DNA from: Paracoccaceae bacterium
GTDB taxonomy: Bacteria > Pseudomonadota > Alphaproteobacteria > Rhodobacterales > Rhodobacteraceae
Length of the DNA stretch: 64,000 bases
Assembly: GCA_022448245.1 (NCBI GenBank)
Contig: JAKVCO010000006.1
Span: 1-64,000 of the forward strand
Direction: 5' to 3'
Part shown: positions 1-64,000 of the stretch, in pieces
How the letters are laid out: each line of letters begins with the position of its first letter
Position numbering within the stretch: the stretch's first letter is position 1
The notes under the pieces: generated by a model
The model's database searches: none
What the model was told of the DNA's origin: nothing
Seen by the model: the letters and a program-made list of their open reading frames with translations, nothing else
Translations under genes and position numbers: made by a program

Positions 1-2
1 AC

Positions 3-623
3 AGATGCCCGAAGGTCTTCCTGTCCGCCATCGCCCTCGCAGCTCTCGTAATTTACTGGCTATGAGTCCTGAGCCTAGAGACCGTGTTTGCTTGGGACGG
101 CGTTCCTAGAAGCGTGCGCGCATGGAACCGCGATCAAACGTTGGAAACGGCATTTCAGGCATCGGCGGTGTGGGTCTATCAAGCGCTCTCGCGAACCGCT
201 GGTCAAAGCACTCTGTCGGGCGCGCTCGCAGACTTCGGCTACGGGAATGCGAACATCGGCGCACCCGATCAGCTCACGACCTACTAGTTGGATGACACGC
301 TTCAAATCTCAGCGGTCGAGCAAGTTGCGTTCCTGTCAAAGCTTGCCCGTGAGCAACTGCCGCTGTCCGAGACGACATACCGAGCCGCTAGGGACATCAT
401 GATCAGCGATACCGGTGAGACTTGGGTGATGCGCGCCAAAACGGGGTGGCGCTAAAGCGCGACCGACATGGATATCGGGTGGTTTGTTGGGTGGCTTGAA
501 TGCGCTGACGAGGCCTTTGTGTTCGCCTTGAATACGGACATGCCGGATACGAGATCTCTCCCTCAAAGGCGAGCAATCACCATTGCAGTCCTCGAAGGCA
601 TCGCTGCATTCGATTGCGATTGA
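3..623 (+). pseudogene. class D (OXA-type) beta-lactamase, decayed
   Basis: Frame 3 read through its stops gives a recognisable class D serine beta-lactamase. Visible family motifs are FAWDG, AWNRDQTLETAF, the YGN box, LDDTLQISAVEQVAFL, the KTGW box and DIGWFVGWLE, followed by a normal C-terminus. Two in-frame stops break it: TAG at 285-287, where W is expected in TTY-W-LDD (TGG to TAG), and TAA at 453-455, where Y is expected after KTGWR. Upstream, frame 3 has a signal-peptide-like stretch (FLSAIALAALV), a TGA, then VLSLETVFAWDG; the segment that should carry the catalytic STxK motif is missing, so an internal deletion is likely. An intact enzyme would be periplasmic. It cannot be functional as read, unless the window edge hides an error. 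Confidence 0.8.
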
Positions 624-687
624 TGTCGCTAGTCAGGTGTGGCGTTGGGCGCGGCACTGATTTTCGAACCTCTACCCACGCCCGGTG

Positions 688-1332
688 TCAGAGCTTCTTC
701 GCCACAACGTAGCGGCTCACAAGGATCCCTGCTTGATCGCTCACTTCAAGAATTTCGAAGCCCCCCGCCTCGATCCGTTTGTTAAGCTCAGATCCAAAGA
801 TGAAGTTCACTGATGGGGCTTTGCCAAGGGCCTGCATGATCGGAACCGCGATACTGTTGATGAGGAAGAACTTCAGACTGAACCCTTCTGGCGCACACAC
901 AGTTTTGGAGATGAATACCCCGCCCGGCTTTGTGACCGACGCGAGATGCTCAAGCGTTTGGTCGAGCGACGGAACGAGGTGCAGCAAGTTATGCGCCAGA
1001 ACAGCGTCATAAGTCGTCCCCTCCTGAGAATGATCCTGCGCCTGGGCGACTTGAAAGGTGATATTCTCCACCCCCTCCTCGGCCCGCTTTTCATTGGCGA
1101 TCTCGATCATACCGGGGGCAAGATCCGAGGCGGTGATCGTCGCGACATGAGGCGCAATCAGCAGCGCGGTTGACCCTGTGCCACACCCGATTTCGAGCAC
1201 GTTGTCGTCTGCCTTGAGGTAGGACTTCGTGCGTTCGAGCGTGTTGAGATAGCCGTCCATGTTTCGGATGGGGTCCGCGGCGTATTTGCGGGCGGTCTTG
1301 CTCCAGAACGCTGCATCTTTGGATAGGTTCAC
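688..1332 (-). CDS. class I SAM-dependent methyltransferase
   Basis: This protein of about 214 residues has the Rossmann motif I VLEIGCGTGS, an acidic residue after strand 2 (ITASDLAPGM) and the post-motif region DAVLAHNLLHLV, so it should transfer a methyl group from S-adenosylmethionine. The substrate cannot be told. The ORF track opens at a TTG (1350), but GTG at 1332 has AAAGG about eight bases upstream and gives the N-terminus VNLSKDAAFWSKTARKYA, which looks like the natural start. It stands alone between the beta-lactamase remnant and fabB, on the opposite strand to both. Confidence 0.8.
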   Translation of the reverse strand: MNLSKDAAFWSKTARKYAADPIRNMDGYLNTLERTKSYLKADDNVLEIGCGTGSTALLIAPHVATITASDLAPGMIEIANEKRAEEGVENITFQVAQAQDHSQEGTTYDAVLAHNLLHLVPSLDQTLEHLASVTKPGGVFISKTVCAPEGFSLKFFLINSIAVPIMQALGKAPSVNFIFGSELNKRIEAGGFEILEVSDQAGILVSRYVVAKKL

Positions 1333-1601
1333 GCGGTCTACCTTTCGCAAACGAGTGTTTTCCGCGCTTTACCTTGATCGAGCCCAGCACTCAATCGCTG
1401 CAACCTATCGGCCATCAGATTGGCGGTGCCATGAGCGCCAACCGCGCAAATCTAGCAGCGTGATCGTGCGATTGCTTAGTAAGTAGCGACAATTGATGAA
1501 GTCAGACCCAAAGCCACCTTCGCTTGCTTGAACCTACAGCCCCACTTGCCCCAAACACCTGCCTCGCATAGAAGCTCGCCAAACCGCAGGAAGGGGGCTT
1601 C

Positions 1602-2828
1602 ATGCGCCGCGTCGTTATTACAGGTATCGGGATCGTCTGCCCGATCGGAAACACTGTCTCAGAAGTAGAAGCATCTCTACGCGCCGGGAAATCCGGGATC
1701 ACCGCCGAAGAGAAGTACAAAGAGCATGGCTTCCGCAGCCAGGTCGCGGGCATCCCGCGGATCGATGTCTCTGAACACATCGACAAGCGCCAGTTGCGCT
1801 TTATGGGCCCAGGTGCGGCGTATTCCTACATCGCTATGGAACAAGCCATCGCGGATGCAGGCCTTGAAGAGAGCGACATCTCGAACGAGCGCACAGGCCT
1901 TATCGCCTCCTCGGGCGGGCCGTCCACTTCGAACTTTTTCACGGCGTTCGACACGGTGATCAACAAGGGCTCGCCCAAGCGGATGGGCCCGTTCATGGTC
2001 ACGCGCTGCATGTCGTCGACTGTGTCGGCCTGTCTTGCAACGCCCTTCAAGATCAAGGGCGTGAACTACTCCATCACCTCGGCCTGCTCGACCACGCTCC
2101 ACTGCATGGGCAACGGCGCAGAGCAAATCCAGATGGGCAAACAAGACATCGTCTTTGCCGGCGGCGGGGAAGAGGTCGACTGGACGCTGTCGTGCCTCTT
2201 TGACGCGATGGGCGCGATGTCATCGAAATACAACGACACACCGGAGAAAGCCTCCCGCCCGTTTGACGCCACGCGTGACGGTTTCGTCATCGGTGGCGGT
2301 GGCGGCATGGTGGTCCTCGAGGAGCTCGAGCACGCCAAAGCACGCGGCGCCAAGATTTACGCAGAAGTCACCGGCTACGGCGCGACCTCTGACGGCCACG
2401 ACATGGTGGCTCCGTCCGGTGAAGGCGGCGAGCGTTCCATGAAACTGGCGCTCGGCACGCTGCCAGATGGCCGCAAAGTCGACTACATCAACGCGCACGG
2501 CACCTCGACGCCGGTGGGCGACGTGACCGAGATGATGGCCGTGCGCCGGGTCTTCGGCGAAGAGCACCCGGTGGTGACCTCCACCAAGTCGCAGACGGGC
2601 CACGCGCTCGGCGGCGCAGGCGTGCACGAGGCGATCTACAGCCTCATCATGATGGAGAAAGGCTTCATCGCACCCTCGATCAACGTGACCGAGCTCGCAC
2701 CTGAGCTGCGTCCCGACGAAGTGTGCACCGAGTACCGCGAGGGCGTGGAACTCGATTCCGTTCTTTCTAATTCCTTCGGTTTCGGAGGCACGAACGCCTC
2801 CATGATCATGAGCAAATTCAGCGAGTAA
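1602..2828 (+). CDS. fabB: beta-ketoacyl-ACP synthase I
   Basis: FabB condenses malonyl-ACP with acyl-ACP in fatty acid elongation and is needed for the unsaturated branch. The 408 residues match the family length. The Cys-His-His triad is visible: TSACSTTLH carries the nucleophilic cysteine, [11 protein letters not shown] the first histidine and [12 protein letters not shown] the lysine and second histidine; the glycine-rich C-terminus [11 protein letters not shown] is intact. ATG follows a strong GGAAGGGGG site. fabI follows five bases downstream, so the two are one operon. The usual partner fabA, which makes the cis-3-decenoyl substrate, is not found in the 250 bases upstream. Confidence 0.95.
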
Positions 2829-2833
2829 TACCC

Positions 2834-3622
2834 ATGGCAGACCTTTTGAAAGGCAAGAAGGGCCTGATTACAGGCATCGCCAACAACCGTTCCATCGCGT
2901 ACGGCATTGCGGCTGCGATGAAGGCCGAAGGGGCCGAGCTGGCCTTTGCGTGCCAGATGGACGTGTTCGGCGAGAAGGTGAAGCCCCTGGCAGAGGAGCT
3001 GGGCGTCAGCATCGTAACCGACTATTCCGCGACAGACGACGCAGTGTCGAAGGCCTGCTTTGATCGCTTGGCCGGTGAGTGGGGCTCGCTCGATTTCTGC
3101 GTCCACGCGATGGCCTATTCCGACAAGAACGAGCTCACGGGTTCCTTCACGGATACGTCGCGCGAGAACTTCAAGAACTCGCTCGATATCTCCGCCTATT
3201 CGCTCATCGACATGGCACGCAACGCGGCACCGCTCATGACCGATGGCGGTTCGATCATGGCCCTCACCTACCAGGGCTCCAAAAAAGCGACGCCGTGGTA
3301 CAATGTGATGGGCGTGGCAAAAGCTGCCCTTGAGACGACTGTACTTTACCTTGCAAATGACCTCGGGCCGCAAGGGATCCGCGTGAACTCGATTTCGCCA
3401 GGACCGATGAAGACGCTGTCCGGTGCCGCCATTGGTGGCGCACGCAAGACGTTCCGCTTCACGCAGGCAAACGCTCCCCTGCGCAAGAACGCGTCGCTCG
3501 AGGCAATCGGTGGTACGGCCGTCTACCTTGCGTCCGACTATTCGGACTGCACGACGGGTGAATGCATCATGGTCGACGGTGGCTACCACATCCTGGGCAT
3601 GCCGCAGCCAGACAACCTCTGA
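2834..3622 (+). CDS. fabI: enoyl-ACP reductase (NADH)
   Basis: FabI is the short-chain dehydrogenase-type reductase that performs the last step of each fatty acid elongation cycle. At 262 residues it has normal length. The FabI-type dinucleotide site GIANNRSIAYG lies near residues 13-23, and the catalytic Tyr-x6-Lys signature is in YNVMGVAKAALE; the C-terminal GGYHILGM is typical. It is five bases behind fabB, so translation is probably coupled. This type is the usual target of triclosan-like inhibitors, a statement about the family and not something the sequence shows. Confidence 0.95.
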   Translation: MADLLKGKKGLITGIANNRSIAYGIAAAMKAEGAELAFACQMDVFGEKVKPLAEELGVSIVTDYSATDDAVSKACFDRLAGEWGSLDFCVHAMAYSDKNELTGSFTDTSRENFKNSLDISAYSLIDMARNAAPLMTDGGSIMALTYQGSKKATPWYNVMGVAKAALETTVLYLANDLGPQGIRVNSISPGPMKTLSGAAIGGARKTFRFTQANAPLRKNASLEAIGGTAVYLASDYSDCTTGECIMVDGGYHILGMPQPDNL

Positions 3623-3629
3623 TCACCGG

Positions 3630-4079
3630 ATGATCGGCGCGCGGATAAAGGCAACGCTTGTTGAAGGCGTCGTTTGCCTCGCCTTGATGCTGCCGATCTT
3701 CTTGCTGCTTGAACGCCAGGACGTCGGTCTTTGGCTTTCATTTAGCTTGGCCGCCGCCCTGGGGCTCTTCTTTGCGCCTCTCGTTTTACTGCTCCGCGCA
3801 ATCGCGCGGGCAAAACCGCCCGCCGAAGAGCACCTTCGCGCCGGGCTCCAACTTGTCGGCGACGGCTGCCACCTGTGCCGCCTCATGCGGTTTTGGTTGC
3901 CGTTGGTCGCACTCCCCGGCGGCGTCGCAGCTGCAATCTACTGGGGCAGTTGGGGCGCCGCGCCGCTGGGCCTTGCAGTCACGGCGGTGCACCTCGCGAC
4001 AGGGCTTTCAGCGCTCGCTGAGGGGCGAGAGCCCCATTGGGCGCGTCTTACCGGGTTCCGGTTCGAACGCACCAACTGA
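3630..4079 (+). CDS. small integral membrane protein, unknown function
   Basis: I do not recognise this family with certainty. The 149-residue product has two strongly hydrophobic spans near the N-terminus (VEGVVCLALMLPIFLLL and LSFSLAAALGLFFAPLVLLL), a short basic and acidic loop containing two cysteines (GDGCHLCRL), then two more hydrophobic spans; the overall pattern recalls RDD-type membrane proteins but no RDD signature is clear. ATG at 3630 is chosen because upstream codons overlap fabI. It sits seven bases after fabI, so it is the third gene of the fabB-fabI transcript, and a large palindrome follows its stop. Confidence 0.6.
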   Translation: MIGARIKATLVEGVVCLALMLPIFLLLERQDVGLWLSFSLAAALGLFFAPLVLLLRAIARAKPPAEEHLRAGLQLVGDGCHLCRLMRFWLPLVALPGGVAAAIYWGSWGAAPLGLAVTAVHLATGLSALAEGREPHWARLTGFRFERTN

Positions 4080-4106
4080 ACGAGGGGCCAGCCCCTCGAG
4101 CTCCCC

Positions 4107-4161
4107 GAAGTACATTTGCACAAAGAAGAGGGGCGCCCTCTTCTTTGTGCAAATGTACTTC
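4107..4161. repeat. 55-bp near-perfect palindrome, probable terminator or REP-like element
   Basis: Two 26-base arms (4107-4132 and 4136-4161, starting GAAGTACATTTGCACAAAG) are perfect reverse complements around a 3-base loop GCG. It lies 28 bases after the stop of the membrane protein gene and before the HAD gene. The stem would end transcription or stabilise the 3' end. There is no long T-run, and the arms are far longer than a minimal terminator needs. A related 21-base segment (17 of 21 identical) occurs at 53691-53711. Confidence 0.75.
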
Positions 4162-4214
4162 CGCCGGAGGCATCCCGACTTTTCAACTGCGCCGACCTGT
4201 GCGAGCCTCGCATC

Positions 4215-4889
4215 ATGTCTATCAGTACCTGCATTTTCGACGCCTACGGCACGCTCTTTGACGTGGGCGCCGCGGCGAGAGAGGCCGCAAAGGAGAACAC
4301 CGCTCTGGCCGACGCATGGCCCGGGCTTGCCGCGGATTGGCGGCGGAAGCAGTTGGAGTATTCGTGGCTGCGCGCCGTGGCAGGAACCTATTGCGACTTT
4401 TGGCAGCTCACGCAGGACGGGCTCGATTGGGCGATGGAAGCGGCAGGTCTGAGTGATGCCGCCCTTCGCCAACGCTTGCTTGATCTGTATTGGGAGCTTC
4501 AGGCTTACCCGGAAGTTCCCGAGATGCTGGAAGCTCTCGCGGGTGCCGGCAAAGCCACGGGCATTTTATCGAATGGATCACCCAAGATGCTAGATGCCGC
4601 GGTGACATCGGCGGGCATTGGAGACCTACTGGATGCGACGCTGAGCGTTGAAAGCGTGGGCATCTTCAAACCGGCAGCATCTGTGTACGATCTTGTCGGC
4701 CAGCACTTTCGCTGCACGCCATCTGAGGTTCTGTTTGTCAGCTCGAACGGGTGGGACGCCGCGCATGCGGCGGCTTACGGGTTCGAGACCGTATGGGTGA
4801 ACCGAGAAGGCTTGCCCATGGACCGTTTGCCGGGCGCGCCAGCGCATGTCGTCAGCGACCTCACAGCTATTTCAGGCCTCGCGCTGTGA
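4215..4889 (+). CDS. haloacid dehalogenase, type II family
   Basis: The 224-residue protein belongs to the L-2-haloacid dehalogenase branch of the HAD superfamily. Motif I is FDAYGTLFD with the nucleophilic aspartate, motif II is LSNGSPKM, the motif III lysine is in GIFKPAASVYDL, and the hydrolase-specific motif FVSSNGWDAAHAAAYGF carries the Ser-Asn-Asp set typical of true dehalogenases rather than phosphatases. The start is ATG 4215; the longer ORF would begin inside the palindrome. Its stop overlaps the next gene by four bases (GTGA), opening a tight five-gene operon. Substrate is not shown by sequence. Confidence 0.88.
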   Translation: MSISTCIFDAYGTLFDVGAAAREAAKENTALADAWPGLAADWRRKQLEYSWLRAVAGTYCDFWQLTQDGLDWAMEAAGLSDAALRQRLLDLYWELQAYPEVPEMLEALAGAGKATGILSNGSPKMLDAAVTSAGIGDLLDATLSVESVGIFKPAASVYDLVGQHFRCTPSEVLFVSSNGWDAAHAAAYGFETVWVNREGLPMDRLPGAPAHVVSDLTAISGLAL

Positions 4890-5701
4890 GTTACTTCACT
4901 GCCTCGGATGGAGCGCGGATTCACTTCAGCGACGAAGGCAACGGCCGCCCTCTCCTATGTTTGTCGGGCCTTACCCGCACGGGGCGCGATTTTGACTATG
5001 TGGCGCCCCACTTGCCGCCTTGCCGGTTGATCCGGATGGATTATCGCGGGCGGGGCATGTCTGATTTCTCGGGCGCCGCCACCTACTCGGTCCAACGTGA
5101 AGGCCAAGATGCAATTGAGCTTCTTGATCATCTGGGGATCGATAAGGTCTCTATCCTCGGGACATCGCGCGGGGGCATCATTGCTATGGTCTTAGCCTTC
5201 AGCGTGAAGGATCGGCTTGCGGCCGTGGCACTAAATGACATTGGCCCAAAGATCGAGGCGGCGGGGCTCGACGCGATCAAGGATTACCTCGGGCGGCGTC
5301 CCTCTTTCCGGACGTTGGATGAGGCTGTGAGCAAACGCTCAACGGTGATGACGGGCTTTGCCAATGTGCCCGAGGCCCGCTGGGCGCAGGAAGTGATGCT
5401 GCATTACCGTGGCGCGCTGGGGGGCCTCGATATCACCTACGATCCGGCCCTACGCGACGCCGTGTTAAGCAATGAGGCCGCCGCTGTGCCGGACCTCTGG
5501 CCCATATTCGACAGCTTGAATGGACTGCCCTTGGCGCTGATCAGAGGCGCGAATTCGGACCTTCTGAGCAGCGAAACAGCCCAAGAGATGCTCCGCCGCC
5601 GCCCGGATATGATCTTCGCGGATGTGCCCGATCGCGGGCATGTTCCTTTCCTTGACGAACCAGAAGCGCTCGAGGCGCTTCACACATGGTGGGACCTATG
5701 A
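4886..5701 (+). CDS. alpha/beta hydrolase
   Basis: This is a soluble alpha/beta-fold hydrolase of 271 residues, starting at a GTG that overlaps the stop of the preceding gene. The nucleophile elbow is GTSRGG, the oxyanion region CLSGLTRTGRDF, a late aspartate is possible around ALIRGANSDLL, and the catalytic histidine is in DRGHVPFLDEP. The gene ends in an ATGA overlap with the dehydratase. Its neighbours, a dehalogenase and a PLP dehydratase, suggest small-molecule catabolism, but the substrate is unknown. Confidence 0.85.
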   Translation: MSYFTASDGARIHFSDEGNGRPLLCLSGLTRTGRDFDYVAPHLPPCRLIRMDYRGRGMSDFSGAATYSVQREGQDAIELLDHLGIDKVSILGTSRGGIIAMVLAFSVKDRLAAVALNDIGPKIEAAGLDAIKDYLGRRPSFRTLDEAVSKRSTVMTGFANVPEARWAQEVMLHYRGALGGLDITYDPALRDAVLSNEAAAVPDLWPIFDSLNGLPLALIRGANSDLLSSETAQEMLRRRPDMIFADVPDRGHVPFLDEPEALEALHTWWDL

Positions 5702-6648
5702 ACTTTGACATGATCCAAGCTTCTGCGGCGCGCGCAGAAGGCCACGTACGGCGCACGCCACTCCTCACCTCGCCGTTTATCGACGAAATCGCCGGGCGTC
5801 GCGTTTGGGTGAAGGCCGAATGCCTGCAGCACACCGGCTCATTCAAGTTCCGCGGCGCTTGGTCCGCCGTTTCCGCGCTAAGCGATGAAGAACGCGCTCA
5901 GGGCATCTTTGCCTCCTCGAGCGGCAACCATGCCCAAGCGATCGCGCTGGCCTCCAAGATGCATGGCGCCAGTGCCGTGATCCTGATGCCGTCGGACGCG
6001 CCCAAACTGAAGATTGCCAACACCGAAGCGTTGGGCGCCGAAGTCGTGCTCTATGATCGGGCAACCGAGGACCGGGAGGAGCTTGCAAAGAACCTCGCCG
6101 CCCAGCGCCAGCTGACCTTCATTCCGCCCTACGATCATCCCCAGGTCATTGCGGGCCAAGGCACCTGTGGGCTCGAAATCCATGAGGACGCACCTGAAGG
6201 CGCGGACGTGCTCGTCTGCTGTTCGGGCGGTGGCCTCACGGCGGGCATTGCGCTGGCCCTCGAAGAGACGGGGCGCCGGGTCCATCCAGTAGAGCCAGAG
6301 GGCTTTGACGATGTGGCGCGCTCGCTGATTGCAGGCGAACGCAAGCGTAACGAGAAGACGTCGGGCAGCCTGTGCGACGCGATCATCTCTCCCCAAGCGG
6401 GGGACCTCACTTGGCCCATCATCAAGCGGCTTTGCAAACCGGGGATCGTCGTGACCGAGGACGAAGCTTTGCGCACGATGGCGCTCGCGTGGCTCAGGCT
6501 CAAGATCGTGGTGGAACCCGGCGGTGCAGTGGCGCTGGCCGCGGTCCTCTTCCACGGGGACGAGATTGAAGGCGATGACATCGCGCTCACCGTCTCGGGC
6601 GGCAACGTAGACCCGGCTGTCTTCGCTATGGCCATGGAGAAACTATGA
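5698..6648 (+). CDS. threonine/serine dehydratase-like PLP enzyme
   Basis: A fold-type II PLP enzyme of 316 residues. The PLP-binding lysine is in SFKFRGAW, the substrate loop is SSGNHAQA and the phosphate-binding glycine loop is CCSGGGLTAG. There is no C-terminal ACT-like regulatory domain, so it resembles the biodegradative threonine dehydratase, serine racemase or hydroxyaspartate dehydratase group rather than biosynthetic IlvA. ATG 5698 overlaps the preceding stop (ATGA); ATG 5686 is an in-frame alternative. Product would be a 2-oxo acid and ammonia. Confidence 0.87.
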   Translation: MNFDMIQASAARAEGHVRRTPLLTSPFIDEIAGRRVWVKAECLQHTGSFKFRGAWSAVSALSDEERAQGIFASSSGNHAQAIALASKMHGASAVILMPSDAPKLKIANTEALGAEVVLYDRATEDREELAKNLAAQRQLTFIPPYDHPQVIAGQGTCGLEIHEDAPEGADVLVCCSGGGLTAGIALALEETGRRVHPVEPEGFDDVARSLIAGERKRNEKTSGSLCDAIISPQAGDLTWPIIKRLCKPGIVVTEDEALRTMALAWLRLKIVVEPGGAVALAAVLFHGDEIEGDDIALTVSGGNVDPAVFAMAMEKL

Positions 6649-7829
6649 CCGACTTCACCATCGCATCCTTCAACGTCAAAAACCTGATCGGCGCCGATCA
6701 GGAATACTACCGCTTTGAGAGCTACACGCCCGAGGAGCACGCTTGGAAAGAAGATTGGCTCGCCGATCAGCTGCTGACCATGGACGCCGATATCGTCTGT
6801 TTTCAGGAAATCTTCGCGGCTGATGCGCTCCGCGATGTGGTGCGCGAAACGAATGCACGTGGGATCGCTTCGAACGAGGCCGTCGTGCCCGATCGTTCCA
6901 AGCGCTACGCCCGCAAGGCGATTTTCCGCAAACTCGCGTTCGAGCCCTATGACGAGGCTCAGATCGCCTTTGCGCCCAATGCCAATGACGGTGAACCGGG
7001 GCAGCGGCGCCCGGGCGTGGCGGTGCTTTCGCGCATGGGGTTTGTGGGGGCGCCGGAGGTCATCCAGGTGCTGCCGGAGCCTTTGGAAATCCCATTCTCC
7101 GATCTCGGTGGCGAGGACGGCGGGTCCTTCACGATCAGCCGCACCTCGCGCCCGATCCTGAAAGTCCGCGTACCCGTGGGCGACAAGATCATCACCATCT
7201 TCAACTGCCATCTGAAATCGAAACTGGGGGAGTTCCCGCGCAAGGATGGCAACCAGCCGCCCGAGGTGGACTTGGTCAACTACGACCCCTCTGGCCGCGC
7301 CATGGGATCGCTGCGGGCCGCACTCCGCCGGATGGCGGAGGCTTGGGTGCTGCGCAACGAGGTGCTGAAATCCCTTGCCGTGGGCGAGCCTGTCATGGTG
7401 CTCGGTGATTTCAACGATGGCGAACATGCGGTGTCGTCAGAAATCATCGCAGGCGAGACGCCGTTCAAAAACTACTCCTGGATGCGCCGCCACGATGCCG
7501 AGCATCGCTCAGACCGCTACACGCAGGACGAAAATGAGGTGATCCGCGAACAGATCGAGGCTGTGCGTCTTCACTCCGCCGAAAAGCTCTTCGTGCGCCG
7601 CTCGCTGCGCGACATGGTCTACACAGCGGCTTTTGGCGGCAATTTCGAGAGCATCGATCAGATCTTCATGTCGCGCCATTTCCATCCGGATTACGCCGAC
7701 CGCATTGGCGAGATGAATTACTTTAGCGTGCTGAACGACCACCTGACGGACGGCTCACATCCTGAGGCGCCCTACAACAAGCTGGCCTCTGACCACGGCC
7801 AGATCATCGCGCATATGAGGCTGGGATGA
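6645..7829 (+). CDS. endonuclease/exonuclease/phosphatase family protein
   Basis: The 394-residue protein has the EEP fold signatures: ASFNVKNL at the N-terminus, the metal-binding glutamate in DIVCFQEIF, IFNCHLKS in the middle and VLGDFNDG near residue 250, with LASDHGQIIAHM at the end carrying the catalytic Asp-His. The family includes DNases, phosphoesterases and inositol phosphatases, and nothing distinguishes these here. No signal peptide is seen, so it is probably cytoplasmic. Overlaps of four bases at both ends place it in the same operon as the dehydratase and pcaD. Confidence 0.85.
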   Translation: MTDFTIASFNVKNLIGADQEYYRFESYTPEEHAWKEDWLADQLLTMDADIVCFQEIFAADALRDVVRETNARGIASNEAVVPDRSKRYARKAIFRKLAFEPYDEAQIAFAPNANDGEPGQRRPGVAVLSRMGFVGAPEVIQVLPEPLEIPFSDLGGEDGGSFTISRTSRPILKVRVPVGDKIITIFNCHLKSKLGEFPRKDGNQPPEVDLVNYDPSGRAMGSLRAALRRMAEAWVLRNEVLKSLAVGEPVMVLGDFNDGEHAVSSEIIAGETPFKNYSWMRRHDAEHRSDRYTQDENEVIREQIEAVRLHSAEKLFVRRSLRDMVYTAAFGGNFESIDQIFMSRHFHPDYADRIGEMNYFSVLNDHLTDGSHPEAPYNKLASDHGQIIAHMRLG

Positions 7830-8614
7830 AGGTTTTCGACACCGGCCAAGTGAAGCTGCACTACCGGGTGGATGGTGATCCGTCTGGCGCGCCACTCGTT
7901 TTTGCCAACTCGCTCGGCACGGATCTGAGGCTCTGGGACGCGGTGCTGCCGCTCCTGCCACCGGGTCTCAGGATCATCCGCTATGACAAGCGCGGTCATG
8001 GCCTGAGCGACTGCCCTAAGGCGCCATATTCCATGGGCGCACTGGTCAAAGACGTGGAGAGCTTGCTGGATCACCTTGAGGTGCGCGAATGCGTCTTCGT
8101 GGGCCTCTCCATAGGCGGCCTCATCGCGCAAGGCCTCGCATCCAAGCGTCTCGATATCGTGCGGGCGCTCGTGCTGTCGAACACCGGGGCCAAGATCGCA
8201 ACGCGCGAAATCTGGGGCGACAGGATCGACACGATCCGCCGCCACGGCATGCCCGCCATCGGGGACGCAACGATGAAGCGCTGGTTCTCAAAGGGTTTCC
8301 GCGAAAAGCCTGAGATGGCCGCGTGGCGCAACATGCTGATCTCCACCCCCGCTGAAGGGTACATCGGCTGCGCAGATGCCATCGCGGGCACTGATTTTTA
8401 CACGCCGACGGCCGCGCTGCGCCTCCCTTGCCTCGGCATCGCGGGGTCCGAGGATGACGCGACACCGCCCGATCTGGTGCGCGAGACGGTGGACCTGATC
8501 CCGGGATCGCGACTTGAAATCATGCGCCGCGCGGGCCACCTGCCTTGCGTGGAAGATTCTGAGACCTATGCAAGCCACCTGCGCGCATTCCTCAAAGAGG
8601 TAGGCCACGCCTGA
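7826..8614 (+). CDS. pcaD: 3-oxoadipate enol-lactonase
   Basis: PcaD hydrolyses 3-oxoadipate enol-lactone to 3-oxoadipate in the protocatechuate branch of the beta-ketoadipate pathway. The 262-residue alpha/beta hydrolase shows FANSLGTDLRLWD, YDKRGHGLSD, the nucleophile motif GLSIGG and the histidine in RRAGHLPCVED, all strongly PcaD-like. The rest of the pca pathway is absent here, which is unusual because pcaD commonly lies with pcaCHG. It ends the overlap-linked operon that begins at the dehalogenase; related alpha/beta hydrolases could be mistaken for it. Confidence 0.82.
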   Translation: MKVFDTGQVKLHYRVDGDPSGAPLVFANSLGTDLRLWDAVLPLLPPGLRIIRYDKRGHGLSDCPKAPYSMGALVKDVESLLDHLEVRECVFVGLSIGGLIAQGLASKRLDIVRALVLSNTGAKIATREIWGDRIDTIRRHGMPAIGDATMKRWFSKGFREKPEMAAWRNMLISTPAEGYIGCADAIAGTDFYTPTAALRLPCLGIAGSEDDATPPDLVRETVDLIPGSRLEIMRRAGHLPCVEDSETYASHLRAFLKEVGHA

Positions 8615-8686
8615 GCAAGCGCCCGCATGTAAGCCCTTCTCTTGCAGGAGTTGAAGTGCTAGGCGAGCGCTGCAACTAGAGGCACC

Positions 8687-9913
8687 ATGGCCACATCCGT
8701 CTCCAATCCACGCCTCGCGCTGACCTTCATCATCATCACGCTGACGATCGATGCGATGGGCATCGGGCTCATCCTGCCGGTGCTGCCGACCCTTATCCGC
8801 GAGATTACGGGCGCTGACCTCGGCCAGGCTGCGGTCTGGGGCGGGATCATGACAACGATCTTTGCGGGCATGCAGTTCATCTTTGGCCCGATCGTGGGAT
8901 CACTGAGTGACCGCTACGGGCGCCGACCGATCTTGTTGGGGTCGCTCTTTGTCGTGGCGGTGGACTTTGTGATCATGGGCATGGCGCAGGCCATGTGGCT
9001 CTTGATCCTGACGCGGGTGATCGGGGGTATCGCGACCTCTACACAGTCCACGGCAGCAGCCTTCATCGCCGATATCTCCCCGCCGGAAAAACGCGCGGCG
9101 AACTTCGGTCTGATCGGTGCGGCCTTTGGGGTGGGCTTCGTTCTCGGGCCCTTTATCGGCGGCGCCTTGGGGGAATTCGGCCCCCGCATGCCCTTCTTCG
9201 CTGCGGCTGCGCTTGCCGCAATCAACATGGTCTTTGGCTACTTCGTGCTGCCTGAAACGGTATCGCGCGAGAAACGCCGTCCCTTCGACCTCAAACGCGC
9301 CAATCCCTTCGGCGCGTTCAAATCCGTGGGCAAGCTGGAGGACGTGCAGCGCCTCCTCGTCATCGCGTTCCTCTATGAGTTCGCCTTCATCGTGTACCCC
9401 GTTGTCTGGGCCTATTTCACGCCCGAGCGCTTCGGCTGGAGCGAGTGGATGGTGGGGGTCTCTCTCGGGACCTTCGGCATCTCGATCGCGATCGTGCAGG
9501 GCTTCCTCATTCGCATCATCATCCCCAAGCTCGGCGTGCGCGCGACGATCCTCTACGGGTTCATTTTCAACACCGGCATCTTCATCGCTTTGGCCTTCAT
9601 CACGAATGGCTGGCTGGTGCTGGCGCTGACGCCGATCTCGGCCCTTGGCGCGGTCGTTGTGCCTGCGTTGCAAGGCATGATGAGCCAACGTGCGGGCGAC
9701 GATCAGCAGGGTGAGCTTCAGGGTGTCATCACCTCCGCCAAGGCGCTGGCGCTGATCATCTCGCCCTTGGTGATGACGCAGCTCTTTTTCCTCTTCACGC
9801 GCGAGGGCGGCACGTACCAGCCTGGCGCGCCGTTCCTTTTGTCTGCAGCGCTCGTTCTGGCCTGCCTTATCGTCTTCGTCACACGTAAAAGGCGCACTGA
9901 CGTCACGGGATGA
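8687..9913 (+). CDS. MFS drug exporter, TetA-like
   Basis: A 408-residue major facilitator with about 12 hydrophobic spans. Motif A is [14 protein letters not shown] in the loop between helices 2 and 3, the N-terminus has [16 protein letters not shown] and helix 5 has [16 protein letters not shown], the antiporter motif C of the 12-helix proton/drug group. This pattern matches the tetracycline-resistance TCR/Tet subfamily found widely in alphaproteobacteria. Many chromosomal members have no shown drug substrate, so efflux activity is only inferred. No TetR-type regulator lies directly beside it. Confidence 0.87.
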
Positions 9914-9981
9914 CGCAATAAGGCTTGCACCCGCCGTGCTGATCGGCACGGATCGTCGGAAGAACGATGAGGAAGAACACC

Positions 9982-11067
9982 ATGGCGCGCATCAAGGCAG
10001 CCGTATCGCGGGAATTCGGAGAGCCACTGGTCATTGAAGAGCTTGAGCTTGCTGCGCCACGGGCTGGTGAGGTCGAGGTGACCTTGGGCGCCTGTGCGAT
10101 CTGTCACTCGGATATCTCCTACATTGACGGCGGCTGGGGCGGCACGCTGCCTGCCGTTTACGGCCACGAGGCCGCTGGCACGGTAACGTCCGTAGGGGAT
10201 GGGGTCCGCGGCTTTGCGGAAGGGGACCGTGTGGTCGTGACCTTGATCCGCGCCTGCGGCGCATGCTCCTGCTGCGCATCCGGTGCCCCCGTTGCTTGCG
10301 AAACCCCTGCCGATACGTTCGAGGACGGCCCCCTTCGCACGCAAGACGGCGCACCTGTCATGCAAGCCATGAACTCCGGCGCGTTTGCCGAAAAGGTCGT
10401 GGTCGACCAAAGCCAGATCGTTAAGATCAGCGAAGACATCTCCCTGGAAGCGGCCTCCCTCATCGCCTGCGGTGTGATCACCGGCGTGGGCGCTGTCGTG
10501 AATGCGGCAGGTCTGCGCGCCGGTCAGGACGTGGTCGTGATCGGCGCAGGCGGCGTGGGCCTCAACGCGATCCAAGGCGCACGGATCGCGGGCGCCCGCC
10601 GGATCGTGGCCGTCGACATGACCGAAGAGAAGCTAGAAATCGCCAAGGAATTCGGCGCCACCGACGGCGTGCTGGCCACCGACCAGAAGCCATGGCGCGC
10701 GGCAATAAAGGCCATGGGGCGCGGGGCAGATGCCGTGATCGTCACCGTGGGAGCGATCCCTGCCTATGACCAAGCCCCCCGATACCTCGCGGCAGGTGGC
10801 AAGATGATCATGGTGGGCATGCCCCATTCGGGCGCCACGTCGACCTACGAGCCCGTGATGCTCGCGGCCACAGGCCAGGGCATGGTAGGCTCCAAAATGG
10901 GTGACGTGGTGATCCAGCGCGATATCCCTTGGATGGTCGACCTCTACGAACAGGGGCGACTCAAGCTGGACGAACTCATCTCCGGCCGCTGGTCGCTTGA
11001 AGAGATCAACGAGGCAATCGCGGACACCAAGACAGGATCTGCCAAGCGCAACGTCATCATCTTCTAA
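9982..11067 (+). CDS. zinc-dependent alcohol dehydrogenase family protein
   Basis: A medium-chain dehydrogenase/reductase of about 361 residues. Catalytic zinc ligands are in CAICHSD and GHEAAG; the structural zinc loop CGACSCC-x7-C has the C-x2-C-x2-C-x7-C spacing, and the NAD-binding GAGGVGLN site follows. The ORF opens at ATG 9967, but ATG 9982 is placed ideally behind GAGGAAG, which itself lies within the upstream codons, so 9982 is preferred. The substrate is unknown; the next gene is a sugar-acid-type dehydratase 20 bases downstream, so the two may share a carbohydrate pathway. Confidence 0.87.
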   Translation: MARIKAAVSREFGEPLVIEELELAAPRAGEVEVTLGACAICHSDISYIDGGWGGTLPAVYGHEAAGTVTSVGDGVRGFAEGDRVVVTLIRACGACSCCASGAPVACETPADTFEDGPLRTQDGAPVMQAMNSGAFAEKVVVDQSQIVKISEDISLEAASLIACGVITGVGAVVNAAGLRAGQDVVVIGAGGVGLNAIQGARIAGARRIVAVDMTEEKLEIAKEFGATDGVLATDQKPWRAAIKAMGRGADAVIVTVGAIPAYDQAPRYLAAGGKMIMVGMPHSGATSTYEPVMLAATGQGMVGSKMGDVVIQRDIPWMVDLYEQGRLKLDELISGRWSLEEINEAIADTKTGSAKRNVIIF

Positions 11068-11087
11068 GCGCGCATCGGGGGAAGACC

Positions 11088-12320
11088 ATGAAGCTTCAAA
11101 CGCTCGACATCATCGTGACCGCTCCGCCCGCACCCGGCTGGGGCGGGCGCTATTGGATCTTCGTGAAGGTCACGACGGACACAGGGATCACCGGCTGGGG
11201 CGAATGCTATGCCTCCTCGATGGGACCTGCGGCCATGGAGGCCGTGATCCGCGATGTCTTTGACCGCCACATGGCGGGCGAAGACCCGGCCAACGTTGAG
11301 AAGATGTTCCGCCGCGCCTATTCCTCGGGCTTCACGCAGCGCCCCGACCTCACCGTCATGGGCGCGTTCTCCGGGCTTGAGATCGCCTGCTGGGACATCT
11401 TGGGAAAAGCCCGCGGCGAGCCTGTCTGGAAGCTCATCGGCGGCAAGATGAATGACCGCGTACGTGCCTACACGTATCTCTACCCCCTGCCCCATCATCC
11501 GCTGGATGAGTTCTGGACCTCGCCTGAAATGGCAGCCGAAGCAGCCGTCGCCGCTTGTGACGCGGGCTATACGGCGGTGAAGTTCGATCCCGCCGGGCCC
11601 TATACCCTGCGCGGCGGCCATATGCCGGGCATGCGCGATATCTCCATGTCGGTGGCCTTCTGCAAAGCGATCCGGGAAGCGGTAGGCGACCGCGCGGACC
11701 TCCTCTTCGGGACGCATGGGCAGTTCACGACGGCCGGCGCGATCCGGCTTGGCCAGGCTTTGGAGCCCTACTCCCCCCTCTGGTTTGAAGAGCCGATCCC
11801 GCCGGATGCGGTGGGCGAGATGGCGAAGGTAGCCCGTGCCGTGCGCATTCCTGTCGCCACGGGGGAGCGTCTCACGACCAAAGCCGAGTTCGCCACGATC
11901 CTGCGCGAAAGCGCCGCCACCGTCTTGCAGCCCGCCCTCGGGCGCAGCGGCGGCATTTGGGAGACAAAGAAGATCGCTACACTGGCGGAGGTCTATAACG
12001 CCCAGATGGCGCCGCACCTCTATGCGGGTCCCATTGAGTGGGCGGCGAACATCCAGCTCGCCGTGGCGATTCCGAACCTGCTAATGGCCGAAACGATCGA
12101 GACGCCGTTCCACGCGAACCTGATCAAGAACTCCATCCAGGTAGAGAAAGGGTTCATCCCCTCACCCACCGCCCCTGGCCTCGGGATCGAAGTTGATGAA
12201 GAGCTCGCCCGCGCGCATCCTTACACGGGCAATGACCTTCACCTGCAGATGCAGGAAGACCCGTGCGACTACGTCAACGGCAACAACTTCGAAGGCGGCG
12301 CGCCCGCACCGCGCGACTAG
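11088..12320 (+). CDS. enolase-superfamily dehydratase (mandelate racemase/muconate lactonizing)
   Basis: The 410-residue protein has the N-terminal capping domain (WGECYASSMGP) and the TIM barrel of the enolase superfamily. Metal-ligand regions are FEEPIPPD and ATGERLTT, and MAPHLYAGP holds a conserved histidine, which together resemble the galactonate or mannonate dehydratase branch. At the first metal-ligand position the motif reads FGTHGQF; in galactonate dehydratases an aspartate stands two residues before the histidine, here a glycine. It probably dehydrates an acid sugar, but the natural substrate is not determinable. It forms an operon with the alcohol dehydrogenase. Confidence 0.82.
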   Translation: MKLQTLDIIVTAPPAPGWGGRYWIFVKVTTDTGITGWGECYASSMGPAAMEAVIRDVFDRHMAGEDPANVEKMFRRAYSSGFTQRPDLTVMGAFSGLEIACWDILGKARGEPVWKLIGGKMNDRVRAYTYLYPLPHHPLDEFWTSPEMAAEAAVAACDAGYTAVKFDPAGPYTLRGGHMPGMRDISMSVAFCKAIREAVGDRADLLFGTHGQFTTAGAIRLGQALEPYSPLWFEEPIPPDAVGEMAKVARAVRIPVATGERLTTKAEFATILRESAATVLQPALGRSGGIWETKKIATLAEVYNAQMAPHLYAGPIEWAANIQLAVAIPNLLMAETIETPFHANLIKNSIQVEKGFIPSPTAPGLGIEVDEELARAHPYTGNDLHLQMQEDPCDYVNGNNFEGGAPAPRD

Positions 12321-12352
12321 ACAGGCCCTGCCCGAGCCCGTAACCCGGAGCC

Positions 12353-12943
12353 ATGGCACGGGATACCGCTCAGAAACACGACGCGTTGCGCAAACGGCTG
12401 ATTGACCTGGCCGAGGTGCGGATCGCTGAGGGCGGGCTCGATGTGCTGAAGGCGCGCGACCTTGCGGCGGAGGCGCCCTGCTCCGTGGGCGCAATCTACA
12501 ATGTCTTCGACGACCTGAAGGACATCGCGCTCGCCGTGAACGGGCGCACCTTTCAGCGGATTGGCAAGACGGTGGGTGCAGCCGTTCACGAACGAAACCT
12601 GCCCCCGCGCGACACGCTTATCGCCCTTTCCCACGCCTACCTGCACTTCGCGACTGAGAACCCGCGCCTGTGGCGGGCGCTCTTTGATATCGAGCTGACC
12701 GAAGATGACGACACCCCGGAATGGTACCTGGCAGAGCTGCGACAGCTCTTCGCTTATATCGCCGCCCCGCTGCATGAAGTCTTTCCGGAATACAACGACA
12801 CCGACATCGAGCTGATGACCCGCGCGCTGTTTTCTTCGGTGCACGGTATCGTCCTCCTCGGGCTCGAGCGTCGTATCTCTGGCGTTCCGCCCGAAATGCT
12901 CGAACGCATGATCGAGCTCGTCCTCTCCAACATCGCCGACTAG
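12353..12943 (+). CDS. TetR/AcrR family regulator with WHG-type C-terminus
   Basis: A 196-residue TetR-type regulator. The N-terminal helix-turn-helix is recognisable in [35 protein letters not shown], and the ligand domain carries FSSVHGIVLLGLE, the WHG signature of one TetR C-terminal group. It lies between the dehydratase gene and pspA, all on the plus strand. The three palindromes just after its stop and before pspA are the obvious candidates for its operator, so I infer that it represses the pspA-yiaAB unit; the ligand is unknown. Confidence 0.87.
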   Translation: MARDTAQKHDALRKRLIDLAEVRIAEGGLDVLKARDLAAEAPCSVGAIYNVFDDLKDIALAVNGRTFQRIGKTVGAAVHERNLPPRDTLIALSHAYLHFATENPRLWRALFDIELTEDDDTPEWYLAELRQLFAYIAAPLHEVFPEYNDTDIELMTRALFSSVHGIVLLGLERRISGVPPEMLERMIELVLSNIAD

Positions 12944-12972
12944 CCGTTTCCGTACTGGAAACGAACTATTTT

Positions 12973-13043
12973 TGAACTTTGTTCATAGTATTTATTGAAC
13001 GTCGTTCATGGATACCAATATCCCCATTCATGAACACAGTTCA
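12973..13043 (+). promoter_or_regulatory. triple TGAAC-N3-GTTCA operator before pspA
   Basis: Three 13-bp sites share perfect arms: TGAACtttGTTCA (12973-12985), TGAACgtcGTTCA (12996-13008) and TGAACacaGTTCA (13031-13043). Centres are 23 and 35 bases apart. The second includes TTGAAC (12995-13000), a possible -35 box, with an AT-rich aatatc about 16 bases on as a weak -10; the third would cover the transcribed start region, 16 bases before the pspA ATG. Perfect arms with variable spacers are the expected shape of a dimeric TetR operator. The regulator link is inferred from adjacency. Confidence 0.75.
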
Positions 13044-13059
13044 CAACCGGAGAAACCAG

Positions 13060-13731
13060 ATGCTGACCACACTTCGAACCATCTTCATTGGCGAGAGCCG
13101 CCGTGCAGAAGAAAAGATGCGTGATCACTATGCGCTCGACCTCATCGCCCAGAAGATCCGGGAAACCGAGGACGCACTGAAGGCCGCAAAGGGCACGCTG
13201 GGCGCACTTATCCAGCGACAGCGCAGCGAGACCCGTCAGATCGACGGCCTCAACCGCCGCCTCGTCACGATGACCGAACGCGCTCAAGCCGCTCTTTCGG
13301 ACGACAATGAAACGCTCGCAGCGGAAGCCGCACAGGCCGTCGCCACGATGGAAAACGAGCGAAAGGTCCGTGAAACGACGCTGGAACGGCTCGATCAACG
13401 GATCATTCGTCTCAAAAGCTCCGTCGAAACGATGCACCGCCGCATCATCGACCTCAAGCAAGGTGAGATCGCCGCACGCGCCGCGCGCCATTGCAACGAA
13501 ATCCACCGCCGCATGAGCAGCACCATTGGGAACACCGCCCCTGCCAACGAGGCGCAAAAGCTCATCGACCGCGTCCTCGGTCAAGAAGACAGCTTCGAGC
13601 AGGCCGAGATCATGGACGGCATCAATGCCGATCTCGACCACACGAACCTCGATGATCGCATGGCCGCCGAGGGCTACGGCCCGGCCACTAAATCCACCGC
13701 CGCCGACGTGCTGGCACGCCTGAAATCGTAA
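13060..13731 (+). CDS. pspA: phage-shock protein A homologue (PspA/IM30/ESCRT-III-like)
   Basis: The 223-residue protein is nearly all helix and has the length of PspA. It begins MLTTLRTIFIGESRRAEE, continues as a long heptad-rich coiled coil (residues about 25-145) and ends in a charged tail. PspA-type proteins bind stressed inner membrane and limit proton leakage. ATG 13060 is chosen, since the ORF track extends upstream through the operators. No PspF, PspB or PspC is nearby; control instead appears to come from the TetR gene through the three palindromes. Assignment is by architecture more than by long exact motifs. Confidence 0.78.
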   Translation: MLTTLRTIFIGESRRAEEKMRDHYALDLIAQKIRETEDALKAAKGTLGALIQRQRSETRQIDGLNRRLVTMTERAQAALSDDNETLAAEAAQAVATMENERKVRETTLERLDQRIIRLKSSVETMHRRIIDLKQGEIAARAARHCNEIHRRMSSTIGNTAPANEAQKLIDRVLGQEDSFEQAEIMDGINADLDHTNLDDRMAAEGYGPATKSTAADVLARLKS

Positions 13732-13772
13732 CTGAAACCAAATCTGAAAACGCAATCTTAAGGACTGAAAAC

Positions 13773-14045
13773 ATGTATAACTCTGACAACGGCCTCATCA
13801 TCTTCTTCAACGCAGCCGGCGTGGTTCTTTCCTACGTTATGCTCGGCATCTCGCTGTGGCTTTCCACCGACGTACCTCTCGCCACCAAGGGTTTCTGGGC
13901 CATCGGTATCCTGATGCTGACGCTGAGCCTCGTTAACTTCGTCAAGTTCCGCTTCGATGATCGCATCAGCGAAGACCGCATCACCCAGATCGAGGCAGCC
14001 AAGAACGAGAAGCTGCTCAAGGATTACGTGGGCGGAGAGGAGTAA
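13773..14045 (+). CDS. YiaA/YiaB-type two-helix inner membrane protein
   Basis: A 90-residue protein with two transmembrane helices (IIFFNAAGVVLSYVMLGISLWL and KGFWAIGILMLTLSLVNFVKF), separated by a short loop, and a charged cytoplasmic tail. The LW...KGFWAIGILM pattern with a basic end after helix 2 fits the YiaAB family. AAGGA precedes the ATG by about nine bases. It follows pspA by 41 bases and a terminator closes the unit, so it is probably a membrane partner in the PspA response. No enzymatic role is suggested. Confidence 0.72.
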   Translation: MYNSDNGLIIFFNAAGVVLSYVMLGISLWLSTDVPLATKGFWAIGILMLTLSLVNFVKFRFDDRISEDRITQIEAAKNEKLLKDYVGGEE

Positions 14046-14064
14046 AACAACCGCCATCAGTCTG

Positions 14065-14095
14065 AGGGGCTCCGAGAAATCGGGGCCCCTTCTTC
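14065..14095 (+). terminator. rho-independent terminator after pspA-yiaAB
   Basis: AGGGGCTCCGA and TCGGGGCCCCT pair over 11 positions with one G-U, closed by a GAAA-type loop and followed by TTCTTCG. It lies 20 bases after the yiaAB stop. Confidence 0.75.
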
Positions 14096-14249
14096 GTGAT
14101 GGGGCAAGAATAACTCATACATTAACGTATACATAATTACATTCGGCGAAAGAATCTTTTTTTAATGTTGCCCAGGGACTGGCACGCAATAAAACGTTGG
14201 TTAGTCGCGGCGAAGGGCAACCTTCGCCAACGCTCAATGGGAGGATACA

Positions 14250-15293
<1,044 letters not shown>

Positions 15294-15320
15294 GCTTCGC
15301 CGACTGGCATGAAGATCTCA

Positions 15321-15352
15321 GACGCTCCCCTGCCTTGGGGGGCGTCTTTCTC
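15321..15352 (+). terminator. attenuating hairpin between dctP and dctQ
   Basis: GACGCTCCCC pairs with GGGGGGCGTC, followed by TTTCTCT. It stands 28 bases after dctP and about 100 bases before dctQ. A second, weaker GGCCCC/GGGGGG hairpin follows near 15376. Partial termination would favour dctP over the permease genes. Confidence 0.7.
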
Positions 15353-15451
15353 TGCAAGTGTTGATCTGCATCAAGGCCCCTTTGGGGGGCTTCATCCAGA
15401 TGAACTTATCTGAAGACGTCGCGCGCCGCTCGCGCGGTATGGGAGGGGCAA

Positions 15452-16261
15452 ATGTCATACGATGCTGACGAAATCGCAGCAGTCTCCGATCCCGGAGACA
15501 TAGATCGCGAAACCCACAACCGCGGAGACCGCTTCGTCGTTGGCATCAGCAACTACCTCGCATGGCTCTTCCCAGTCCTGATGATGGTCATCGTCATTCA
15601 GGTTCTTTTTAGAAACTTCGGCCGCATCGGCGTGGGCCCTGGCAACCAGGCGTGGATGGATGACCTGCAATGGTGGGTTTACGGCATCGCGTGCCTCGTG
15701 GGCGTGGCCTATGCGGTGACCACCAACAGTCACGTGCGCGTGGACATTTTCTACGACAACTACCCCGATCAGAGGCGCCGTCGCGTGGATCTCTTCGCTC
15801 TGGGTTGGCTCTTTTTGCCCTTCGCAATCCTGACCTGGGACATCACCTTCCACTATGCCTACGCTTCGATCCTCGCGTGGGAAGGCTCCGACAGCCCCAA
15901 CGGCCTCCACAACCTTTGGTCGCTGAAAGTGATTATGAACCTGTGCTTCATCTTGCTGGCCTTCGCGATTTACACGCGGATTTTGCGCATCCTCTCGAAC
16001 GCAGGTGAGAATACGGGCTGGGCGCGGTTCGTCTGGACCCTTCCTTCGGTCATTCTCAGCGCCAATCTCGTGATCTTTTATGCGTTCTGGTGGATCACAC
16101 GCTGGACCGATCCGGAGATGAACCCGCGCTCCATCGCACGCAACGGCCTCATGATGGCCGAGATCGAGTACGGCCCCTATGAGACCAAACTCACCGTCTT
16201 CGCCGCCTTCGCAGTGACTGCAATCCTCGGCGCTGTGCTCTACGCCCGGAGCGCTCGCTAG
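15452..16261 (+). CDS. dctQ: TRAP transporter small permease
   Basis: The small membrane subunit of the TRAP transporter, 269 residues, longer than the usual 150-230. Hydrophobic spans include YLAWLFPVLMMVIVIQVLF, WWVYGIACLVGVAYAVTT, LGWLFLPFAILTWDITF, IMNLCFILLAFAIYTRIL, LPSVILSANLVIFYAFWW and AVTAILGAVLYA. The loop YAVTTNSHVRVDIFYDNYPDQRRRR matches the DctQ core HVRVDV motif. Its stop overlaps the GTG of dctM by one base, so the two permeases are coupled. It works with dctP in sodium-driven solute uptake. Confidence 0.88.
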   Translation: MSYDADEIAAVSDPGDIDRETHNRGDRFVVGISNYLAWLFPVLMMVIVIQVLFRNFGRIGVGPGNQAWMDDLQWWVYGIACLVGVAYAVTTNSHVRVDIFYDNYPDQRRRRVDLFALGWLFLPFAILTWDITFHYAYASILAWEGSDSPNGLHNLWSLKVIMNLCFILLAFAIYTRILRILSNAGENTGWARFVWTLPSVILSANLVIFYAFWWITRWTDPEMNPRSIARNGLMMAEIEYGPYETKLTVFAAFAVTAILGAVLYARSAR

Positions 16262-17709
16262 TGTTTATCCTCGAAGCTCTTGGGCAGTTTCTGACCCTCA
16301 ACGAGATCCTCGTCGCGCTGATCTTTGGCACCTTCATTGTGCTCCTGTTCCGCGGTGTGCCGGTGGCCTTTGCTCTCGTAGGCGTTGCGCTGATCTTCTT
16401 CAGCTTCGCGCAAATTTTCCTCGACCCATTCCGGAGTGAGTTCCGAGATGTCATCGAATTCGACCGAATAGGGCTGGAGTATAAAAAGCTCGGCGTGCAG
16501 GGCGGGCGGCTCTTTGGCTCCATCGTTAAAAACCCGGTCCTTGTGGCCTTGCCCATGTTCATCTTCATGGGCTTGATGCTGGATCAATCGGGCGTGGCCC
16601 AGCGCATGATGCAGTCGATGCAAAAGCTCTTCGGTGGCCTCAAGGGTGGGCTGTCACTGACGGTTCTCTTGATCGGTATCATCCTTGCAGCCTCCACCGG
16701 TGTGATTGGTGCGTCGGTCACGCTTCTGGGCGTGATGGCCCTGCCCGCGATGATGAAGCAGAACTATTCCAAGCCGATCGCAACCGGCACGATTGCCGCT
16801 TCTGGTACGCTGGGGATACTGATCCCGCCGTCGATCATGCTGGTGATCATGTCGGACCAGCTAGCGATTTCGCTGGGTGACCTCTTCATGGGCGCGCTCT
16901 TCCCGGGGCTAATCCTCGGGGCGCTCTACATCATCTTCATCGTGATCTATGGCTTGATCCGTCCGCAAGACATGCCGACCCCGGACCGCACAGAGGCCAT
17001 CGGCTGGACCGAGGTAAAAGAGGTTCTTCTTTCGGTCATCCCGCCGATGCTGCTGATCCTTCTGGTTCTGGGCTCCATCTTTGCGGGCATCGCAACACCG
17101 ACCGAGGCGTCGGGCCTTGGCGCCCTTGGTGCCACCTTGCTCGCCATCGCTTACGGCCGCTTCTCCTGGAAGGTTCTGCGCGAGGTGTCGCACTCCACAC
17201 TCAACACCTCGGGCTACATCCTTGGCATCTTCCTGGCGGCGAACTTCTTTGCCTTCGTGCTGCGCGCCTATGGTGGCGACGAAGTGGTGGAGCACATGAT
17301 TGAAGGGGTGTTCGAGAACCCATACATGGTCGTGGCCTTCATCCTCTTCATCGTCTTTCTCTTGGGCTTCCTGCTCGACTGGATTGAGATCACGCTGATC
17401 ATCATGCCGCTTATGCTGCCGATCATTCAGGGCCTCGCGCTCGAGGTGCCGGACTATGGCACGATCAACGACGCGCAGGTGGTCTGGTTCGCAATCCTTG
17501 TGGCGGTGACGCTGCAAACATCCTTCCTTACGCCGCCTGTGGGCTTTGCGCTCTTCTACCTGAAGGGTGTGTGTCCGCCCGGCGTGAACCTCGGTCACAT
17601 CTATCGCGGGATCATTCCCTTCGTGATGCTGCAGCTTCTTGGCCTCTTGATCGTGTTTGAGATGCCTTGGCTCACGACGTGGCTGCCGAGTGTGGCCTAC
17701 GGGAACTAA
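16261..17709 (+). CDS. dctM: TRAP transporter large permease
   Basis: The 482-residue DctM subunit forms the transport channel and has about 12 hydrophobic segments. Family hallmarks visible are LFRGVPVAFALVG, ASTGVIGASVTLLGVMALPAMMKQNYSK, IAASGTLGILIPPSIMLVI and GIATPTEASGLGALGATLLA, and LTPPVGFALFYLKGV near the end. GTG 16261 shares a base with the dctQ stop. An insertion of about 40 residues (DPFRSEFRDVIEFDRIGLEYKKLG) between the first two helices is longer than in the compact C4-dicarboxylate proteins and is seen in the large DctQM branch. Confidence 0.92.
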   Translation: MFILEALGQFLTLNEILVALIFGTFIVLLFRGVPVAFALVGVALIFFSFAQIFLDPFRSEFRDVIEFDRIGLEYKKLGVQGGRLFGSIVKNPVLVALPMFIFMGLMLDQSGVAQRMMQSMQKLFGGLKGGLSLTVLLIGIILAASTGVIGASVTLLGVMALPAMMKQNYSKPIATGTIAASGTLGILIPPSIMLVIMSDQLAISLGDLFMGALFPGLILGALYIIFIVIYGLIRPQDMPTPDRTEAIGWTEVKEVLLSVIPPMLLILLVLGSIFAGIATPTEASGLGALGATLLAIAYGRFSWKVLREVSHSTLNTSGYILGIFLAANFFAFVLRAYGGDEVVEHMIEGVFENPYMVVAFILFIVFLLGFLLDWIEITLIIMPLMLPIIQGLALEVPDYGTINDAQVVWFAILVAVTLQTSFLTPPVGFALFYLKGVCPPGVNLGHIYRGIIPFVMLQLLGLLIVFEMPWLTTWLPSVAYGN

Positions 17710-17877
17710 AGCGAAGGGGCGGAATCAAGCACTCAGCGCGCCGCCCCATCGACGGGCCGCCCCCCGGTCCGTCGTTGACGCAATCACGAGCATTTTTTGA
17801 CTATGGTAGCCGTGCAGCAGCCATAAAGCGCCTCGAACTGGCCGGAGCTCGACGCACCGCGGCCCCTCGACGGGGCT

Positions 17878-18387
17878 TTACAGCTCCTGACCGCGCTCCA
17901 AGAGCTCTTCGAGGAGGAGTGCACCGCTGTCACCACCCCCAAAGCTCATGGCTCCGCCTGAGTAGGTGCTGCCATAGGTCAGAGCGATATTGATCGTCTG
18001 ACCGAGGCCCGAGATGAGCTGATCCCTCTCAAGCGGCGACAAAGGATGGATCAAGATAGTCCAGAGCCTACCCTGAGCAATCGCATAGCGCGCATCGAGC
18101 GCTGTATCAAAATTGGCCTGCATCGCCCGTGCGAGTTCCTCCCCCGACATCTCAGAGACGCTCCGGATCGGAACCAAAGCGCGCATCCTGTCCGCGAAAG
18201 GATCCATGATGATGAGCATCGGCACATCGGCGATGGTCATCTCGACCCCGCGTGGGGTCACCCGCGCTTCGGGATCGAGCGCGAGGGCAATCTGGCCCAC
18301 GCGGTCCGCAGTCATCATCTCTTCCGGCGCCTCCTGCACGGCGGCGGCGATGGCAGTTAGCGATAATAGCGCGAGTGCTCTGAGCAT
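17878..18387 (-). CDS. secreted protein of unknown function
   Basis: Not recognised with confidence. ATG 18387 gives a 169-residue product with a signal peptide (MLRALALLSLTAIAAAV), a mixed alpha/beta body with MTADRVGQIALALDPEARV and VEMTIADVPMLIIMDPFADRMRALVP, and a glycine-rich tail (YSGGAMSFGGGDSGALLLEELLE). The body resembles the fold of YbjN or type III chaperone-like proteins, which is only an impression. It is convergent with dctM and transcribed alone; a short GCCCC/GGGGC stem lies just beyond its stop. Confidence 0.6.
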   Translation of the reverse strand: MLRALALLSLTAIAAAVQEAPEEMMTADRVGQIALALDPEARVTPRGVEMTIADVPMLIIMDPFADRMRALVPIRSVSEMSGEELARAMQANFDTALDARYAIAQGRLWTILIHPLSPLERDQLISGLGQTINIALTYGSTYSGGAMSFGGGDSGALLLEELLERGQEL

Positions 18388-18461
18388 GGTGCAGCCCTCC
18401 TGACCCCGCAAGTTAGGGCCAGGATGTGCTCCGTGCGATGCAAAGTCCTGTTACCGAACTG

Positions 18462-19343
18462 CTAGAGCCTGAGATCTCCGGACATGAGCACATGCGTCTG
18501 TCCGCATACGCGGACGCCCTCTGGCGCCTCTCTCGGGCCCAGAACCTCGACATCTGCCTGGCCGGGACGCTCCATCAGATGGCCCTGTTCGGCCACATAG
18601 CGCGGGCCTTCAAGATGTCCGTGATGCCACAGGTAGGCCGCGGCGGCCCCGGTGGCCGAGCCCGTGAAAGGGTCCTCCGGCGGGGATGGCGGGGCCATGA
18701 GAAGCCGGGCGAACGTATCGCCAGCCTTCGCCCCCTCCAGCGTGACCAGATATGGCTCAAGCATCGTGCCATCCGGCACACCATGCTTGGCGCCAAAGGC
18801 TCTAAGCGCGTCGACATCGAGCTTTGCAGCTTTCATCGCCGCCATCGACTTCACCACCGTGATGAAGAACCCGAGGCCAGTTGAAACGAGCTGCGGCGTG
18901 CCGACGATGTCCGCCGCCCCTAGCCCCATAACGTCCGCCACCTCCTCCGGCGACGCCGTGGGCCCAAACTCAGGTTTCGCCTGAGTCATGGTGAAAACGG
19001 GGCCGCCTTCGCCTTCCGTTAGCTCAACGGGGATAATTCCTGCCCCGGTCTCAAAGGTCATCATGGGGCCCGTCAGGATCCCTCGGTGATAAAGCGAGGC
19101 CGCCGTCGCCACAGTGGGATGGCCCGCAAAGGGGATCTCATGAGACGCAAGGAAATATCGGACTTTCACGTCCGCTACGTCCGAGGGCTCCAGAAACGTG
19201 CACTCGACGAGCGAGGTCTCCCGCACGAAGCGGATGCATGTGGCGGCATCGAGTGCGGCTGCGTCATGCACGACCGCGCATCCATTGCCGCCCATGGGCT
19301 GGGATGTGAAGGCGTCTACCCAGTCGACCGCGTGGATGCTCAA
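18462..19343 (-). CDS. PhzF family isomerase
   Basis: A 293-residue PhzF-fold protein with two similar halves. Early motifs are DAFTSQPMGGNGCAVV and RETSLVECTFLEP, where the glutamate is the general acid/base of PhzF, followed by IPFAGHPTVATA; the second half has GSATGAAAAYLWHHG. The family catalyses proton shifts in small molecules such as the phenazine precursor, but no phenazine genes are nearby, so the substrate is open. Its start overlaps the stop of the DUF1150 gene by four bases, making it the last gene of an hsp20-DUF1150-phzF operon. Confidence 0.88.
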   Translation of the reverse strand: MSIHAVDWVDAFTSQPMGGNGCAVVHDAAALDAATCIRFVRETSLVECTFLEPSDVADVKVRYFLASHEIPFAGHPTVATAASLYHRGILTGPMMTFETGAGIIPVELTEGEGGPVFTMTQAKPEFGPTASPEEVADVMGLGAADIVGTPQLVSTGLGFFITVVKSMAAMKAAKLDVDALRAFGAKHGVPDGTMLEPYLVTLEGAKAGDTFARLLMAPPSPPEDPFTGSATGAAAAYLWHHGHLEGPRYVAEQGHLMERPGQADVEVLGPREAPEGVRVCGQTHVLMSGDLRL

Positions 19344-19564
19344 TGCACCGTCACCGGACTCAGATCGTTCTCGCGCGCCAGCGTGAAGGCAAGGCTGCGG
19401 TCAGCGACAAGCGCGAGCTGCTCCCCTTCGGCGTTGTGCACGGCATAAACATGCGCGCGATCCCCAGCCTCGGCGCGCACCTCATCAGGTAGCGTCTCGA
19501 CCGCGACGGCTTTCACGTAAACCAGGGATCCGGTGGCGTCGGGGAATTCGAATTTCGTGTTCAT
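19340..19564 (-). CDS. DUF1150 family protein
   Basis: A 74-residue protein (MNTKFEFPDATGSLVYVKAVAVETLP) with the DUF1150 pattern, including HAVHN-like AHVYAVHNAEGEQLALVADRSLAFTLARENDLSPVTVH. The family is small, cytoplasmic, alphaproteobacterial and without known function. It lies three bases behind the hsp20 gene and overlaps phzF, so it should be heat-induced with them. The steady association with Hsp20 is family knowledge and suggests a role in proteostasis, which is inference. Confidence 0.85.
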   Translation of the reverse strand: MNTKFEFPDATGSLVYVKAVAVETLPDEVRAEAGDRAHVYAVHNAEGEQLALVADRSLAFTLARENDLSPVTVH

Positions 19565-19567
19565 GAC

Positions 19568-19981
19568 TTAGCCATTCCTGATTTCGATGGTTTGGACGAT
19601 TTTCTCGGGCGCGGCGCGGGTCAGATCGATGTGGAGCAATCCGTTCTCCATGATCGCCTCGCCCACATCGACGCCCTCGGCGAGCACGAAGGAGCGTTGG
19701 AACTGCCGCGCAGCAATCCCGCGATGTAGGAACACACGGCCTTCGGTGTCATCACCCTGACGGCCCCGAATGACGAGCTGACGGTCCTCCACGGTGATCT
19801 GCAGGTCACTCTGCGAGAAACCGGCGAGCGCCAGCGTGATGCGGTACGAATTCTCGGATGTTTGTTCGATATTGTAGGGCGGGTAACCGTCATTTCCGGT
19901 CTTCGCCGTCCGTTCGACCAAGCGCTCAAGCTGATCGAACCCCAAAAGGTAGGGATGCGTCCCCAACGTAAGTTTTGTCAC
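19568..19981 (-). CDS. ibpA: small heat-shock protein, Hsp20/alpha-crystallin family
   Basis: A 137-residue holdase chaperone of the IbpA type. The alpha-crystallin domain runs from about residue 35 to 125: YPPYNIEQTSENSYRITLALAGFSQSDLQITVEDRQLVIRG, then RGIAARQFQRSFVLAEGV and MENGLLHIDL. GTG 19981, giving VTKLTLGTHPYLLGF, is preferred to the upstream ORF start because GAGAGGA lies about nine bases before it and the N-terminus matches the family. It heads the hsp20-DUF1150-phzF operon and has a heat-shock-type promoter about 70-100 bases upstream. Confidence 0.9.
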   Translation of the reverse strand: MTKLTLGTHPYLLGFDQLERLVERTAKTGNDGYPPYNIEQTSENSYRITLALAGFSQSDLQITVEDRQLVIRGRQGDDTEGRVFLHRGIAARQFQRSFVLAEGVDVGEAIMENGLLHIDLTRAAPEKIVQTIEIRNG

Positions 19982-20049
19982 GGCCCGTGTCCTCTCCAAT
20001 AAGCGACATGCCAGCAGATGGGTCCTGTCCGTCAGCAACCCGTTAGGAA

Positions 20050-20079
20050 AAATATGGGCAGAATTCGCGAGATCACAAG
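20050..20079 (-). promoter_or_regulatory. RpoH-type heat-shock promoter of ibpA
   Basis: On the minus strand CTTG (20076-20079) is followed by 17 bases and CCCATATTT (20050-20058), close to the alphaproteobacterial sigma-32 pattern CTTG-N16/17-CYTATNT. It faces the hsp20 gene. Confidence 0.75.
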
Positions 20080-20090
20080 GCCTATCCCCT

Positions 20091-20120
20091 TTGCAATGAG
20101 CGGTCTCGCACTGATATAAG
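20091..20120 (+). promoter_or_regulatory. sigma-70-type promoter of the DUF465 gene
   Basis: TTGCAA (20091-20096), an 18-base spacer and TATAAG (20115-20120), 30 bases before the DUF465 start. It is back to back with the heat-shock promoter, 12 bases apart. Confidence 0.6.
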
Positions 20121-20150
20121 GATCGACATGCTAGTGAAGCGAGACGCCAT

Positions 20151-20363
20151 ATGAATTCTGGCAGGATGGAACGCGAGGCCGTGCTTGAGGCCGAACACGC
20201 TGTTTTGACAGCGCAGCATCGTGCGCTTGATCAAGAGATCGAAGAGATGCGGCACACGGGCGTGGATCCCTTCACCCTGCAGCGCATGAAGCGCCAGAAA
20301 CTCGCGCTGAAGGACAAGATCGCCCGGCTCGAGGATCAGATCACTCCGGATATCATCGCCTAA
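20151..20363 (+). CDS. YdcH-like DUF465 family protein
   Basis: A 70-residue, highly charged helical protein with the DUF465/YdcH pattern [42 protein letters not shown]; the LKDKI element near the end is characteristic. Likely a helical hairpin. Function is unknown in the family. It is divergent from ibpA and stands 55 bases before purE, with which it may share a transcript. Confidence 0.85.
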
Positions 20364-20418
20364 GCTTGCCTCGCGGGCCTGTGCCCTTATAAGCGGCGGC
20401 TCACGAAGGGGGACCGCG

Positions 20419-20895
20419 ATGGCAGACGTGGGCATTATCATGGGCAGCCAATCGGACTGGCCAACGCTTCAGAAAGCCGCCGAGGTTCTCGACGAACTCG
20501 GCATCAGCAACGAGGCACGGATCGTCTCCGCGCATCGCACACCTGATCGTTTGTGGGATTATGGCCGCGCCGCTTTGGACAGCGGGATCAAAGTGATCAT
20601 CGCAGGCGCCGGTGGCGCCGCGCACTTGCCGGGCATGATGGCCTCCAAAACGCGCGTGCCGGTGATTGGCGTGCCGATCCAGACGAAAGCGCTTGGTGGC
20701 TTGGACAGCCTCTATTCCATCGTGCAGATGCCGCGCGGCTTTCCCGTGGCCACTATGGCCATCGGTGAGGCAGGCGCCGTGAATGCGGGCCTCATGGCGG
20801 CAGGCATCCTGTCGGTCAGCGATGCAAAGCTTGGCGCCCGCTTGGACGCATGGCGCGCCGCCCTCTCTGCCTCGATCCCGGAAACACCGCAATGA
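20419..20895 (+). CDS. purE: N5-carboxyaminoimidazole ribonucleotide mutase
   Basis: PurE moves the carboxyl group of N5-CAIR to carbon 4 to make CAIR in purine synthesis. The 158 residues have the class I signatures [36 protein letters not shown] and [17 protein letters not shown], with the essential histidine in AHRTP. ATG follows AAGGGGGA. The last four bases overlap the purK ATG, so the pair is translationally coupled. Confidence 0.96.
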
Positions 20896-21953
20896 CGCTG
20901 GCACAAGGCGCCACGATTGGCATTCTGGGCGGCGGACAGCTGGGGCGCATGCTTGCTGTTGCGGCGTCGCGCCTTGGGTTCCAGACATGCATCTTTGATC
21001 CCAATACGAACGCCCCGGCGGCTCAGGTCGCCAATGAAGCATTCCATGCTTCTTACGACGATAGTGACGCGCTGACCGCTTTCGCGAACCGCTGCGATGT
21101 TGTCACCTATGAGTTCGAGAATATCCCCACCGCGGCCCTGGATGCGATTGAAGCGCTTTGCCCGATCCACCCGAACCGCCGCGCACTGGCCACGTCTCAG
21201 GACCGGCTGGTGGAGAAGGACTTTCTCACCGATCTCGGCCTCACCTGCGCCCCTTACACGGCCATCGATCAGGGCGGCGATCTCGCCACGGCCCTGCCCG
21301 CCTTTGGCGGCGGCATTCTGAAGACGCGCCGCTTTGGCTATGACGGCAAGGGGCAACAGCGGCTCGGGGCAGATGATGATCCAACAGCCGCGTTTCAGGC
21401 ATTGAACGACGCACCTGCGATCCTCGAGGGGCTGATCGAATTCTCCTGCGAGATCTCAGTGATTGCGGCACGCACGACCGATGGCTCCGTTGCCTGCTAT
21501 GACCCCGGCCAGAACGTCCACAAGGACGGCATCTTGCACACCACGACAGTCCCTGCGACCGTGCCCGCGCGCGTGAAAACCGACGCGGTGCTCGCCGCGA
21601 GCCAAATCCTGAACGCGCTTGATTACGTGGGCGTGCTGGGTGTGGAATTCTTCGTGACCCCCGGCGCCCTCATCGTGAATGAGATCGCGCCACGTGTGCA
21701 CAACTCCGGCCATTGGACACAAAACGGTTGCGCCATCGACCAATTCGAACAGCACATCCGCGCCGTGGCGGGATGGCCGCTGGGCAACGGTCAGCGCCAC
21801 TCGGACGTGGAGATGGAGAACCTGATCGGCGACGATGTGGACCGGGTGTCAGAGCTCGCGACCTCAGGCGCAGCCATCCATCTCTACGGCAAGGCAGAGG
21901 CCCGCCCTGGTCGCAAGATGGGTCATGTGAACCGGATTATTCCGACCAAGTAA
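20892..21953 (+). CDS. purK: N5-carboxyaminoimidazole ribonucleotide synthase
   Basis: PurK carboxylates AIR with bicarbonate and ATP to N5-CAIR. The 353-residue ATP-grasp enzyme begins [20 protein letters not shown], has [11 protein letters not shown] in the ATP-binding region, and ends with the [13 protein letters not shown] motif and VNRIIP. ATG 20892 overlaps the purE stop. The last 17 bases overlap the convergent lipase-like gene, so both stops lie inside the neighbour. Confidence 0.95.
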
Positions 21954-22668
21954 CCTCGGCCACGGCCTCATAGTAGGTGAGGCCGTGATCGAACGCGCCT
22001 GTCTCAAGGAAGTTGACGGTCTGCGCGATCACGAGCGGGTTCATCATCATGAAAGTATGGGTCACTGGCAGCGTGATGTGATCGCTCATGCCAGCCACGC
22101 GCGTGGACTCCACGGAGACCTTCCCATCGTCCGGTCCCTCGATGATCGAGGAATAGACCGGGTTCACGCTGCGGTTGCCCGCAATAATGCCGAGCTCGAA
22201 CGTGGCTGCGGGCAGCGCGGAAGGCACGTCGTCGGTGCCAAGCTGCGCACCTGCGGGGCCATTGAGCCACTCAAACGGCGGCCAGTCTTCCAGCGCATCC
22301 ACAAGCAGAGAGCCCTGGTTCGGCGGCCCAAGCATAACCGCGCGGCCCAGACGGGCGCGAAGCTCAGGCTCCGCGTTCTCGACCCAAGCGCGCAAAAGGA
22401 TGCCGCCCATGGAATGGGTGACGAAATGCACAGGCTCGTCCTCGCACGCCCGAATGCCCGCAGGCACCGCCGTACGCGCCAAGGTGGCGACGTCAAACTC
22501 GGTCGATGGATAATCGACACGCACCGTCTCGTAGCCCTTAGACGAAAGCGCCTGATCCATGATCGCGAGCGAGGTCTCCGTCCGGGCAAGGCCATGCAGC
22601 AGCACAACGCAATCCGCCTGCGCTGCGGCGGGCAGAAGTACGAGGATGAATACGAGTTGCTTGACCAT
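21937..22668 (-). CDS. exported alpha/beta hydrolase, lipase-like
   Basis: ATG 22668 gives a 243-residue product with a signal peptide ([17 protein letters not shown]). The mature part begins [14 protein letters not shown], an oxyanion region, and has the nucleophile motif THSMGG, then GPPNQGS as in PGAP1 and triacylglycerol lipase-like proteins, and a histidine in PVTHTFMM. It is likely a periplasmic esterase or lipase. The cysteine after the signal peptide could instead make it a lipoprotein, but no good lipobox is visible. It overlaps purK at its 3' end. Confidence 0.78.
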
Positions 22669-22706
22669 AACGTCAACATAAGTCGTGACGCGCAATTCTG
22701 CACACG

Positions 22707-23582
22707 TCACGTGGCGTCACGTTTTGGCGAGAGCACCGCATAGGCCACGCCGCCCAAAACAATGGCAGAGGCAATGATGAAGCGTGTCGTGAGCGGTTCT
22801 GCGAGGAAGATCATGCCCCCTGCCATGGCAATCAGCGGCACCGTGAGCTGTGCCACGGCCGCCGTCGAGGGCGCGAGCGTAGGCAATACACGGAACCACA
22901 GCGCATAGCCCAGACCAGAGGTGATAGCACCTGACGCAATGCCCAACAGCGCACCGCGCAGGGGCACATCGGGGGCCGCGCCGCCTCCCGCACCCACGGC
23001 CATCAGGACAAGGCCCACCGGCACGGTGGCATATAGAAAGTTCCGCGAAGTGTCAGATAGGGGGTCCTTCGATCCGCGTCCGAGGAGAGAGTAGATCCCC
23101 CAGCCCACAGCAGCCGCGCCCATGAGCAGCGCGCCCAGCAGGTCAGGCGCCTCAGTCCCTGACGGCCACAGGAGGTAGACAAGGCCACCAAAGGCGAGCG
23201 TGGCCCCGATCCAACGCGCGCGGGGCACGTTCTCTCCCCCCAGCACCGCACCTGCGAACATGGTGATCTGGACGCCACCAAAGAGGATAAGCGCTCCGAG
23301 CCCAGCGGGAAGTGTCAGATATGCAAAGGAAAATCCCAATAAATAAAGCGTCAACGCTCCTGCCGCCGAAAGCTCTGCCCGTGTTGGCAGGCGGCGTTCC
23401 CGGTCCAGGTGCCGGTCGCGAAGCCGCACGAGAATGATGAGCGCCACCGCCCCCGCAATCACCCGGATCGTAGCAAACTCGAGGGCACCAATTGCCCCGT
23501 TCCCTACCAGCGCCAAGCGATTCAGCACGGAGTTCCCCGCAAAAGCGAGGAGCACGAGAAGGAGCATTCCGACAAGCTTCAT
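22707..23582 (-). CDS. EamA/DMT family transporter
   Basis: A 291-residue membrane protein with ten hydrophobic spans in two EamA repeats (for example [23 protein letters not shown] and [22 protein letters not shown]). The second repeat contains [41 protein letters not shown], a signature region of this family. ATG 23582 overlaps the stop of the phnM-like gene. DMT proteins export metabolites or amino acids; the substrate is unknown. Confidence 0.85.
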
Positions 23583-24619
23583 AGCACTTCCAAAAGTGGC
23601 TGAGTGAGGTGGCTCCAACGTCCGCCAACAAGCGTGCCCGCCACACGACCCGTGGTGTCAAGCACTGTGAGATCAGCGCGCAGGCCGGGCGCCAGACGCC
23701 CCCGGTCCTCAAAGCCCAACGCCTTGGCGGGCGCCTCGGAAATCATCTTCCAGCCGTCGATGCCTTCGGCCTCCAGCATCAGGGCAGCTTGCCGCTGCGC
23801 CGGGTAGTGGTAGTCAGAGACCAGCACATCGCAGAGCCCGCGCCGGATGCCCTCAAGGGCGGAGATTTTCTTTTTGTGAGACCCACCACGCACGACATTG
23901 GGCGCCCCAAGGATCGTGACGTCCTCGCGCGCGGCCTCTATGGCCTCCCAGCTCTCTGGAAACTCGGCCACAGGCGCGCCGATGCCCCGAAACCACGCCC
24001 GCCCTTCGGCGGTGGCATCGTCATGGCTGCCCAGAAGCACACCTCCTGCCTGCAGCCTGATGCTCAGCGCCTCGAGCGCTGCAGGGACCTCCGCGTGTTT
24101 GGCGTGAAGCTCCTGCAAGAGCGTCCAATGCGCCTCGGGCGACCGGCCGCTTTTGATGGCTTGCCCGGTGAGGCGTGGCGGCTTTTTACCCTGCTCCAGG
24201 GCGGCGTGCGGCAGATGATCGTTGAAGATCACGCAGCGAATGCCAGCCTCTTCGACCAGCGCGGCAATCTCCTCGAAGTCGTCGATGAGATGGGTCTCGA
24301 CGCGCAACTGGATGTACATATCCGTGAAGAGGCGATCGCGGCACTCGCCCAGCGTAGCAATGATGCGCCGCGCGTAGTCCGGGCCGCGCATGCCCCCTTC
24401 CCAAGACCAAAACTGGGCGAGCATCGCGGTCGTGATGCCGTTCGCCGCGAGTTCTGCATCGAGAGCCAAGAAACCCTCTGTCAGGTCCTTCAAAGCACCG
24501 CGCCTTGGGGCCAGATGCCTCTCGAACCCGTCGCCATGGAAATCAACGATGCCGGGGCGGACCTCAAATTCCTCGAACTGAGGAATGTCCTGAAGAAGGG
24601 AGGGGAATGCGACCGTCAT
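23579..24619 (-). CDS. phnM: alpha-D-ribose 1-methylphosphonate 5-triphosphate diphosphatase-like
   Basis: A 346-residue amidohydrolase-type protein with PhnM motifs: GIVDFHGDGFERHLAPR with the metal-binding histidines, GVLLGSHDDATAEGR, GAPNVVRGGSH and LVSDYHYPA. PhnM removes pyrophosphate from the C-P lyase intermediate. It is shorter than the usual 375-380 residues because the N-terminal beta domain is minimal. No other phn genes are present, so it could be a second copy or a relative with another substrate. It overlaps the EamA gene by four bases. Confidence 0.8.
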   Translation of the reverse strand: MTVAFPSLLQDIPQFEEFEVRPGIVDFHGDGFERHLAPRRGALKDLTEGFLALDAELAANGITTAMLAQFWSWEGGMRGPDYARRIIATLGECRDRLFTDMYIQLRVETHLIDDFEEIAALVEEAGIRCVIFNDHLPHAALEQGKKPPRLTGQAIKSGRSPEAHWTLLQELHAKHAEVPAALEALSIRLQAGGVLLGSHDDATAEGRAWFRGIGAPVAEFPESWEAIEAAREDVTILGAPNVVRGGSHKKKISALEGIRRGLCDVLVSDYHYPAQRQAALMLEAEGIDGWKMISEAPAKALGFEDRGRLAPGLRADLTVLDTTGRVAGTLVGGRWSHLTQPLLEVL

Positions 24620-24644
24620 AGTGAGCGCCGCTTACCTGAGCTTC

Positions 24645-25067
24645 CTAAATCGCACCAGCCACGATCCCGTAATCATAGGTCGTCACCTCAAGCCGGTTCT
24701 GATCGGGATCCTTGAAGTAGATCGACCACGATAGGTCATGATCCACCACGTCTTCGCGTGTCAAAGCCTTGCCGCTGACATGCTGGAGGGCGAGGTCATC
24801 GAGTTCGCGCAGGAAGTCGAGGAACGCAGCCCCGCTCACCCTGAATGCAATTGTGCTGTCACGTGAGGGCGTCCGCGCTTCCCGCGCGAAGAGAGAAAGG
24901 GTTGGAATGCCAGAAGCCGTTGCAAGGATCATGGGACCCATGGGGTCTTCGGCCCAAGACGCGTAGGGTTCATGGCGGACGAGGCCAAGGACCCGGCCAT
25001 ACCACCCGGCGGCGACATCGCGATCAGTGACTTCAATATGGACGTGGTCAATCTGGTCAACTTGCAT
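24645..25067 (-). CDS. VOC family protein (glyoxalase/dioxygenase-like)
   Basis: A 140-residue vicinal-oxygen-chelate fold protein. It begins with VDQIDHVHIEVTDRDVAAGWYGRVLGL, holds the metal histidine in HVHIEV, has DHDLSWSIYFKDPDQNRLEVTTYDY near the end with the conserved glutamate in NRLEVTTYD, and a central LFAREA region. These proteins include glyoxalases, antibiotic-resistance and dioxygenase types; nothing selects among them. It starts the minus-strand run that leads into phnM and EamA. Confidence 0.82.
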   Translation of the reverse strand: MQVDQIDHVHIEVTDRDVAAGWYGRVLGLVRHEPYASWAEDPMGPMILATASGIPTLSLFAREARTPSRDSTIAFRVSGAAFLDFLRELDDLALQHVSGKALTREDVVDHDLSWSIYFKDPDQNRLEVTTYDYGIVAGAI

Positions 25068-25096
25068 GGCGCAACGCTACGCCAGCGGGCCCAAAG

Positions 25097-25124
25097 TAAA
25101 AAGGGCGCCCCGGAGGACGCCCTT
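25097..25124 (-). terminator. terminator of groESL
   Basis: On the minus strand AGGGCGTCC pairs with GGGGCGCCCT across TCC, followed by TTTTTAC. It lies 25 bases after the groEL stop and before the VOC gene. Confidence 0.8.
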
Positions 25125-25147
25125 CTCAATTAGTCGAGCCGGGTGGC

Positions 25148-26803
<1,656 letters not shown>

Positions 26804-26834
26804 CTAAAGTTGAAGTTTCGTGATGAGCGAGGGC

Positions 26835-27122
26835 TCAGGAAATGATCCCGAGGATGTCGCTTTCTTTCATGATGAGAAGCTCTTTGCCGTCCACGGTCAC
26901 CTCGGTGCCGGACCACTTGCCAAAGAGAATCTTGTTACCTTCGCTGACAGCCATCGGGATCAGCTCGCCGCTGTCCTTACGTGCGCCTTCGCCTGCAGCA
27001 ACGATCACGCCCTCTGCGGGCTTTTCTTTCGCGCTTTCGGGGATGATGAGGCCGCCGGCCGTCTTTTCTTCGCTTTCGGTGCGCTCGACAAGAACGCGGT
27101 CATGAAGCGGTTTCAATGCCAT
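26835..27122 (-). CDS. groES: 10-kDa co-chaperonin GroES
   Basis: GroES caps the GroEL cavity. The 95-residue protein starts [16 protein letters not shown], carries the mobile loop [18 protein letters not shown] and ends [13 protein letters not shown]. It is preceded by a CIRCE element and a sigma-70-type promoter, and is followed by groEL. Confidence 0.98.
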
Positions 27123-27158
27123 CTTTGATGCTCCTATTTAGCTCAAAGGTTACTCTCT

Positions 27159-27185
27159 TTAGCACTCCTTCTAGGTGAGTGCTAA
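27159..27185 (-). promoter_or_regulatory. CIRCE element (HrcA operator)
   Basis: TTAGCACTC, nine bases and GAGTGCTAA, an exact 9-N9-9 CIRCE, 36 bases upstream of the groES start. It predicts HrcA repression, with hrcA outside the window. Confidence 0.92.
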
Positions 27186-27192
27186 CGGCCGG

Positions 27193-27221
27193 CAAATATG
27201 GGAGAGGCACGCCCGAGTCAA
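27193..27221 (-). promoter_or_regulatory. sigma-70-type promoter of groESL
   Basis: On the minus strand TTGACT (27216-27221), a 17-base spacer and TATTTG (27193-27198), with CIRCE immediately downstream where transcription would begin. Confidence 0.7.
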
Positions 27222-27306
27222 CGTCTGAGTGGCAAAAACTCTCGCAACTTTCGCCTCTGCCAGGGTGAGGCTTGGATAAATCGCGAAAGCGCCGCTTAGT
27301 GCGGGG

Positions 27307-28538
27307 GTGTCTAATCTAGTTTCTCGCCGCGTTCTACTCGCTTCTCTCGGGGCTGCCTCGCTGGGGGCCTTTCAGCCTTTGCCAGCGCGCGCCACGGGTG
27401 CCCGCCGCGCCACAGACTTCATTCGCACAAATTGGAGCCGCGATCCCTACGCTTAGGGGTCCTACTCCTTCTTCGCCAAGGGCTCCCGCCGGCGCGAGAC
27501 GGGTGATCTGTTCGAACCGGTTGGCGACACGCTTTTCTTTGCGGGCGAGGCGACAAACCCGGATCGCAACTGCACGGTCCATGCAGCGCTCGAATCCGGT
27601 CGCTTGGCGGCGCTGCAGGTTTTGGCAACCGACGCCCAGCGCATCTGCGTGATCGGCGCAGGTATGTCCGGTATGGCTGCCGCAGATACTCTCGACCGTG
27701 AGGGACGCGCTGTAACGGTGCTCGAAGCCCGCGACCGTATCGGCGGCAGGGTCTGGACAGACGAACGCCTCGGCGCGCCGCTGGATCTCGGTGCAAGCCG
27801 GGTCCACGGCCATGCGGGCAACCCGCTGACCGAACTCGCCGCCGAACGTGGCATGGCGCAGACCGAGACGGGTTTCGATTACACAATTCGCGGTGGCGAC
27901 GGACGTTTGATGACGGACGACGAAACACCGGATTGGATCGACGAAGTCACCGAGGTTCAGCATTCAGCCGGGGCGTCCTCTCTGGAATCAACCAGCGCGC
28001 CTACATCTTTGGCAGCGACTACGGCGGCGAAGAGCGGGTTTTTCCAGGCGGCTACCTCCCCCTCTTTGATGGCCTCGCCGTCGGCGCAGACGTGAGGCTG
28101 AGCGCCAAGGTGACGGGCGTGTCCACGTCGGACGCGAGCGCATCCGTCACACTTGAGAGCGGCGCGCAGGAGACCTTCGATGCCGTCATCGTCTGCGTAG
28201 CACTTGGCGTCCTGAAACGAGGGGCGATCAACTTCTCCCCCGCCCTGCCCGATCGCAAACAGCGCGCCATCGAAGACCTCGGCATGGGTCTGCTCGACAA
28301 CGTCTCCCTGCGGTGTGACGTGGTCTTCTGGGACGCAAACAGCAGCTGTATCATCACGCCGGAAACTGGCCTGCCACCCGGCCAGTTCAATCAGTGGCTC
28401 AATATGGTGCCCATTGTGGGCGAGCCCATCATTATGGCGTTCAACAGCGCTCAGCCCGCGCCGGATCTGGCCGCGCTTTCGGACGACGAGGCGGTTTCTC
28501 GCGCGCAGCAGGTAATGAGCATGGGCTACCCCACCTAG
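27307..28538 (+). pseudogene. flavin amine oxidase, permuted and decayed
   Basis: One reading frame begins with a Tat-like signal (SRRVLLASLGAASLGAF), continues with the C-terminal part of a flavin monoamine oxidase (ATDFIRTNWSRDPYA-stop-GSYSFFAKGS, GDLFEPVGDTLFFAGEATNPDRN), and only then has the N-terminal FAD fold (RICVIGAGMSGMAAADTL, EARDRIGGRVWTD). Near 27960 the frame shifts and about 80 residues are missing; the substrate domain resumes as INQRAYIFGSDYGGEERVFPGGY and stops at SMGYPT, exactly where the displaced ATDFIRTNW part should follow. TAG at 27454-27456 is a further break. It cannot encode a working oxidase. Confidence 0.82.
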
Positions 28539-28577
28539 CACTGTTCACGCACGGTTAGCCAAGACGATCGGTTGCGC

Positions 28578-28607
28578 TTGGCGTTAACCAATTTCTTTAC
28601 CTATCTT
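28578..28607 (+). promoter_or_regulatory. possible promoter giving a leaderless mRNA
   Basis: TTGGCG (28578-28583), an 18-base spacer and TATCTT (28602-28607) end six bases before the ATG at 28614. Transcription would start at or near the A of the ATG, and no Shine-Dalgarno site is visible. Confidence 0.45.
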
Positions 28608-28613
28608 AATTGC

Positions 28614-29030
28614 ATGGGAGAGGTCGAACTCGCAGCCATTCTGTGCAGCTTGTTCCTTGGCGGAGACGCCGAGGTGCGCCACCCGTTCTCGGCTGGCTAC
28701 GACCTCAGCCGGATCGAGATCGACTGCGAGACAGATACCCATGTCATTGAAGTCGGCCTCGACAAACGTTCCTCCCTCGACAGCGTACAGCAAGCGCTGT
28801 TTGCGGCCTCGCTCACCGGTAAGACGCCCATGGTCTACATCATCGACACCGACGGTCGGGTGGGGAAATATGAATACCGCATCCGGACCGCGGCACAGAT
28901 GGTGGGGATCCAATATCGCACCGACACCGAGGACTGGATTTACCGCCAGCAGATGACCCACTGGCTCCGCCACTACGACCCTTTGGCCTCTGGTGAGCCC
29001 AGAACCCGCAGCATGGCAGAGGGCGGCTAG
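28614..29030 (+). CDS. hypothetical protein
   Basis: Not recognised. From ATG 28614 the product has 138 residues and begins MGEVELAAILCSLFLGGDAEVRHPF. It is acidic, soluble and mixed alpha/beta (DLSRIEIDCETDTHVIEVGLD, TPMVYIIDTDGRVGKYEYRI), and ends in a polar tail with HWLRHYDP. The pattern of an acidic core strand followed by VYIIDTDG recalls small nuclease-like folds, but the catalytic ELK-type triplet is absent. An ORF start 42 bases upstream is possible but would overlap the promoter. Its stop overlaps the convergent DUF2161 gene. Confidence 0.6.
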   Translation: MGEVELAAILCSLFLGGDAEVRHPFSAGYDLSRIEIDCETDTHVIEVGLDKRSSLDSVQQALFAASLTGKTPMVYIIDTDGRVGKYEYRIRTAAQMVGIQYRTDTEDWIYRQQMTHWLRHYDPLASGEPRTRSMAEGG

Positions 29031-29680
29031 GGCAGCGCGTCGCCCCAGTCAGACAGGCCTTTGCGGCCATCGTCGGTGAGGTCGTAGACCCCCTTTTCCA
29101 CCTTCTGGAACCAGCCATAGTGGTTGTTGCGCATAATGGTCGTGGCTTTGGGCACGCCAGTGGCTTTGGCGATGATGGCGCCTTTCTCTGCCCCGCTCGT
29201 TGCCAGATAGGCCGCACACTTCAGCGCGTCCTGGCGGTAGCCCGTGACAATGCCGTGGCGCGTCGCGCCGCCTGCGTTCGGATCGCCGTCCAAACGTTCG
29301 AACTCCCGCAGGAGCCGCGATTTCTTTTTCTTGTTCTTGCGTGGCGCGTAGGGGCCAGGATCGGCGTGAACTTCCAAAAGGCCATCGGCGCGCACCGTCA
29401 TCACACCCAACCCCAGCCGTCGCGCCAGCCGCAGATTGTCGCGGAGCGCGCGTTTCCCCTTGGGGCGCGGCACGCAGAGATAGACGTGATCGCTCACGCC
29501 CAACCGGTCGATCCCTTGGTGAAAAAGGCTGAGCGAAAAGCCTGTTTTGAGCTCGACAATCAGGGGCGGCTCGTCACCGCGCAACGCCACCACATCAGCG
29601 GCCCCCACCTCGCCCTTCACGGCATATCCCTGCCCCTCAAGGTAGGCTTTCACAGGCGGATATAGATCGGCTTCGCGCAT
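29027..29680 (-). CDS. DUF2161 family, PD-(D/E)XK-like protein
   Basis: A 217-residue protein of the DUF2161 type. The N-terminal half has EADLYPPVKAYLEGQGY, then GEVGAADVVALRGDEPPLIVELKTG, which is the D-x11-ELK arrangement of PD-(D/E)XK nucleases. A lysine-rich stretch (APRKNKKKKSRLLREF) follows, and the C-terminal part (TRHGIVTGYRQDALKCAAYL and AIIAKATGVPKATTIMRNNHYGWF) looks like a winged-helix DNA-binding domain. A DNA-acting role is therefore likely but untested. The gene stands alone, with a hairpin upstream. Confidence 0.8.
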   Translation of the reverse strand: MREADLYPPVKAYLEGQGYAVKGEVGAADVVALRGDEPPLIVELKTGFSLSLFHQGIDRLGVSDHVYLCVPRPKGKRALRDNLRLARRLGLGVMTVRADGLLEVHADPGPYAPRKNKKKKSRLLREFERLDGDPNAGGATRHGIVTGYRQDALKCAAYLATSGAEKGAIIAKATGVPKATTIMRNNHYGWFQKVEKGVYDLTDDGRKGLSDWGDALP

Positions 29681-29698
29681 GGAGGCACCCTAGCGAAG

Positions 29699-29734
29699 GG
29701 CCCCAGCAAGATCACGTGCGATCCTGCCGGGGCC
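29699..29734 (-). terminator. hairpin between the small ORF and the DUF2161 gene
   Basis: GGCCCC-A-GCA-A-GATC pairs with its complement at 29720-29734 with two mismatches, in a 36-base stem-loop. It starts eight bases after the stop of the 61-codon ORF on the minus strand. No T-run follows, so termination is only likely. Confidence 0.5.
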
Positions 29735-29742
29735 AATGCGGA

Positions 29743-29928
29743 TCAGCGCCCGCCGGTGCGACCGGGGAAGCGTGGCGGGCGTCCGCCCCTTGTCTTGCCC
29801 TTGGTTGCGCCTTTTCGGTGCGGGGCGCGGGGAGCAAACCCCGGCCGATCACGGGACACATGCTTCAGAGTTTCAGGCAAAATGCGGGATGCGCCCGCGG
29901 GCGGGGTGGTTTTCTTGAAATCAGGCAT
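29743..29928 (-). CDS. small basic proline/arginine-rich protein
   Basis: A 61-residue ORF starting ATG 29928, MPDFKKTTPPAGASRILPETL, ending in PPRFPGRTGGR. It is strongly basic and low in hydrophobic residues, so probably disordered and perhaps nucleic-acid-binding. I do not recognise the family. Support is indirect: a hairpin lies just beyond its stop on the same strand, and no competing gene covers it. It could be a chance ORF, as its composition follows GC-rich bias. Confidence 0.4.
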   Translation of the reverse strand: MPDFKKTTPPAGASRILPETLKHVSRDRPGFAPRAPHRKGATKGKTRGGRPPRFPGRTGGR

Positions 29929-30205
29929 GAAGGCCTCTCGGATAGAGTATGTTTCGAGCCACTCTTGGCTCAGACGAACGGCATCAGACGCGCTGGTTCA
30001 TTCTCAAGGCACTCCTCTCTTGCGAGTTGGATTGCAGGGTGAGCGGTTCAGCCGCGGATCGTCATCGTCAGGATACTCCTTTGTCCGTGCAACTGTGCTA
30101 TTCCACCTGCCCCCACGGATCAAATTCGCGAGGTCACGGTGGGTGACATCATCCAGACCCGGCGCTATACGGCGCGCGAATTCGATACACGCGAGGCGCG
30201 CAGCA

Positions 30206-31123
30206 ATGATCAAAGTCTTTGGCCACAAATCACCCGACACCGATTCCACCGGCAGCCCGATCATCTGGGCCTGGTACCTGAACCAAGTGAAGGGTGAGGC
30301 TGCTGAGCCCGTGCTTCTGGGCGAGCCGAACACCGAAGCCGCCTTCATGCTCAAGCGCTGGGGTCTTGAGAAGCCCGCGATCATCAGCGACGTGGCCGAG
30401 GACGAGCCTGTCGTCATCGTCGACACCAACAACCCGGCCGAGCTGCCCGACGCGATCAACAGCGCCGACATCCGCGCCATTATCGACCACCACAAGCTGG
30501 TGGGCGGGCTCGAGACCAAAGGCCCCATAGATATCCGCATCGAGCCGCTGGCCTGCACAGCCACGATCATGTGGAAGATGATCGGCAAAGACATGGCTCA
30601 GATGCCTGAGGGCGTGAAGGGCGCGATGCTGAGCTGCATCCTCTCGGACACGCTGGAATTCCGCTCCCCCACGACGACGCAGGAAGACAAAGCCATCGCC
30701 CACGCGCTGGCCGAAGAGTTGGGCGTCGATCTGAGCGCCTATGCGGGGGAGATGTTCGAAGCGAAATCCGACGTCAGCGCCTTCTCCGACGCCGAGCTGC
30801 TACGCATGGATTCCAAAGAATACGAAGTGGGCGGCACCAAGTTCCGCGTCTCCGTGCTGGAGACGACGGCCCCCAAGATGGTTCTCGACCGCAAGGCATC
30901 GCTGATGGAGACCATGACCACCGTCGCGTCCGAGGACGGCGTCGATCAGGTGCTTCTCTTCGTGGTCGACATCCTCAACGAGGAAGCGACGATGCTTATC
31001 CCCAACGACCTCACCAAGGGCGTGGCGGAGAAGAGCTTCGGCGCTTCTGTCGAAGGCGACAGCGTGGTCCTGCCGGGGGTTATGAGCCGCAAAAAGCAGA
31101 TTATCCCAAACCTCGCCGTCTGA
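30206..31123 (+). CDS. ppaC: manganese-dependent inorganic pyrophosphatase
   Basis: A family II (DHH-type) soluble pyrophosphatase of 305 residues. The metal site motifs are FGHKSPDTDS near the start, VIVDTNN and the DHH motif in IIDHHKLVGG; the C-terminal domain has the SRKKQ motif near the end (MSRKKQIIP). It hydrolyses PPi to phosphate. ATG 30206 is used, with GAGG eight bases upstream; the ORF track extends far into non-coding sequence. DUF1294 follows two bases later. Confidence 0.95.
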   Translation: MIKVFGHKSPDTDSTGSPIIWAWYLNQVKGEAAEPVLLGEPNTEAAFMLKRWGLEKPAIISDVAEDEPVVIVDTNNPAELPDAINSADIRAIIDHHKLVGGLETKGPIDIRIEPLACTATIMWKMIGKDMAQMPEGVKGAMLSCILSDTLEFRSPTTTQEDKAIAHALAEELGVDLSAYAGEMFEAKSDVSAFSDAELLRMDSKEYEVGGTKFRVSVLETTAPKMVLDRKASLMETMTTVASEDGVDQVLLFVVDILNEEATMLIPNDLTKGVAEKSFGASVEGDSVVLPGVMSRKKQIIPNLAV

Positions 31124-31125
31124 GC

Positions 31126-31425
31126 ATGGTGCACGTCCTACTCGTAGGAACGTCTTTGTTGCTGGTCCTGAACGTCATCACGTTCGGGACCTTTTTCTTT
31201 GATAAGCGCCAAGCGCAGCGTCAGGGTCAGCGGATCTGTGAGGCGACGTTGCTTGGCCTTGCGTTGTTCGGGGGATGGCCCGCCGCCAAACTGGCACAGC
31301 GCAGGTTCCGCCACAAAACCAAGAAACAGCCCTTCCGAACCCAGCTCAACGCTATCCCATTCCTTTGGCTGATAATCGCAAGCGCCTTCCTATGGCTCAG
31401 CGGGATGCCAGCAATTGCTCACTAG
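31126..31425 (+). CDS. DUF1294 family membrane protein
   Basis: A 99-residue protein with two or three hydrophobic spans. It matches DUF1294: LNVITFGTFFFDKRQAQRQGQRICEATLLGLALFGGWPAAKLAQRRFRHKTKKQPF, where DKRQA, RICE and the RHKTKKQPF motif are the family signature. Function is unknown. It begins two bases after the ppaC stop and is probably cotranscribed. Confidence 0.87.
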   Translation: MVHVLLVGTSLLLVLNVITFGTFFFDKRQAQRQGQRICEATLLGLALFGGWPAAKLAQRRFRHKTKKQPFRTQLNAIPFLWLIIASAFLWLSGMPAIAH

Positions 31426-31482
31426 AATTTCACAACCTGACACGTAATAACGCCACGCGACGCACAGGGGAGCCGGCCGACA

Positions 31483-32352
31483 ATGAGACTGATCGAAAGA
31501 CTGGAGGAGATCTCCTCCCAATATGACGCCCTCTTCGTTGACCTGTGGGGCTGCGTGCATAACGGGCTGGAACCCTTTGCGGAGGCCGTTGCAGGCCTTC
31601 AGAAATACCGCGCCTCCGGCGGGATCGTGGTGCTGGTGACGAACGCGCCCCGCCACCGCGCCTCGGTCGCGCGGCAGCTCGAAAAGATGGGTGTGGCTGA
31701 GGATTGCTGGGACGACATCGCCACCTCCGGTGACAGCGCGCGGGCGGCCATGTACACCGGCGCCGTGGGCGAGAAGGTCTACTTCATCGGCCAGCCCCAT
31801 GATCAGGCCTTCTTCGATCCTTTGAAGCTGATCGAGAACCCGACACCGATCACACAGGTACCTTTGGCTGAGGCCGAGGGCATCGTCTGCTGCGGGCCCT
31901 TTGATCCGCTTGAGGACCCTGACAAAAGCCGCCCGGACCTGCTCTATGCCAAGCAACAGGGGCTTAAGCTCCTTTGCGCAAACCCCGATATCGTGGTGGA
32001 CCGCGGCGAGACGCGGGAGTGGTGCGCGGGCAAACTGGCAGAGATGTACACCGAGATGGGCGGCACGAGCCTCTACTTCGGCAAGCCTCACCCGCCGATC
32101 TATGACCTGGCGCGCAGACGCCTTGCAGCTATGGGCCGTGACGTGCCCGACAGTCGTATCCTGGCCATTGGCGACGGCATCCTGACGGATATACGCGGCG
32201 CCGTGGGGGAGGACATCGATTGCCTCTTTATTTCCGGTGGATTGGCCGCCGCTGAGACGGCCACAACGTATCAGCCGGACCCTGCCCTGCTTCAGACCTA
32301 CCTCGCAGATCAGCAAATCGCACCGACCTACACGATCGGCTTCCTGCGCTGA
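31483..32352 (+). CDS. HAD-family hydrolase, NagD-like (TIGR01459 type)
   Basis: A 289-residue IIA-class HAD hydrolase. Motif I is ALFVDLWGCVHNGL with the nucleophilic aspartate, the second motif is VLVTNAPRHRASV, and motif III/IV appears in FGKPHPPIYDLA and ILAIGDGILTDIRGAVGEDIDCLFISGG. The cap insertion lies between them. The family includes phosphatases of nucleotides and sugars. It precedes maoC and ribF. Confidence 0.87.
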   Translation: MRLIERLEEISSQYDALFVDLWGCVHNGLEPFAEAVAGLQKYRASGGIVVLVTNAPRHRASVARQLEKMGVAEDCWDDIATSGDSARAAMYTGAVGEKVYFIGQPHDQAFFDPLKLIENPTPITQVPLAEAEGIVCCGPFDPLEDPDKSRPDLLYAKQQGLKLLCANPDIVVDRGETREWCAGKLAEMYTEMGGTSLYFGKPHPPIYDLARRRLAAMGRDVPDSRILAIGDGILTDIRGAVGEDIDCLFISGGLAAAETATTYQPDPALLQTYLADQQIAPTYTIGFLR

Positions 32353-32362
32353 TATTCTGCGT

Positions 32363-32417
32363 TTGCAAAGTAATAATATTTCGCATATATCCTGCGCAAC
32401 AAAACATGATTGCGCAG
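32363..32417 (+). promoter_or_regulatory. promoter with downstream dyad before maoC
   Basis: TTGCAA (32363-32368), 17 bases, TATATC (32386-32391), then a perfect inverted repeat CTGCGCAA-N10-TTGCGCAG (32392-32399 and 32410-32417) covering the expected start site, 11 bases before the ATG. It may be an operator or an mRNA hairpin. Confidence 0.6.
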
Positions 32418-32428
32418 TGAGAATCGGT

Positions 32429-32872
32429 ATGCTCGACAATTTGCCTCGCGGCACCATCGTCATCGAAGACCTCGAAATTGGCATGAAGCGCCATGTCTCC
32501 AAGGTCGTAACCGACGCGGATATAGAGATGTTTGCGACGGTATCCACCGATCACAACCCTGTCCATCTCGACGACGACTACGCGCAAGACACAATCTTTG
32601 AGGGTCGTATTGCCCATGGCATGCTGACCGCGGGCCTCATCAGCGCCGTCATCGGTGAACAGCTCCCCGGGCACGGCACGGTCTACCTTGGTCAATCGCT
32701 GAAGTTCCTCGCACCCGTGCGCCCCGGCGACCTCGTGCGCGCCGAAGTCGAAGTCACCGCGATCGACTACGCTAAGCGACGCGTGACGATGGACACGCTT
32801 TGCGAAGTGGATGGCAAAAAGGTCCTCAAAGGCGAAGCAACCGTGCTCGCACCGTCGCGCAAGTTCGACTGA
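32429..32872 (+). CDS. MaoC family dehydratase
   Basis: A 147-residue hotdog-fold protein of the (R)-specific enoyl-CoA hydratase type. It starts MLDNLPRGTIVIEDLEIGM and holds the catalytic FATVSTDHNPVHLDDDYAQ (Asp and His) and FEGRIAHGMLTAGLIS, followed by FLAPVRPGDLV. It hydrates or dehydrates acyl-CoA thioesters. ATG 32429 is chosen behind the promoter and dyad rather than the long ORF track start. It lies 49 bases before ribF, in the same direction. Confidence 0.85.
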   Translation: MLDNLPRGTIVIEDLEIGMKRHVSKVVTDADIEMFATVSTDHNPVHLDDDYAQDTIFEGRIAHGMLTAGLISAVIGEQLPGHGTVYLGQSLKFLAPVRPGDLVRAEVEVTAIDYAKRRVTMDTLCEVDGKKVLKGEATVLAPSRKFD

Positions 32873-32921
32873 CGCCGCGCTGCCCTTGCCCCGCCCGGCG
32901 CCGCGCGTTACGTCGCGCGAT

Positions 32922-33857
32922 ATGGAGCGGCTGACCACCCTGACTGAAATACCCGAGGCAGCTAAAGGCGCCTCCATCGCCATCGGTAATTTCGATGGCG
33001 TGCATTTGGGGCATCAGGCGGTGATTGATCTCGCGAGGCGCGATGATCTGCCCCTCGGCATCATGACGTTCGAGCCGCATCCACGCACTTATTTCTCGGC
33101 GCAGAAAGGCACGGCCAAGCCATTTCGCCTGATGAATGCCGACGCCAAGGCGAACCGGCTCGAAAAGCTGGGCGTTGAGCGCCTCTACGAGGTGCCTTTC
33201 AACGCCGATCTCGCGGCCCTGTCGCCGGAGGCTTTCGTGGCAGAGGTGATCGCAGAACGGCTCGGCGCACGCCACGTGGTCGTCGGGGCTGACTTCTGTT
33301 TCGGCGCCGACCGCGCGGGCAATGCAGAGACGTTGAAGACGCTCGCAGCAACGCACGACATCGATGTGACCATCGCCAACATGGTCAGCACCGGTGAGAC
33401 GGAGGTCTCCTCCACCAATATCCGCCGCGCTTTGTCCGACGCGCGCCCGCGCGATGCCGCCAAGATGCTGGGCCATTGGCACCGCGTCGAAGGCCCCGTC
33501 ATCCATGGTGACGCCCGCGGCCGCGACTTGGGATACCCCACCGCGAACATGTCGCTGGGCTCCCTGCACCACCCGGCCTACGGCGTCTACGCCGTACTCG
33601 TGGACGTGCTAGACGGGGCCCATGCAGGTAGCTACCACGGCGCCTCCTCCATCGGGGTGCGGCCGATGTTTGGCGACAACGCTGCCAACTGCGAGACCTA
33701 TCTCTTTGACTTCAAAGGCGATCTCTACGGCGCCACGCTATCTGTCGGCCTGGTAGAGTATCTCCGCGGCGAACAGAAGTTCGACGGTCTCGACGCCCTC
33801 ATCGCCCAGATGGGTGCCGACTGCGATCGCGCCCGGACGATTCTAAAGGCGCTGTGA
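32922..33857 (+). CDS. ribF: bifunctional riboflavin kinase/FAD synthetase
   Basis: RibF makes FMN and FAD. The N-terminal nucleotidyltransferase domain has SIAIGNFDGVHLGHQAVI and GADFCFGADRAGN; the C-terminal flavokinase domain has RGRDLGYPTANMSL and the C-terminal GVRPMFGDNAANCETYLFDF. Length 311 is normal. ATG 32922 is chosen because the longer ORF covers maoC sequence. The stop overlaps the next ATG by one base. Confidence 0.93.
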   Translation: MERLTTLTEIPEAAKGASIAIGNFDGVHLGHQAVIDLARRDDLPLGIMTFEPHPRTYFSAQKGTAKPFRLMNADAKANRLEKLGVERLYEVPFNADLAALSPEAFVAEVIAERLGARHVVVGADFCFGADRAGNAETLKTLAATHDIDVTIANMVSTGETEVSSTNIRRALSDARPRDAAKMLGHWHRVEGPVIHGDARGRDLGYPTANMSLGSLHHPAYGVYAVLVDVLDGAHAGSYHGASSIGVRPMFGDNAANCETYLFDFKGDLYGATLSVGLVEYLRGEQKFDGLDALIAQMGADCDRARTILKAL

Positions 33858-34297
33858 TGAGCGAGAAGTTCTGGGAAACCATCCCCCTCGACAAAATGAC
33901 CGATCAGGAGTGGGAAGCGCTCTGCGACGGTTGCGGGAAATGCTGCCTCAACAAGCTTGAAGATCCCGACACGGGCGAGGTCGCGCTGACCCGCGTGGCG
34001 TGCCGACTGCTGGATAACGAGAGCTGTCAGTGCTCCCAATACCCGATCCGGCATCACTTCGTGCCAGAGTGCATTCGCATGACCCCTGCCACGATCCCCA
34101 TGCACGCCTACTGGTTGCCGAAGTCCTGCGCCTACAAGCGCCTGCACGAGGGCAAGAAACTTCCGAACTGGCACCCCCTCATCACCGGTGATCCTGAATC
34201 AGTGCACGAAGCAGGCGTCAGCGTACGCGGCTGGACAGTGCCCGAATTCGAGGTGCCCGAGGAAGAGTGGGAAGACTACATCGTGGGAGAGGAATAA
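33857..34297 (+). CDS. YcgN/UPF0260 family cysteine-cluster protein
   Basis: A 146-residue protein with the UPF0260 cysteine pattern: CDGCGKCCLNKLEDPDTGEVALTRVACRLLD, SCQCSQYPIR and PEC, in the order CxxCxxCC then three more, a likely metal cluster. The N-terminus is FWETIPLDKMTDQEWEALC as in YcgN. Function is unknown, perhaps an iron-sulfur protein. It overlaps ribF and the next gene by one base each. GTG 33854 is an alternative start. Confidence 0.88.
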   Translation: MSEKFWETIPLDKMTDQEWEALCDGCGKCCLNKLEDPDTGEVALTRVACRLLDNESCQCSQYPIRHHFVPECIRMTPATIPMHAYWLPKSCAYKRLHEGKKLPNWHPLITGDPESVHEAGVSVRGWTVPEFEVPEEEWEDYIVGEE

Positions 34298-35337
34298 TGC
34301 ACTTCGCCTCAGACAACACCGGCCCCACCCATACCAAAGTCCTCGAAGCCGTGATGCGCGCCTCCGAAGGATACGCAATGCCTTATGGCAATGACCCCTG
34401 GAATGAGGAGGCCGTGGCTCAGATTCGCGAGACCTTCGAGGCGCCTGAAGCCACCGTGTACTTTGCCGCGACGGGCACGGGCGCAAACTCCATGGCTCTC
34501 GGTGCGATGACTGCGCCTTGGGCTGCGATCTTCTGCCATGAGATGGCGCATGTGCTGATCGACGAAAGCCACGGGCCGACCTTCTTTGCGGGCGGGGCGT
34601 CCTTCGCGGCAGTCGGCGGGATCTCTGGTAAAATGTCCCCTGATGCGTTGCGTGGCACCATCGAGAAATACGCGCCCGGCGACATCCACACGCCAGAGCG
34701 TGGCCCCCTCACGATCACCAATGTGACCGAGGCGGGCACCGTCTACACCTTGGCCGAGATCGACGCGCTGGTGGCTGAAGCAAAAGCCGTCGGGATGCCC
34801 GTGCACCTCGACGGCGCGCGCTTTGCCAACGCCTGCGCCGCCCTCGGTTGCACAGCCGCGGAGATGTCCTGGAAGCGCGGCATCGACGCCGTCACCTTCG
34901 GCGGCACGAAGAACGGCTGCATGAGTGTCGAGGCCGTGATCTTCTTTGATCCCACCTATGCAGAAGCATTCAAGCGCCAGCGCATGCGCGCCGGGCACCT
35001 GTTCTCCAAACACCGTGTGCTGTCGGCGCAGATGGCCGTCTATGCCGATGGACTGTGGCTCGAGCTTGCAGAGCAAGCGAACGGGGCTGCGCGCCGCCTG
35101 ATCGAGGGCCTGCATGCCCTGCCCCACGTGGAGTTTGTGCATAAACCGGCCTCGAACCTCATGTTCTGCCGGATGCCACGCCGCCTGCACGTCCATGCCC
35201 ATCAGCAAGGCGCAGAGTTCTACAGCTTTGCTGACACCGAAGCAGGCGACCCGGACGAACCCATCGTCGCGCGCTTTGTCGTCGATTGGTCCGCGACTGA
35301 CGAAAACACCGATCGATTCCTCGACATCTTGGCCTAG
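34297..35337 (+). CDS. ltaE: low-specificity threonine aldolase-like PLP enzyme
   Basis: A 346-residue fold-type I PLP enzyme of the threonine aldolase/beta-eliminating lyase group. It starts MHFASDNTGPTHTKVLEA and has YAMPYGNDPWNEEAV, the substrate-binding HLDGARFANACAA, and the PLP lysine in FGGTKNGCM. ATG 34297 shares a base with the preceding stop. It should cleave allo- or L-threonine to glycine and acetaldehyde; related lyases of this fold cannot be excluded. Confidence 0.87.
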   Translation: MHFASDNTGPTHTKVLEAVMRASEGYAMPYGNDPWNEEAVAQIRETFEAPEATVYFAATGTGANSMALGAMTAPWAAIFCHEMAHVLIDESHGPTFFAGGASFAAVGGISGKMSPDALRGTIEKYAPGDIHTPERGPLTITNVTEAGTVYTLAEIDALVAEAKAVGMPVHLDGARFANACAALGCTAAEMSWKRGIDAVTFGGTKNGCMSVEAVIFFDPTYAEAFKRQRMRAGHLFSKHRVLSAQMAVYADGLWLELAEQANGAARRLIEGLHALPHVEFVHKPASNLMFCRMPRRLHVHAHQQGAEFYSFADTEAGDPDEPIVARFVVDWSATDENTDRFLDILA

Positions 35338-36089
35338 GGCGCGAGCCTTTCGTCCGTCCCCATGAGGGCGGCAACCTCAGCCGCGTGGGTCATGGGCACC
35401 ATATGCCCAGCTTCCTCGATCACGTGCTCTCTCGCGGCGGGCAGCAAGGACAAAAGCACCCGGTGGATCGCAGCCACAGAGGGCTCGCTTTGCCCCCCAC
35501 GTATCAACGTCACCGGGATCTCGAGCGCTTCTAGTTTTCCAGGCGCGAAGACCCCGCCGGAATCTTCGTCGATCCCAACATGCTGGGCGGAGATCAGGGG
35601 CATCTGGGCTGCCAGCCCGTCTTTGAAGCGCTGCGGCATCAGCCGCCACGGCGCCCCGCCCCACATCGTGGTAAAGAGCTCTGCCGCTTCGTGAAAATTG
35701 CGCGCATGCAGACAGTCCGCGATCGCTGAAAAGGCTGCAGTGTGGGCCCTGTAGGCCTCGCTATCGTGAAGCCTTAGGGCGGCAAAGAACACCGGCTCCA
35801 CGAGGGTGAGCGACGTCACGAGATCAGGGTTTTCCACCGCAAAGCGCAGAGCGACCGTGCCCCCGAAGGAATGCCCAAAGACCGGGCCCGGCATGGGGCT
35901 GGCCGCGCGCGCCATGGCGACGGCTTGGGCCTGGTAGTCGCCCCCATCCCAAGCAGGGCCGTTGCCGTGACCGGGCAGATCAAAGGCACGGGCGCCGCCG
36001 GCCAGAGCCTCAGCCAGGCGCGCCAGCGTGCCGCCGTGACTGAGTGAGCAATGAATGAGGAGGCTTTTCCCCTCGCCCCATTCCCTCAC
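35334..36089 (-). CDS. alpha/beta hydrolase
   Basis: A 251-residue alpha/beta hydrolase with DLPGHGNGPAW, the nucleophile elbow GHSFGG, LIRGGQSEP before the acidic residue and EAGHMVPMTHA with the catalytic histidine. The start overlaps the isomerase stop (ATGA), so the isomerase and this gene form an operon. This association suggests ring-cleavage product hydrolysis, but only as context. The last four bases overlap the convergent aldolase gene. Confidence 0.84.
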   Translation of the reverse strand: MREWGEGKSLLIHCSLSHGGTLARLAEALAGGARAFDLPGHGNGPAWDGGDYQAQAVAMARAASPMPGPVFGHSFGGTVALRFAVENPDLVTSLTLVEPVFFAALRLHDSEAYRAHTAAFSAIADCLHARNFHEAAELFTTMWGGAPWRLMPQRFKDGLAAQMPLISAQHVGIDEDSGGVFAPGKLEALEIPVTLIRGGQSEPSVAAIHRVLLSLLPAAREHVIEEAGHMVPMTHAAEVAALMGTDERLAP

Positions 36090-36676
36090 GCTGACAGATG
36101 CCGATCTAGGTCTTCGATCCGGTCCTGCCCCCAGAAGCGGGCGCCATCATCCGTGATATAGAACGGCGCGCCGAAGGCTCCGGCGTTCACCCCGTCTTCG
36201 AGGTTTTGAGCATAGGCCTCAGCACCCGCCAGAAGTCCACTATCGGCCAACGTCGGATCAAAGCCCGCGGCCGTGAGGCATTCGCGGATAACACTGTCTT
36301 CGGCGATGTCTTTCTCTTCTGCCCAGCAAGCGCGGGTGAAGGCGTGCACCAGCGCACCCAGATCCCCGCCGGCCTTGATGGCCGCAATGAAGGCATAGGA
36401 CGAAGGCGCCGGGTTCGTGGGCCAATGCGCGGGCTTCAGGTTGAAGGCCATGCCGAGTTTTTCTGCCTGTCGCACAAGCTCCTGCGCGCGATACTCCTGC
36501 CGTGCGGGGTGGCGATCCTTCGGGACGGTCCCGCCCGTCCGCGCGAACAGGGTGATGATGTCGAGCGGTTTGTAGGTGATCGTGGCGCCGTGTTTGGCGG
36601 CGATCTCCTCCATTCGCGTTCCCGCGAGATAGGTGTAAGGGGAAATGGTGGAAAAGTAGTAGTCGATATGTGCCAC
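36086..36676 (-). CDS. 2-hydroxychromene-2-carboxylate isomerase-like (DsbA fold)
   Basis: A 196-residue DsbA-fold protein of the HCCA isomerase group: IDYYFSTISPYTYLAGTR near the start, where the serine marks GSTK-like members, HPARQEYRAQELVRQAEKLG in the helical insert and GAPFYITDDGARFWGQDRIEDL at the end. The family isomerises chromene carboxylates in naphthalene degradation or acts as glutathione-linked transferases. GTG 36676 is preferred, with GAGG seven bases upstream. It is divergent from prs. Confidence 0.85.
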   Translation of the reverse strand: MAHIDYYFSTISPYTYLAGTRMEEIAAKHGATITYKPLDIITLFARTGGTVPKDRHPARQEYRAQELVRQAEKLGMAFNLKPAHWPTNPAPSSYAFIAAIKAGGDLGALVHAFTRACWAEEKDIAEDSVIRECLTAAGFDPTLADSGLLAGAEAYAQNLEDGVNAGAFGAPFYITDDGARFWGQDRIEDLDRHLSA

Positions 36677-36793
36677 GTTTAACCTCGCGAGCCGTCTTAG
36701 TGTTGGTCGCACAGTAGGTCCGTGCTAGGCGCAGTCAACGTCGCGAGTCGCTATAAGGCGCCGCGGTACGAGGGACAGTCACGGGGGACAACA

Positions 36794-37810
36794 ATGGCCA
36801 CTTCCTCAGAGCCAAAGCTCATTTCCGGCAATGCAAACATGAAACTCGCCAAGGCGGTCGCCCGCCGGGTCGGCATGAGCCGGGGCCACCAATTCGGGCT
36901 CGTGGATGCCCGCGTGGAACGGTTCAACGACGGCGAAGTATTTGTCGAAGTTTTCGAAAACGTCCGCGGCGAGGACATGTTCATCATCCAGCCGACCTCG
37001 CGTCCGGCCAACGACAACCTGATGGAGCTTCTGATCATCTCGGACGCGCTCCGTAGGTCTTCGGCAGCGCGCATCACGGCTGTCATCCCCTACTTCGGTT
37101 ACGCCCGTCAGGATCGCCGCACCAAGGCCCGCACGCCGATTTCTGCAAAGCTCGTGTCGAATATGGTGCATGAAGCAGGCATCGAGCGCGTTCTGACGAT
37201 GGATCTGCACGCTGCTCAGATCCAGGGCTTCTTCGATATCCCGGTCGACAACCTCTACGCCTCACCGATCTTCGCACTCGATATTCGCTCGCACTTTGGC
37301 GATCTGAGCGATGTGATGGTGGTGAGCCCTGACGTCGGCGGCGTGGCCCGCGCGCGTGAGCTTGCGCAGCGCATCGGCGCCCCGCTGTCCATCGTGGACA
37401 AGCGTCGCGAGAAGCCGGGCGAGATCGCCGAGATGACCGTCATTGGTGATGTCACGGGCAAGAAATGCCTCATCGTGGACGACATCTGCGACACGGCCGG
37501 CACTTTGTGCAAAGCCGCGGAAGTGCTGCTCGAACACGGCGCCACCGAGGTGCACAGCTACATCACCCACGGCGTCCTTTCCGGCCCCGCCGTTGAGCGC
37601 ATCACGAACTCGGTCATGAAGACGCTCGTCATCACCGACACGATCGAAGCGACAGATGCCGTGAAGAACTGCAAGAACATCCGCATCGTGCCCACCGCAC
37701 CGATCTTTGCTCAGGCCATTCTGAACATCTGGAACGGCACGTCTGTGAGCTCCCTTTTTGACCATTCCACGTTGGGCCCGATCTATGAGGGTCTCTACGA
37801 ATGGGACTAA
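36794..37810 (+). CDS. prs: ribose-phosphate pyrophosphokinase
   Basis: Prs makes PRPP from ribose 5-phosphate and ATP. The 338-residue protein has the phosphoribosyltransferase repeats: [37 protein letters not shown], the substrate loop [32 protein letters not shown], and [21 protein letters not shown] as the PRPP-binding motif. ATG 36794 is chosen over the longer ORF because [19 protein letters not shown] is the natural start. It stands alone. Confidence 0.95.
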
Positions 37811-37866
37811 GGCAGCTTCAAGGCAGCTGAGCCCCAAGACAGGCCACGCCTAGCGCTGATTGATAA

Positions 37867-38235
37867 CTGAACCCGGATGGCGAAACGCAATCCGTGACTG
37901 TGACCTTCAGTGACGAGGTTACCCTAGTCGGCTTTGCCGGCTTCGACATCTACGCAGATGGCCCAGGCGAGGCCCTGATCGTCAACGGCACTGGCATGGC
38001 CTATGGCAGCGAGCTGTCTGAGAACGGCGGCAAAGGCTGGGGCTACTCCGGCACGCTGAACCTCGTAGGGTCTTCGTTCACGTTCACCGTGGATGTGAAC
38101 AACGACTTGGCAGGCTTTGCCGACGGCGCGCCGGCAGCTCTCGACATCGTCTATGAGATGGCCCCTGTGCCGCTCCCTGCGGGTATCCTGCTGCTCGGTG
38201 GTCTGGCGATGACGCGCAGGCGCAAGGCCGCTTAA
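37867..38235 (+). pseudogene. VPLPAG-CTERM sorted protein, 5'-truncated
   Basis: The open frame gives LNPDGETQSVTVTFSDEVTLVGFAGFDIYADG and ends VPLPAGILLLGGLAMTRRRKAA, the VPLPAG form of the PEP-CTERM sorting tail: motif, membrane helix and basic end. Such proteins normally start with a signal peptide and are longer than 200 residues; here the first in-frame stop is at 37864-37866 and no signal peptide or start with a ribosome site exists. The remaining part looks like the last third of a gene. GTG 37894 could start a short product, but export would fail. Confidence 0.7.
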
Positions 38236-38264
38236 GCGGAATACATAACGTTCGTGCATCCTAA

Positions 38265-38293
38265 GGCGCGTCCGGATCTCCGGGCGCGTCTTT
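38265..38293 (+). terminator. terminator after the VPLPAG remnant
   Basis: GGCGCGTCCGG pairs with CCGGGCGCGTC across ATCT (38265-38275 and 38280-38290), with two G-U pairs, followed by TTT. It also lies four bases beyond the stop of the convergent lectin gene. Confidence 0.7.
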
Positions 38294-38296
38294 GCG

Positions 38297-38647
38297 CTAG
38301 TAGAGGTCCCATTCGTCGAAATCGCGAAGCTCGCCCATGGCCATCCAGGTCGCTCGCGCCCGCGCTACGCGCGTATCGCCCCACGTCCGGAACACCACGT
38401 CAAAGCCCGTCTCTGAGACGTCCTCAGCGGTAATCTCCATCCGAGCATTCGGGCCGGAGTCCATATCCCACATCGACAGCGATACCTGCACCATCGGCGG
38501 AGTTTTGAAGCGTTCAGAGAAGAGGATCGGACTACGCGACAGCCGAAGTCCTTTGCCAGCCCACATAGGGCCACCATTCTCAAAGTCGGAGAACAGCGTG
38601 AGTTCCCCGTTATCGAGTCCGATCAGATGGTTTCTTAGTCGCCGCAT
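38297..38647 (-). CDS. H-type lectin domain protein
   Basis: A 116-residue protein made almost wholly of an H-type lectin domain: LFSDFENGGPMWAGKG, FKTPPMVQVSLSMWDMDSGPNARMEITAEDV and GFDVVFRTWGDTRVARARATWMAMGE. These domains bind carbohydrate, chiefly GalNAc in animals; bacterial function is unknown. No signal peptide is present, so cytoplasmic or nonclassically exported. ATG 38647 (MRRLRNHLIGLDNGEL) is preferred to a TTG 33 bases upstream. It follows atpC downstream of the operon terminator. Confidence 0.8.
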   Translation of the reverse strand: MRRLRNHLIGLDNGELTLFSDFENGGPMWAGKGLRLSRSPILFSERFKTPPMVQVSLSMWDMDSGPNARMEITAEDVSETGFDVVFRTWGDTRVARARATWMAMGELRDFDEWDLY

Positions 38648-38714
38648 GGCACCCAACAATTCACTAGTCTGAGGAAACAATACCCACGAAGAGAGGTGAA
38701 TTTATGGCCAAATA

Positions 38715-38749
38715 GAAAAAAGGCCCCTTCGATCGCGTCGAAAGGGCCT
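38715..38749 (-). terminator. terminator of the atp operon
   Basis: On the minus strand AGGCCCTTTCGA pairs with TCGAAGGGGCCT with one mismatch, followed by TTTTTTC. It lies 24 bases after the atpC stop. Confidence 0.85.
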
Positions 38750-38772
38750 CTTTTGAGCCATATTTGCCCGGT

Positions 38773-39159
38773 TCAGACGGCGGCTTTGAGGGCCTCGTAG
38801 TCTGCGACCAGCTTGTCTGCTGCATCTTTGGCGTCGCCAGTGGCGCCGTCAGCTGCGGCTTTGGCGTCCGCGATGAGACCATCCATGACCTCGCCCGTGA
38901 CGTCAGCAAGCGGCATCGCGCGCTCTGCCAAGACAGAAGCGCCCGTCGGCGTGATCTCGGCGAAACCGCCGGTCACCGCATAGGCCTTCTCCCCGTCAGA
39001 GCCCGTGGCGCGCAGGACGCCCGGACGCAGCGTGGTGATGACGGCCGAATGATCGGGCATTGCCGTCAAATCGCCGTCCGCACCTGGGATTTGCACCTCG
39101 GTCGCCTCGAACGACGCCAGGCGTCGCTCAGGGCTTACGAGGTCGAATTGAAATGCCAT
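38773..39159 (-). CDS. atpC: ATP synthase epsilon subunit
   Basis: The central-stalk epsilon subunit, 128 residues, couples rotation and inhibits hydrolysis. It has the N-terminal beta-sandwich with [46 protein letters not shown] and [18 protein letters not shown], and a short helical C-terminal part ([25 protein letters not shown]). It is slightly short and the second helix is not strongly formed. It is the last gene of atpHAGDC, one base after atpD. Confidence 0.95.
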
Positions 39160-39160
39160 C

Positions 39161-40603
<1,443 letters not shown>

Positions 40604-41479
40604 TTAGAGCGCTTCGGCGCCCGAAATGATTTCGATGAGTTCGTTCGTGATGACGGCCTGGCGGGAACGGTTGTACTCGATCGTCAAGCGATCGATCATG
40701 TCGCCGGCATTGCGCGTCGCGTTGTCCATGGCGGACATGCGGGCACCTTGCTCGGACGCACCGTTCTCCAGCAGAGCCGCGAAGATCTGCGTTGCGACGC
40801 CGCGCGGCAGCAGGTCGGCGAGGATCGCCTCTTCACTGGGCTCGTAGTCGTAAAGCGTGGCTTCGTCGCCCTCGCTCTCTGTCTCGTAGGCCGCAGGAAT
40901 GATCTGCTGCGCCGTCGGGATCTGAGAGATCACGGACTGGAACTCGTTGTAGAAGATGGTCGCGACGTCGAACTCACCCGCTTCAAAGCGGCCGAGCACA
41001 TCCTGCGCGATACCAGCGGCGTCTTTGTAGCCGATGCGCTTCACTTCGCTCAGATCCACGTGGCCGACGAGATGATCGCCGAAGTCACGTTTGATCTGTT
41101 CGCGCCCCTTTTTACCAACGGTGAGGATCTTCACCGTCTTGCCTTCGCTAACGAGCTTTTGCGCATGGGTGCGCGCAAGCTTGGCGATGGAGGAGTTGAA
41201 GCCGCCACATAGGCCGCGTTCCGCCGTCATGACGACGAGCATGTGCACGTCGTCTTTCCCCGTGCCCTTCAGAAGGAGGGGCGCGGAGTCAGAGCCACCC
41301 ACCGATGCTGCAAGCCCACCCATCACGGCGTTGAAACGCTCCGTGTAGGGCCGTGCAGCCTCGGCCGCATCCTGCGCCCGCCGCAATTTTGCGGCGGCCA
41401 CCATCTGCATGGCCTTAGTGATCTTCCGGGTCGATTTGACCGAGTCGATCCTGTTTTTGAGGTCCTTCAAGCTGGGCAT
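40604..41479 (-). CDS. atpG: ATP synthase gamma subunit
   Basis: The rotating central shaft, 291 residues, with terminal helices [34 protein letters not shown] and [38 protein letters not shown], and a central Rossmann-like domain with [16 protein letters not shown]. It begins nine bases after atpA. Confidence 0.97.
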
Positions 41480-41488
41480 GAGAGGTCC

Positions 41489-43024
41489 TTACGAGAAGCT
41501 CGCTGCGTAGTCGTCGAGCACTGCTTTGATCTTGTCGGCTTCTTCGCCTTTGACCTTCGGGTCGTTCGTCGTGATGTGGTCAAGGAGGTCCTTGCCCTTG
41601 CCCCGCAGGTGGCTGATGAGCCCCTGCTCGAAGCGGCCCACGTCACTGACGGGAAGATCATCGAGGTAGCCGTTCGTACCCGCGTAGATAACGCAGACGA
41701 TCTCTGCGTTCGTCAGCGGCGAGTACTGCGGCTGCTTGAGCAGCTCAGTCAGGCGCGCGCCACGGTTCAGAAGCTTCTGAGTTGCGGCGTCGAGGTCGGA
41801 GCCGAACTGCGCAAAGGCCGCCATTTCGCGGTACTGAGCGAGTTCCAGCTTCATGGAACCTGCGACGGACTTCATCGCGTTCGTCTGAGCCGAAGAGCCC
41901 ACACGCGAAACCGACAGACCCGTGTTCACAGCCGGGCGGATACCTTGGAAGAAGAGTTCCGTCTCAAGGAAGATCTGGCCGTCGGTGATCGAGATCACGT
42001 TCGTCGGAATAAAGGCGGAGATGTCGCCAGCCTGCGTCTCGATGATCGGCAGTGCCGTCAGCGAGCCTGCACCGTTGTCTTCGTTCAGCTTGGAGGAACG
42101 CTCAAGCAGACGCGAGTGAAGGTAGAAAACGTCACCTGGATAGGCTTCACGGCCTGGCGGGCGGCGCAGCAGCAGGGACATCTGGCGGTAGGCCACGGCC
42201 TGCTTGGAAAGGTCATCATAGATGATCAGCGCGTGCTTGCCGTTGTCGCGGAAATACTCGGCCATGGCCGTTGCCGCGTAAGGTGCAAGGAACTGCATCG
42301 GCGCGGGGTCGGAGGCAGTTGCCGCAACCACGATCGTGTATTCGTTCGCACCGGTCTCTTCGAGCTTGTTCACGAGCTGCGCCACGGTGGAGCGCTTCTG
42401 GCCCACGGCGACGTAGATACAGTAAAGCTTCTCGCTGTCGTCCTTGGCCGCGTCGTTGTAGGTCTTCTGGTTCAGGATCGCGTCGAGCGCCACAGCCGTT
42501 TTACCGGTCTGACGGTCGCCAATGATGAGCTCGCGCTGGCCACGGCCAACGGGGATCATTGCGTCGATTGCCTTGAGGCCAGTTGCCATCGGCTCGTGCA
42601 CGGATTTACGCGGGATGATGCCCGGTGCCTTCGAGTCCGCGATGCGACGCTCAGCGGCGTCGATGGCGCCTTTGCCATCCAGCGGGTTGCCAAGGCCGTC
42701 TACAACGCGGCCGAGCAGGGCTTCGCCTGCAGGCACGTCCACGATCGCGTTCGTACGCTTGACCGTGTCGCCTTCTTTAATGTCGCGGTCGGAACCGAAG
42801 ATAACACAACCAACGTTGTCCATCTCGAGGTTCAGAGCCATGCCCTGAATACCGCCCGGGAATTCGACCATTTCACCGGCCTGGATGTTGTCGAGCCCGT
42901 AGACGCGCGCAATACCGTCACCGACGGAAAGCACTCGACCGACCTCGGCCACTTCAGCCTCTTGGCCAAAGTTTTTGATCTGGTCCTTAAGGATCGCAGA
43001 AATTTCTGCAGCTTGGATCGCCAT
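41489..43024 (-). CDS. atpA: ATP synthase alpha subunit
   Basis: The non-catalytic F1 subunit, 511 residues, with the P-loop [14 protein letters not shown], the arginine finger region in [10 protein letters not shown] and the [14 protein letters not shown]-terminal domain. It follows atpH by one base, typical for operon coupling. Nothing unusual. Confidence 0.98.
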
Positions 43025-43025
43025 T

Positions 43026-43586
43026 CTATCCGACCTCTTTCATGGTGTTCTGGAGTGCTGCGAGCTTTGACTTGATCGACGTATCGACCATGCGGGAGCC
43101 CACTTTCACAATCATTCCGCCGATGAGGCTCTCGTCTACCGAGGCCTCCACATTAACATCTTTGCCGACCTGCGCCTTGAGCGTCTTCGCTAGCTTATCG
43201 GCTTGCGTTTTGGTCAGGGCCTTGGCCGTGACGACCTCTGCAGTCACCTCGCCCTTCTCGGCCGCAATCGCCGCCTTCACGGCAGCAACGAACTGAGGCA
43301 CGACGAACAAGCGCCGGTTTTCTGCCATCAGTGCCAGCGCATTCTTCATAATGTCGCTGAAGCCCGCCTTTTCTGCGACAGCAATCGCAGCGCGGCCCAT
43401 CTCTTCGCGGGTGTACACCGGCGACGAGAAAAAGCCCCGGAGATCATCCGAGGCATCAATAGCCTCCGCAAGGACGGCAATATCGGTTTCAAGAGCCTTC
43501 AGAGATTTGCCTTCCTTGGCAAGCTCGAAGACGGCTGTGGCATAGCGACCTGCGATGCCATTGGAAATCGAAGCTGGTTCGGACAC
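43026..43586 (-). CDS. atpH: ATP synthase delta subunit
   Basis: The peripheral-stalk delta (OSCP) subunit, 186 residues, linking F1 to the stator. It has [27 protein letters not shown] at the start and the C-terminal [39 protein letters not shown], the family signature. The ORF extends to 43724, but GTG 43586, giving [16 protein letters not shown], follows GGGTGG and is the natural start. First gene of atpHAGDC. Confidence 0.94.
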
Positions 43587-43908
43587 GTCCACCCTTTCGA
43601 TATGTGCCCTGGGTTTTGCGCCCCAGGTTTTGCGCGGGCGAAGGCAGGTCGTGAGTACCCGTCTCGCCGCAAATTCGAGCGCGATGTAGCAGACGCCTTC
43701 GGCTGTCGCAATGCCCTGCGACATATCCCCATCTTCGACATTTTCCTTTCATTTTCAGTTACTTAAGCCATGCACCCAACACCTTGCCGAAAATTTTTGC
43801 GCAACTGGATTCGCAACCCCCTTTGAGCGCCCCGCGATTCCCGCAGAGGGTCGCCCAATAGTTTCACCAACAAAAACAGTAAATTAGCCGGCTTTTCGAA
43901 CTCTTTTG
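43587..43908 (-). other. atp operon leader region
   Basis: There is no gene in this stretch. On the minus strand an AT-rich zone (about 43740-43800) probably holds the atp promoter, but no box is clear. A CCTGGG-N8-CCCAGG hairpin (43608-43627), flanked by two direct copies of GGTTTTGCGC (43612-43621 and 43626-43635), lies 22 bases upstream of the atpH start. Together with the adjoining G-rich hairpin the gene-free gap is 394 bases. Confidence 0.5.
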
Positions 43909-43980
43909 GCCCGCCCGGACGTCGATCGAGGGGCGGGGGTGGGTGGGTGGGACGCCCCGGCGATTGGCGTCCGGGCGGGC
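43909..43980. other. nested hairpin with G-quadruplex motif
   Basis: Perfect 13-base arms GCCCGCCCGGACG (43909-43921) and its complement (43968-43980) enclose a second stem GGGGCG/CGCCCC (43930-43935, 43953-43958). Inside lie five G-tracts at 43930-43951 with one-base loops, GGGG-C-GGGGG-T-GGG-T-GGG-T-GGG, on the plus strand. It touches the stop of the minus-strand methyltransferase gene and separates it from the atp operon, so a terminator or insulator role is likely. Confidence 0.75.
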
Positions 43981-44736
43981 CTATCCCCGCCGCACAGGTT
44001 CGGGTGCGGGCTTCCCGATCCCCTCAAGAACCTTGAGCGGGTTCGAAATCACCTGCCCCAATCCGGGGCGCGTCGGTCTCGGCACCTGCTTCTTGACCTC
44101 AACGATCAAAACACCGCCGCCCCGCCACGCGGGAATCGCCCGCCCAATCCGCTCGATCAAGGGACCAGCCTTCAACCAGAACCGCGTACGTCGCGGCGGC
44201 TGGTAGAGCGCCGTGACATGACGGGTCGTCGTCAGCCCGTGGTACGCCAGTCGGCTCTCGATCTGCGACGGCGTGAAAGGCCGCGACACCGAAAAAGGCG
44301 TTCCATCGCGGCGTGCCCAGGCGCTCAGGCGGTTGGGCACGATGAAGAGCGCCCGCCCCTCGGGCGCCAAAACTCGGTAACTCTCTTCCAACAGCCCCGT
44401 CGGGTGTTCAGATGAATCGAGCCCATGGAGAACGATCAGCCGATCAACACTATCGTCTGCGAGCGGCCAAAGCCCCTCCTCACACAAAACGCTCAAATTG
44501 TCGGCTCCCGCAGGCCAGTGCATCACCCCCTGCGGCCCAGGCATCAATGCGATGACGCGCGCAGCGGTCGTCAGATAGGGACGCAACATCGGCACGGCGA
44601 AGCCATAACCCACAACCGATTGCCCATCGGCCTTTGGCCACAAGGTCGTCACCTGATCACGGATCGCGAGCTGCGCCGCCCGTCCGAGCGACGACCGATA
44701 GTAAAAGTTTCGCAACGTCTGGACGTCGAGATACAT
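43981..44736 (-). CDS. class I SAM-dependent methyltransferase
   Basis: A 251-residue methyltransferase-like protein. It has a weak cofactor motif (SVVGYGFAVPMLRPYL), an acidic loop WPLADDSVDRLIVLHGLDSSEHPTGLLEESYRVLAPEGRALFIVPN, and a basic tail. The central LEESYRVLAPEGR section is the clearest family mark. The glycine motif I is degenerate compared with classic enzymes (G-x-G only), so cofactor binding may be altered. The substrate is unknown. It lies divergent from clpA. Confidence 0.75.
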   Translation of the reverse strand: MYLDVQTLRNFYYRSSLGRAAQLAIRDQVTTLWPKADGQSVVGYGFAVPMLRPYLTTAARVIALMPGPQGVMHWPAGADNLSVLCEEGLWPLADDSVDRLIVLHGLDSSEHPTGLLEESYRVLAPEGRALFIVPNRLSAWARRDGTPFSVSRPFTPSQIESRLAYHGLTTTRHVTALYQPPRRTRFWLKAGPLIERIGRAIPAWRGGGVLIVEVKKQVPRPTRPGLGQVISNPLKVLEGIGKPAPEPVRRG

Positions 44737-45022
44737 GCATCACCCCAAAACCTCGGGGCTCAGTCTACGCAGCACCGTGCCGCCATTTCCAGCCCACTTG
44801 CATTAACACCGTACGGTTCCCATGTGTTTTGGCCGCCCCGTGAGCAGGCAAAACAAGCCGATACGCTCAATTGTGAATGTATTTTTCGAGAAAGCCCTTG
44901 AAGGCTGCTCATAAAAACCGAAACTTAACTTTAACAGGCCACGGTACGCAGGTGGGTCGACGACTGCGCAGCTGCTTGCGCACCCCCCACCCGAGCGGAC
45001 CCCGAGCAGAGGAGCACCCATC

Positions 45023-47359
45023 GTGCCTTCATTTTCTACGACACTGGAACAAGCGATCCATTCGGCGTTGGCGCTCGCGAACGCACGGCGTCACGAACTC
45101 GCCACGCTCGAGCATCTGCTCCTCGCTCTTTTGGAGGAACCGGACGCCGCAAAAGTCATGCAGGCCTGTTCGGTTGATCTCGATGCCTTGCGCACCACGC
45201 TCCAGGAATTCATCGAAGATGACCTCTCCACTCTGATTACGGAGATTGAAGGCTCTGAGGCTGTTCCCACAGCCGCTTTCCAGCGCGTGATCCAACGCGC
45301 CGCGATCCACGTGCAGTCTTCGGGCCGCACCGAGGTGACGGGCGCCAACGTTCTCGTTGCGATCTTTGCGGAGCGTGAATCGAACGCGGCCTTCTTCCTG
45401 CAAGAGCAGGACATGACCCGCTACGACGCCGTCAACTTTATCGCCCATGGCGTGGCCAAAGACCCCTCCTTCGGCGAAGCGCGCCCCGTACAGGGCGCCA
45501 CCGAAGACGGCGAAGGCTTCAGCACCTCTGATACGAGCGTTGAAGACAAAAAGGACGAAAGCGCACTGGCCAAGTACTGCGTCGATCTGAACGCAAAGGC
45601 CGGCAAAGGCGATGTGGACCCGCTTATCGGGCGCGCCCACGAAGTTGAGCGCTGCATCCAGGTGCTCTGCCGTCGTCGCAAGAACAACCCGATCCTCGTG
45701 GGTGACCCCGGCGTTGGCAAAACTGCCATCGCAGAGGGCCTTGCACGAAAGATCGTGCAGGGTGAAACGCCCGAAGTTCTTTCTGGCACAACGATCTTCT
45801 CTCTCGACATGGGCGCCCTTCTCGCGGGCACGCGCTACCGCGGTGACTTTGAGGAGCGTCTCAAGGCCGTGATGACCGAGCTCGAAGATCACCCCGATGC
45901 GGTGCTCTTTATCGACGAGATCCACACGGTGATCGGTGCAGGCGCGACCTCTGGCGGCGCTATGGATGCCTCTAACCTCCTGAAGCCCGCGCTTCAGGGC
46001 GGCAAACTGCGCTGCATGGGCTCCACGACCTATAAAGAGTTCCGTCAGCACTTCGAGAAAGACCGCGCGCTCAGCCGTCGTTTCCAAAAGATCGACGTCA
46101 CCGAGCCGTCTGTTGAAGACAGCGTGAAGATCCTCAAAGGCCTCAAGCCGTATTTCGAGGATCACCACTCGGTCAAATACACCTCTGACGCCATCAAGTC
46201 GGCGGTGGAGTTGTCGAGCCGTTACATCAACGACCGCAAGCTGCCCGATAAAGCCATCGACGTGATCGATGAAGCCGGTGCCGCTCAGCATCTCCTGACT
46301 GAATCCAAGCGCCGCAAGACCATCGGCCAGAAGGAGATTGAGGCCGTCGTCGCCAAGATCGCGCGCATCCCACCGAAGAACGTTTCCAAGGACGATGCTG
46401 AGGTGCTGAAGGATCTCGAAGTCTCGCTCAAGCGCGTTGTCTTCGGTCAGAATGCAGCCATCGAGGCGCTTTCCTCGGCGATCAAACTGGCACGCGCAGG
46501 CCTGCGCGAACCTGAAAAGCCCATCGGCAACTACCTCTTCGCGGGTCCAACCGGCGTGGGTAAAACCGAGGTGGCCAAACAGCTCGCCGATACGCTTGGC
46601 GTGGAACTGCTGCGCTTTGACATGTCCGAGTACATGGAAAAGCACGCAGTGAGCCGCCTGATCGGCGCGCCTCCGGGCTACGTTGGCTTTGATCAGGGTG
46701 GCATGCTCACCGATGGCGTGGACCAGCATCCGCATTGCGTGCTGCTGCTCGACGAAATCGAGAAGGCGCATCCGGATGTCTACAACATCCTGCTGCAGGT
46801 CATGGACCACGGCACGCTAACCGACCACAATGGCCGTACGGTCGACTTCCGGAATGTGATCTTGATCATGACCTCGAACGCAGGCGCCGCAGAGCAGGCC
46901 AAGACAGCCATCGGCTTTGGCCGCGATCGTCGCGAAGGCGAAGACACCGCCGCGATCGAACGCACGTTCACGCCTGAATTCCGCAACCGTCTGGACGCGG
47001 TCATTTCCTTCGGCGCCCTGCCGAAAGAGGTTATACTTCAAGTGGTTGAGAAGTTCGTGCTGCAACTCGAAGCTCAACTCATGGATCGCAATGTCTCGAT
47101 TGAACTTACGCGTCCGGCAGCCGAATGGCTGGCAGACAAGGGCTACGACGACCGGATGGGTGCCCGCCCGCTTGGTCGCGTGATCCAGGAGCACATCAAG
47201 AAGCCGCTGGCCGAGGAACTGCTCTTTGGCAAGCTCGCTAAGGGTGGCCTTGTGAAAGTAGGCGTGAAGGATGGGCAGCTCGATCTACGCATCGAAAGCC
47301 CGGAGAAGCGGCGCCTGGGCGGCGGTGAAGACAAGCCACCACTGCTCACAGCAGAATGA
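45023..47359 (+). CDS. clpA: ATP-dependent Clp protease ATPase subunit ClpA
   Basis: A 778-residue Hsp100 unfoldase that feeds substrates to ClpP. It has the double Clp N-domain ([34 protein letters not shown]), the first ATPase module with GDPGVGKTA and [14 protein letters not shown], and the second with [10 protein letters not shown] and [14 protein letters not shown]. The ClpP-binding loop appears as IGFGRD, replacing the common IGL. GTG 45023 follows AGGAG. The usual upstream partner clpS is not in the 286 bases before it. It overlaps the M23 gene (ATGA). Confidence 0.95.
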
Positions 47360-48300
47360 GATTCTTGATCGGGGCGGCTCTTGGGGCCGCCCTTTTCACG
47401 TCCGCCAGCGCGCAAGACCGGCTGCCTTTGGCGTTTCCACTGGCCTGCACCTTGGGCGAGACCTGCTTTATCACGGCCCTGATGGACCACGATATTGGCA
47501 GCTTCTCCACCGACTACAGCTGCGGCACTCTCACCCGCGATGACCATTCAGGAACAGATTTCACCCTTCCCGACATGGAAGCCATGAAGCAAGGCGTGGA
47601 CGTCCTCTCAGCCGCACGAGGCACCGTCGTTGGCGTCCGGGACAGGCTTCCTGACACGGGCGCTGACTACGGCGATGAAGACTGCGGAAACGGCGTTGCG
47701 GTCTCTCATGGCGACGGCTGGGTCACGCAATACTGTCACATGAAACTTGGCTCCATTGCGGTCGAACCAGGCCAACGCGTGGCAACGGGGGATCTCCTTG
47801 GCCAAGTCGGTCGCTCAGGCGCCGCAACCCTGCCCCATCTCCACCTGAGCCTGCGAAAAGACAACGAAGAGGTCGATCCATTTGCCCCCGGCACCATAGG
47901 CTGCGGCAATGGCGAAAACGCCCTCTGGGACGCCCCTCTCTCCGCGCCAGCAGCGGGCTTTCTGAAATCCGGCTTCGCCACCCAAGTGCCAGACTATGAC
48001 GAGGTCAAAGAAACCTTCGCGGGCACCAAAAGCCTCAGTGCAATCCAGCCGATCGTGGCCTGGGTCTCGGGCTACGGGTCCAGGCCCGGAGATATCGTCA
48101 CAACAACGATCTCGACTGAAGCAGGCCTTTTCAGCCAACAAGAAGAGACGCTTCAGCGCCGCCAAGAAGCATGGTTCCGGTTCTTCGGCCGCCGCTACAC
48201 TGACACGCCTTGGCCCCAAGGCACCTATACGGCCACGGTAACGCTCACCCGTCAGGGGCAAGTCATCGCGGAAACGACCTTTTCTGCCAAACTGGACTAA
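47356..48300 (+). CDS. M23 family metallopeptidase
   Basis: A 314-residue exported peptidase with a signal peptide ([18 protein letters not shown]). The LytM-type catalytic parts are HSGTDFTLPD with the first zinc ligands, VSHGDGWVTQYCHM and PHLHLSLR (HxH). Downstream is a C-terminal domain of about 110 residues (FAGTKSLSAIQPIVAWVSGYG) of unknown role. It should cut peptidoglycan cross-links in the periplasm. Its ATG overlaps clpA, an unusual pairing, and it converges on the stator-like genes. Confidence 0.87.
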   Translation: MRFLIGAALGAALFTSASAQDRLPLAFPLACTLGETCFITALMDHDIGSFSTDYSCGTLTRDDHSGTDFTLPDMEAMKQGVDVLSAARGTVVGVRDRLPDTGADYGDEDCGNGVAVSHGDGWVTQYCHMKLGSIAVEPGQRVATGDLLGQVGRSGAATLPHLHLSLRKDNEEVDPFAPGTIGCGNGENALWDAPLSAPAAGFLKSGFATQVPDYDEVKETFAGTKSLSAIQPIVAWVSGYGSRPGDIVTTTISTEAGLFSQQEETLQRRQEAWFRFFGRRYTDTPWPQGTYTATVTLTRQGQVIAETTFSAKLD

Positions 48301-48405
48301 CCCGCCCAAGCTTTGAGTTCTGGGCGGCGCTGCAAAAGCGCGGCCGCGGTTTTGCAGCTGGGTGGGCGGGTGGGCCGGCCGGAAATCAAGGCGTGGGCGG
48401 GTTAG
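48297..48405. terminator. nested hairpin and G-quadruplex between convergent genes
   Basis: CTAACCCGCCCA (48297-48308) pairs perfectly with TGGGCGGGTTAG (48394-48405); both arms contain the stop codons of the flanking genes. Inside are GCTGCAAAA/TTTTGCAGC (48329-48337, 48350-48358) and a four-tract G-quadruplex motif GGG-T-GGG-C-GGG-T-GGG (48360-48374). It is symmetrical, suiting a bidirectional terminator. Confidence 0.7.
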
Positions 48406-50846
48406 TTCTTCTCAGTGAACTTGAGCTCAATACGCCGGTTCTGCGCAAATGCTGCTTCATCATCACCCGTCGCCAGTGGCTGGAATTCCCCAAACCCGTT
48501 GGCACTCAGGCGTTCCGGGTCAAAGCCGAGCGAGTTGATCATGTAGAGCACCACGGAAAGCGCCCGTGCCTGGCTAAGCTCCCAGTTGTTGGCGAACTCA
48601 CCTAAACCGGAAAGCGGTTGGTTGTCCGTGTGGCCGTCCACCTGCAAAACCCAGTCGATATCTGACGGGATTTCGGCGGCCGCGTCGCGCAGCGTCTGAG
48701 CAATACGACCGATCTGCTCACGTCCCGCATCGCTCAGCTGTGCGCCAGCCGGCGGGAAAAGCACCTCTGAGGAGAAGACGAAACGGTCCCCGACGAGGCG
48801 CACCCCCTCCTGCCCTTCAAGCGCGTCGCGCACGCCGGCAAGGAACGTTGATTGCGCCCGCTCCAAATCAGCGGCTCTGGCTTCAAGCTCAAGGCGCAGC
48901 GCCTCTTCAGCTTCGGCCCGCGCTTGCTCGGCAGCCAAGCGCCGCTCTGCCTCCTCGGCCGCACGCTTTTGCTCCTGAGCAACCTGAGCCAGTGCGGAAT
49001 TCAAATCCTGCCCCAAGTTCACCAACTGCGCATCATCCGCGATTGCCTGGGCCTCAAAATCATCCAGCAAGCCGCGCAGAATGCGGACGTCATCCTGCAG
49101 ATCGGAAACCTGCGCATTCAACAGCGCGACGGACCGCTGGGAATCCGCAGATAGCGCCTCCTCGGCGGCCAGTTGTTCCTGAGCTTGCGCCAGTAGCGCG
49201 TCACGACGCTCCACCTCGGTCAACTGCTGCGCCGCATCGTTCTCGGCTGCAAGCTTTTGAGCCAAGGCCGCTGCGAGCTGATCGCGCAGGCTCTCCGCGG
49301 TCTGGCCAACTTCCGTGCGCGCTGACGTCGTCTCCTCCAGCGCCGCTTCAAGCGACGCGATGCGGGCGGTGGCGTCTTCTCCGGCGACGAGAGCCGCCGC
49401 AAGGCGTGCTTCAAGATCATCAACATCGCCCTGCGCCGCAGCCAACAGCGTCAAGGTCTCTTCCGCCTCCAGCCGCCGCTCCTCCAGCTGAAGCGTCATC
49501 GCAGTGAGCTCATCATTGGCCTCAGCCAAACGCGCCCGCAGCGTTTCTGCAGCGGCAAGTTCCGCAAGGCGCGCTTCTTCCTCAGCCGTCAGGGCGCCTT
49601 GGCTCTCCTCAAGGCGCGCCTCCAGCGCGGCCACAGCTGCAGCTTGCGCCAACTGCGCGCGCTCTTCTTCAGCGAGAAGGGCTTGCGCCTCCTGCAGCTG
49701 CGCTTGGAGCGCCGCGACAGTTGCCTGTTCAGCAAGCGCGGCCTGTTGGCCAGCACTTAGTTCAGCTTGCGTATTCTCCAGCTGTTCTTGCAGCGCCAGA
49801 AGGGTCGCCGCCTGCGCCAAGCGCGCAGCTTCCTCGTCCGTAATCTGTTCGAGCGCGGCTTCCAGCTGTGCCCGCACGGCTTCCGCATCTGCCAGCGCTT
49901 GCGCACGGGCGTCTGCCTCGTTTTCGACGTTCTCTTCCAGCGCGCTGATACGCCCGTCGCGCTCGTCCACGCGCGCGGCCTCAGCCTGCCGTGCGGCCTC
50001 AGATTGCGCGAGCGTGTCACGCAAGGCGGCCAAGCTTTCCGTTAAAGAGGCCGTCGTGCCCTGCGATTGCGTCAGCGACGACAGCGCCGCTGCGAGCTGT
50101 TGATCTACGCTGGCCTTTTCAGCCTGCAAAAGCTGCAGGGCGGCCGAAAGCTCATCGCGCGTATCTTCTTCGTCGCTAAGCTGTTGCGCCAACTGAGCGA
50201 GAGAGGCTTCCTGCGTCGCGGCCTGCTGGCGCAGATCAGCAACTACTGCCTCAAGCGCTTGCCGTTCGGCATCGGCTCGGCGCGCGGCAGCCTGCTGTTC
50301 ATCGATCTGCTCACGCGCGGCAATCAGTGCGATGTTGAGCGCTTCCTCGCGGCTCAGGAGCTCTGCGATTTCGGCATCGCCAGCGTCACGTTCTGCTGTC
50401 AGAGAAGCGATCACCGCTTCATTGTCAGTCCGCGCTGCTAGCAGGGAAGCCACCTGTTCTTCAAAGCTGGCAATTCGGCCCGTGGCTTCCGCGAGCGCGG
50501 CATCTTGCGCGTCCCGTTCTGAGCGCAGCGATGCAATCAGCGCCGCTTGCGCACGCGTCTGCGCATCCGCATCCTCGAGCGCGACGCCAAGCTCATCCAC
50601 CTGCCCCGTCAGGCTGCGGTTTTCATCTTTCGCCAGGCCCAGCGCGTCTGCGAGGCTCGCCACTTCGGCTTGCAGCCCCAACACAGCATCGGACTGGCGC
50701 GTGATCTCGTCACGCAGCACGAACTGCACCACAAGAAAGATCGTCAGAACGAACATGAGGACCAGTAGAAGGCCCGTCATTGCGTCAACAAAGCCGGGCC
50801 AGATCGAGTTCTGGACCCGCCCCCCGGAACGGCGGCTCAGCGCCAC
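48402..50846 (-). CDS. MotB/OmpA-like protein with a giant coiled coil
   Basis: An 814-residue partner of the MotA/ExbB-like protein. Residues 15-45 (WPGFVDAMTGLLLVLMFVLTIFLVVQF) form one membrane helix, with Asp21 at the ion-binding position of MotB, ExbD and TolR. Residues about 47-670 are predicted coiled coil, rich in Ala, Glu, Gln and Leu, including five tandem 28-residue repeats (313-452). Residues about 680-810 are an OmpA/MotB peptidoglycan-binding domain (VLQVDGHTDNQPLSG, NWELSQARALSVVLYMI, ANGFGEFQPLA). At 1.5 A per residue the coil would be about 90 nm if fully extended, much longer than a normal periplasm. The start follows the partner stop by three bases. Confidence 0.85.
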   Translation of the reverse strand: MALSRRSGGRVQNSIWPGFVDAMTGLLLVLMFVLTIFLVVQFVLRDEITRQSDAVLGLQAEVASLADALGLAKDENRSLTGQVDELGVALEDADAQTRAQAALIASLRSERDAQDAALAEATGRIASFEEQVASLLAARTDNEAVIASLTAERDAGDAEIAELLSREEALNIALIAAREQIDEQQAAARRADAERQALEAVVADLRQQAATQEASLAQLAQQLSDEEDTRDELSAALQLLQAEKASVDQQLAAALSSLTQSQGTTASLTESLAALRDTLAQSEAARQAEAARVDERDGRISALEENVENEADARAQALADAEAVRAQLEAALEQITDEEAARLAQAATLLALQEQLENTQAELSAGQQAALAEQATVAALQAQLQEAQALLAEEERAQLAQAAAVAALEARLEESQGALTAEEEARLAELAAAETLRARLAEANDELTAMTLQLEERRLEAEETLTLLAAAQGDVDDLEARLAAALVAGEDATARIASLEAALEETTSARTEVGQTAESLRDQLAAALAQKLAAENDAAQQLTEVERRDALLAQAQEQLAAEEALSADSQRSVALLNAQVSDLQDDVRILRGLLDDFEAQAIADDAQLVNLGQDLNSALAQVAQEQKRAAEEAERRLAAEQARAEAEEALRLELEARAADLERAQSTFLAGVRDALEGQEGVRLVGDRFVFSSEVLFPPAGAQLSDAGREQIGRIAQTLRDAAAEIPSDIDWVLQVDGHTDNQPLSGLGEFANNWELSQARALSVVLYMINSLGFDPERLSANGFGEFQPLATGDDEAAFAQNRRIELKFTEKN

Positions 50847-50849
50847 GCC

Positions 50850-52040
50850 TTAGCCCTCACCGCGCTTTGCGGCTTGGTCCTGTCCCCGGCGCGAAGGCTT
50901 GAGTGCGCGCGCGAGCCCCGCGATATCGGTGCGAAGTTCAGCAATCGCCTCTTGGCGGCCTGCGGACACCTCTTCGAGCAAGCGCAGAAGTTGGACATCG
51001 ATAGACCGCAACCGCATGCGGCTTTCCGCATCCATTCCTTCGCCTGTGCCGCCCTCGCCTATGGCAGCAATGAGCCGCTCCTGCCCCTCGGCAATGCGCG
51101 CCAGGGCGTCTGCCGAGCTGTCGGGCGCGGCAAGCTTGTCGGCCACACGCTCCATCGAGGTCGTCAGTTGGGAGATCTTTTCGTCCGTCATCGACCGGCT
51201 GATGTCAGACTGGGTGAACATCAACTGCATGCTCTCCATCTGCTCGGCCATGTGATCGAGGATTTGCGCCATAGCGCCCGTTTCGCCGCCCGCATCGCCG
51301 TCACCGCCGCTCAGCGACACGCGTGTGATGGAGGAGACCCATTCCTCAAGCTCGCGGTAAAAACGGTTCTGGCCGTGGCCTGCAAACAACTCCAAAAGCC
51401 CGATCACCAGCGACCCTGCGAGGCCCAGGAGCGAGGAAGCAAAGGCCACTCCCATGCCATCCAGCTGAGACTCAAGCCCCACCTGAAGGCGGCCAAATAC
51501 ATCAAGGCCAGTCTCACCCTCGTTCGGTGTCAGCGACCGGATGGTCTCAACCAGCGCGGGCACCGTGGTTGCGAGGCCAAAGAACGTGCCTAAGAGGCCG
51601 AGGAAGATCAGCAGAGAAACTAGATAGCGCGTGATTTCACGTTGTTCGTCAATACGTTGCGCCACAGAATCGAGAATGGAGCGCGAAGAGGTGGCCCCCA
51701 GCTGCATCCGGGCGCCACGGGTACGCAACAACGTCGCCAGAGGCGCCAGCAGTTGCGGCGGCGTCACGATGTCATGCCCCACCCGGTGGGCCGCAAACCC
51801 TTCGATCCACTGCACGCAGTTAAAGACCTGATAGAGCTGCGCGAAACAAGCAATCACCCCGATAAAGAACACCGCAATGATGAAACCATTGAGCCAGAGG
51901 TTCGCTGAAATGACCGGATAAAGGACCGGGTAAGCCAGTGCCGTGCCAGCGCCAACCGCGCACAACACTGCGACCATCAACACGATCTGCTGAATGGGCT
52001 TTGAGAAGTACGGCTCGGCCTCGCGATCAGGGTGTTCCAC
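50850..52040 (-). CDS. MotA/TolQ/ExbB-like proton-channel protein
   Basis: A 396-residue membrane protein with four predicted helices (about 17-40, 50-72, 138-160, 196-220), a cytoplasmic loop between helices 2 and 3, and a long cytoplasmic tail (221-396) that is partly helical. Motifs LLIFLGLLGTFFGLATTVPAL and GVAFASSLLGLAGSLVIGL match the MotA/TolQ/ExbB pore. The tail is longer than in ExbB. It is followed by its MotB-like partner, and together they should form a 5:2-type ion-driven unit. No ExbD, TolA or flagellar genes are nearby, so the driven structure is unknown. Confidence 0.85.
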   Translation of the reverse strand: MEHPDREAEPYFSKPIQQIVLMVAVLCAVGAGTALAYPVLYPVISANLWLNGFIIAVFFIGVIACFAQLYQVFNCVQWIEGFAAHRVGHDIVTPPQLLAPLATLLRTRGARMQLGATSSRSILDSVAQRIDEQREITRYLVSLLIFLGLLGTFFGLATTVPALVETIRSLTPNEGETGLDVFGRLQVGLESQLDGMGVAFASSLLGLAGSLVIGLLELFAGHGQNRFYRELEEWVSSITRVSLSGGDGDAGGETGAMAQILDHMAEQMESMQLMFTQSDISRSMTDEKISQLTTSMERVADKLAAPDSSADALARIAEGQERLIAAIGEGGTGEGMDAESRMRLRSIDVQLLRLLEEVSAGRQEAIAELRTDIAGLARALKPSRRGQDQAAKRGEG

Positions 52041-52099
52041 CGTACGTGTCCTGTATCTTTTGCGTTGCGGCGCAGCATAGCCACAAAATGTTGCGGGGG

Positions 52100-52648
52100 C
52101 TAGGCATTTAGCTCCCTCACACGTTGGGCCAAAGCAGTGAGATCAGCATCTTCGATTCCAAGCTCGGTCAGATGCGCAGCCGTGTTGAACAGGTATTCCA
52201 TATTGGGCCCACGGCCACCTACGGCATGGGCGATCACTTGGGCTTGCCGCTCCATCGGCAGGCCGCCGCAATACTGCACGTGATCGCGCGCGACGATGTA
52301 GGCTAGGGCCTCGACCTGGCGGCCGTCATCAAGGGCAAGCGGCACGCGCGCTTCATAGTAAGCCGATGAAATCAGCTCGCGCTCGCGAAGCTCCGCGAGC
52401 ACCGCATCATGGCCATCGTCCGGCAACCGGAATGCCATCCCCCAGCACGATGCCCCCGCCTCGGTATCGAGCGCGAGAACAAGCCCGGGATCTTCCTCGG
52501 TACCGCGATGATGGATCGACCACATGCAAAAGCTGCGCGCATAATCATCAAGCCGCGCAAGCACGGCCTCCGGCGCATCAAAGCCCGGGTTCCACATGAG
52601 CGAGCCGTAGGCAAAGACCCATGTCTCAGGAGGTGCTGTCATTCCCAT
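52100..52648 (-). CDS. glutathione-specific gamma-glutamylcyclotransferase, ChaC-like
   Basis: A 182-residue GGCT-fold enzyme. It starts with WVFAYGSLMWNPGF, the ChaC signature, and carries the catalytic glutamate in the region RERELISSAYYEARVPL; the C-terminal YIVARDHVQYCGGLPMERQAQVIAHAVGGRGPNMEYLFNTAAHLTELG is also typical. It cleaves glutathione to 5-oxoproline and Cys-Gly in the cytoplasm. It is divergent from the DUF2125 gene with 43 bases between. Confidence 0.9.
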   Translation of the reverse strand: MGMTAPPETWVFAYGSLMWNPGFDAPEAVLARLDDYARSFCMWSIHHRGTEEDPGLVLALDTEAGASCWGMAFRLPDDGHDAVLAELRERELISSAYYEARVPLALDDGRQVEALAYIVARDHVQYCGGLPMERQAQVIAHAVGGRGPNMEYLFNTAAHLTELGIEDADLTALAQRVRELNA

Positions 52649-52691
52649 GACGCGCGGCTATAGAGGTTGCTGGAAGAAGGGAAAAGGCACC

Positions 52692-53684
52692 ATGCGCTTC
52701 ATCATCTGGATTCTCGCCATCGGGGCGCTGTGCTGGTGCGGATATTGGTTTGTTGCATCGTCCGCTTTGGATCGTGGCGCGAATGCTTGGTTTGAAGATC
52801 GTCGCGCTGATGGCTGGCAGGCTGACTATAGAGATCTCGACATTTCGGGCTTCCCCTACCGCTTCGACGCCACCCTCTCGGACGTGGCACTCGCCGACCC
52901 CGAAACTGGTGTCGTTCTGCAGGCACCTGAGTTCATCGTGACGGCACTCGCCTATCAACCCAACCACGTCATCGCGATTTTCCCGGACGAACAAACGCTG
53001 CGCTCGCCCTTTGACACGCTCACGATCACCAGCGCCGACATGCGGGCATCTGCGCGCGTGGGCGGCACCAACGTGGAGTTGCGCGAAAGCACCGCCGAGA
53101 TGGAGCAGGTGTCGGTGACCTCCACCCAAGGATGGGAAGTGACGCTCAAGCGCGGCCTGCTGGCCACGCGCGCCACCGGCGACAACAGCTATGACCTCTA
53201 CTTCGAGGCGACGGACCTGCGCCCCTCAGACGCTCTGCGCCTCGACATCGACCCGCAGGACCGGCTGCCAGACACGTTCGAGACCCTCAAACTCGATGCC
53301 ACAGTGGCGTTTGATGCGCCTTGGGATCGCTTTTCGATAGAACGCGCCCGCCCGCAGCCCACCAGCATCGATCTAAAGGAATTCGACGCGCGGTGGGGGC
53401 AGCTGGAACTGCGCGCGGTGGGTCAGCTTGACGTGGCTTCTGACGGTACCCCCGACGGGCGCATCACCGTCAAAGCCATCAATTGGCGGGAGATCGTTTC
53501 CATCGGCCAAGCCACCGGAGTGATCCCCGAAAGCGCAGTGCGGATGATCACGAGCGGGCTGGAAATGATGGCCTCACTCTCTGGGCCGCCCAATACGATC
53601 GACGTGCCGCTAACGTTCCAAGGTGGGCGCATGTCCATCGGGCCGCTCCCGCTGGGCCCCGCCCCTAAGCTAAGACTTCGCTGA
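52692..53684 (+). CDS. DUF2125 family exported protein
   Basis: A 330-residue protein. ATG 52692 gives a membrane anchor or signal (MRFIIWILAIGALCWCGYWFVASSALDRG) followed by a beta-rich region with DISGFPYRFDATLSDVALADPETGVVLQAPEFIVTALAYQPNHVIAIFPDEQTLRSP, the DUF2125 pattern. The family is periplasmic and alphaproteobacterial and resembles the lipid-transfer-like AsmA/Mce type folds only vaguely. Function is unknown. It converges with tyrA across a hairpin-rich gap. Confidence 0.85.
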   Translation: MRFIIWILAIGALCWCGYWFVASSALDRGANAWFEDRRADGWQADYRDLDISGFPYRFDATLSDVALADPETGVVLQAPEFIVTALAYQPNHVIAIFPDEQTLRSPFDTLTITSADMRASARVGGTNVELRESTAEMEQVSVTSTQGWEVTLKRGLLATRATGDNSYDLYFEATDLRPSDALRLDIDPQDRLPDTFETLKLDATVAFDAPWDRFSIERARPQPTSIDLKEFDARWGQLELRAVGQLDVASDGTPDGRITVKAINWREIVSIGQATGVIPESAVRMITSGLEMMASLSGPPNTIDVPLTFQGGRMSIGPLPLGPAPKLRLR

Positions 53685-53690
53685 CGCGAC

Positions 53691-53755
53691 CTTCTTTGTG
53701 CCCCGGTACTTTGGGGCAAGGGCGAAGCCCAAACGCCGCGTAGCGGCGTCCCCCA
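53691..53755. repeat. hairpin cluster between DUF2125 and tyrA, related to the 4.1-kb palindrome
   Basis: The first 21 bases (CTTCTTTGTGC, four variant bases, GTACTT) match the right arm of the palindrome at 4140-4160 in 17 of 21 positions. Within 60 bases there are three stems: GCCCC/GGGGC, GGGC-GAA-GCCC and ACGCCGC-GTA-GCGGCGT. It lies between convergent genes and may terminate both. Confidence 0.6.
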
Positions 53756-53769
53756 AACACAAGCAAGGC

Positions 53770-54675
53770 CTACCCGCGACCGCGCCCAAAGTCAGGCGCG
53801 TCCGTGTCCTGGCCGGCCTGCACGATCGACCGACGCACCGCGCGGGTACGCGTGAAGTAATCGTGCAGCAGATCCCCATCACCTGTCCGGATGGCCCGCT
53901 GTAGCGCAAAGAGCTCTTCCGTGAAGCGCCCGAGTATCTCCAGCGTCGCATCCTTGTTGGTCAAAAACACATCGCGCCACATCGTGGGGTCCGACGCCGC
54001 GATTCGGGTGAAGTCTCGGAAACCTGCAGCGGAGTAATTGATCACTTCGCTGTCGGTGACGCGCTTGAGGTCATCAGCCACGCCAACCATCGTATAGGCA
54101 ATGAGGTGCGGGGCATGAGATGTCACCGCCAGCACCAAATCATGGTGATCGGCTTCCATCGCATCGACCTTGGCGCCCATCCCCTCGCAGAGCGATTTCA
54201 ACCGGTCAGAGGCCTCGGCATCAGCGCCTTCCGGCGTCAGCAGCCACCACTTGTTCTCAAACAACTCCGCAAAGCCAGATCGCGGCCCGCTGTGCTCTGT
54301 GCCAGCGAGCGGGTGGGACGGCACAAAATGCACGCCTTCGGGAATATGCGGCGACACGGCATCAATAACTGCACGCTTCACCGATCCCACATCTGTGACA
54401 GTTGCCCCGGGCTTCAAGAACGGGCGCATCTCGCCAGCCACCGCCGACATGGCGCCGACGGGCACCGCCAGCACGACAAGATCAGCGCCCTCGACCACGT
54501 CGGCGATCGTGTCATGCACGCTGTCACAAAGCCCGATCTCGCGCGCCACGTCGCGTGTCTCAGCTGAGCGCGCGTAACCCGCGACATGCCCCGCCAAACC
54601 ATCGCGTTTCATGGCCCAATGCATGGACCCAGCAATCAGGCCGAGCCCGATAAGAGCAACACGTTCGTAAATCAT
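53770..54675 (-). CDS. tyrA: prephenate/arogenate dehydrogenase
   Basis: A 301-residue dehydrogenase for tyrosine synthesis. It starts [21 protein letters not shown] with the NAD-binding GxGxxxG and holds [28 protein letters not shown] with the catalytic histidine and [12 protein letters not shown]. No chorismate mutase domain is fused. The start overlaps the hisC stop by four bases. Whether it prefers prephenate or arogenate cannot be read. Confidence 0.93.
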
Positions 54676-55769
54676 GCATCCACTCCCACGAATGCCCGGA
54701 TGGCGGCCATCACGCGTTCTGTGCCTGCAGTGTCCCCTACCGTGATACGAAGGCCCTCCGGGAAACCATAGCCTTTTACCTTGCGCACAAGGATGCCGGC
54801 GCCCCGCAGTGCAGCCTCACAAGCCACCGCCTCATCCTCGTCCCGGAAACGAGCAAGGACGAAGTTTGCATCGCTCTCATCGCAGGCAATCCCGAGAGAG
54901 GTCAGCTCTTTGCGCATCTCCTCGCGTAACCGCGCGTTATCGGCGATGCATCTCGCGGCGAAGTCCCGATCTTTCATCGCAGCCTCTGCAGCGGCCAACG
55001 CAGGCGCCGACAGATTGAACGGTCCCCGCACACGGTTCAGCACGTCGATGATCTCTTTGCAGGCATAGCCCCAGCCGACGCGCAGGCCACCCAACCCGTA
55101 AAGTTTGGAGAAGGTCCGCGTCATCACGACATTCGCCCGCCCACCAGCAAGGGCGGCGCCTCCGTCGTAGGTATCATCATAACCCCGGGCGTATTCAGCA
55201 TAGGCCCCGTCGATCACGAGGATGACCTCAGCGGGCAGCGCATCCGCCAACCGCTCGATCTCACCCATCGGGATCGTCGTGCCCGTGGGATTGCCAGGGT
55301 TCGTCAGGAACACGAGCTTCGTCTTTTTCGTCACCGCCGCGAGGATCGCATCGACATCAACGCACCGGTCGCTCTCCTTTACGCAGACAGGAACAGCTCC
55401 CGCCGCGCGCGCCAGGATTGGGTACATGGAAAAGCCATGCTCCGTGTGGATCACCTCGTCCCCCACGCCCGCATAGGCTTGGCACAGGAAAGTCAGCACC
55501 TCGTCGGAGCCCACACCGCAGATGATCTGCGCCGGATCGAGACCGTGCACTTCGCCAATCGCGGCCCGCAGGGGCGTGTGATCGACGGACGGGTAAAGGT
55601 GCATTTTCGACGCCGCCTCCGCGAGCGCCTGCTGCGCTGCGGGCGGTGGTCCAACGGGGTTTTCGTTCGAGGACAGCTTCAAAACCTCGCTGACACCCGC
55701 GATATGGCTCTCCCCGCCCACGTAGAGCGAGATATCCATAATTCCTGGCTGTGGCTTTGGTGCGGACAC
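54672..55769 (-). CDS. hisC: histidinol-phosphate aminotransferase
   Basis: A 365-residue fold-type I PLP aminotransferase. Visible are [42 protein letters not shown], and the PLP lysine region [16 protein letters not shown]. It acts in histidine synthesis, and in this genomic position may also transaminate prephenate-derived substrates. GTG 55769 is preferred ([18 protein letters not shown]) with AAGGGA about nine bases upstream. It forms an operon with tyrA. Confidence 0.92.
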
Positions 55770-55819
55770 GACATTTTTCCCTTTGCTTGTCGCTCTGTAA
55801 CCCGCTGCGGCGAGCGAGG

Positions 55820-56197
55820 CTAGGGCTCGCGGTCCGAGCCGCCGCCATCGTAGCTCTGACGCGCGCCAAGCACTTGCTCCATATGCGCCACGCCCCATTC
55901 AGCCATGGCCGCCAGTGGGGTCTGAAGCGTCTCTCCAAGAGTGGAAAGGCGGTACGTAACGCGACGCGGAAAACCGCCCAGTTCCTCGCGCAGAATGAGC
56001 CCGTCGCGTTCCAAGCTACGCAATGTCTGAGTCAGCATCTTCTTTGACACATCGGGTATCCGCGTCTGCAGCGCGCTGAAGCGATGCGGCTCCTGACCGA
56101 GCGCGAAGATTACAAGAATGCTCCACTTGTCGCCCACGGGATCGAGGATGTCCCGGATGGGGCAGGCTTCCGGCCTCAGCGGTCCACTTGGGTCCAT
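55820..56197 (-). CDS. HxlR family transcriptional regulator
   Basis: A 125-residue winged-helix regulator. It starts [34 protein letters not shown] and has [53 protein letters not shown], the HxlR core. ATG 56197 is preferred because GAGGAA lies six bases upstream; longer starts at 56224 and 56257 would run through the operators. It is divergent from the MBL-fold gene and probably represses it and itself. Confidence 0.88.
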
Positions 56198-56228
56198 AGC
56201 GCGTTCCTCACAGGGCTGTGACATCTCC

Positions 56229-56278
56229 TTGGTTACCAAAAAGTGCCTTATTTCCATCGTTAGTCTCTGTTGGTTACC
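56229..56278. promoter_or_regulatory. paired TTGGTTACC sites between hxlR-type and MBL genes
   Basis: TTGGTTACCAA (56229-56239) is a perfect 11-bp palindrome; TTGGTTACCTA (56270-56280) matches it in 10 of 11. They are 41 bases apart, about four helical turns, in the 114-base gap between divergent genes. They are the likely HxlR operator. Confidence 0.65.
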
Positions 56279-56311
56279 TAGCAGCACCACATTCAACCCG
56301 AAAGGCAAATC

Positions 56312-57178
56312 ATGCTTCTTCTCGACCGTAGAACCATTCTGCAAGCCGGTGGCGCTGCTCTTCTGACCCCGTCGCTTACTTGGGCCGCAAACAAGCGCGC
56401 TTTGGAAACCTTCACCGCCTCGCCCATGGGCGCCTTCGTGCATTCAACCATGGTCGTGGGCGAAGAGAACGCCCTCGTCATAGATGCGCAGCTGACGCAA
56501 GCGGATGCCACGCTTCTGGCGGACCAGATCGAGACGACAGGCAAACGTCTTGAGACGGTTTTCATCACGCACCTCCATCCCGACCACCTCATGGGCATCG
56601 CTGTCCTCAGCGCGCGGTTCCCGGATGCGTCCTTTGTCGCACATCCCGTTGTCGCAGAAATTCTAGCGCAAGTCGGGCCCGGCATGTTTGACGCATTGAA
56701 GGGCAACCTCGGCTTTGCCGCTGGTGACAGCTGGGTGCTCCCCACCGCCCTCGATGGCGATCTGGAGCTTGAGGGTGAGCGCTTTAAAGTACTTGATCCG
56801 ATGGTGGGTGACACAGCTGCGATCACCCCAATCCACATGCCCCAGTTCAATGCCCTCGTCGCCTCAGATGTCGTCTATTCCGGGCTGGGCCTCTACATCG
56901 CAGAGACGCTTACCGCAGAAGCCTTCGCGGGGTGGCGTGCCTCCCTCGATGCCCTTGAGGCTGTTGGCGCAGAGAAACTGATCGCAGGCCATGAGGGCCC
57001 TGTCCCGATGGAGGGTAGCGCCATCGACTTTACCCGCACGTATCTCGACGGGTGGGAGCAGGCTTTGGCCGAAAGCACTGACCGCGTGTCGCTCGCCTCG
57101 GCGATGGAGCGGATCCTTGGGGCTGACCCTGAAGCGTTTTTCAGCGTCGAGGCACTGAAGGCCGCCTATCCCGAATAG
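56312..57178 (+). CDS. Tat-exported MBL-fold metallo-hydrolase
   Basis: A 288-residue metallo-beta-lactamase-fold protein. The start [25 protein letters not shown] is a Tat-type signal ([10 protein letters not shown]), and the metal site is [10 protein letters not shown] (HxHxDH), with later histidines in AHPVV and AGHEGP. The central catalytic core is intact. These enzymes hydrolyse esters, thioesters or lactones; this is not a beta-lactamase by sequence evidence. It is controlled by the divergent HxlR gene through the paired sites. Confidence 0.85.
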
Positions 57179-57186
57179 GCAAAGAA

Positions 57187-57214
57187 AAAGGGCGGCCCTT
57201 GCAGGCCGCCCTTT
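57187..57214. terminator. bidirectional terminator between MBL and rpsD
   Basis: AAAGGGCGGCC pairs with GGCCGCCCTTT across CTTGCA. A-rich sequence on one side and T on the other serve both convergent genes. Confidence 0.85.
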
Positions 57215-57236
57215 CCCGTCTCTCGCTGCAGAAGAC

Positions 57237-57857
57237 TTAGTTCTGCGCGTAGAATTCGATCACGAGGTTCGGTTCCATCATCACCGGGTACGGCACATCG
57301 CCGAGGCCCGGGGTACGGGTGAACGTTGCGGTCATCTTGGAGTGATCCGCTTCGATGTAGTCAGGCACATCACGCTCGGGCAGCTGAACTGCCTCAAGAA
57401 CAACGGCGAGCTGCTTGGAGCGATCACGCACCTCGATCACGTCGCCTTCCTTCACGCGGTAGGACGGGATGTTCACGCGGCGGCCGTTCACCTTCACGTG
57501 GGCGTGGTTCACGAACTGACGTGCAGCAAAGATCGTCGGCACAAACTTGGCGCGGTAGACAACCGCGTCCAGGCGGCGTTCGAGCAGGCCGATGAGGTTC
57601 TCACCGGTGTCGCCCTTCAGACGCTCGGCGTCTGCGTAGATGCGGCGGAACTGCTTCTCGGTCAGGTCACCGTAGTAGCCCTTGAGCTTCTGCTTGGCGC
57701 GCAGCTGCGTGCCGAAGTCAGACATCTTGCCCTTACGGCGCTGACCGTGCTGGCCGGGGCCATATTCACGACGGTTAACTGGGGATTTCGGACGACCCCA
57801 GATGTTTTCGCCCATCCGGCGGTCAATTTTGTACTTGGCAGACGTGCGTTTGGTCAC
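57237..57857 (-). CDS. rpsD: 30S ribosomal protein S4
   Basis: A 206-residue primary 16S-binding protein. It starts [52 protein letters not shown], lacks the zinc-binding cysteines (C-minus form) and has the S4 RNA-binding domain [55 protein letters not shown] 57857 follows AAGGAG by eight bases; the ORF track begins upstream. Single gene. Confidence 0.97.
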
Positions 57858-58083
57858 GATCTGATCTCCTTCGTTCGGGTTTCGAAGGGCGTTGTCCTCT
57901 GTCCGTATTTTGCCGAACCGACAGGGCATCCCCTTGCGGGGGCCACCAACACCAATGAGCGCGCCGTATCGTCGCTTCCGCGCCCCGAGTCAACACCTGA
58001 GAAGGCAGCACTGGCACCCGCTCTTAAGGGGACAGAAAGTTTGGGAAAGCGAGCGCCAGACTGGCATTCCTATCGTTGCGTAT

Positions 58084-58096
58084 GTTATAATATAAC
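58084..58096 (+). promoter_or_regulatory. Zur-like box before cobW
   Basis: GTTATAATATAAC is a perfect 13-bp palindrome, the core of the proteobacterial Zur consensus (GTTATANTATAAC). It is 31 bases upstream of the CobW start codon and points to zinc-dependent repression. Confidence 0.75.
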
Positions 58097-58127
58097 GTCA
58101 ATCACATTAGCCAGGATTTCCCCGCTC

Positions 58128-59345
58128 ATGACAAAAGATCCCCGCCTCCCCGTAACTGTGCTTTCCGGCTTTCTCGGCGCAGGTAAAACCACGCTGCTCA
58201 ACCGTGTGCTGAACAACCGCGAGGGCCGCCGGGTGGCCGTCATCGTCAACGACATGTCCGAGGTGAACATCGATGCCGATCTCGTGCGCGCAGATACCGA
58301 ACTCAGCCGCACCGACGAGACGCTGGTAGAAATGTCAAACGGGTGCATCTGCTGCACGCTGCGCGATGACCTCCTGCAGGAAGTGCGCAAGCTCGCCTCA
58401 GAGGACCGCTTTGACTATCTGCTGATCGAGTCGACCGGCATCTCGGAGCCCCTGCCCGTGGCTGCCACCTTCGATTTCCGCGATGAAGAGGGCGAAAGCC
58501 TTTCGGACGTCTCGCGACTCGACACGATGGTCACCGTCGTGGACGCAGTGAACTTGCTCAATGACTACTCCTCGCACGACTTCCTGTCCGACCGGGGCGA
58601 GAGCCTAGGCGAAGAAGATGACCGGACCCTCGTGAACCTGCTCGTGGAACAGATCGAGTTCGCTGATGTTGTCATCTTGAACAAAGTCGCCGACGCGGGC
58701 CCTGAGAAGACGGACGCAGCTCGCAAGATCATCCGGTCGCTCAACGCCGACGCAAAGATCGTCGAGGCTGACTATTCCGACGTCGCCGCTGACGCGATCC
58801 TCGACACCGGTCTCTTTGATTTCGACAAGGCGCACGAGCACCCGATGTGGGCGAAAGAGCTATATGGCTTTGCCGATCACGTGCCTGAAACGGAAGAATA
58901 TGGGGTCGCCAGCTATGTCTACCGCGCCCGCCAGCCCTTTATCCCTGAGAAGATCCTCGAAGTCCTGAACGGCGATCTGCCCGGCGTGATCCGTGCCAAG
59001 GGCCACTTCTGGATCGCAACGCGTCCCGATTGGGTCGCTGAATTCTCCCTCGCCGGCGCCCTGTCGTCAGTTAAGCCGCTCGGAACGTGGTGGGCGTCGG
59101 TTCCAGAGGACCGTTGGCCCCAGCACGAAAGCATGCGCGGCTACATGCATGAACATTGGCAGGAGCCGTGGGGTGATCGTCGTCAGGAGATTGTCTTCAT
59201 CGGCGCGGGCATTGAATGGGACGCCCTTAAGAAGAAGCTCGATGCTTGCCTCGTTCCAGCCGTGGCTGCCGCTGGTCCAACCGCGCTTCCGCTCGATTAT
59301 CCGGATCCATTCCCGGGCTGGCGTCGTGCGGATGAAGCCGCCTAA
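58128..59345 (+). CDS. CobW-family zinc GTPase (ZNG1/ZigA-like chaperone)
   Basis: A 405-residue G3E GTPase. G1 is VLSGFLGAGKTTLLN, the metal-binding CxCC motif is in NGCICCTLRDDLLQEV, and the base region is VILNKVADAG. The C-terminal CobW domain begins near residue 260. This combination matches the zinc metallochaperones that deliver zinc when it is scarce. A Zur-like box stands immediately upstream, which supports zinc rather than cobalamin. ATG 58128 is used; the ORF track includes antisense rpsD sequence. Two bases GGA precede weakly as a ribosome site. Confidence 0.88.
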   Translation: MTKDPRLPVTVLSGFLGAGKTTLLNRVLNNREGRRVAVIVNDMSEVNIDADLVRADTELSRTDETLVEMSNGCICCTLRDDLLQEVRKLASEDRFDYLLIESTGISEPLPVAATFDFRDEEGESLSDVSRLDTMVTVVDAVNLLNDYSSHDFLSDRGESLGEEDDRTLVNLLVEQIEFADVVILNKVADAGPEKTDAARKIIRSLNADAKIVEADYSDVAADAILDTGLFDFDKAHEHPMWAKELYGFADHVPETEEYGVASYVYRARQPFIPEKILEVLNGDLPGVIRAKGHFWIATRPDWVAEFSLAGALSSVKPLGTWWASVPEDRWPQHESMRGYMHEHWQEPWGDRRQEIVFIGAGIEWDALKKKLDACLVPAVAAAGPTALPLDYPDPFPGWRRADEAA

Positions 59346-59354
59346 GCACGCCTG

Positions 59355-60389
59355 TTAGGCTGCGTGGCCCAAGATCGCAGCCTCTGGACGCGACAGCACG
59401 CGGCGCGCATAGGCGCCGTCTGCGGCACCCGGAAGCAAATCTTCCACCTCCGCCATCTGCTGCGCGTCGAGCGCGGCCTGTGCGGGGTGGAAGCTCTCGG
59501 TCTCTAGCCCGTTGGCAAAAACGATCTCGTGCCGCTCGAAGAGCACATGCACATACGTCACCTCGCGCACCATTCGGTCGATCCAGATGGTCTCGCCATT
59601 GATAAGGTCCCGCGCGTGAACGAGAACCTCGTTGCAATTGAATAGGTCCCGCGCCGCGGCACCTTGCACCAGCATGCGATGCTCCGGTGACACCAGAAGT
59701 TCATCATCCGGGCGCCCGACACCAAGCGCGCTCCGGGTCATGCGGATTGGCGCGAGCTCAGGCATCACATGGAGACGGGCCCCCGTGATCCGGCGGCTGC
59801 CAGTCCAAAGAACTTGTTGCAGGCCATTGTCTTTCGTTTGAACGAAATCGCCCGGTTTGAGCGCAACCACATCGACCGCCCCCTCTGCGACGCGGATCTG
59901 AGTGCCCGGCGTGAAGCAAATCATACGTCCTTGGGCGGGTGCGCCCGCCGCATCTGCATCAATGCGCGCTTCCACGATCCAAAGCTCAGCTCCGCTGGGC
60001 GGTACGGCATCCACAAACATTGCTAGGGGGGTACAGCCCGGCGCCTCGACGATCGTGACGACGTAGGCAGCCCGCCCGTCAGTCACGGCAAAGCAATTGT
60101 CCCGCAAGGGGCCAAAACCGCCGACATCCGCCGTCTCGATATCGTCCGAGTGGGAGCGGGCTGCGCCAATGAGCTTGCGAACCCGGTTCGCCGCCCGTTG
60201 GCGCAGCTCCGTCTCCCCGTTTGCCCCGTCCAGTCGCAATAACGCGCCCGGTCCGTCTATACGGACCACTTCACCGTCCCAACGCCAGGTCTTACCCGCT
60301 GCCAGCGCTGTTGGTTTCGCGGCATTTTCGCCGTCTGTTTGCGTCTGCGACCAGGAGATGACGAACGTGCCCCGAAAGCCCGTTTCCAT
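59355..60389 (-). CDS. Hint domain-containing protein
   Basis: A 344-residue protein. The second half has a Hint (hedgehog/intein-type, Hint_2) domain: MICFTPGTQIRVAEGAVDVVALKPGDFVQTKDNG with the nucleophilic cysteine, then ARLHVMPELAPIRMTRSALGVGRPDDELLVSPEHRML and HIVF-like ERHEIVFANGLETESFHP. The first half (residues about 1-155) is of unknown fold. Such roseobacter proteins are thought to self-cleave or anchor secreted toxins, but the role here is not known. ATG 60389 is chosen. Confidence 0.82.
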   Translation of the reverse strand: METGFRGTFVISWSQTQTDGENAAKPTALAAGKTWRWDGEVVRIDGPGALLRLDGANGETELRQRAANRVRKLIGAARSHSDDIETADVGGFGPLRDNCFAVTDGRAAYVVTIVEAPGCTPLAMFVDAVPPSGAELWIVEARIDADAAGAPAQGRMICFTPGTQIRVAEGAVDVVALKPGDFVQTKDNGLQQVLWTGSRRITGARLHVMPELAPIRMTRSALGVGRPDDELLVSPEHRMLVQGAAARDLFNCNEVLVHARDLINGETIWIDRMVREVTYVHVLFERHEIVFANGLETESFHPAQAALDAQQMAEVEDLLPGAADGAYARRVLSRPEAAILGHAA

Positions 60390-60464
60390 GCCTGATCCAC
60401 CTGCCAAAGAGTGTCTTTTCGCTGTGCAAGCACAATTCGCACTCGTTCTGCAGGGGAAGATAGC

Positions 60465-60520
60465 AAAGGTGATTCGCCGTGTGAATCAAAAAGTGATTCG
60501 CCTGCTGGAAAAAGTGATTC
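60465..60520. repeat. three AAAGTGATTC-like repeats between divergent genes
   Basis: AAAGGTGATTC (60465-60475), AAAAAGTGATTC (60488-60499) and AAAAAGTGATTC (60509-60520) are direct repeats at 24- and 21-base steps. The first pairs with TGAATCA at 60482-60488 as a dyad TGATTC-N7-GAATCA. They lie between the Hint gene and the kinase gene, in a likely divergent promoter area. Confidence 0.6.
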
Positions 60521-60668
60521 TCAGACGTGCAGAGGGATGGGAATCGGCCCTCGTCCGGGCGCAAAGCGCACAGGCGACATTTCCGCCACAGGTCGCGGCT
60601 TTTTCAACCCCTGATTGAAAATTAGCCTATGTTTGCCCTAACGTGAAATCACGAAAGGCGGGCACGCT

Positions 60669-62015
60669 GTGGCATCCCAGGACGCGTTACACAAAGTCCG
60701 GCACGACGGAGAACTTCTGCGCCTATGGCAATCCGCCTTTGGTCGCCCTCAAGAACTCGTCGCTCGCCTGACGGCAGCCAGTGCGGTGGCGGCGGGGCTT
60801 TATGCCTACAACAGCACGCCCCTTGCCCCGATCTGGCTGGGTCTCTACCTCGCGGCGCAGGGCCTGTTTGCCGTCGTCCTCTCCCACGCGCTGAGGTCCG
60901 GCAGCCGCGGGGCTGAGATCGCATCCTGGACAGCATTCGTGGTCGCGTCGGCGTCCTTCACGTGGCTGCCCCTTTACCTATTATCTTGTAATGACAAGAC
61001 GTTGGTCTACTCATCAGTGCTAAGTCTTGCGTGCCTTTGTGTCTACAATGTCTGGCGCGAGGAGCCACCCGATTTCGTTCTCTATGTCGATGTGGGAATA
61101 GGGTGGCTCGTCGTCTTTCTGTCCCTCGCGCTCTTCCTGCCGGGGGTTGAGACATTGGCTGAGAAAGCGATCCTCACGCTACTGACCATCATTTTTGCGG
61201 GCTACTACTCAGCGGCACTGATCTCCGCCCAGTTTTACCGGCAACGTTTGCGGGAAGCCTCCGAGCGCGGCATCCAAGCGCAAAAGATGGAGGCCATCGG
61301 TCAGCTTTCAGGCGGCATTGCCCACGATTTCAAGAACATCCTGACCGTCGTTCAGGGCAACCTAGAGCTGCATGACGAGATCACCGACCCAAGCGAACGC
61401 GCCAAGTTGGTGCGCGAAGCCCACGGTGCGAGCCTGCGCGCCACCGGGCTCGTCTCTCGGCTTCTCACCTTTGCCCGCCAAACCCCGCTGGACGCAGAAA
61501 CCATCGCTGTGCCCGAGGTTTTGCAAGAAATCGCAGCACTGAGCCGCCGCACCCTGCCCGAGAGTATCGCCTTTGAGGTCTCCGCCGCCCCAGACGTGCA
61601 CATCAAGGCCGACCGCGATGGCCTGATCTCTGCGCTTCTAAACCTGATCCTGAATGCGAAGGATGCAATGCAGGAGCCTGGTGGACGGATCTCGCTCCAA
61701 TCTCACATCGTTCCCGGCGACGCGGCCCACCCGGACGGCCGCGCCCGCGCGAGCGAAGCTCACTTATGGCTGTGCGTCATCGACAACGGCCCGGGTATCC
61801 CTGCCCACTTGCTTGAGAAAGTCACTGAACCGTTCTTCACCACAAAGGACGTTGGCGATGGTTCAGGTCTCGGGTTGGCCATGGCCTCAAGCTTTGCCCT
61901 TCAGGCAGGCGGCACACTCAAGATCACGTCCAACACGCGCGGCCATGCGCGGGGCACGACAGTCGCACTTCATCTACCGATTATCAGTCAAGGCGCGCGC
62001 GCAGCTCGGTCTTGA
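60669..62015 (+). CDS. orphan membrane sensor histidine kinase
   Basis: A 448-residue histidine kinase. The first 200 residues hold about six membrane helices with no evident periplasmic sensor domain. The H-box is GQLSGGIAHDFKNILTVVQGN, the N-box ALLNLILNAKDAMQ, and the ATP site CVIDNGPGIP and GDGSGLGLAMASSFA. It is NtrB-like in kinase core. No response regulator adjoins it. The 3' end overlaps the convergent ligase gene by 32 bases. GTG 60669 is the annotated start. Confidence 0.87.
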   Translation: MASQDALHKVRHDGELLRLWQSAFGRPQELVARLTAASAVAAGLYAYNSTPLAPIWLGLYLAAQGLFAVVLSHALRSGSRGAEIASWTAFVVASASFTWLPLYLLSCNDKTLVYSSVLSLACLCVYNVWREEPPDFVLYVDVGIGWLVVFLSLALFLPGVETLAEKAILTLLTIIFAGYYSAALISAQFYRQRLREASERGIQAQKMEAIGQLSGGIAHDFKNILTVVQGNLELHDEITDPSERAKLVREAHGASLRATGLVSRLLTFARQTPLDAETIAVPEVLQEIAALSRRTLPESIAFEVSAAPDVHIKADRDGLISALLNLILNAKDAMQEPGGRISLQSHIVPGDAAHPDGRARASEAHLWLCVIDNGPGIPAHLLEKVTEPFFTTKDVGDGSGLGLAMASSFALQAGGTLKITSNTRGHARGTTVALHLPIISQGARAARS

Positions 62016-63471
62016 GGACTTTGCCGTAGTTGTTCTTCGGAAGCGCGTCGACTACGTGGTACTCTTTAGGTGCCTTGAAGCGCGCGATATTGGCGCGGCA
62101 ATGGGCGTCGAGCTCTGCCGGATCAAGCGCGCCCTCGATCGCCACGAAGGCCACCACCGCCTCGCCCCACTCGGGATCCTTGCGCCCCACAACAGCCACC
62201 TCTTTCACAGAAGGGTGTGTAAGGAGCGCTTCCTCCACCTCACGTGGGTAGACATTTGAGCCCCCGGAGATGATGAGGTCCTTCGAGCGATCCACCAGCG
62301 TCACATAGCCATCAGCGTCCATGTGGCCCATGTCACCCGTCCAAAGCCAACCGTTCTTGATCGTCTTCGCCGTGGCCTTGGGGTTCTCCCAATAGCCCAG
62401 CATCACGGTAGAGCCTTCGACGACGATCTCCCCCACCTCGCCGTAGGGCAGTTCAGTTCCCGCCTCATCCACAATCTTCACCCGCACGACCGACTGCGCC
62501 GTGCCCACGGACGCAAGTCGCTCGCACCATCTAGGATGGTCGCGGTCTGCAATATCCGCACGGGACAGGGCGGTGATCGCCATAGGGCACTCCCCTTGGC
62601 CGTAAACCTGCAGGAAGCGTGGCCCGAGGGTGGAGACAGCCTCTTCGATGTCGTTTAGGTACATCGGCCCGCCCGCATAGACGATGGACCGCAACCCCTC
62701 CCCCGTCTCGCCAGAGGCCACTGCATGGTCGATCAGACGTCGTACCATCGTCGGCGCGGCAAACATGTGCACGCTGTCCAGCTCCCGCGCGAGGGCGAAA
62801 ATCTCGGCCGGTTGGAACCCGCCTGACACTGGCACCACGTGGCGCGCGCCTTTGATGACATGCATGAAGTTGTAGATTCCCGCCGCGTGGCTCATGGGGG
62901 CCGCGTAAAGCACAGCATCCTCGGCATGCACCTCATCGACATCTGCAAAATAGCTCAGCGCCATCGCCTCAATGGTGCGTGCGCCCATCATCACGCCTTT
63001 GGGCCGGCCTGTTGTGCCCGAGGTATAAAACAGCCACGTCAGCGCCTCGGGCCCCATAGGCACGGGCGCCTCCAATGGCGCGTGATCGTATAGCTGGGCC
63101 ATCTCGCTCGCGTCGATCTTGGGCTCAAAGTGGAGATCAGCGGCCACATCGTCAGAGACAAAAGCGAGGGAGGCGCCTGAGTTCTCGAGGATCCATTCAG
63201 CCTCCCGCACGTGCAGCTTGCCGTTGATGGGCACTGCCGCCGCACCCGCGAACCAGATCGCGTAGAACGCCTCCAGATATTCCGTTCGATTGGTCATGAA
63301 GATGGCCACGCGGTCGCCGGGCCCAATGCCACGCTGGGCGAGCCAGCCACCAATCGACGCCGCGCGAGACGCGAAGGCAGCATAGGTCGCCACAAGCTCC
63401 GTCCCGCGCATCAACGCGGGCGCTTTCGGGGATCTTAGCGCCGCCCTGATGAGCCATTCTGCTGGGTTCAT
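61984..63471 (-). CDS. AMP-dependent acyl-CoA synthetase
   Basis: A 495-residue adenylate-forming ligase. Motif A3 is YTSGTTGRPKGVM, the hinge region is GWLWTGDMGHMDADGYVTLVDRSKDLIISGG, and the catalytic lysine is in PKNNYGKVLKTEL at the C-terminus. It activates a carboxylic acid to acyl-AMP and acyl-CoA. The chain length or substrate cannot be told. It overlaps the kinase gene at 3' ends and is divergent from the GFA gene. Confidence 0.9.
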   Translation of the reverse strand: MNPAEWLIRAALRSPKAPALMRGTELVATYAAFASRAASIGGWLAQRGIGPGDRVAIFMTNRTEYLEAFYAIWFAGAAAVPINGKLHVREAEWILENSGASLAFVSDDVAADLHFEPKIDASEMAQLYDHAPLEAPVPMGPEALTWLFYTSGTTGRPKGVMMGARTIEAMALSYFADVDEVHAEDAVLYAAPMSHAAGIYNFMHVIKGARHVVPVSGGFQPAEIFALARELDSVHMFAAPTMVRRLIDHAVASGETGEGLRSIVYAGGPMYLNDIEEAVSTLGPRFLQVYGQGECPMAITALSRADIADRDHPRWCERLASVGTAQSVVRVKIVDEAGTELPYGEVGEIVVEGSTVMLGYWENPKATAKTIKNGWLWTGDMGHMDADGYVTLVDRSKDLIISGGSNVYPREVEEALLTHPSVKEVAVVGRKDPEWGEAVVAFVAIEGALDPAELDAHCRANIARFKAPKEYHVVDALPKNNYGKVLKTELRARLD

Positions 63472-63550
63472 GACGTCCCTCCTGGCGGGACCATGCCCCT
63501 CTCGCTGCGCGATTTCCAGACTTGACCCGAAGCAGTTGCGCCGTCACCCA

Positions 63551-63982
63551 ATGCACATGACGATTACGACTGGGTCCTACCACTGCGGCGAAACCACATG
63601 GGAATACAGCGGCGCGCCCGTCTGGTCCGGCTATTGCCACTGCGATGATTGCCGACGCAATTGCGATGCGCCTTTGGTGGCGTGGCTGGGCGTGCCTCTC
63701 GAAAGCTTCCGCTGGACGGGATCGGCCCCTGTGACGCGGCTGAGCTGTCCGGGGTGCAAACGCCATTTCTGCGATACCTGCGGCACCCCGCTGGGCTTAG
63801 GGGCAGATCACTACCCGGGCGACATGCATCTCTACGCGGCCTCGCTAGAGGACCCGACGCAGTTCACGCCCGAGTTTCACGTCTTTTGGAGCGCCAAGCT
63901 CCCATGGCTCGCCATGGACGACGATCTGCCGAAATACGACACCTCGCTCGCCGACTCAGCGCCGGAGCTGCGCGAGCGCTAG
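63551..63982 (+). CDS. GFA family (glutathione-dependent formaldehyde-activating-type) protein
   Basis: A 143-residue zinc-binding protein of the GFA/CENP-V group: GSYHCGETTWEYSG, GYCHCDDCRRNCDAPLVAWLGV and LSCPGCKRHFCDTCGTPLGL give the family cysteine pattern CxC and CxxC. Some members bind glutathione-formaldehyde, but most have no proven role. ATG 63551 is used; ATG 63557 is equally possible. It ends 18 bases before the window end. Confidence 0.85.
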   Translation: MHMTITTGSYHCGETTWEYSGAPVWSGYCHCDDCRRNCDAPLVAWLGVPLESFRWTGSAPVTRLSCPGCKRHFCDTCGTPLGLGADHYPGDMHLYAASLEDPTQFTPEFHVFWSAKLPWLAMDDDLPKYDTSLADSAPELRER

Positions 63983-64000
63983 CCGCATTTTGAAAAGCCG

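Follow-up and report, generated by a model that had tools for sequence, protein, structure and literature searches.

A conserved palindromic array associates a TetR-family protein with pspA and other envelope genes in Alphaproteobacteria

A TetR-type protein encoded directly upstream of pspA in an alphaproteobacterial genome probably represses pspA, the yiaA-like gene that follows it and a wider set of envelope genes, with envelope stress relieving this repression; we infer the binding, the repression and the signal from a comparison of genomes and proteins. What the comparison yields directly is a set of palindromic sites with a fixed geometry, their overlap with a predicted promoter, and the co-occurrence of these sites with the TetR protein independently of pspA. 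PspA is among the oldest membrane-repair proteins, and the mechanism by which its synthesis is switched on is known for only a few systems.

The tetR-pspA locus

The window (the whole stretch of DNA analysed, 64 kb) carries, all on the + strand and in this order, tetR, a terminator-like hairpin, three palindromic sites, pspA and a YiaAB-like gene. The 196-residue product of tetR (12353..12943, +), the proposed repressor, belongs to the TetR family by both its helix-turn-helix and its helical C-terminal domain. The C-terminal ligand-binding and dimerisation domain TetR_C_33 is present at 47.9 bits (Pfam cut-off 26.8), TetR_N reaches 19.9 bits, slightly below its cut-off of 24, and relatives of the protein conserve a helix-turn-helix whose recognition helix is of the GAIYN type. 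The AF2 model is all-helical (pLDDT 95), and the protein matches PDB 3CJD at 222 bits, 56% identity and TM 0.97. The C-terminal domain is well conserved, with Y96, W107, P122 and G165 invariant among relatives and with many aromatic positions, as in ligand-binding members of the family. Among the nearer structural or helix-turn-helix neighbours are KstR, FasR, FadR and DesT, lipid-sensing proteins that share the TetR fold, are about 14-22% identical to the window protein, and differ from it in their targets, which belong to fatty acid or sterol metabolism. KstR, FasR and FadR bind acyl-CoA or sterol-CoA compounds, which hints weakly at a lipophilic ligand for the window protein, weakly because many TetR proteins resemble one another. 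DesT recognises a TGAAC half-site at a spacing different from that of the window sites, a likeness that serves as a lead only.

The pspA gene (13060..13731, +; ribosome binding site GGAG at 13049..13052, +) encodes a 223-residue PspA/IM30 protein with a full-length match to PF04012 (54.4 bits, cut-off 33.9); the genome search found no other PF04012 gene. The protein falls far below the E. coli-type PspA equivalog TIGR02977 (19.2 bits, cut-off 242.95). It is followed by a gene for a small membrane protein of 90 residues (13773..14045, +) that resembles YiaAB at 20.8 bits, a similarity below the PF05360 cut-off of 26.6. An earlier reading of the sequence alone had named this region pspA-yiaAB; a YiaAB-like gene does follow pspA, but it is a single gene rather than a yiaA-yiaB pair.

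Three perfect palindromes lie between tetR and pspA

The same sequence-only reading had reported three perfect 13-bp palindromes between the TetR gene and pspA, and a scan for perfect matches places them exactly as it had: putative operator site 1 (TGAACTTTGTTCA) at 12973..12985, site 2 (TGAACGTCGTTCA) at 12996..13008 and site 3 (TGAACACAGTTCA) at 13031..13043, none with an assigned strand. TGAAC-N3-GTTCA occurs nowhere else in the window, where 0.06 matches are expected and none of 100 shuffles reaches three; permitting one mismatch adds just two matches, both distant. Since the motif had been picked after being seen, it was compared with every perfect 5-3-5 dyad of the window, and among these 95 dyads only the TGAAC arm recurs three times within 100 bp. 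When the 116-bp intergenic stretch was shuffled 20,000 times, one site arose once and two sites never. Sites 1 and 2 are separated by 2.1-2.2 helical turns, sites 2 and 3 by 3.2-3.3, and sites 1 and 3 by 5.4-5.5.

Elsewhere in the 3.7-Mb genome there are only two perfect sites, and we claim a role for neither: one (C16:4407) lies 15 bp before a 100-residue ORF of doubtful reality and the other (C56:217744) inside an ORF. A match to the alphaproteobacterial LexA-type box, GAAC-N7-GAAC, overlaps site 1 (12963-12977) in the window alone among 70 loci, and is probably due to chance because three such matches fall in the window where 1.9 are expected.

The sites overlap a predicted sigma-70 promoter

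The second palindrome had also been said to overlap a possible -35 element, and relatives bear this out. The likely -35 hexamer, TTGAAC (12995..13000, +), shares its last five bases with the left arm of site 2, and the same hexamer is formed by the preceding base and this arm in 62 of 68 loci. The likely -10 hexamer, AATATC (13017..13022, +), begins 16 bp after the -35, its position and consensus being taken from the 68 relatives, in which mostly TATATC-like hexamers follow TTGAAC at 16-17 bp; the window hexamer itself is a weak match and is absent from the output of a general promoter scan. Site 3 follows the -10 after 6-8 bp in 63 of 68 loci, typically after about 7 bp, and this places it over the expected transcription start. 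In seven loci the dyad of site 2 is lost, and a TTG-type -35 is still kept there. As predicted from these alignments, the pspA promoter is of the sigma-70 type; one putative operator precedes it, a second covers its -35 and a third its start.

A terminator-like hairpin after tetR (12945..12963, +; stem CGTTTCC/GGAAACG followed by AACTATTTTT; fold z-score -2.3) may separate tetR from this promoter, a weak suggestion given that three such hairpins occur in the stretch where 2.5 are expected. Neither a sigma-54 -24/-12 motif (GG-N10-GC) in the tetR-pspA intergenic stretch nor a PspF match above the cut-off in the genome (93% complete) was found, and control of pspA by sigma-54 and PspF was rejected on these two grounds. 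Together with the conserved sigma-70-type promoter they support the independence from PspF that had been proposed from the sequence. Control by LexA as part of the SOS response was likewise rejected, the direct repeat GTTC-N7-GTTC being present in just one of 70 loci, the window's own.

The array is conserved in front of pspA

We sampled 397 genomes of the family, picked without regard to the motif, and relatives of the window PspA are present in 70 of them. Nearly all pspA loci have a TetR relative nearby; tetR shares the strand of pspA in 59 loci (nearly always directly upstream) and is divergent in 10, and the array is retained despite this altered gene order. The yiaA-like gene is kept downstream of pspA in most loci. 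Seventy upstream regions of pspA could be read, 69 from family genomes (the window's included) and one from a named Rhodobacteraceae metagenome-assembled genome (L006); three perfect sites precede pspA in 38 of these loci, two in 28, one in 3 and none in 1. The motif was thus sought where the sequence-only reading had proposed to look for it, and, as 66 of the 70 loci have either two or three perfect sites, its absence from conserved tetR-pspA pairs, which would have spoken against a link, was not observed.

The geometry of the array is fixed: measured between centres, site 2 lies 22 or 23 bp from site 1 and 34 or 35 bp from site 3, and this spacing holds even where PspA is only 25-30% identical. 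The spacer within each palindrome is RNY almost without exception, and the full symmetric site therefore reads TGAAC-RNY-GTTCA; the spacers of window sites 1 and 3 (TTT and ACA) deviate from this consensus. Within the family, arrays are spread over more than 60 genera, and other families of the class have them too.

In one genome (G096, locus L077) pspA contains several stops, tetR is recognisable only in its C-terminal stretch and the second site has decayed, a pattern that seems to fit a joint loss of pspA, tetR and the site array. The sole other genome of the window's genus that was searched (G231) has no match to pspA, the TetR ortholog or the array; the whole tetR-array-pspA unit is therefore variable within the genus.

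The array accompanies the TetR protein with or without pspA

An unbiased scan for arrays, defined as two perfect sites 8-24 bp apart and using no protein information, was positive in 70 of the 397 family genomes, and a reversed control pattern gave none. TetR relatives of at least 100 bits are present in 83 family genomes. Both features occur together in 68 genomes, TetR alone in 15, the array alone in 2 and neither in 312 (Fisher p = 6e-59). Among genomes in which no pspA was detected, the array is present in 8 of 15 with the TetR protein and in 1 of 312 without it (p = 2e-11); one of the 8 (G167) ends at a contig edge that may have cut off pspA. These p-values overstate independence because the genomes are related by descent, in a sample in which nearly every genome comes from a different genus. 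The remaining seven TetR-positive, pspA-less genomes lack tight arrays, and five of them have single perfect sites or perfect sites spaced by 54-55 bp.

In genomes that lack pspA or have tetR elsewhere than beside it, 11 of the loci checked (G026, G080, G133, G135, G172, G218, G243, G272, G335, G338 and G355) carry a perfect site immediately upstream of tetR, as would be expected of a TetR protein that regulates its own gene; in G133 sites precede both the unlinked tetR and pspA. TetR and PspA distances are also correlated (rho 0.82 over 73 loci). Through co-occurrence, geometry and these sites before tetR itself, comparative genomics strongly supports the link between the TetR gene, the sites and pspA that had first been noticed in the window, and provides strong comparative evidence that the window TetR would bind palindromic operators close to tetR itself or to a gene beside it.

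Copies of TGAAC-RNY-GTTCA are numerous in two further genomes, with 26 in G261 and 16 in G113, mostly single and inside ORFs (for example, L185-L191), and with none for the reversed control; both genomes encode a diverged TetR relative of 35-36% identity.

A proposed mechanism and its alternatives

We propose that the product of 12353-12943 is a one-component TetR-type repressor that binds TGAAC-RNY-GTTCA, and that its dimers, occupying the three sites in the tetR-pspA gap (site 1 upstream of the -35, site 2 on the -35 and site 3 on the start point), would block the sigma-70 promoter; pspA and the yiaA-like gene would therefore be expressed little or not at all in the absence of stress. The most likely signal to accompany envelope damage is a lipophilic molecule or a lipid intermediate, which would enter the C-terminal pocket and free the repressor from DNA, upon which PspA would be made and the membrane shored up. 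The ligand control suggested by the sequence-only reading is thus a hypothesis here as well, in a family that has a solved structure (3CJD). In many relatives the TetR protein would also control its own gene and other membrane, phospholipid-synthesis and secreted proteins, and would therefore be the hub of an envelope regulon that extends beyond pspA. The chemical nature of the signal, the binding itself and repression rather than activation are what we infer in this scheme.

Most characterised TetR proteins repress, and the reverse arrangement, in which the TetR protein would serve as an activator or co-activator of pspA with no repression, is improbable. The position of site 1 upstream of the promoter would suit an activator, and this site is among the two retained when site 2 decays; sites 2 and 3, however, overlap the -35 and the start, positions at which a bound dimer would be expected to obstruct polymerase. 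We give just as little credence to the reading that PspA is itself the sensor, binding the TetR protein and controlling its hold on DNA with no small ligand involved. This reading has a precedent in the action of E. coli PspA on PspF, as described in PMC3128695, and would account for the tight tetR-pspA linkage and the correlated divergence of the two proteins. It sits poorly with a conserved, aromatic-rich C-terminal domain like that of ligand-binding members, and the TetR protein and arrays are found without detected pspA in seven or eight genomes, so that PspA is not needed for the system; a role for PspA as an obligate co-repressor was rejected because of the same genomes.

That a different DNA-binding protein reads the array, with tetR a mere neighbour, is very unlikely. 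Binding of the TetR protein to the sites is a prediction, and two genomes (G007 and G090) have arrays with no clear TetR ortholog, but G090 encodes a diverged TetR relative some 2.4 kb away from pspA and the array of G007, with its G+C-rich spacer, may be due to chance. Arrays follow the TetR protein into pspA-less genomes and unlinked tetR genes bear the site themselves, both of which count against another reader, and the rarity of the GTTC-N7-GTTC box argues against LexA in that role. A chance cluster or a functionless local repeat can practically be dismissed, given the expectation for the window and, above all, the conservation of the array across genera and families.

Arrays outside the family and acid induction of pspA in Rhizobium tropici

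A class-wide scan of 289 genomes found arrays in 11, and the same architecture recurs outside the family in G625, G632 and Rhizobium. On Rhizobium plasmids tetR, the sites, pspA and a YiaA-like gene stand together; tetR is divergent and three sites are spaced at 23 and 36 bp in R. lusitanum, Rhizobium sp. 11515TR and R. tropici CIAT 899, and in R. tropici pspA and the yiaA-like gene come next. In Rhizobium sp. 32-5/1 (L207), only two sites, 58 bp apart, are left at pspA, and a second three-site array with the two spacings in reversed order precedes tetR (1700-1766).

Induction of pspA by stress is supported by published data from one of these relatives. In an RNA-seq study of R. tropici CIAT 899 at pH 4.5 (PMC5936775), pspA (RTCIAT899_RS28825, on pRtrCIAT899c) has a log2FC of 4.87 in adapted cells and of 4.42 after 45 min of acid shock, about 20- to 30-fold, and is one of few shock-induced genes. 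The next locus tag, RS28820, has a log2FC of 4.46, and the TetR gene RS28830 is among the differentially expressed regulators, which the authors tie tentatively to efflux (PMC5936775). We equate these three genes with the array locus because their locus tags are consecutive, the plasmid name agrees and pspA has a single place on that plasmid. The membrane-stress switch envisaged for the window thereby gains a link to stress, an indirect one through this record of acid induction; acid may induce R. tropici pspA by another route.

Relation to known systems

PspF-PspABC of E. coli, like the proposed system, governs a member of the PspA/IM30 family whose role is to support the inner membrane when the envelope is stressed, and pspF, like tetR in some loci, can be encoded divergently beside pspA. 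The E. coli regulator, however, works as an activator with sigma-54 and is restrained by PspA, whereas the proposed system has a TetR-type protein and a sigma-70 promoter, a YiaA-like gene beside pspA, and arrays that also occur without pspA. The Lia system of Bacillus (LiaFSR-LiaH) and ClgR-PspAMN of mycobacteria likewise place a PspA-family gene under a stress-responsive regulator, but through a two-component system and ClgR, respectively, rather than a one-component TetR protein. PDB 3CJD, a putative TetR regulator of Jannaschia sp. CCS1, is an ortholog of the window TetR deposited as a structural-genomics entry without an assigned function, for which a function is proposed here.

Known protein families are combined here in a regulatory arrangement of TetR, array and pspA that appears undescribed in the open-access literature. 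A search of that literature found no TetR regulator of pspA, and the operator string itself turned up in unrelated papers only. A paper on a Zymomonas TetR was rejected as a precedent, since PspA figures there only among several changes that followed when an efflux regulator was deleted. TetR and YiaA go unmentioned among PSP partners in the main text of Ravi et al. 2024 (PMC11237479). If the proposal is true, a TetR switch with a clean array, the 3CJD structure and tractable hosts such as R. tropici would make the envelope-stress signal directly testable, with whatever fits the TetR pocket as the way to it.

Candidate targets beyond pspA

The motif had at first been tied to pspA alone; that tie stands, but the motif also marks a predicted regulon beyond pspA. 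The second most common array target, pspA-less genomes included, is a family of multi-helix proteins of about 400 residues ('M.HVVDTE.LL.EG') with no Pfam or NCBIfam match. An array or perfect sites lie upstream of its members in nine genomes, with the array at the gene start (L110, L113, L114, L118, L119, L120, L121, L122 and L125); a search of the window's genome, run without a positive control, detected no copy. In four genomes (G135, G272, G335 and G338) two sites at a distance of 53-54 bp stand before a small secreted protein and a DUF2145 protein. Sites also precede a small hydrophobic protein of about 100 residues before murB in two genomes (G336 and G297), DUF5671 membrane proteins in two (G343 and G355), a DUF2339 protein in one and a VIT/VWA protein in one (G172). 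In other families of the class they lie ahead of genes for CDP-alcohol phosphatidyltransferases (G578 and G632) and fatty acid hydroxylases (G399 and G632). Nearly all of these predicted targets are membrane, lipid-synthesis or secreted proteins, those seen in a single genome being candidates only, and the conserved motif gives a common context to several membrane protein families without known function.

A plausible if tentative reading of these targets is an undescribed alphaproteobacterial envelope-stress regulon under a single lipid-sensing TetR protein, which would combine PspA-YiaA repair, phospholipid synthesis (acyltransferase, CDP-diglyceride synthase, CDP-alcohol phosphatidyltransferase and fatty acid hydroxylase) and unnamed membrane and secreted proteins, and would fill the role that PspF, Lia and ClgR play elsewhere. 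In two genomes tetR is followed by a PlsC-like acyltransferase gene and a CDP-diglyceride synthase-like gene (G172, L152 1599-4014; G243, L154 1341-3639), and these genes may form a phospholipid operon that this regulator controls.
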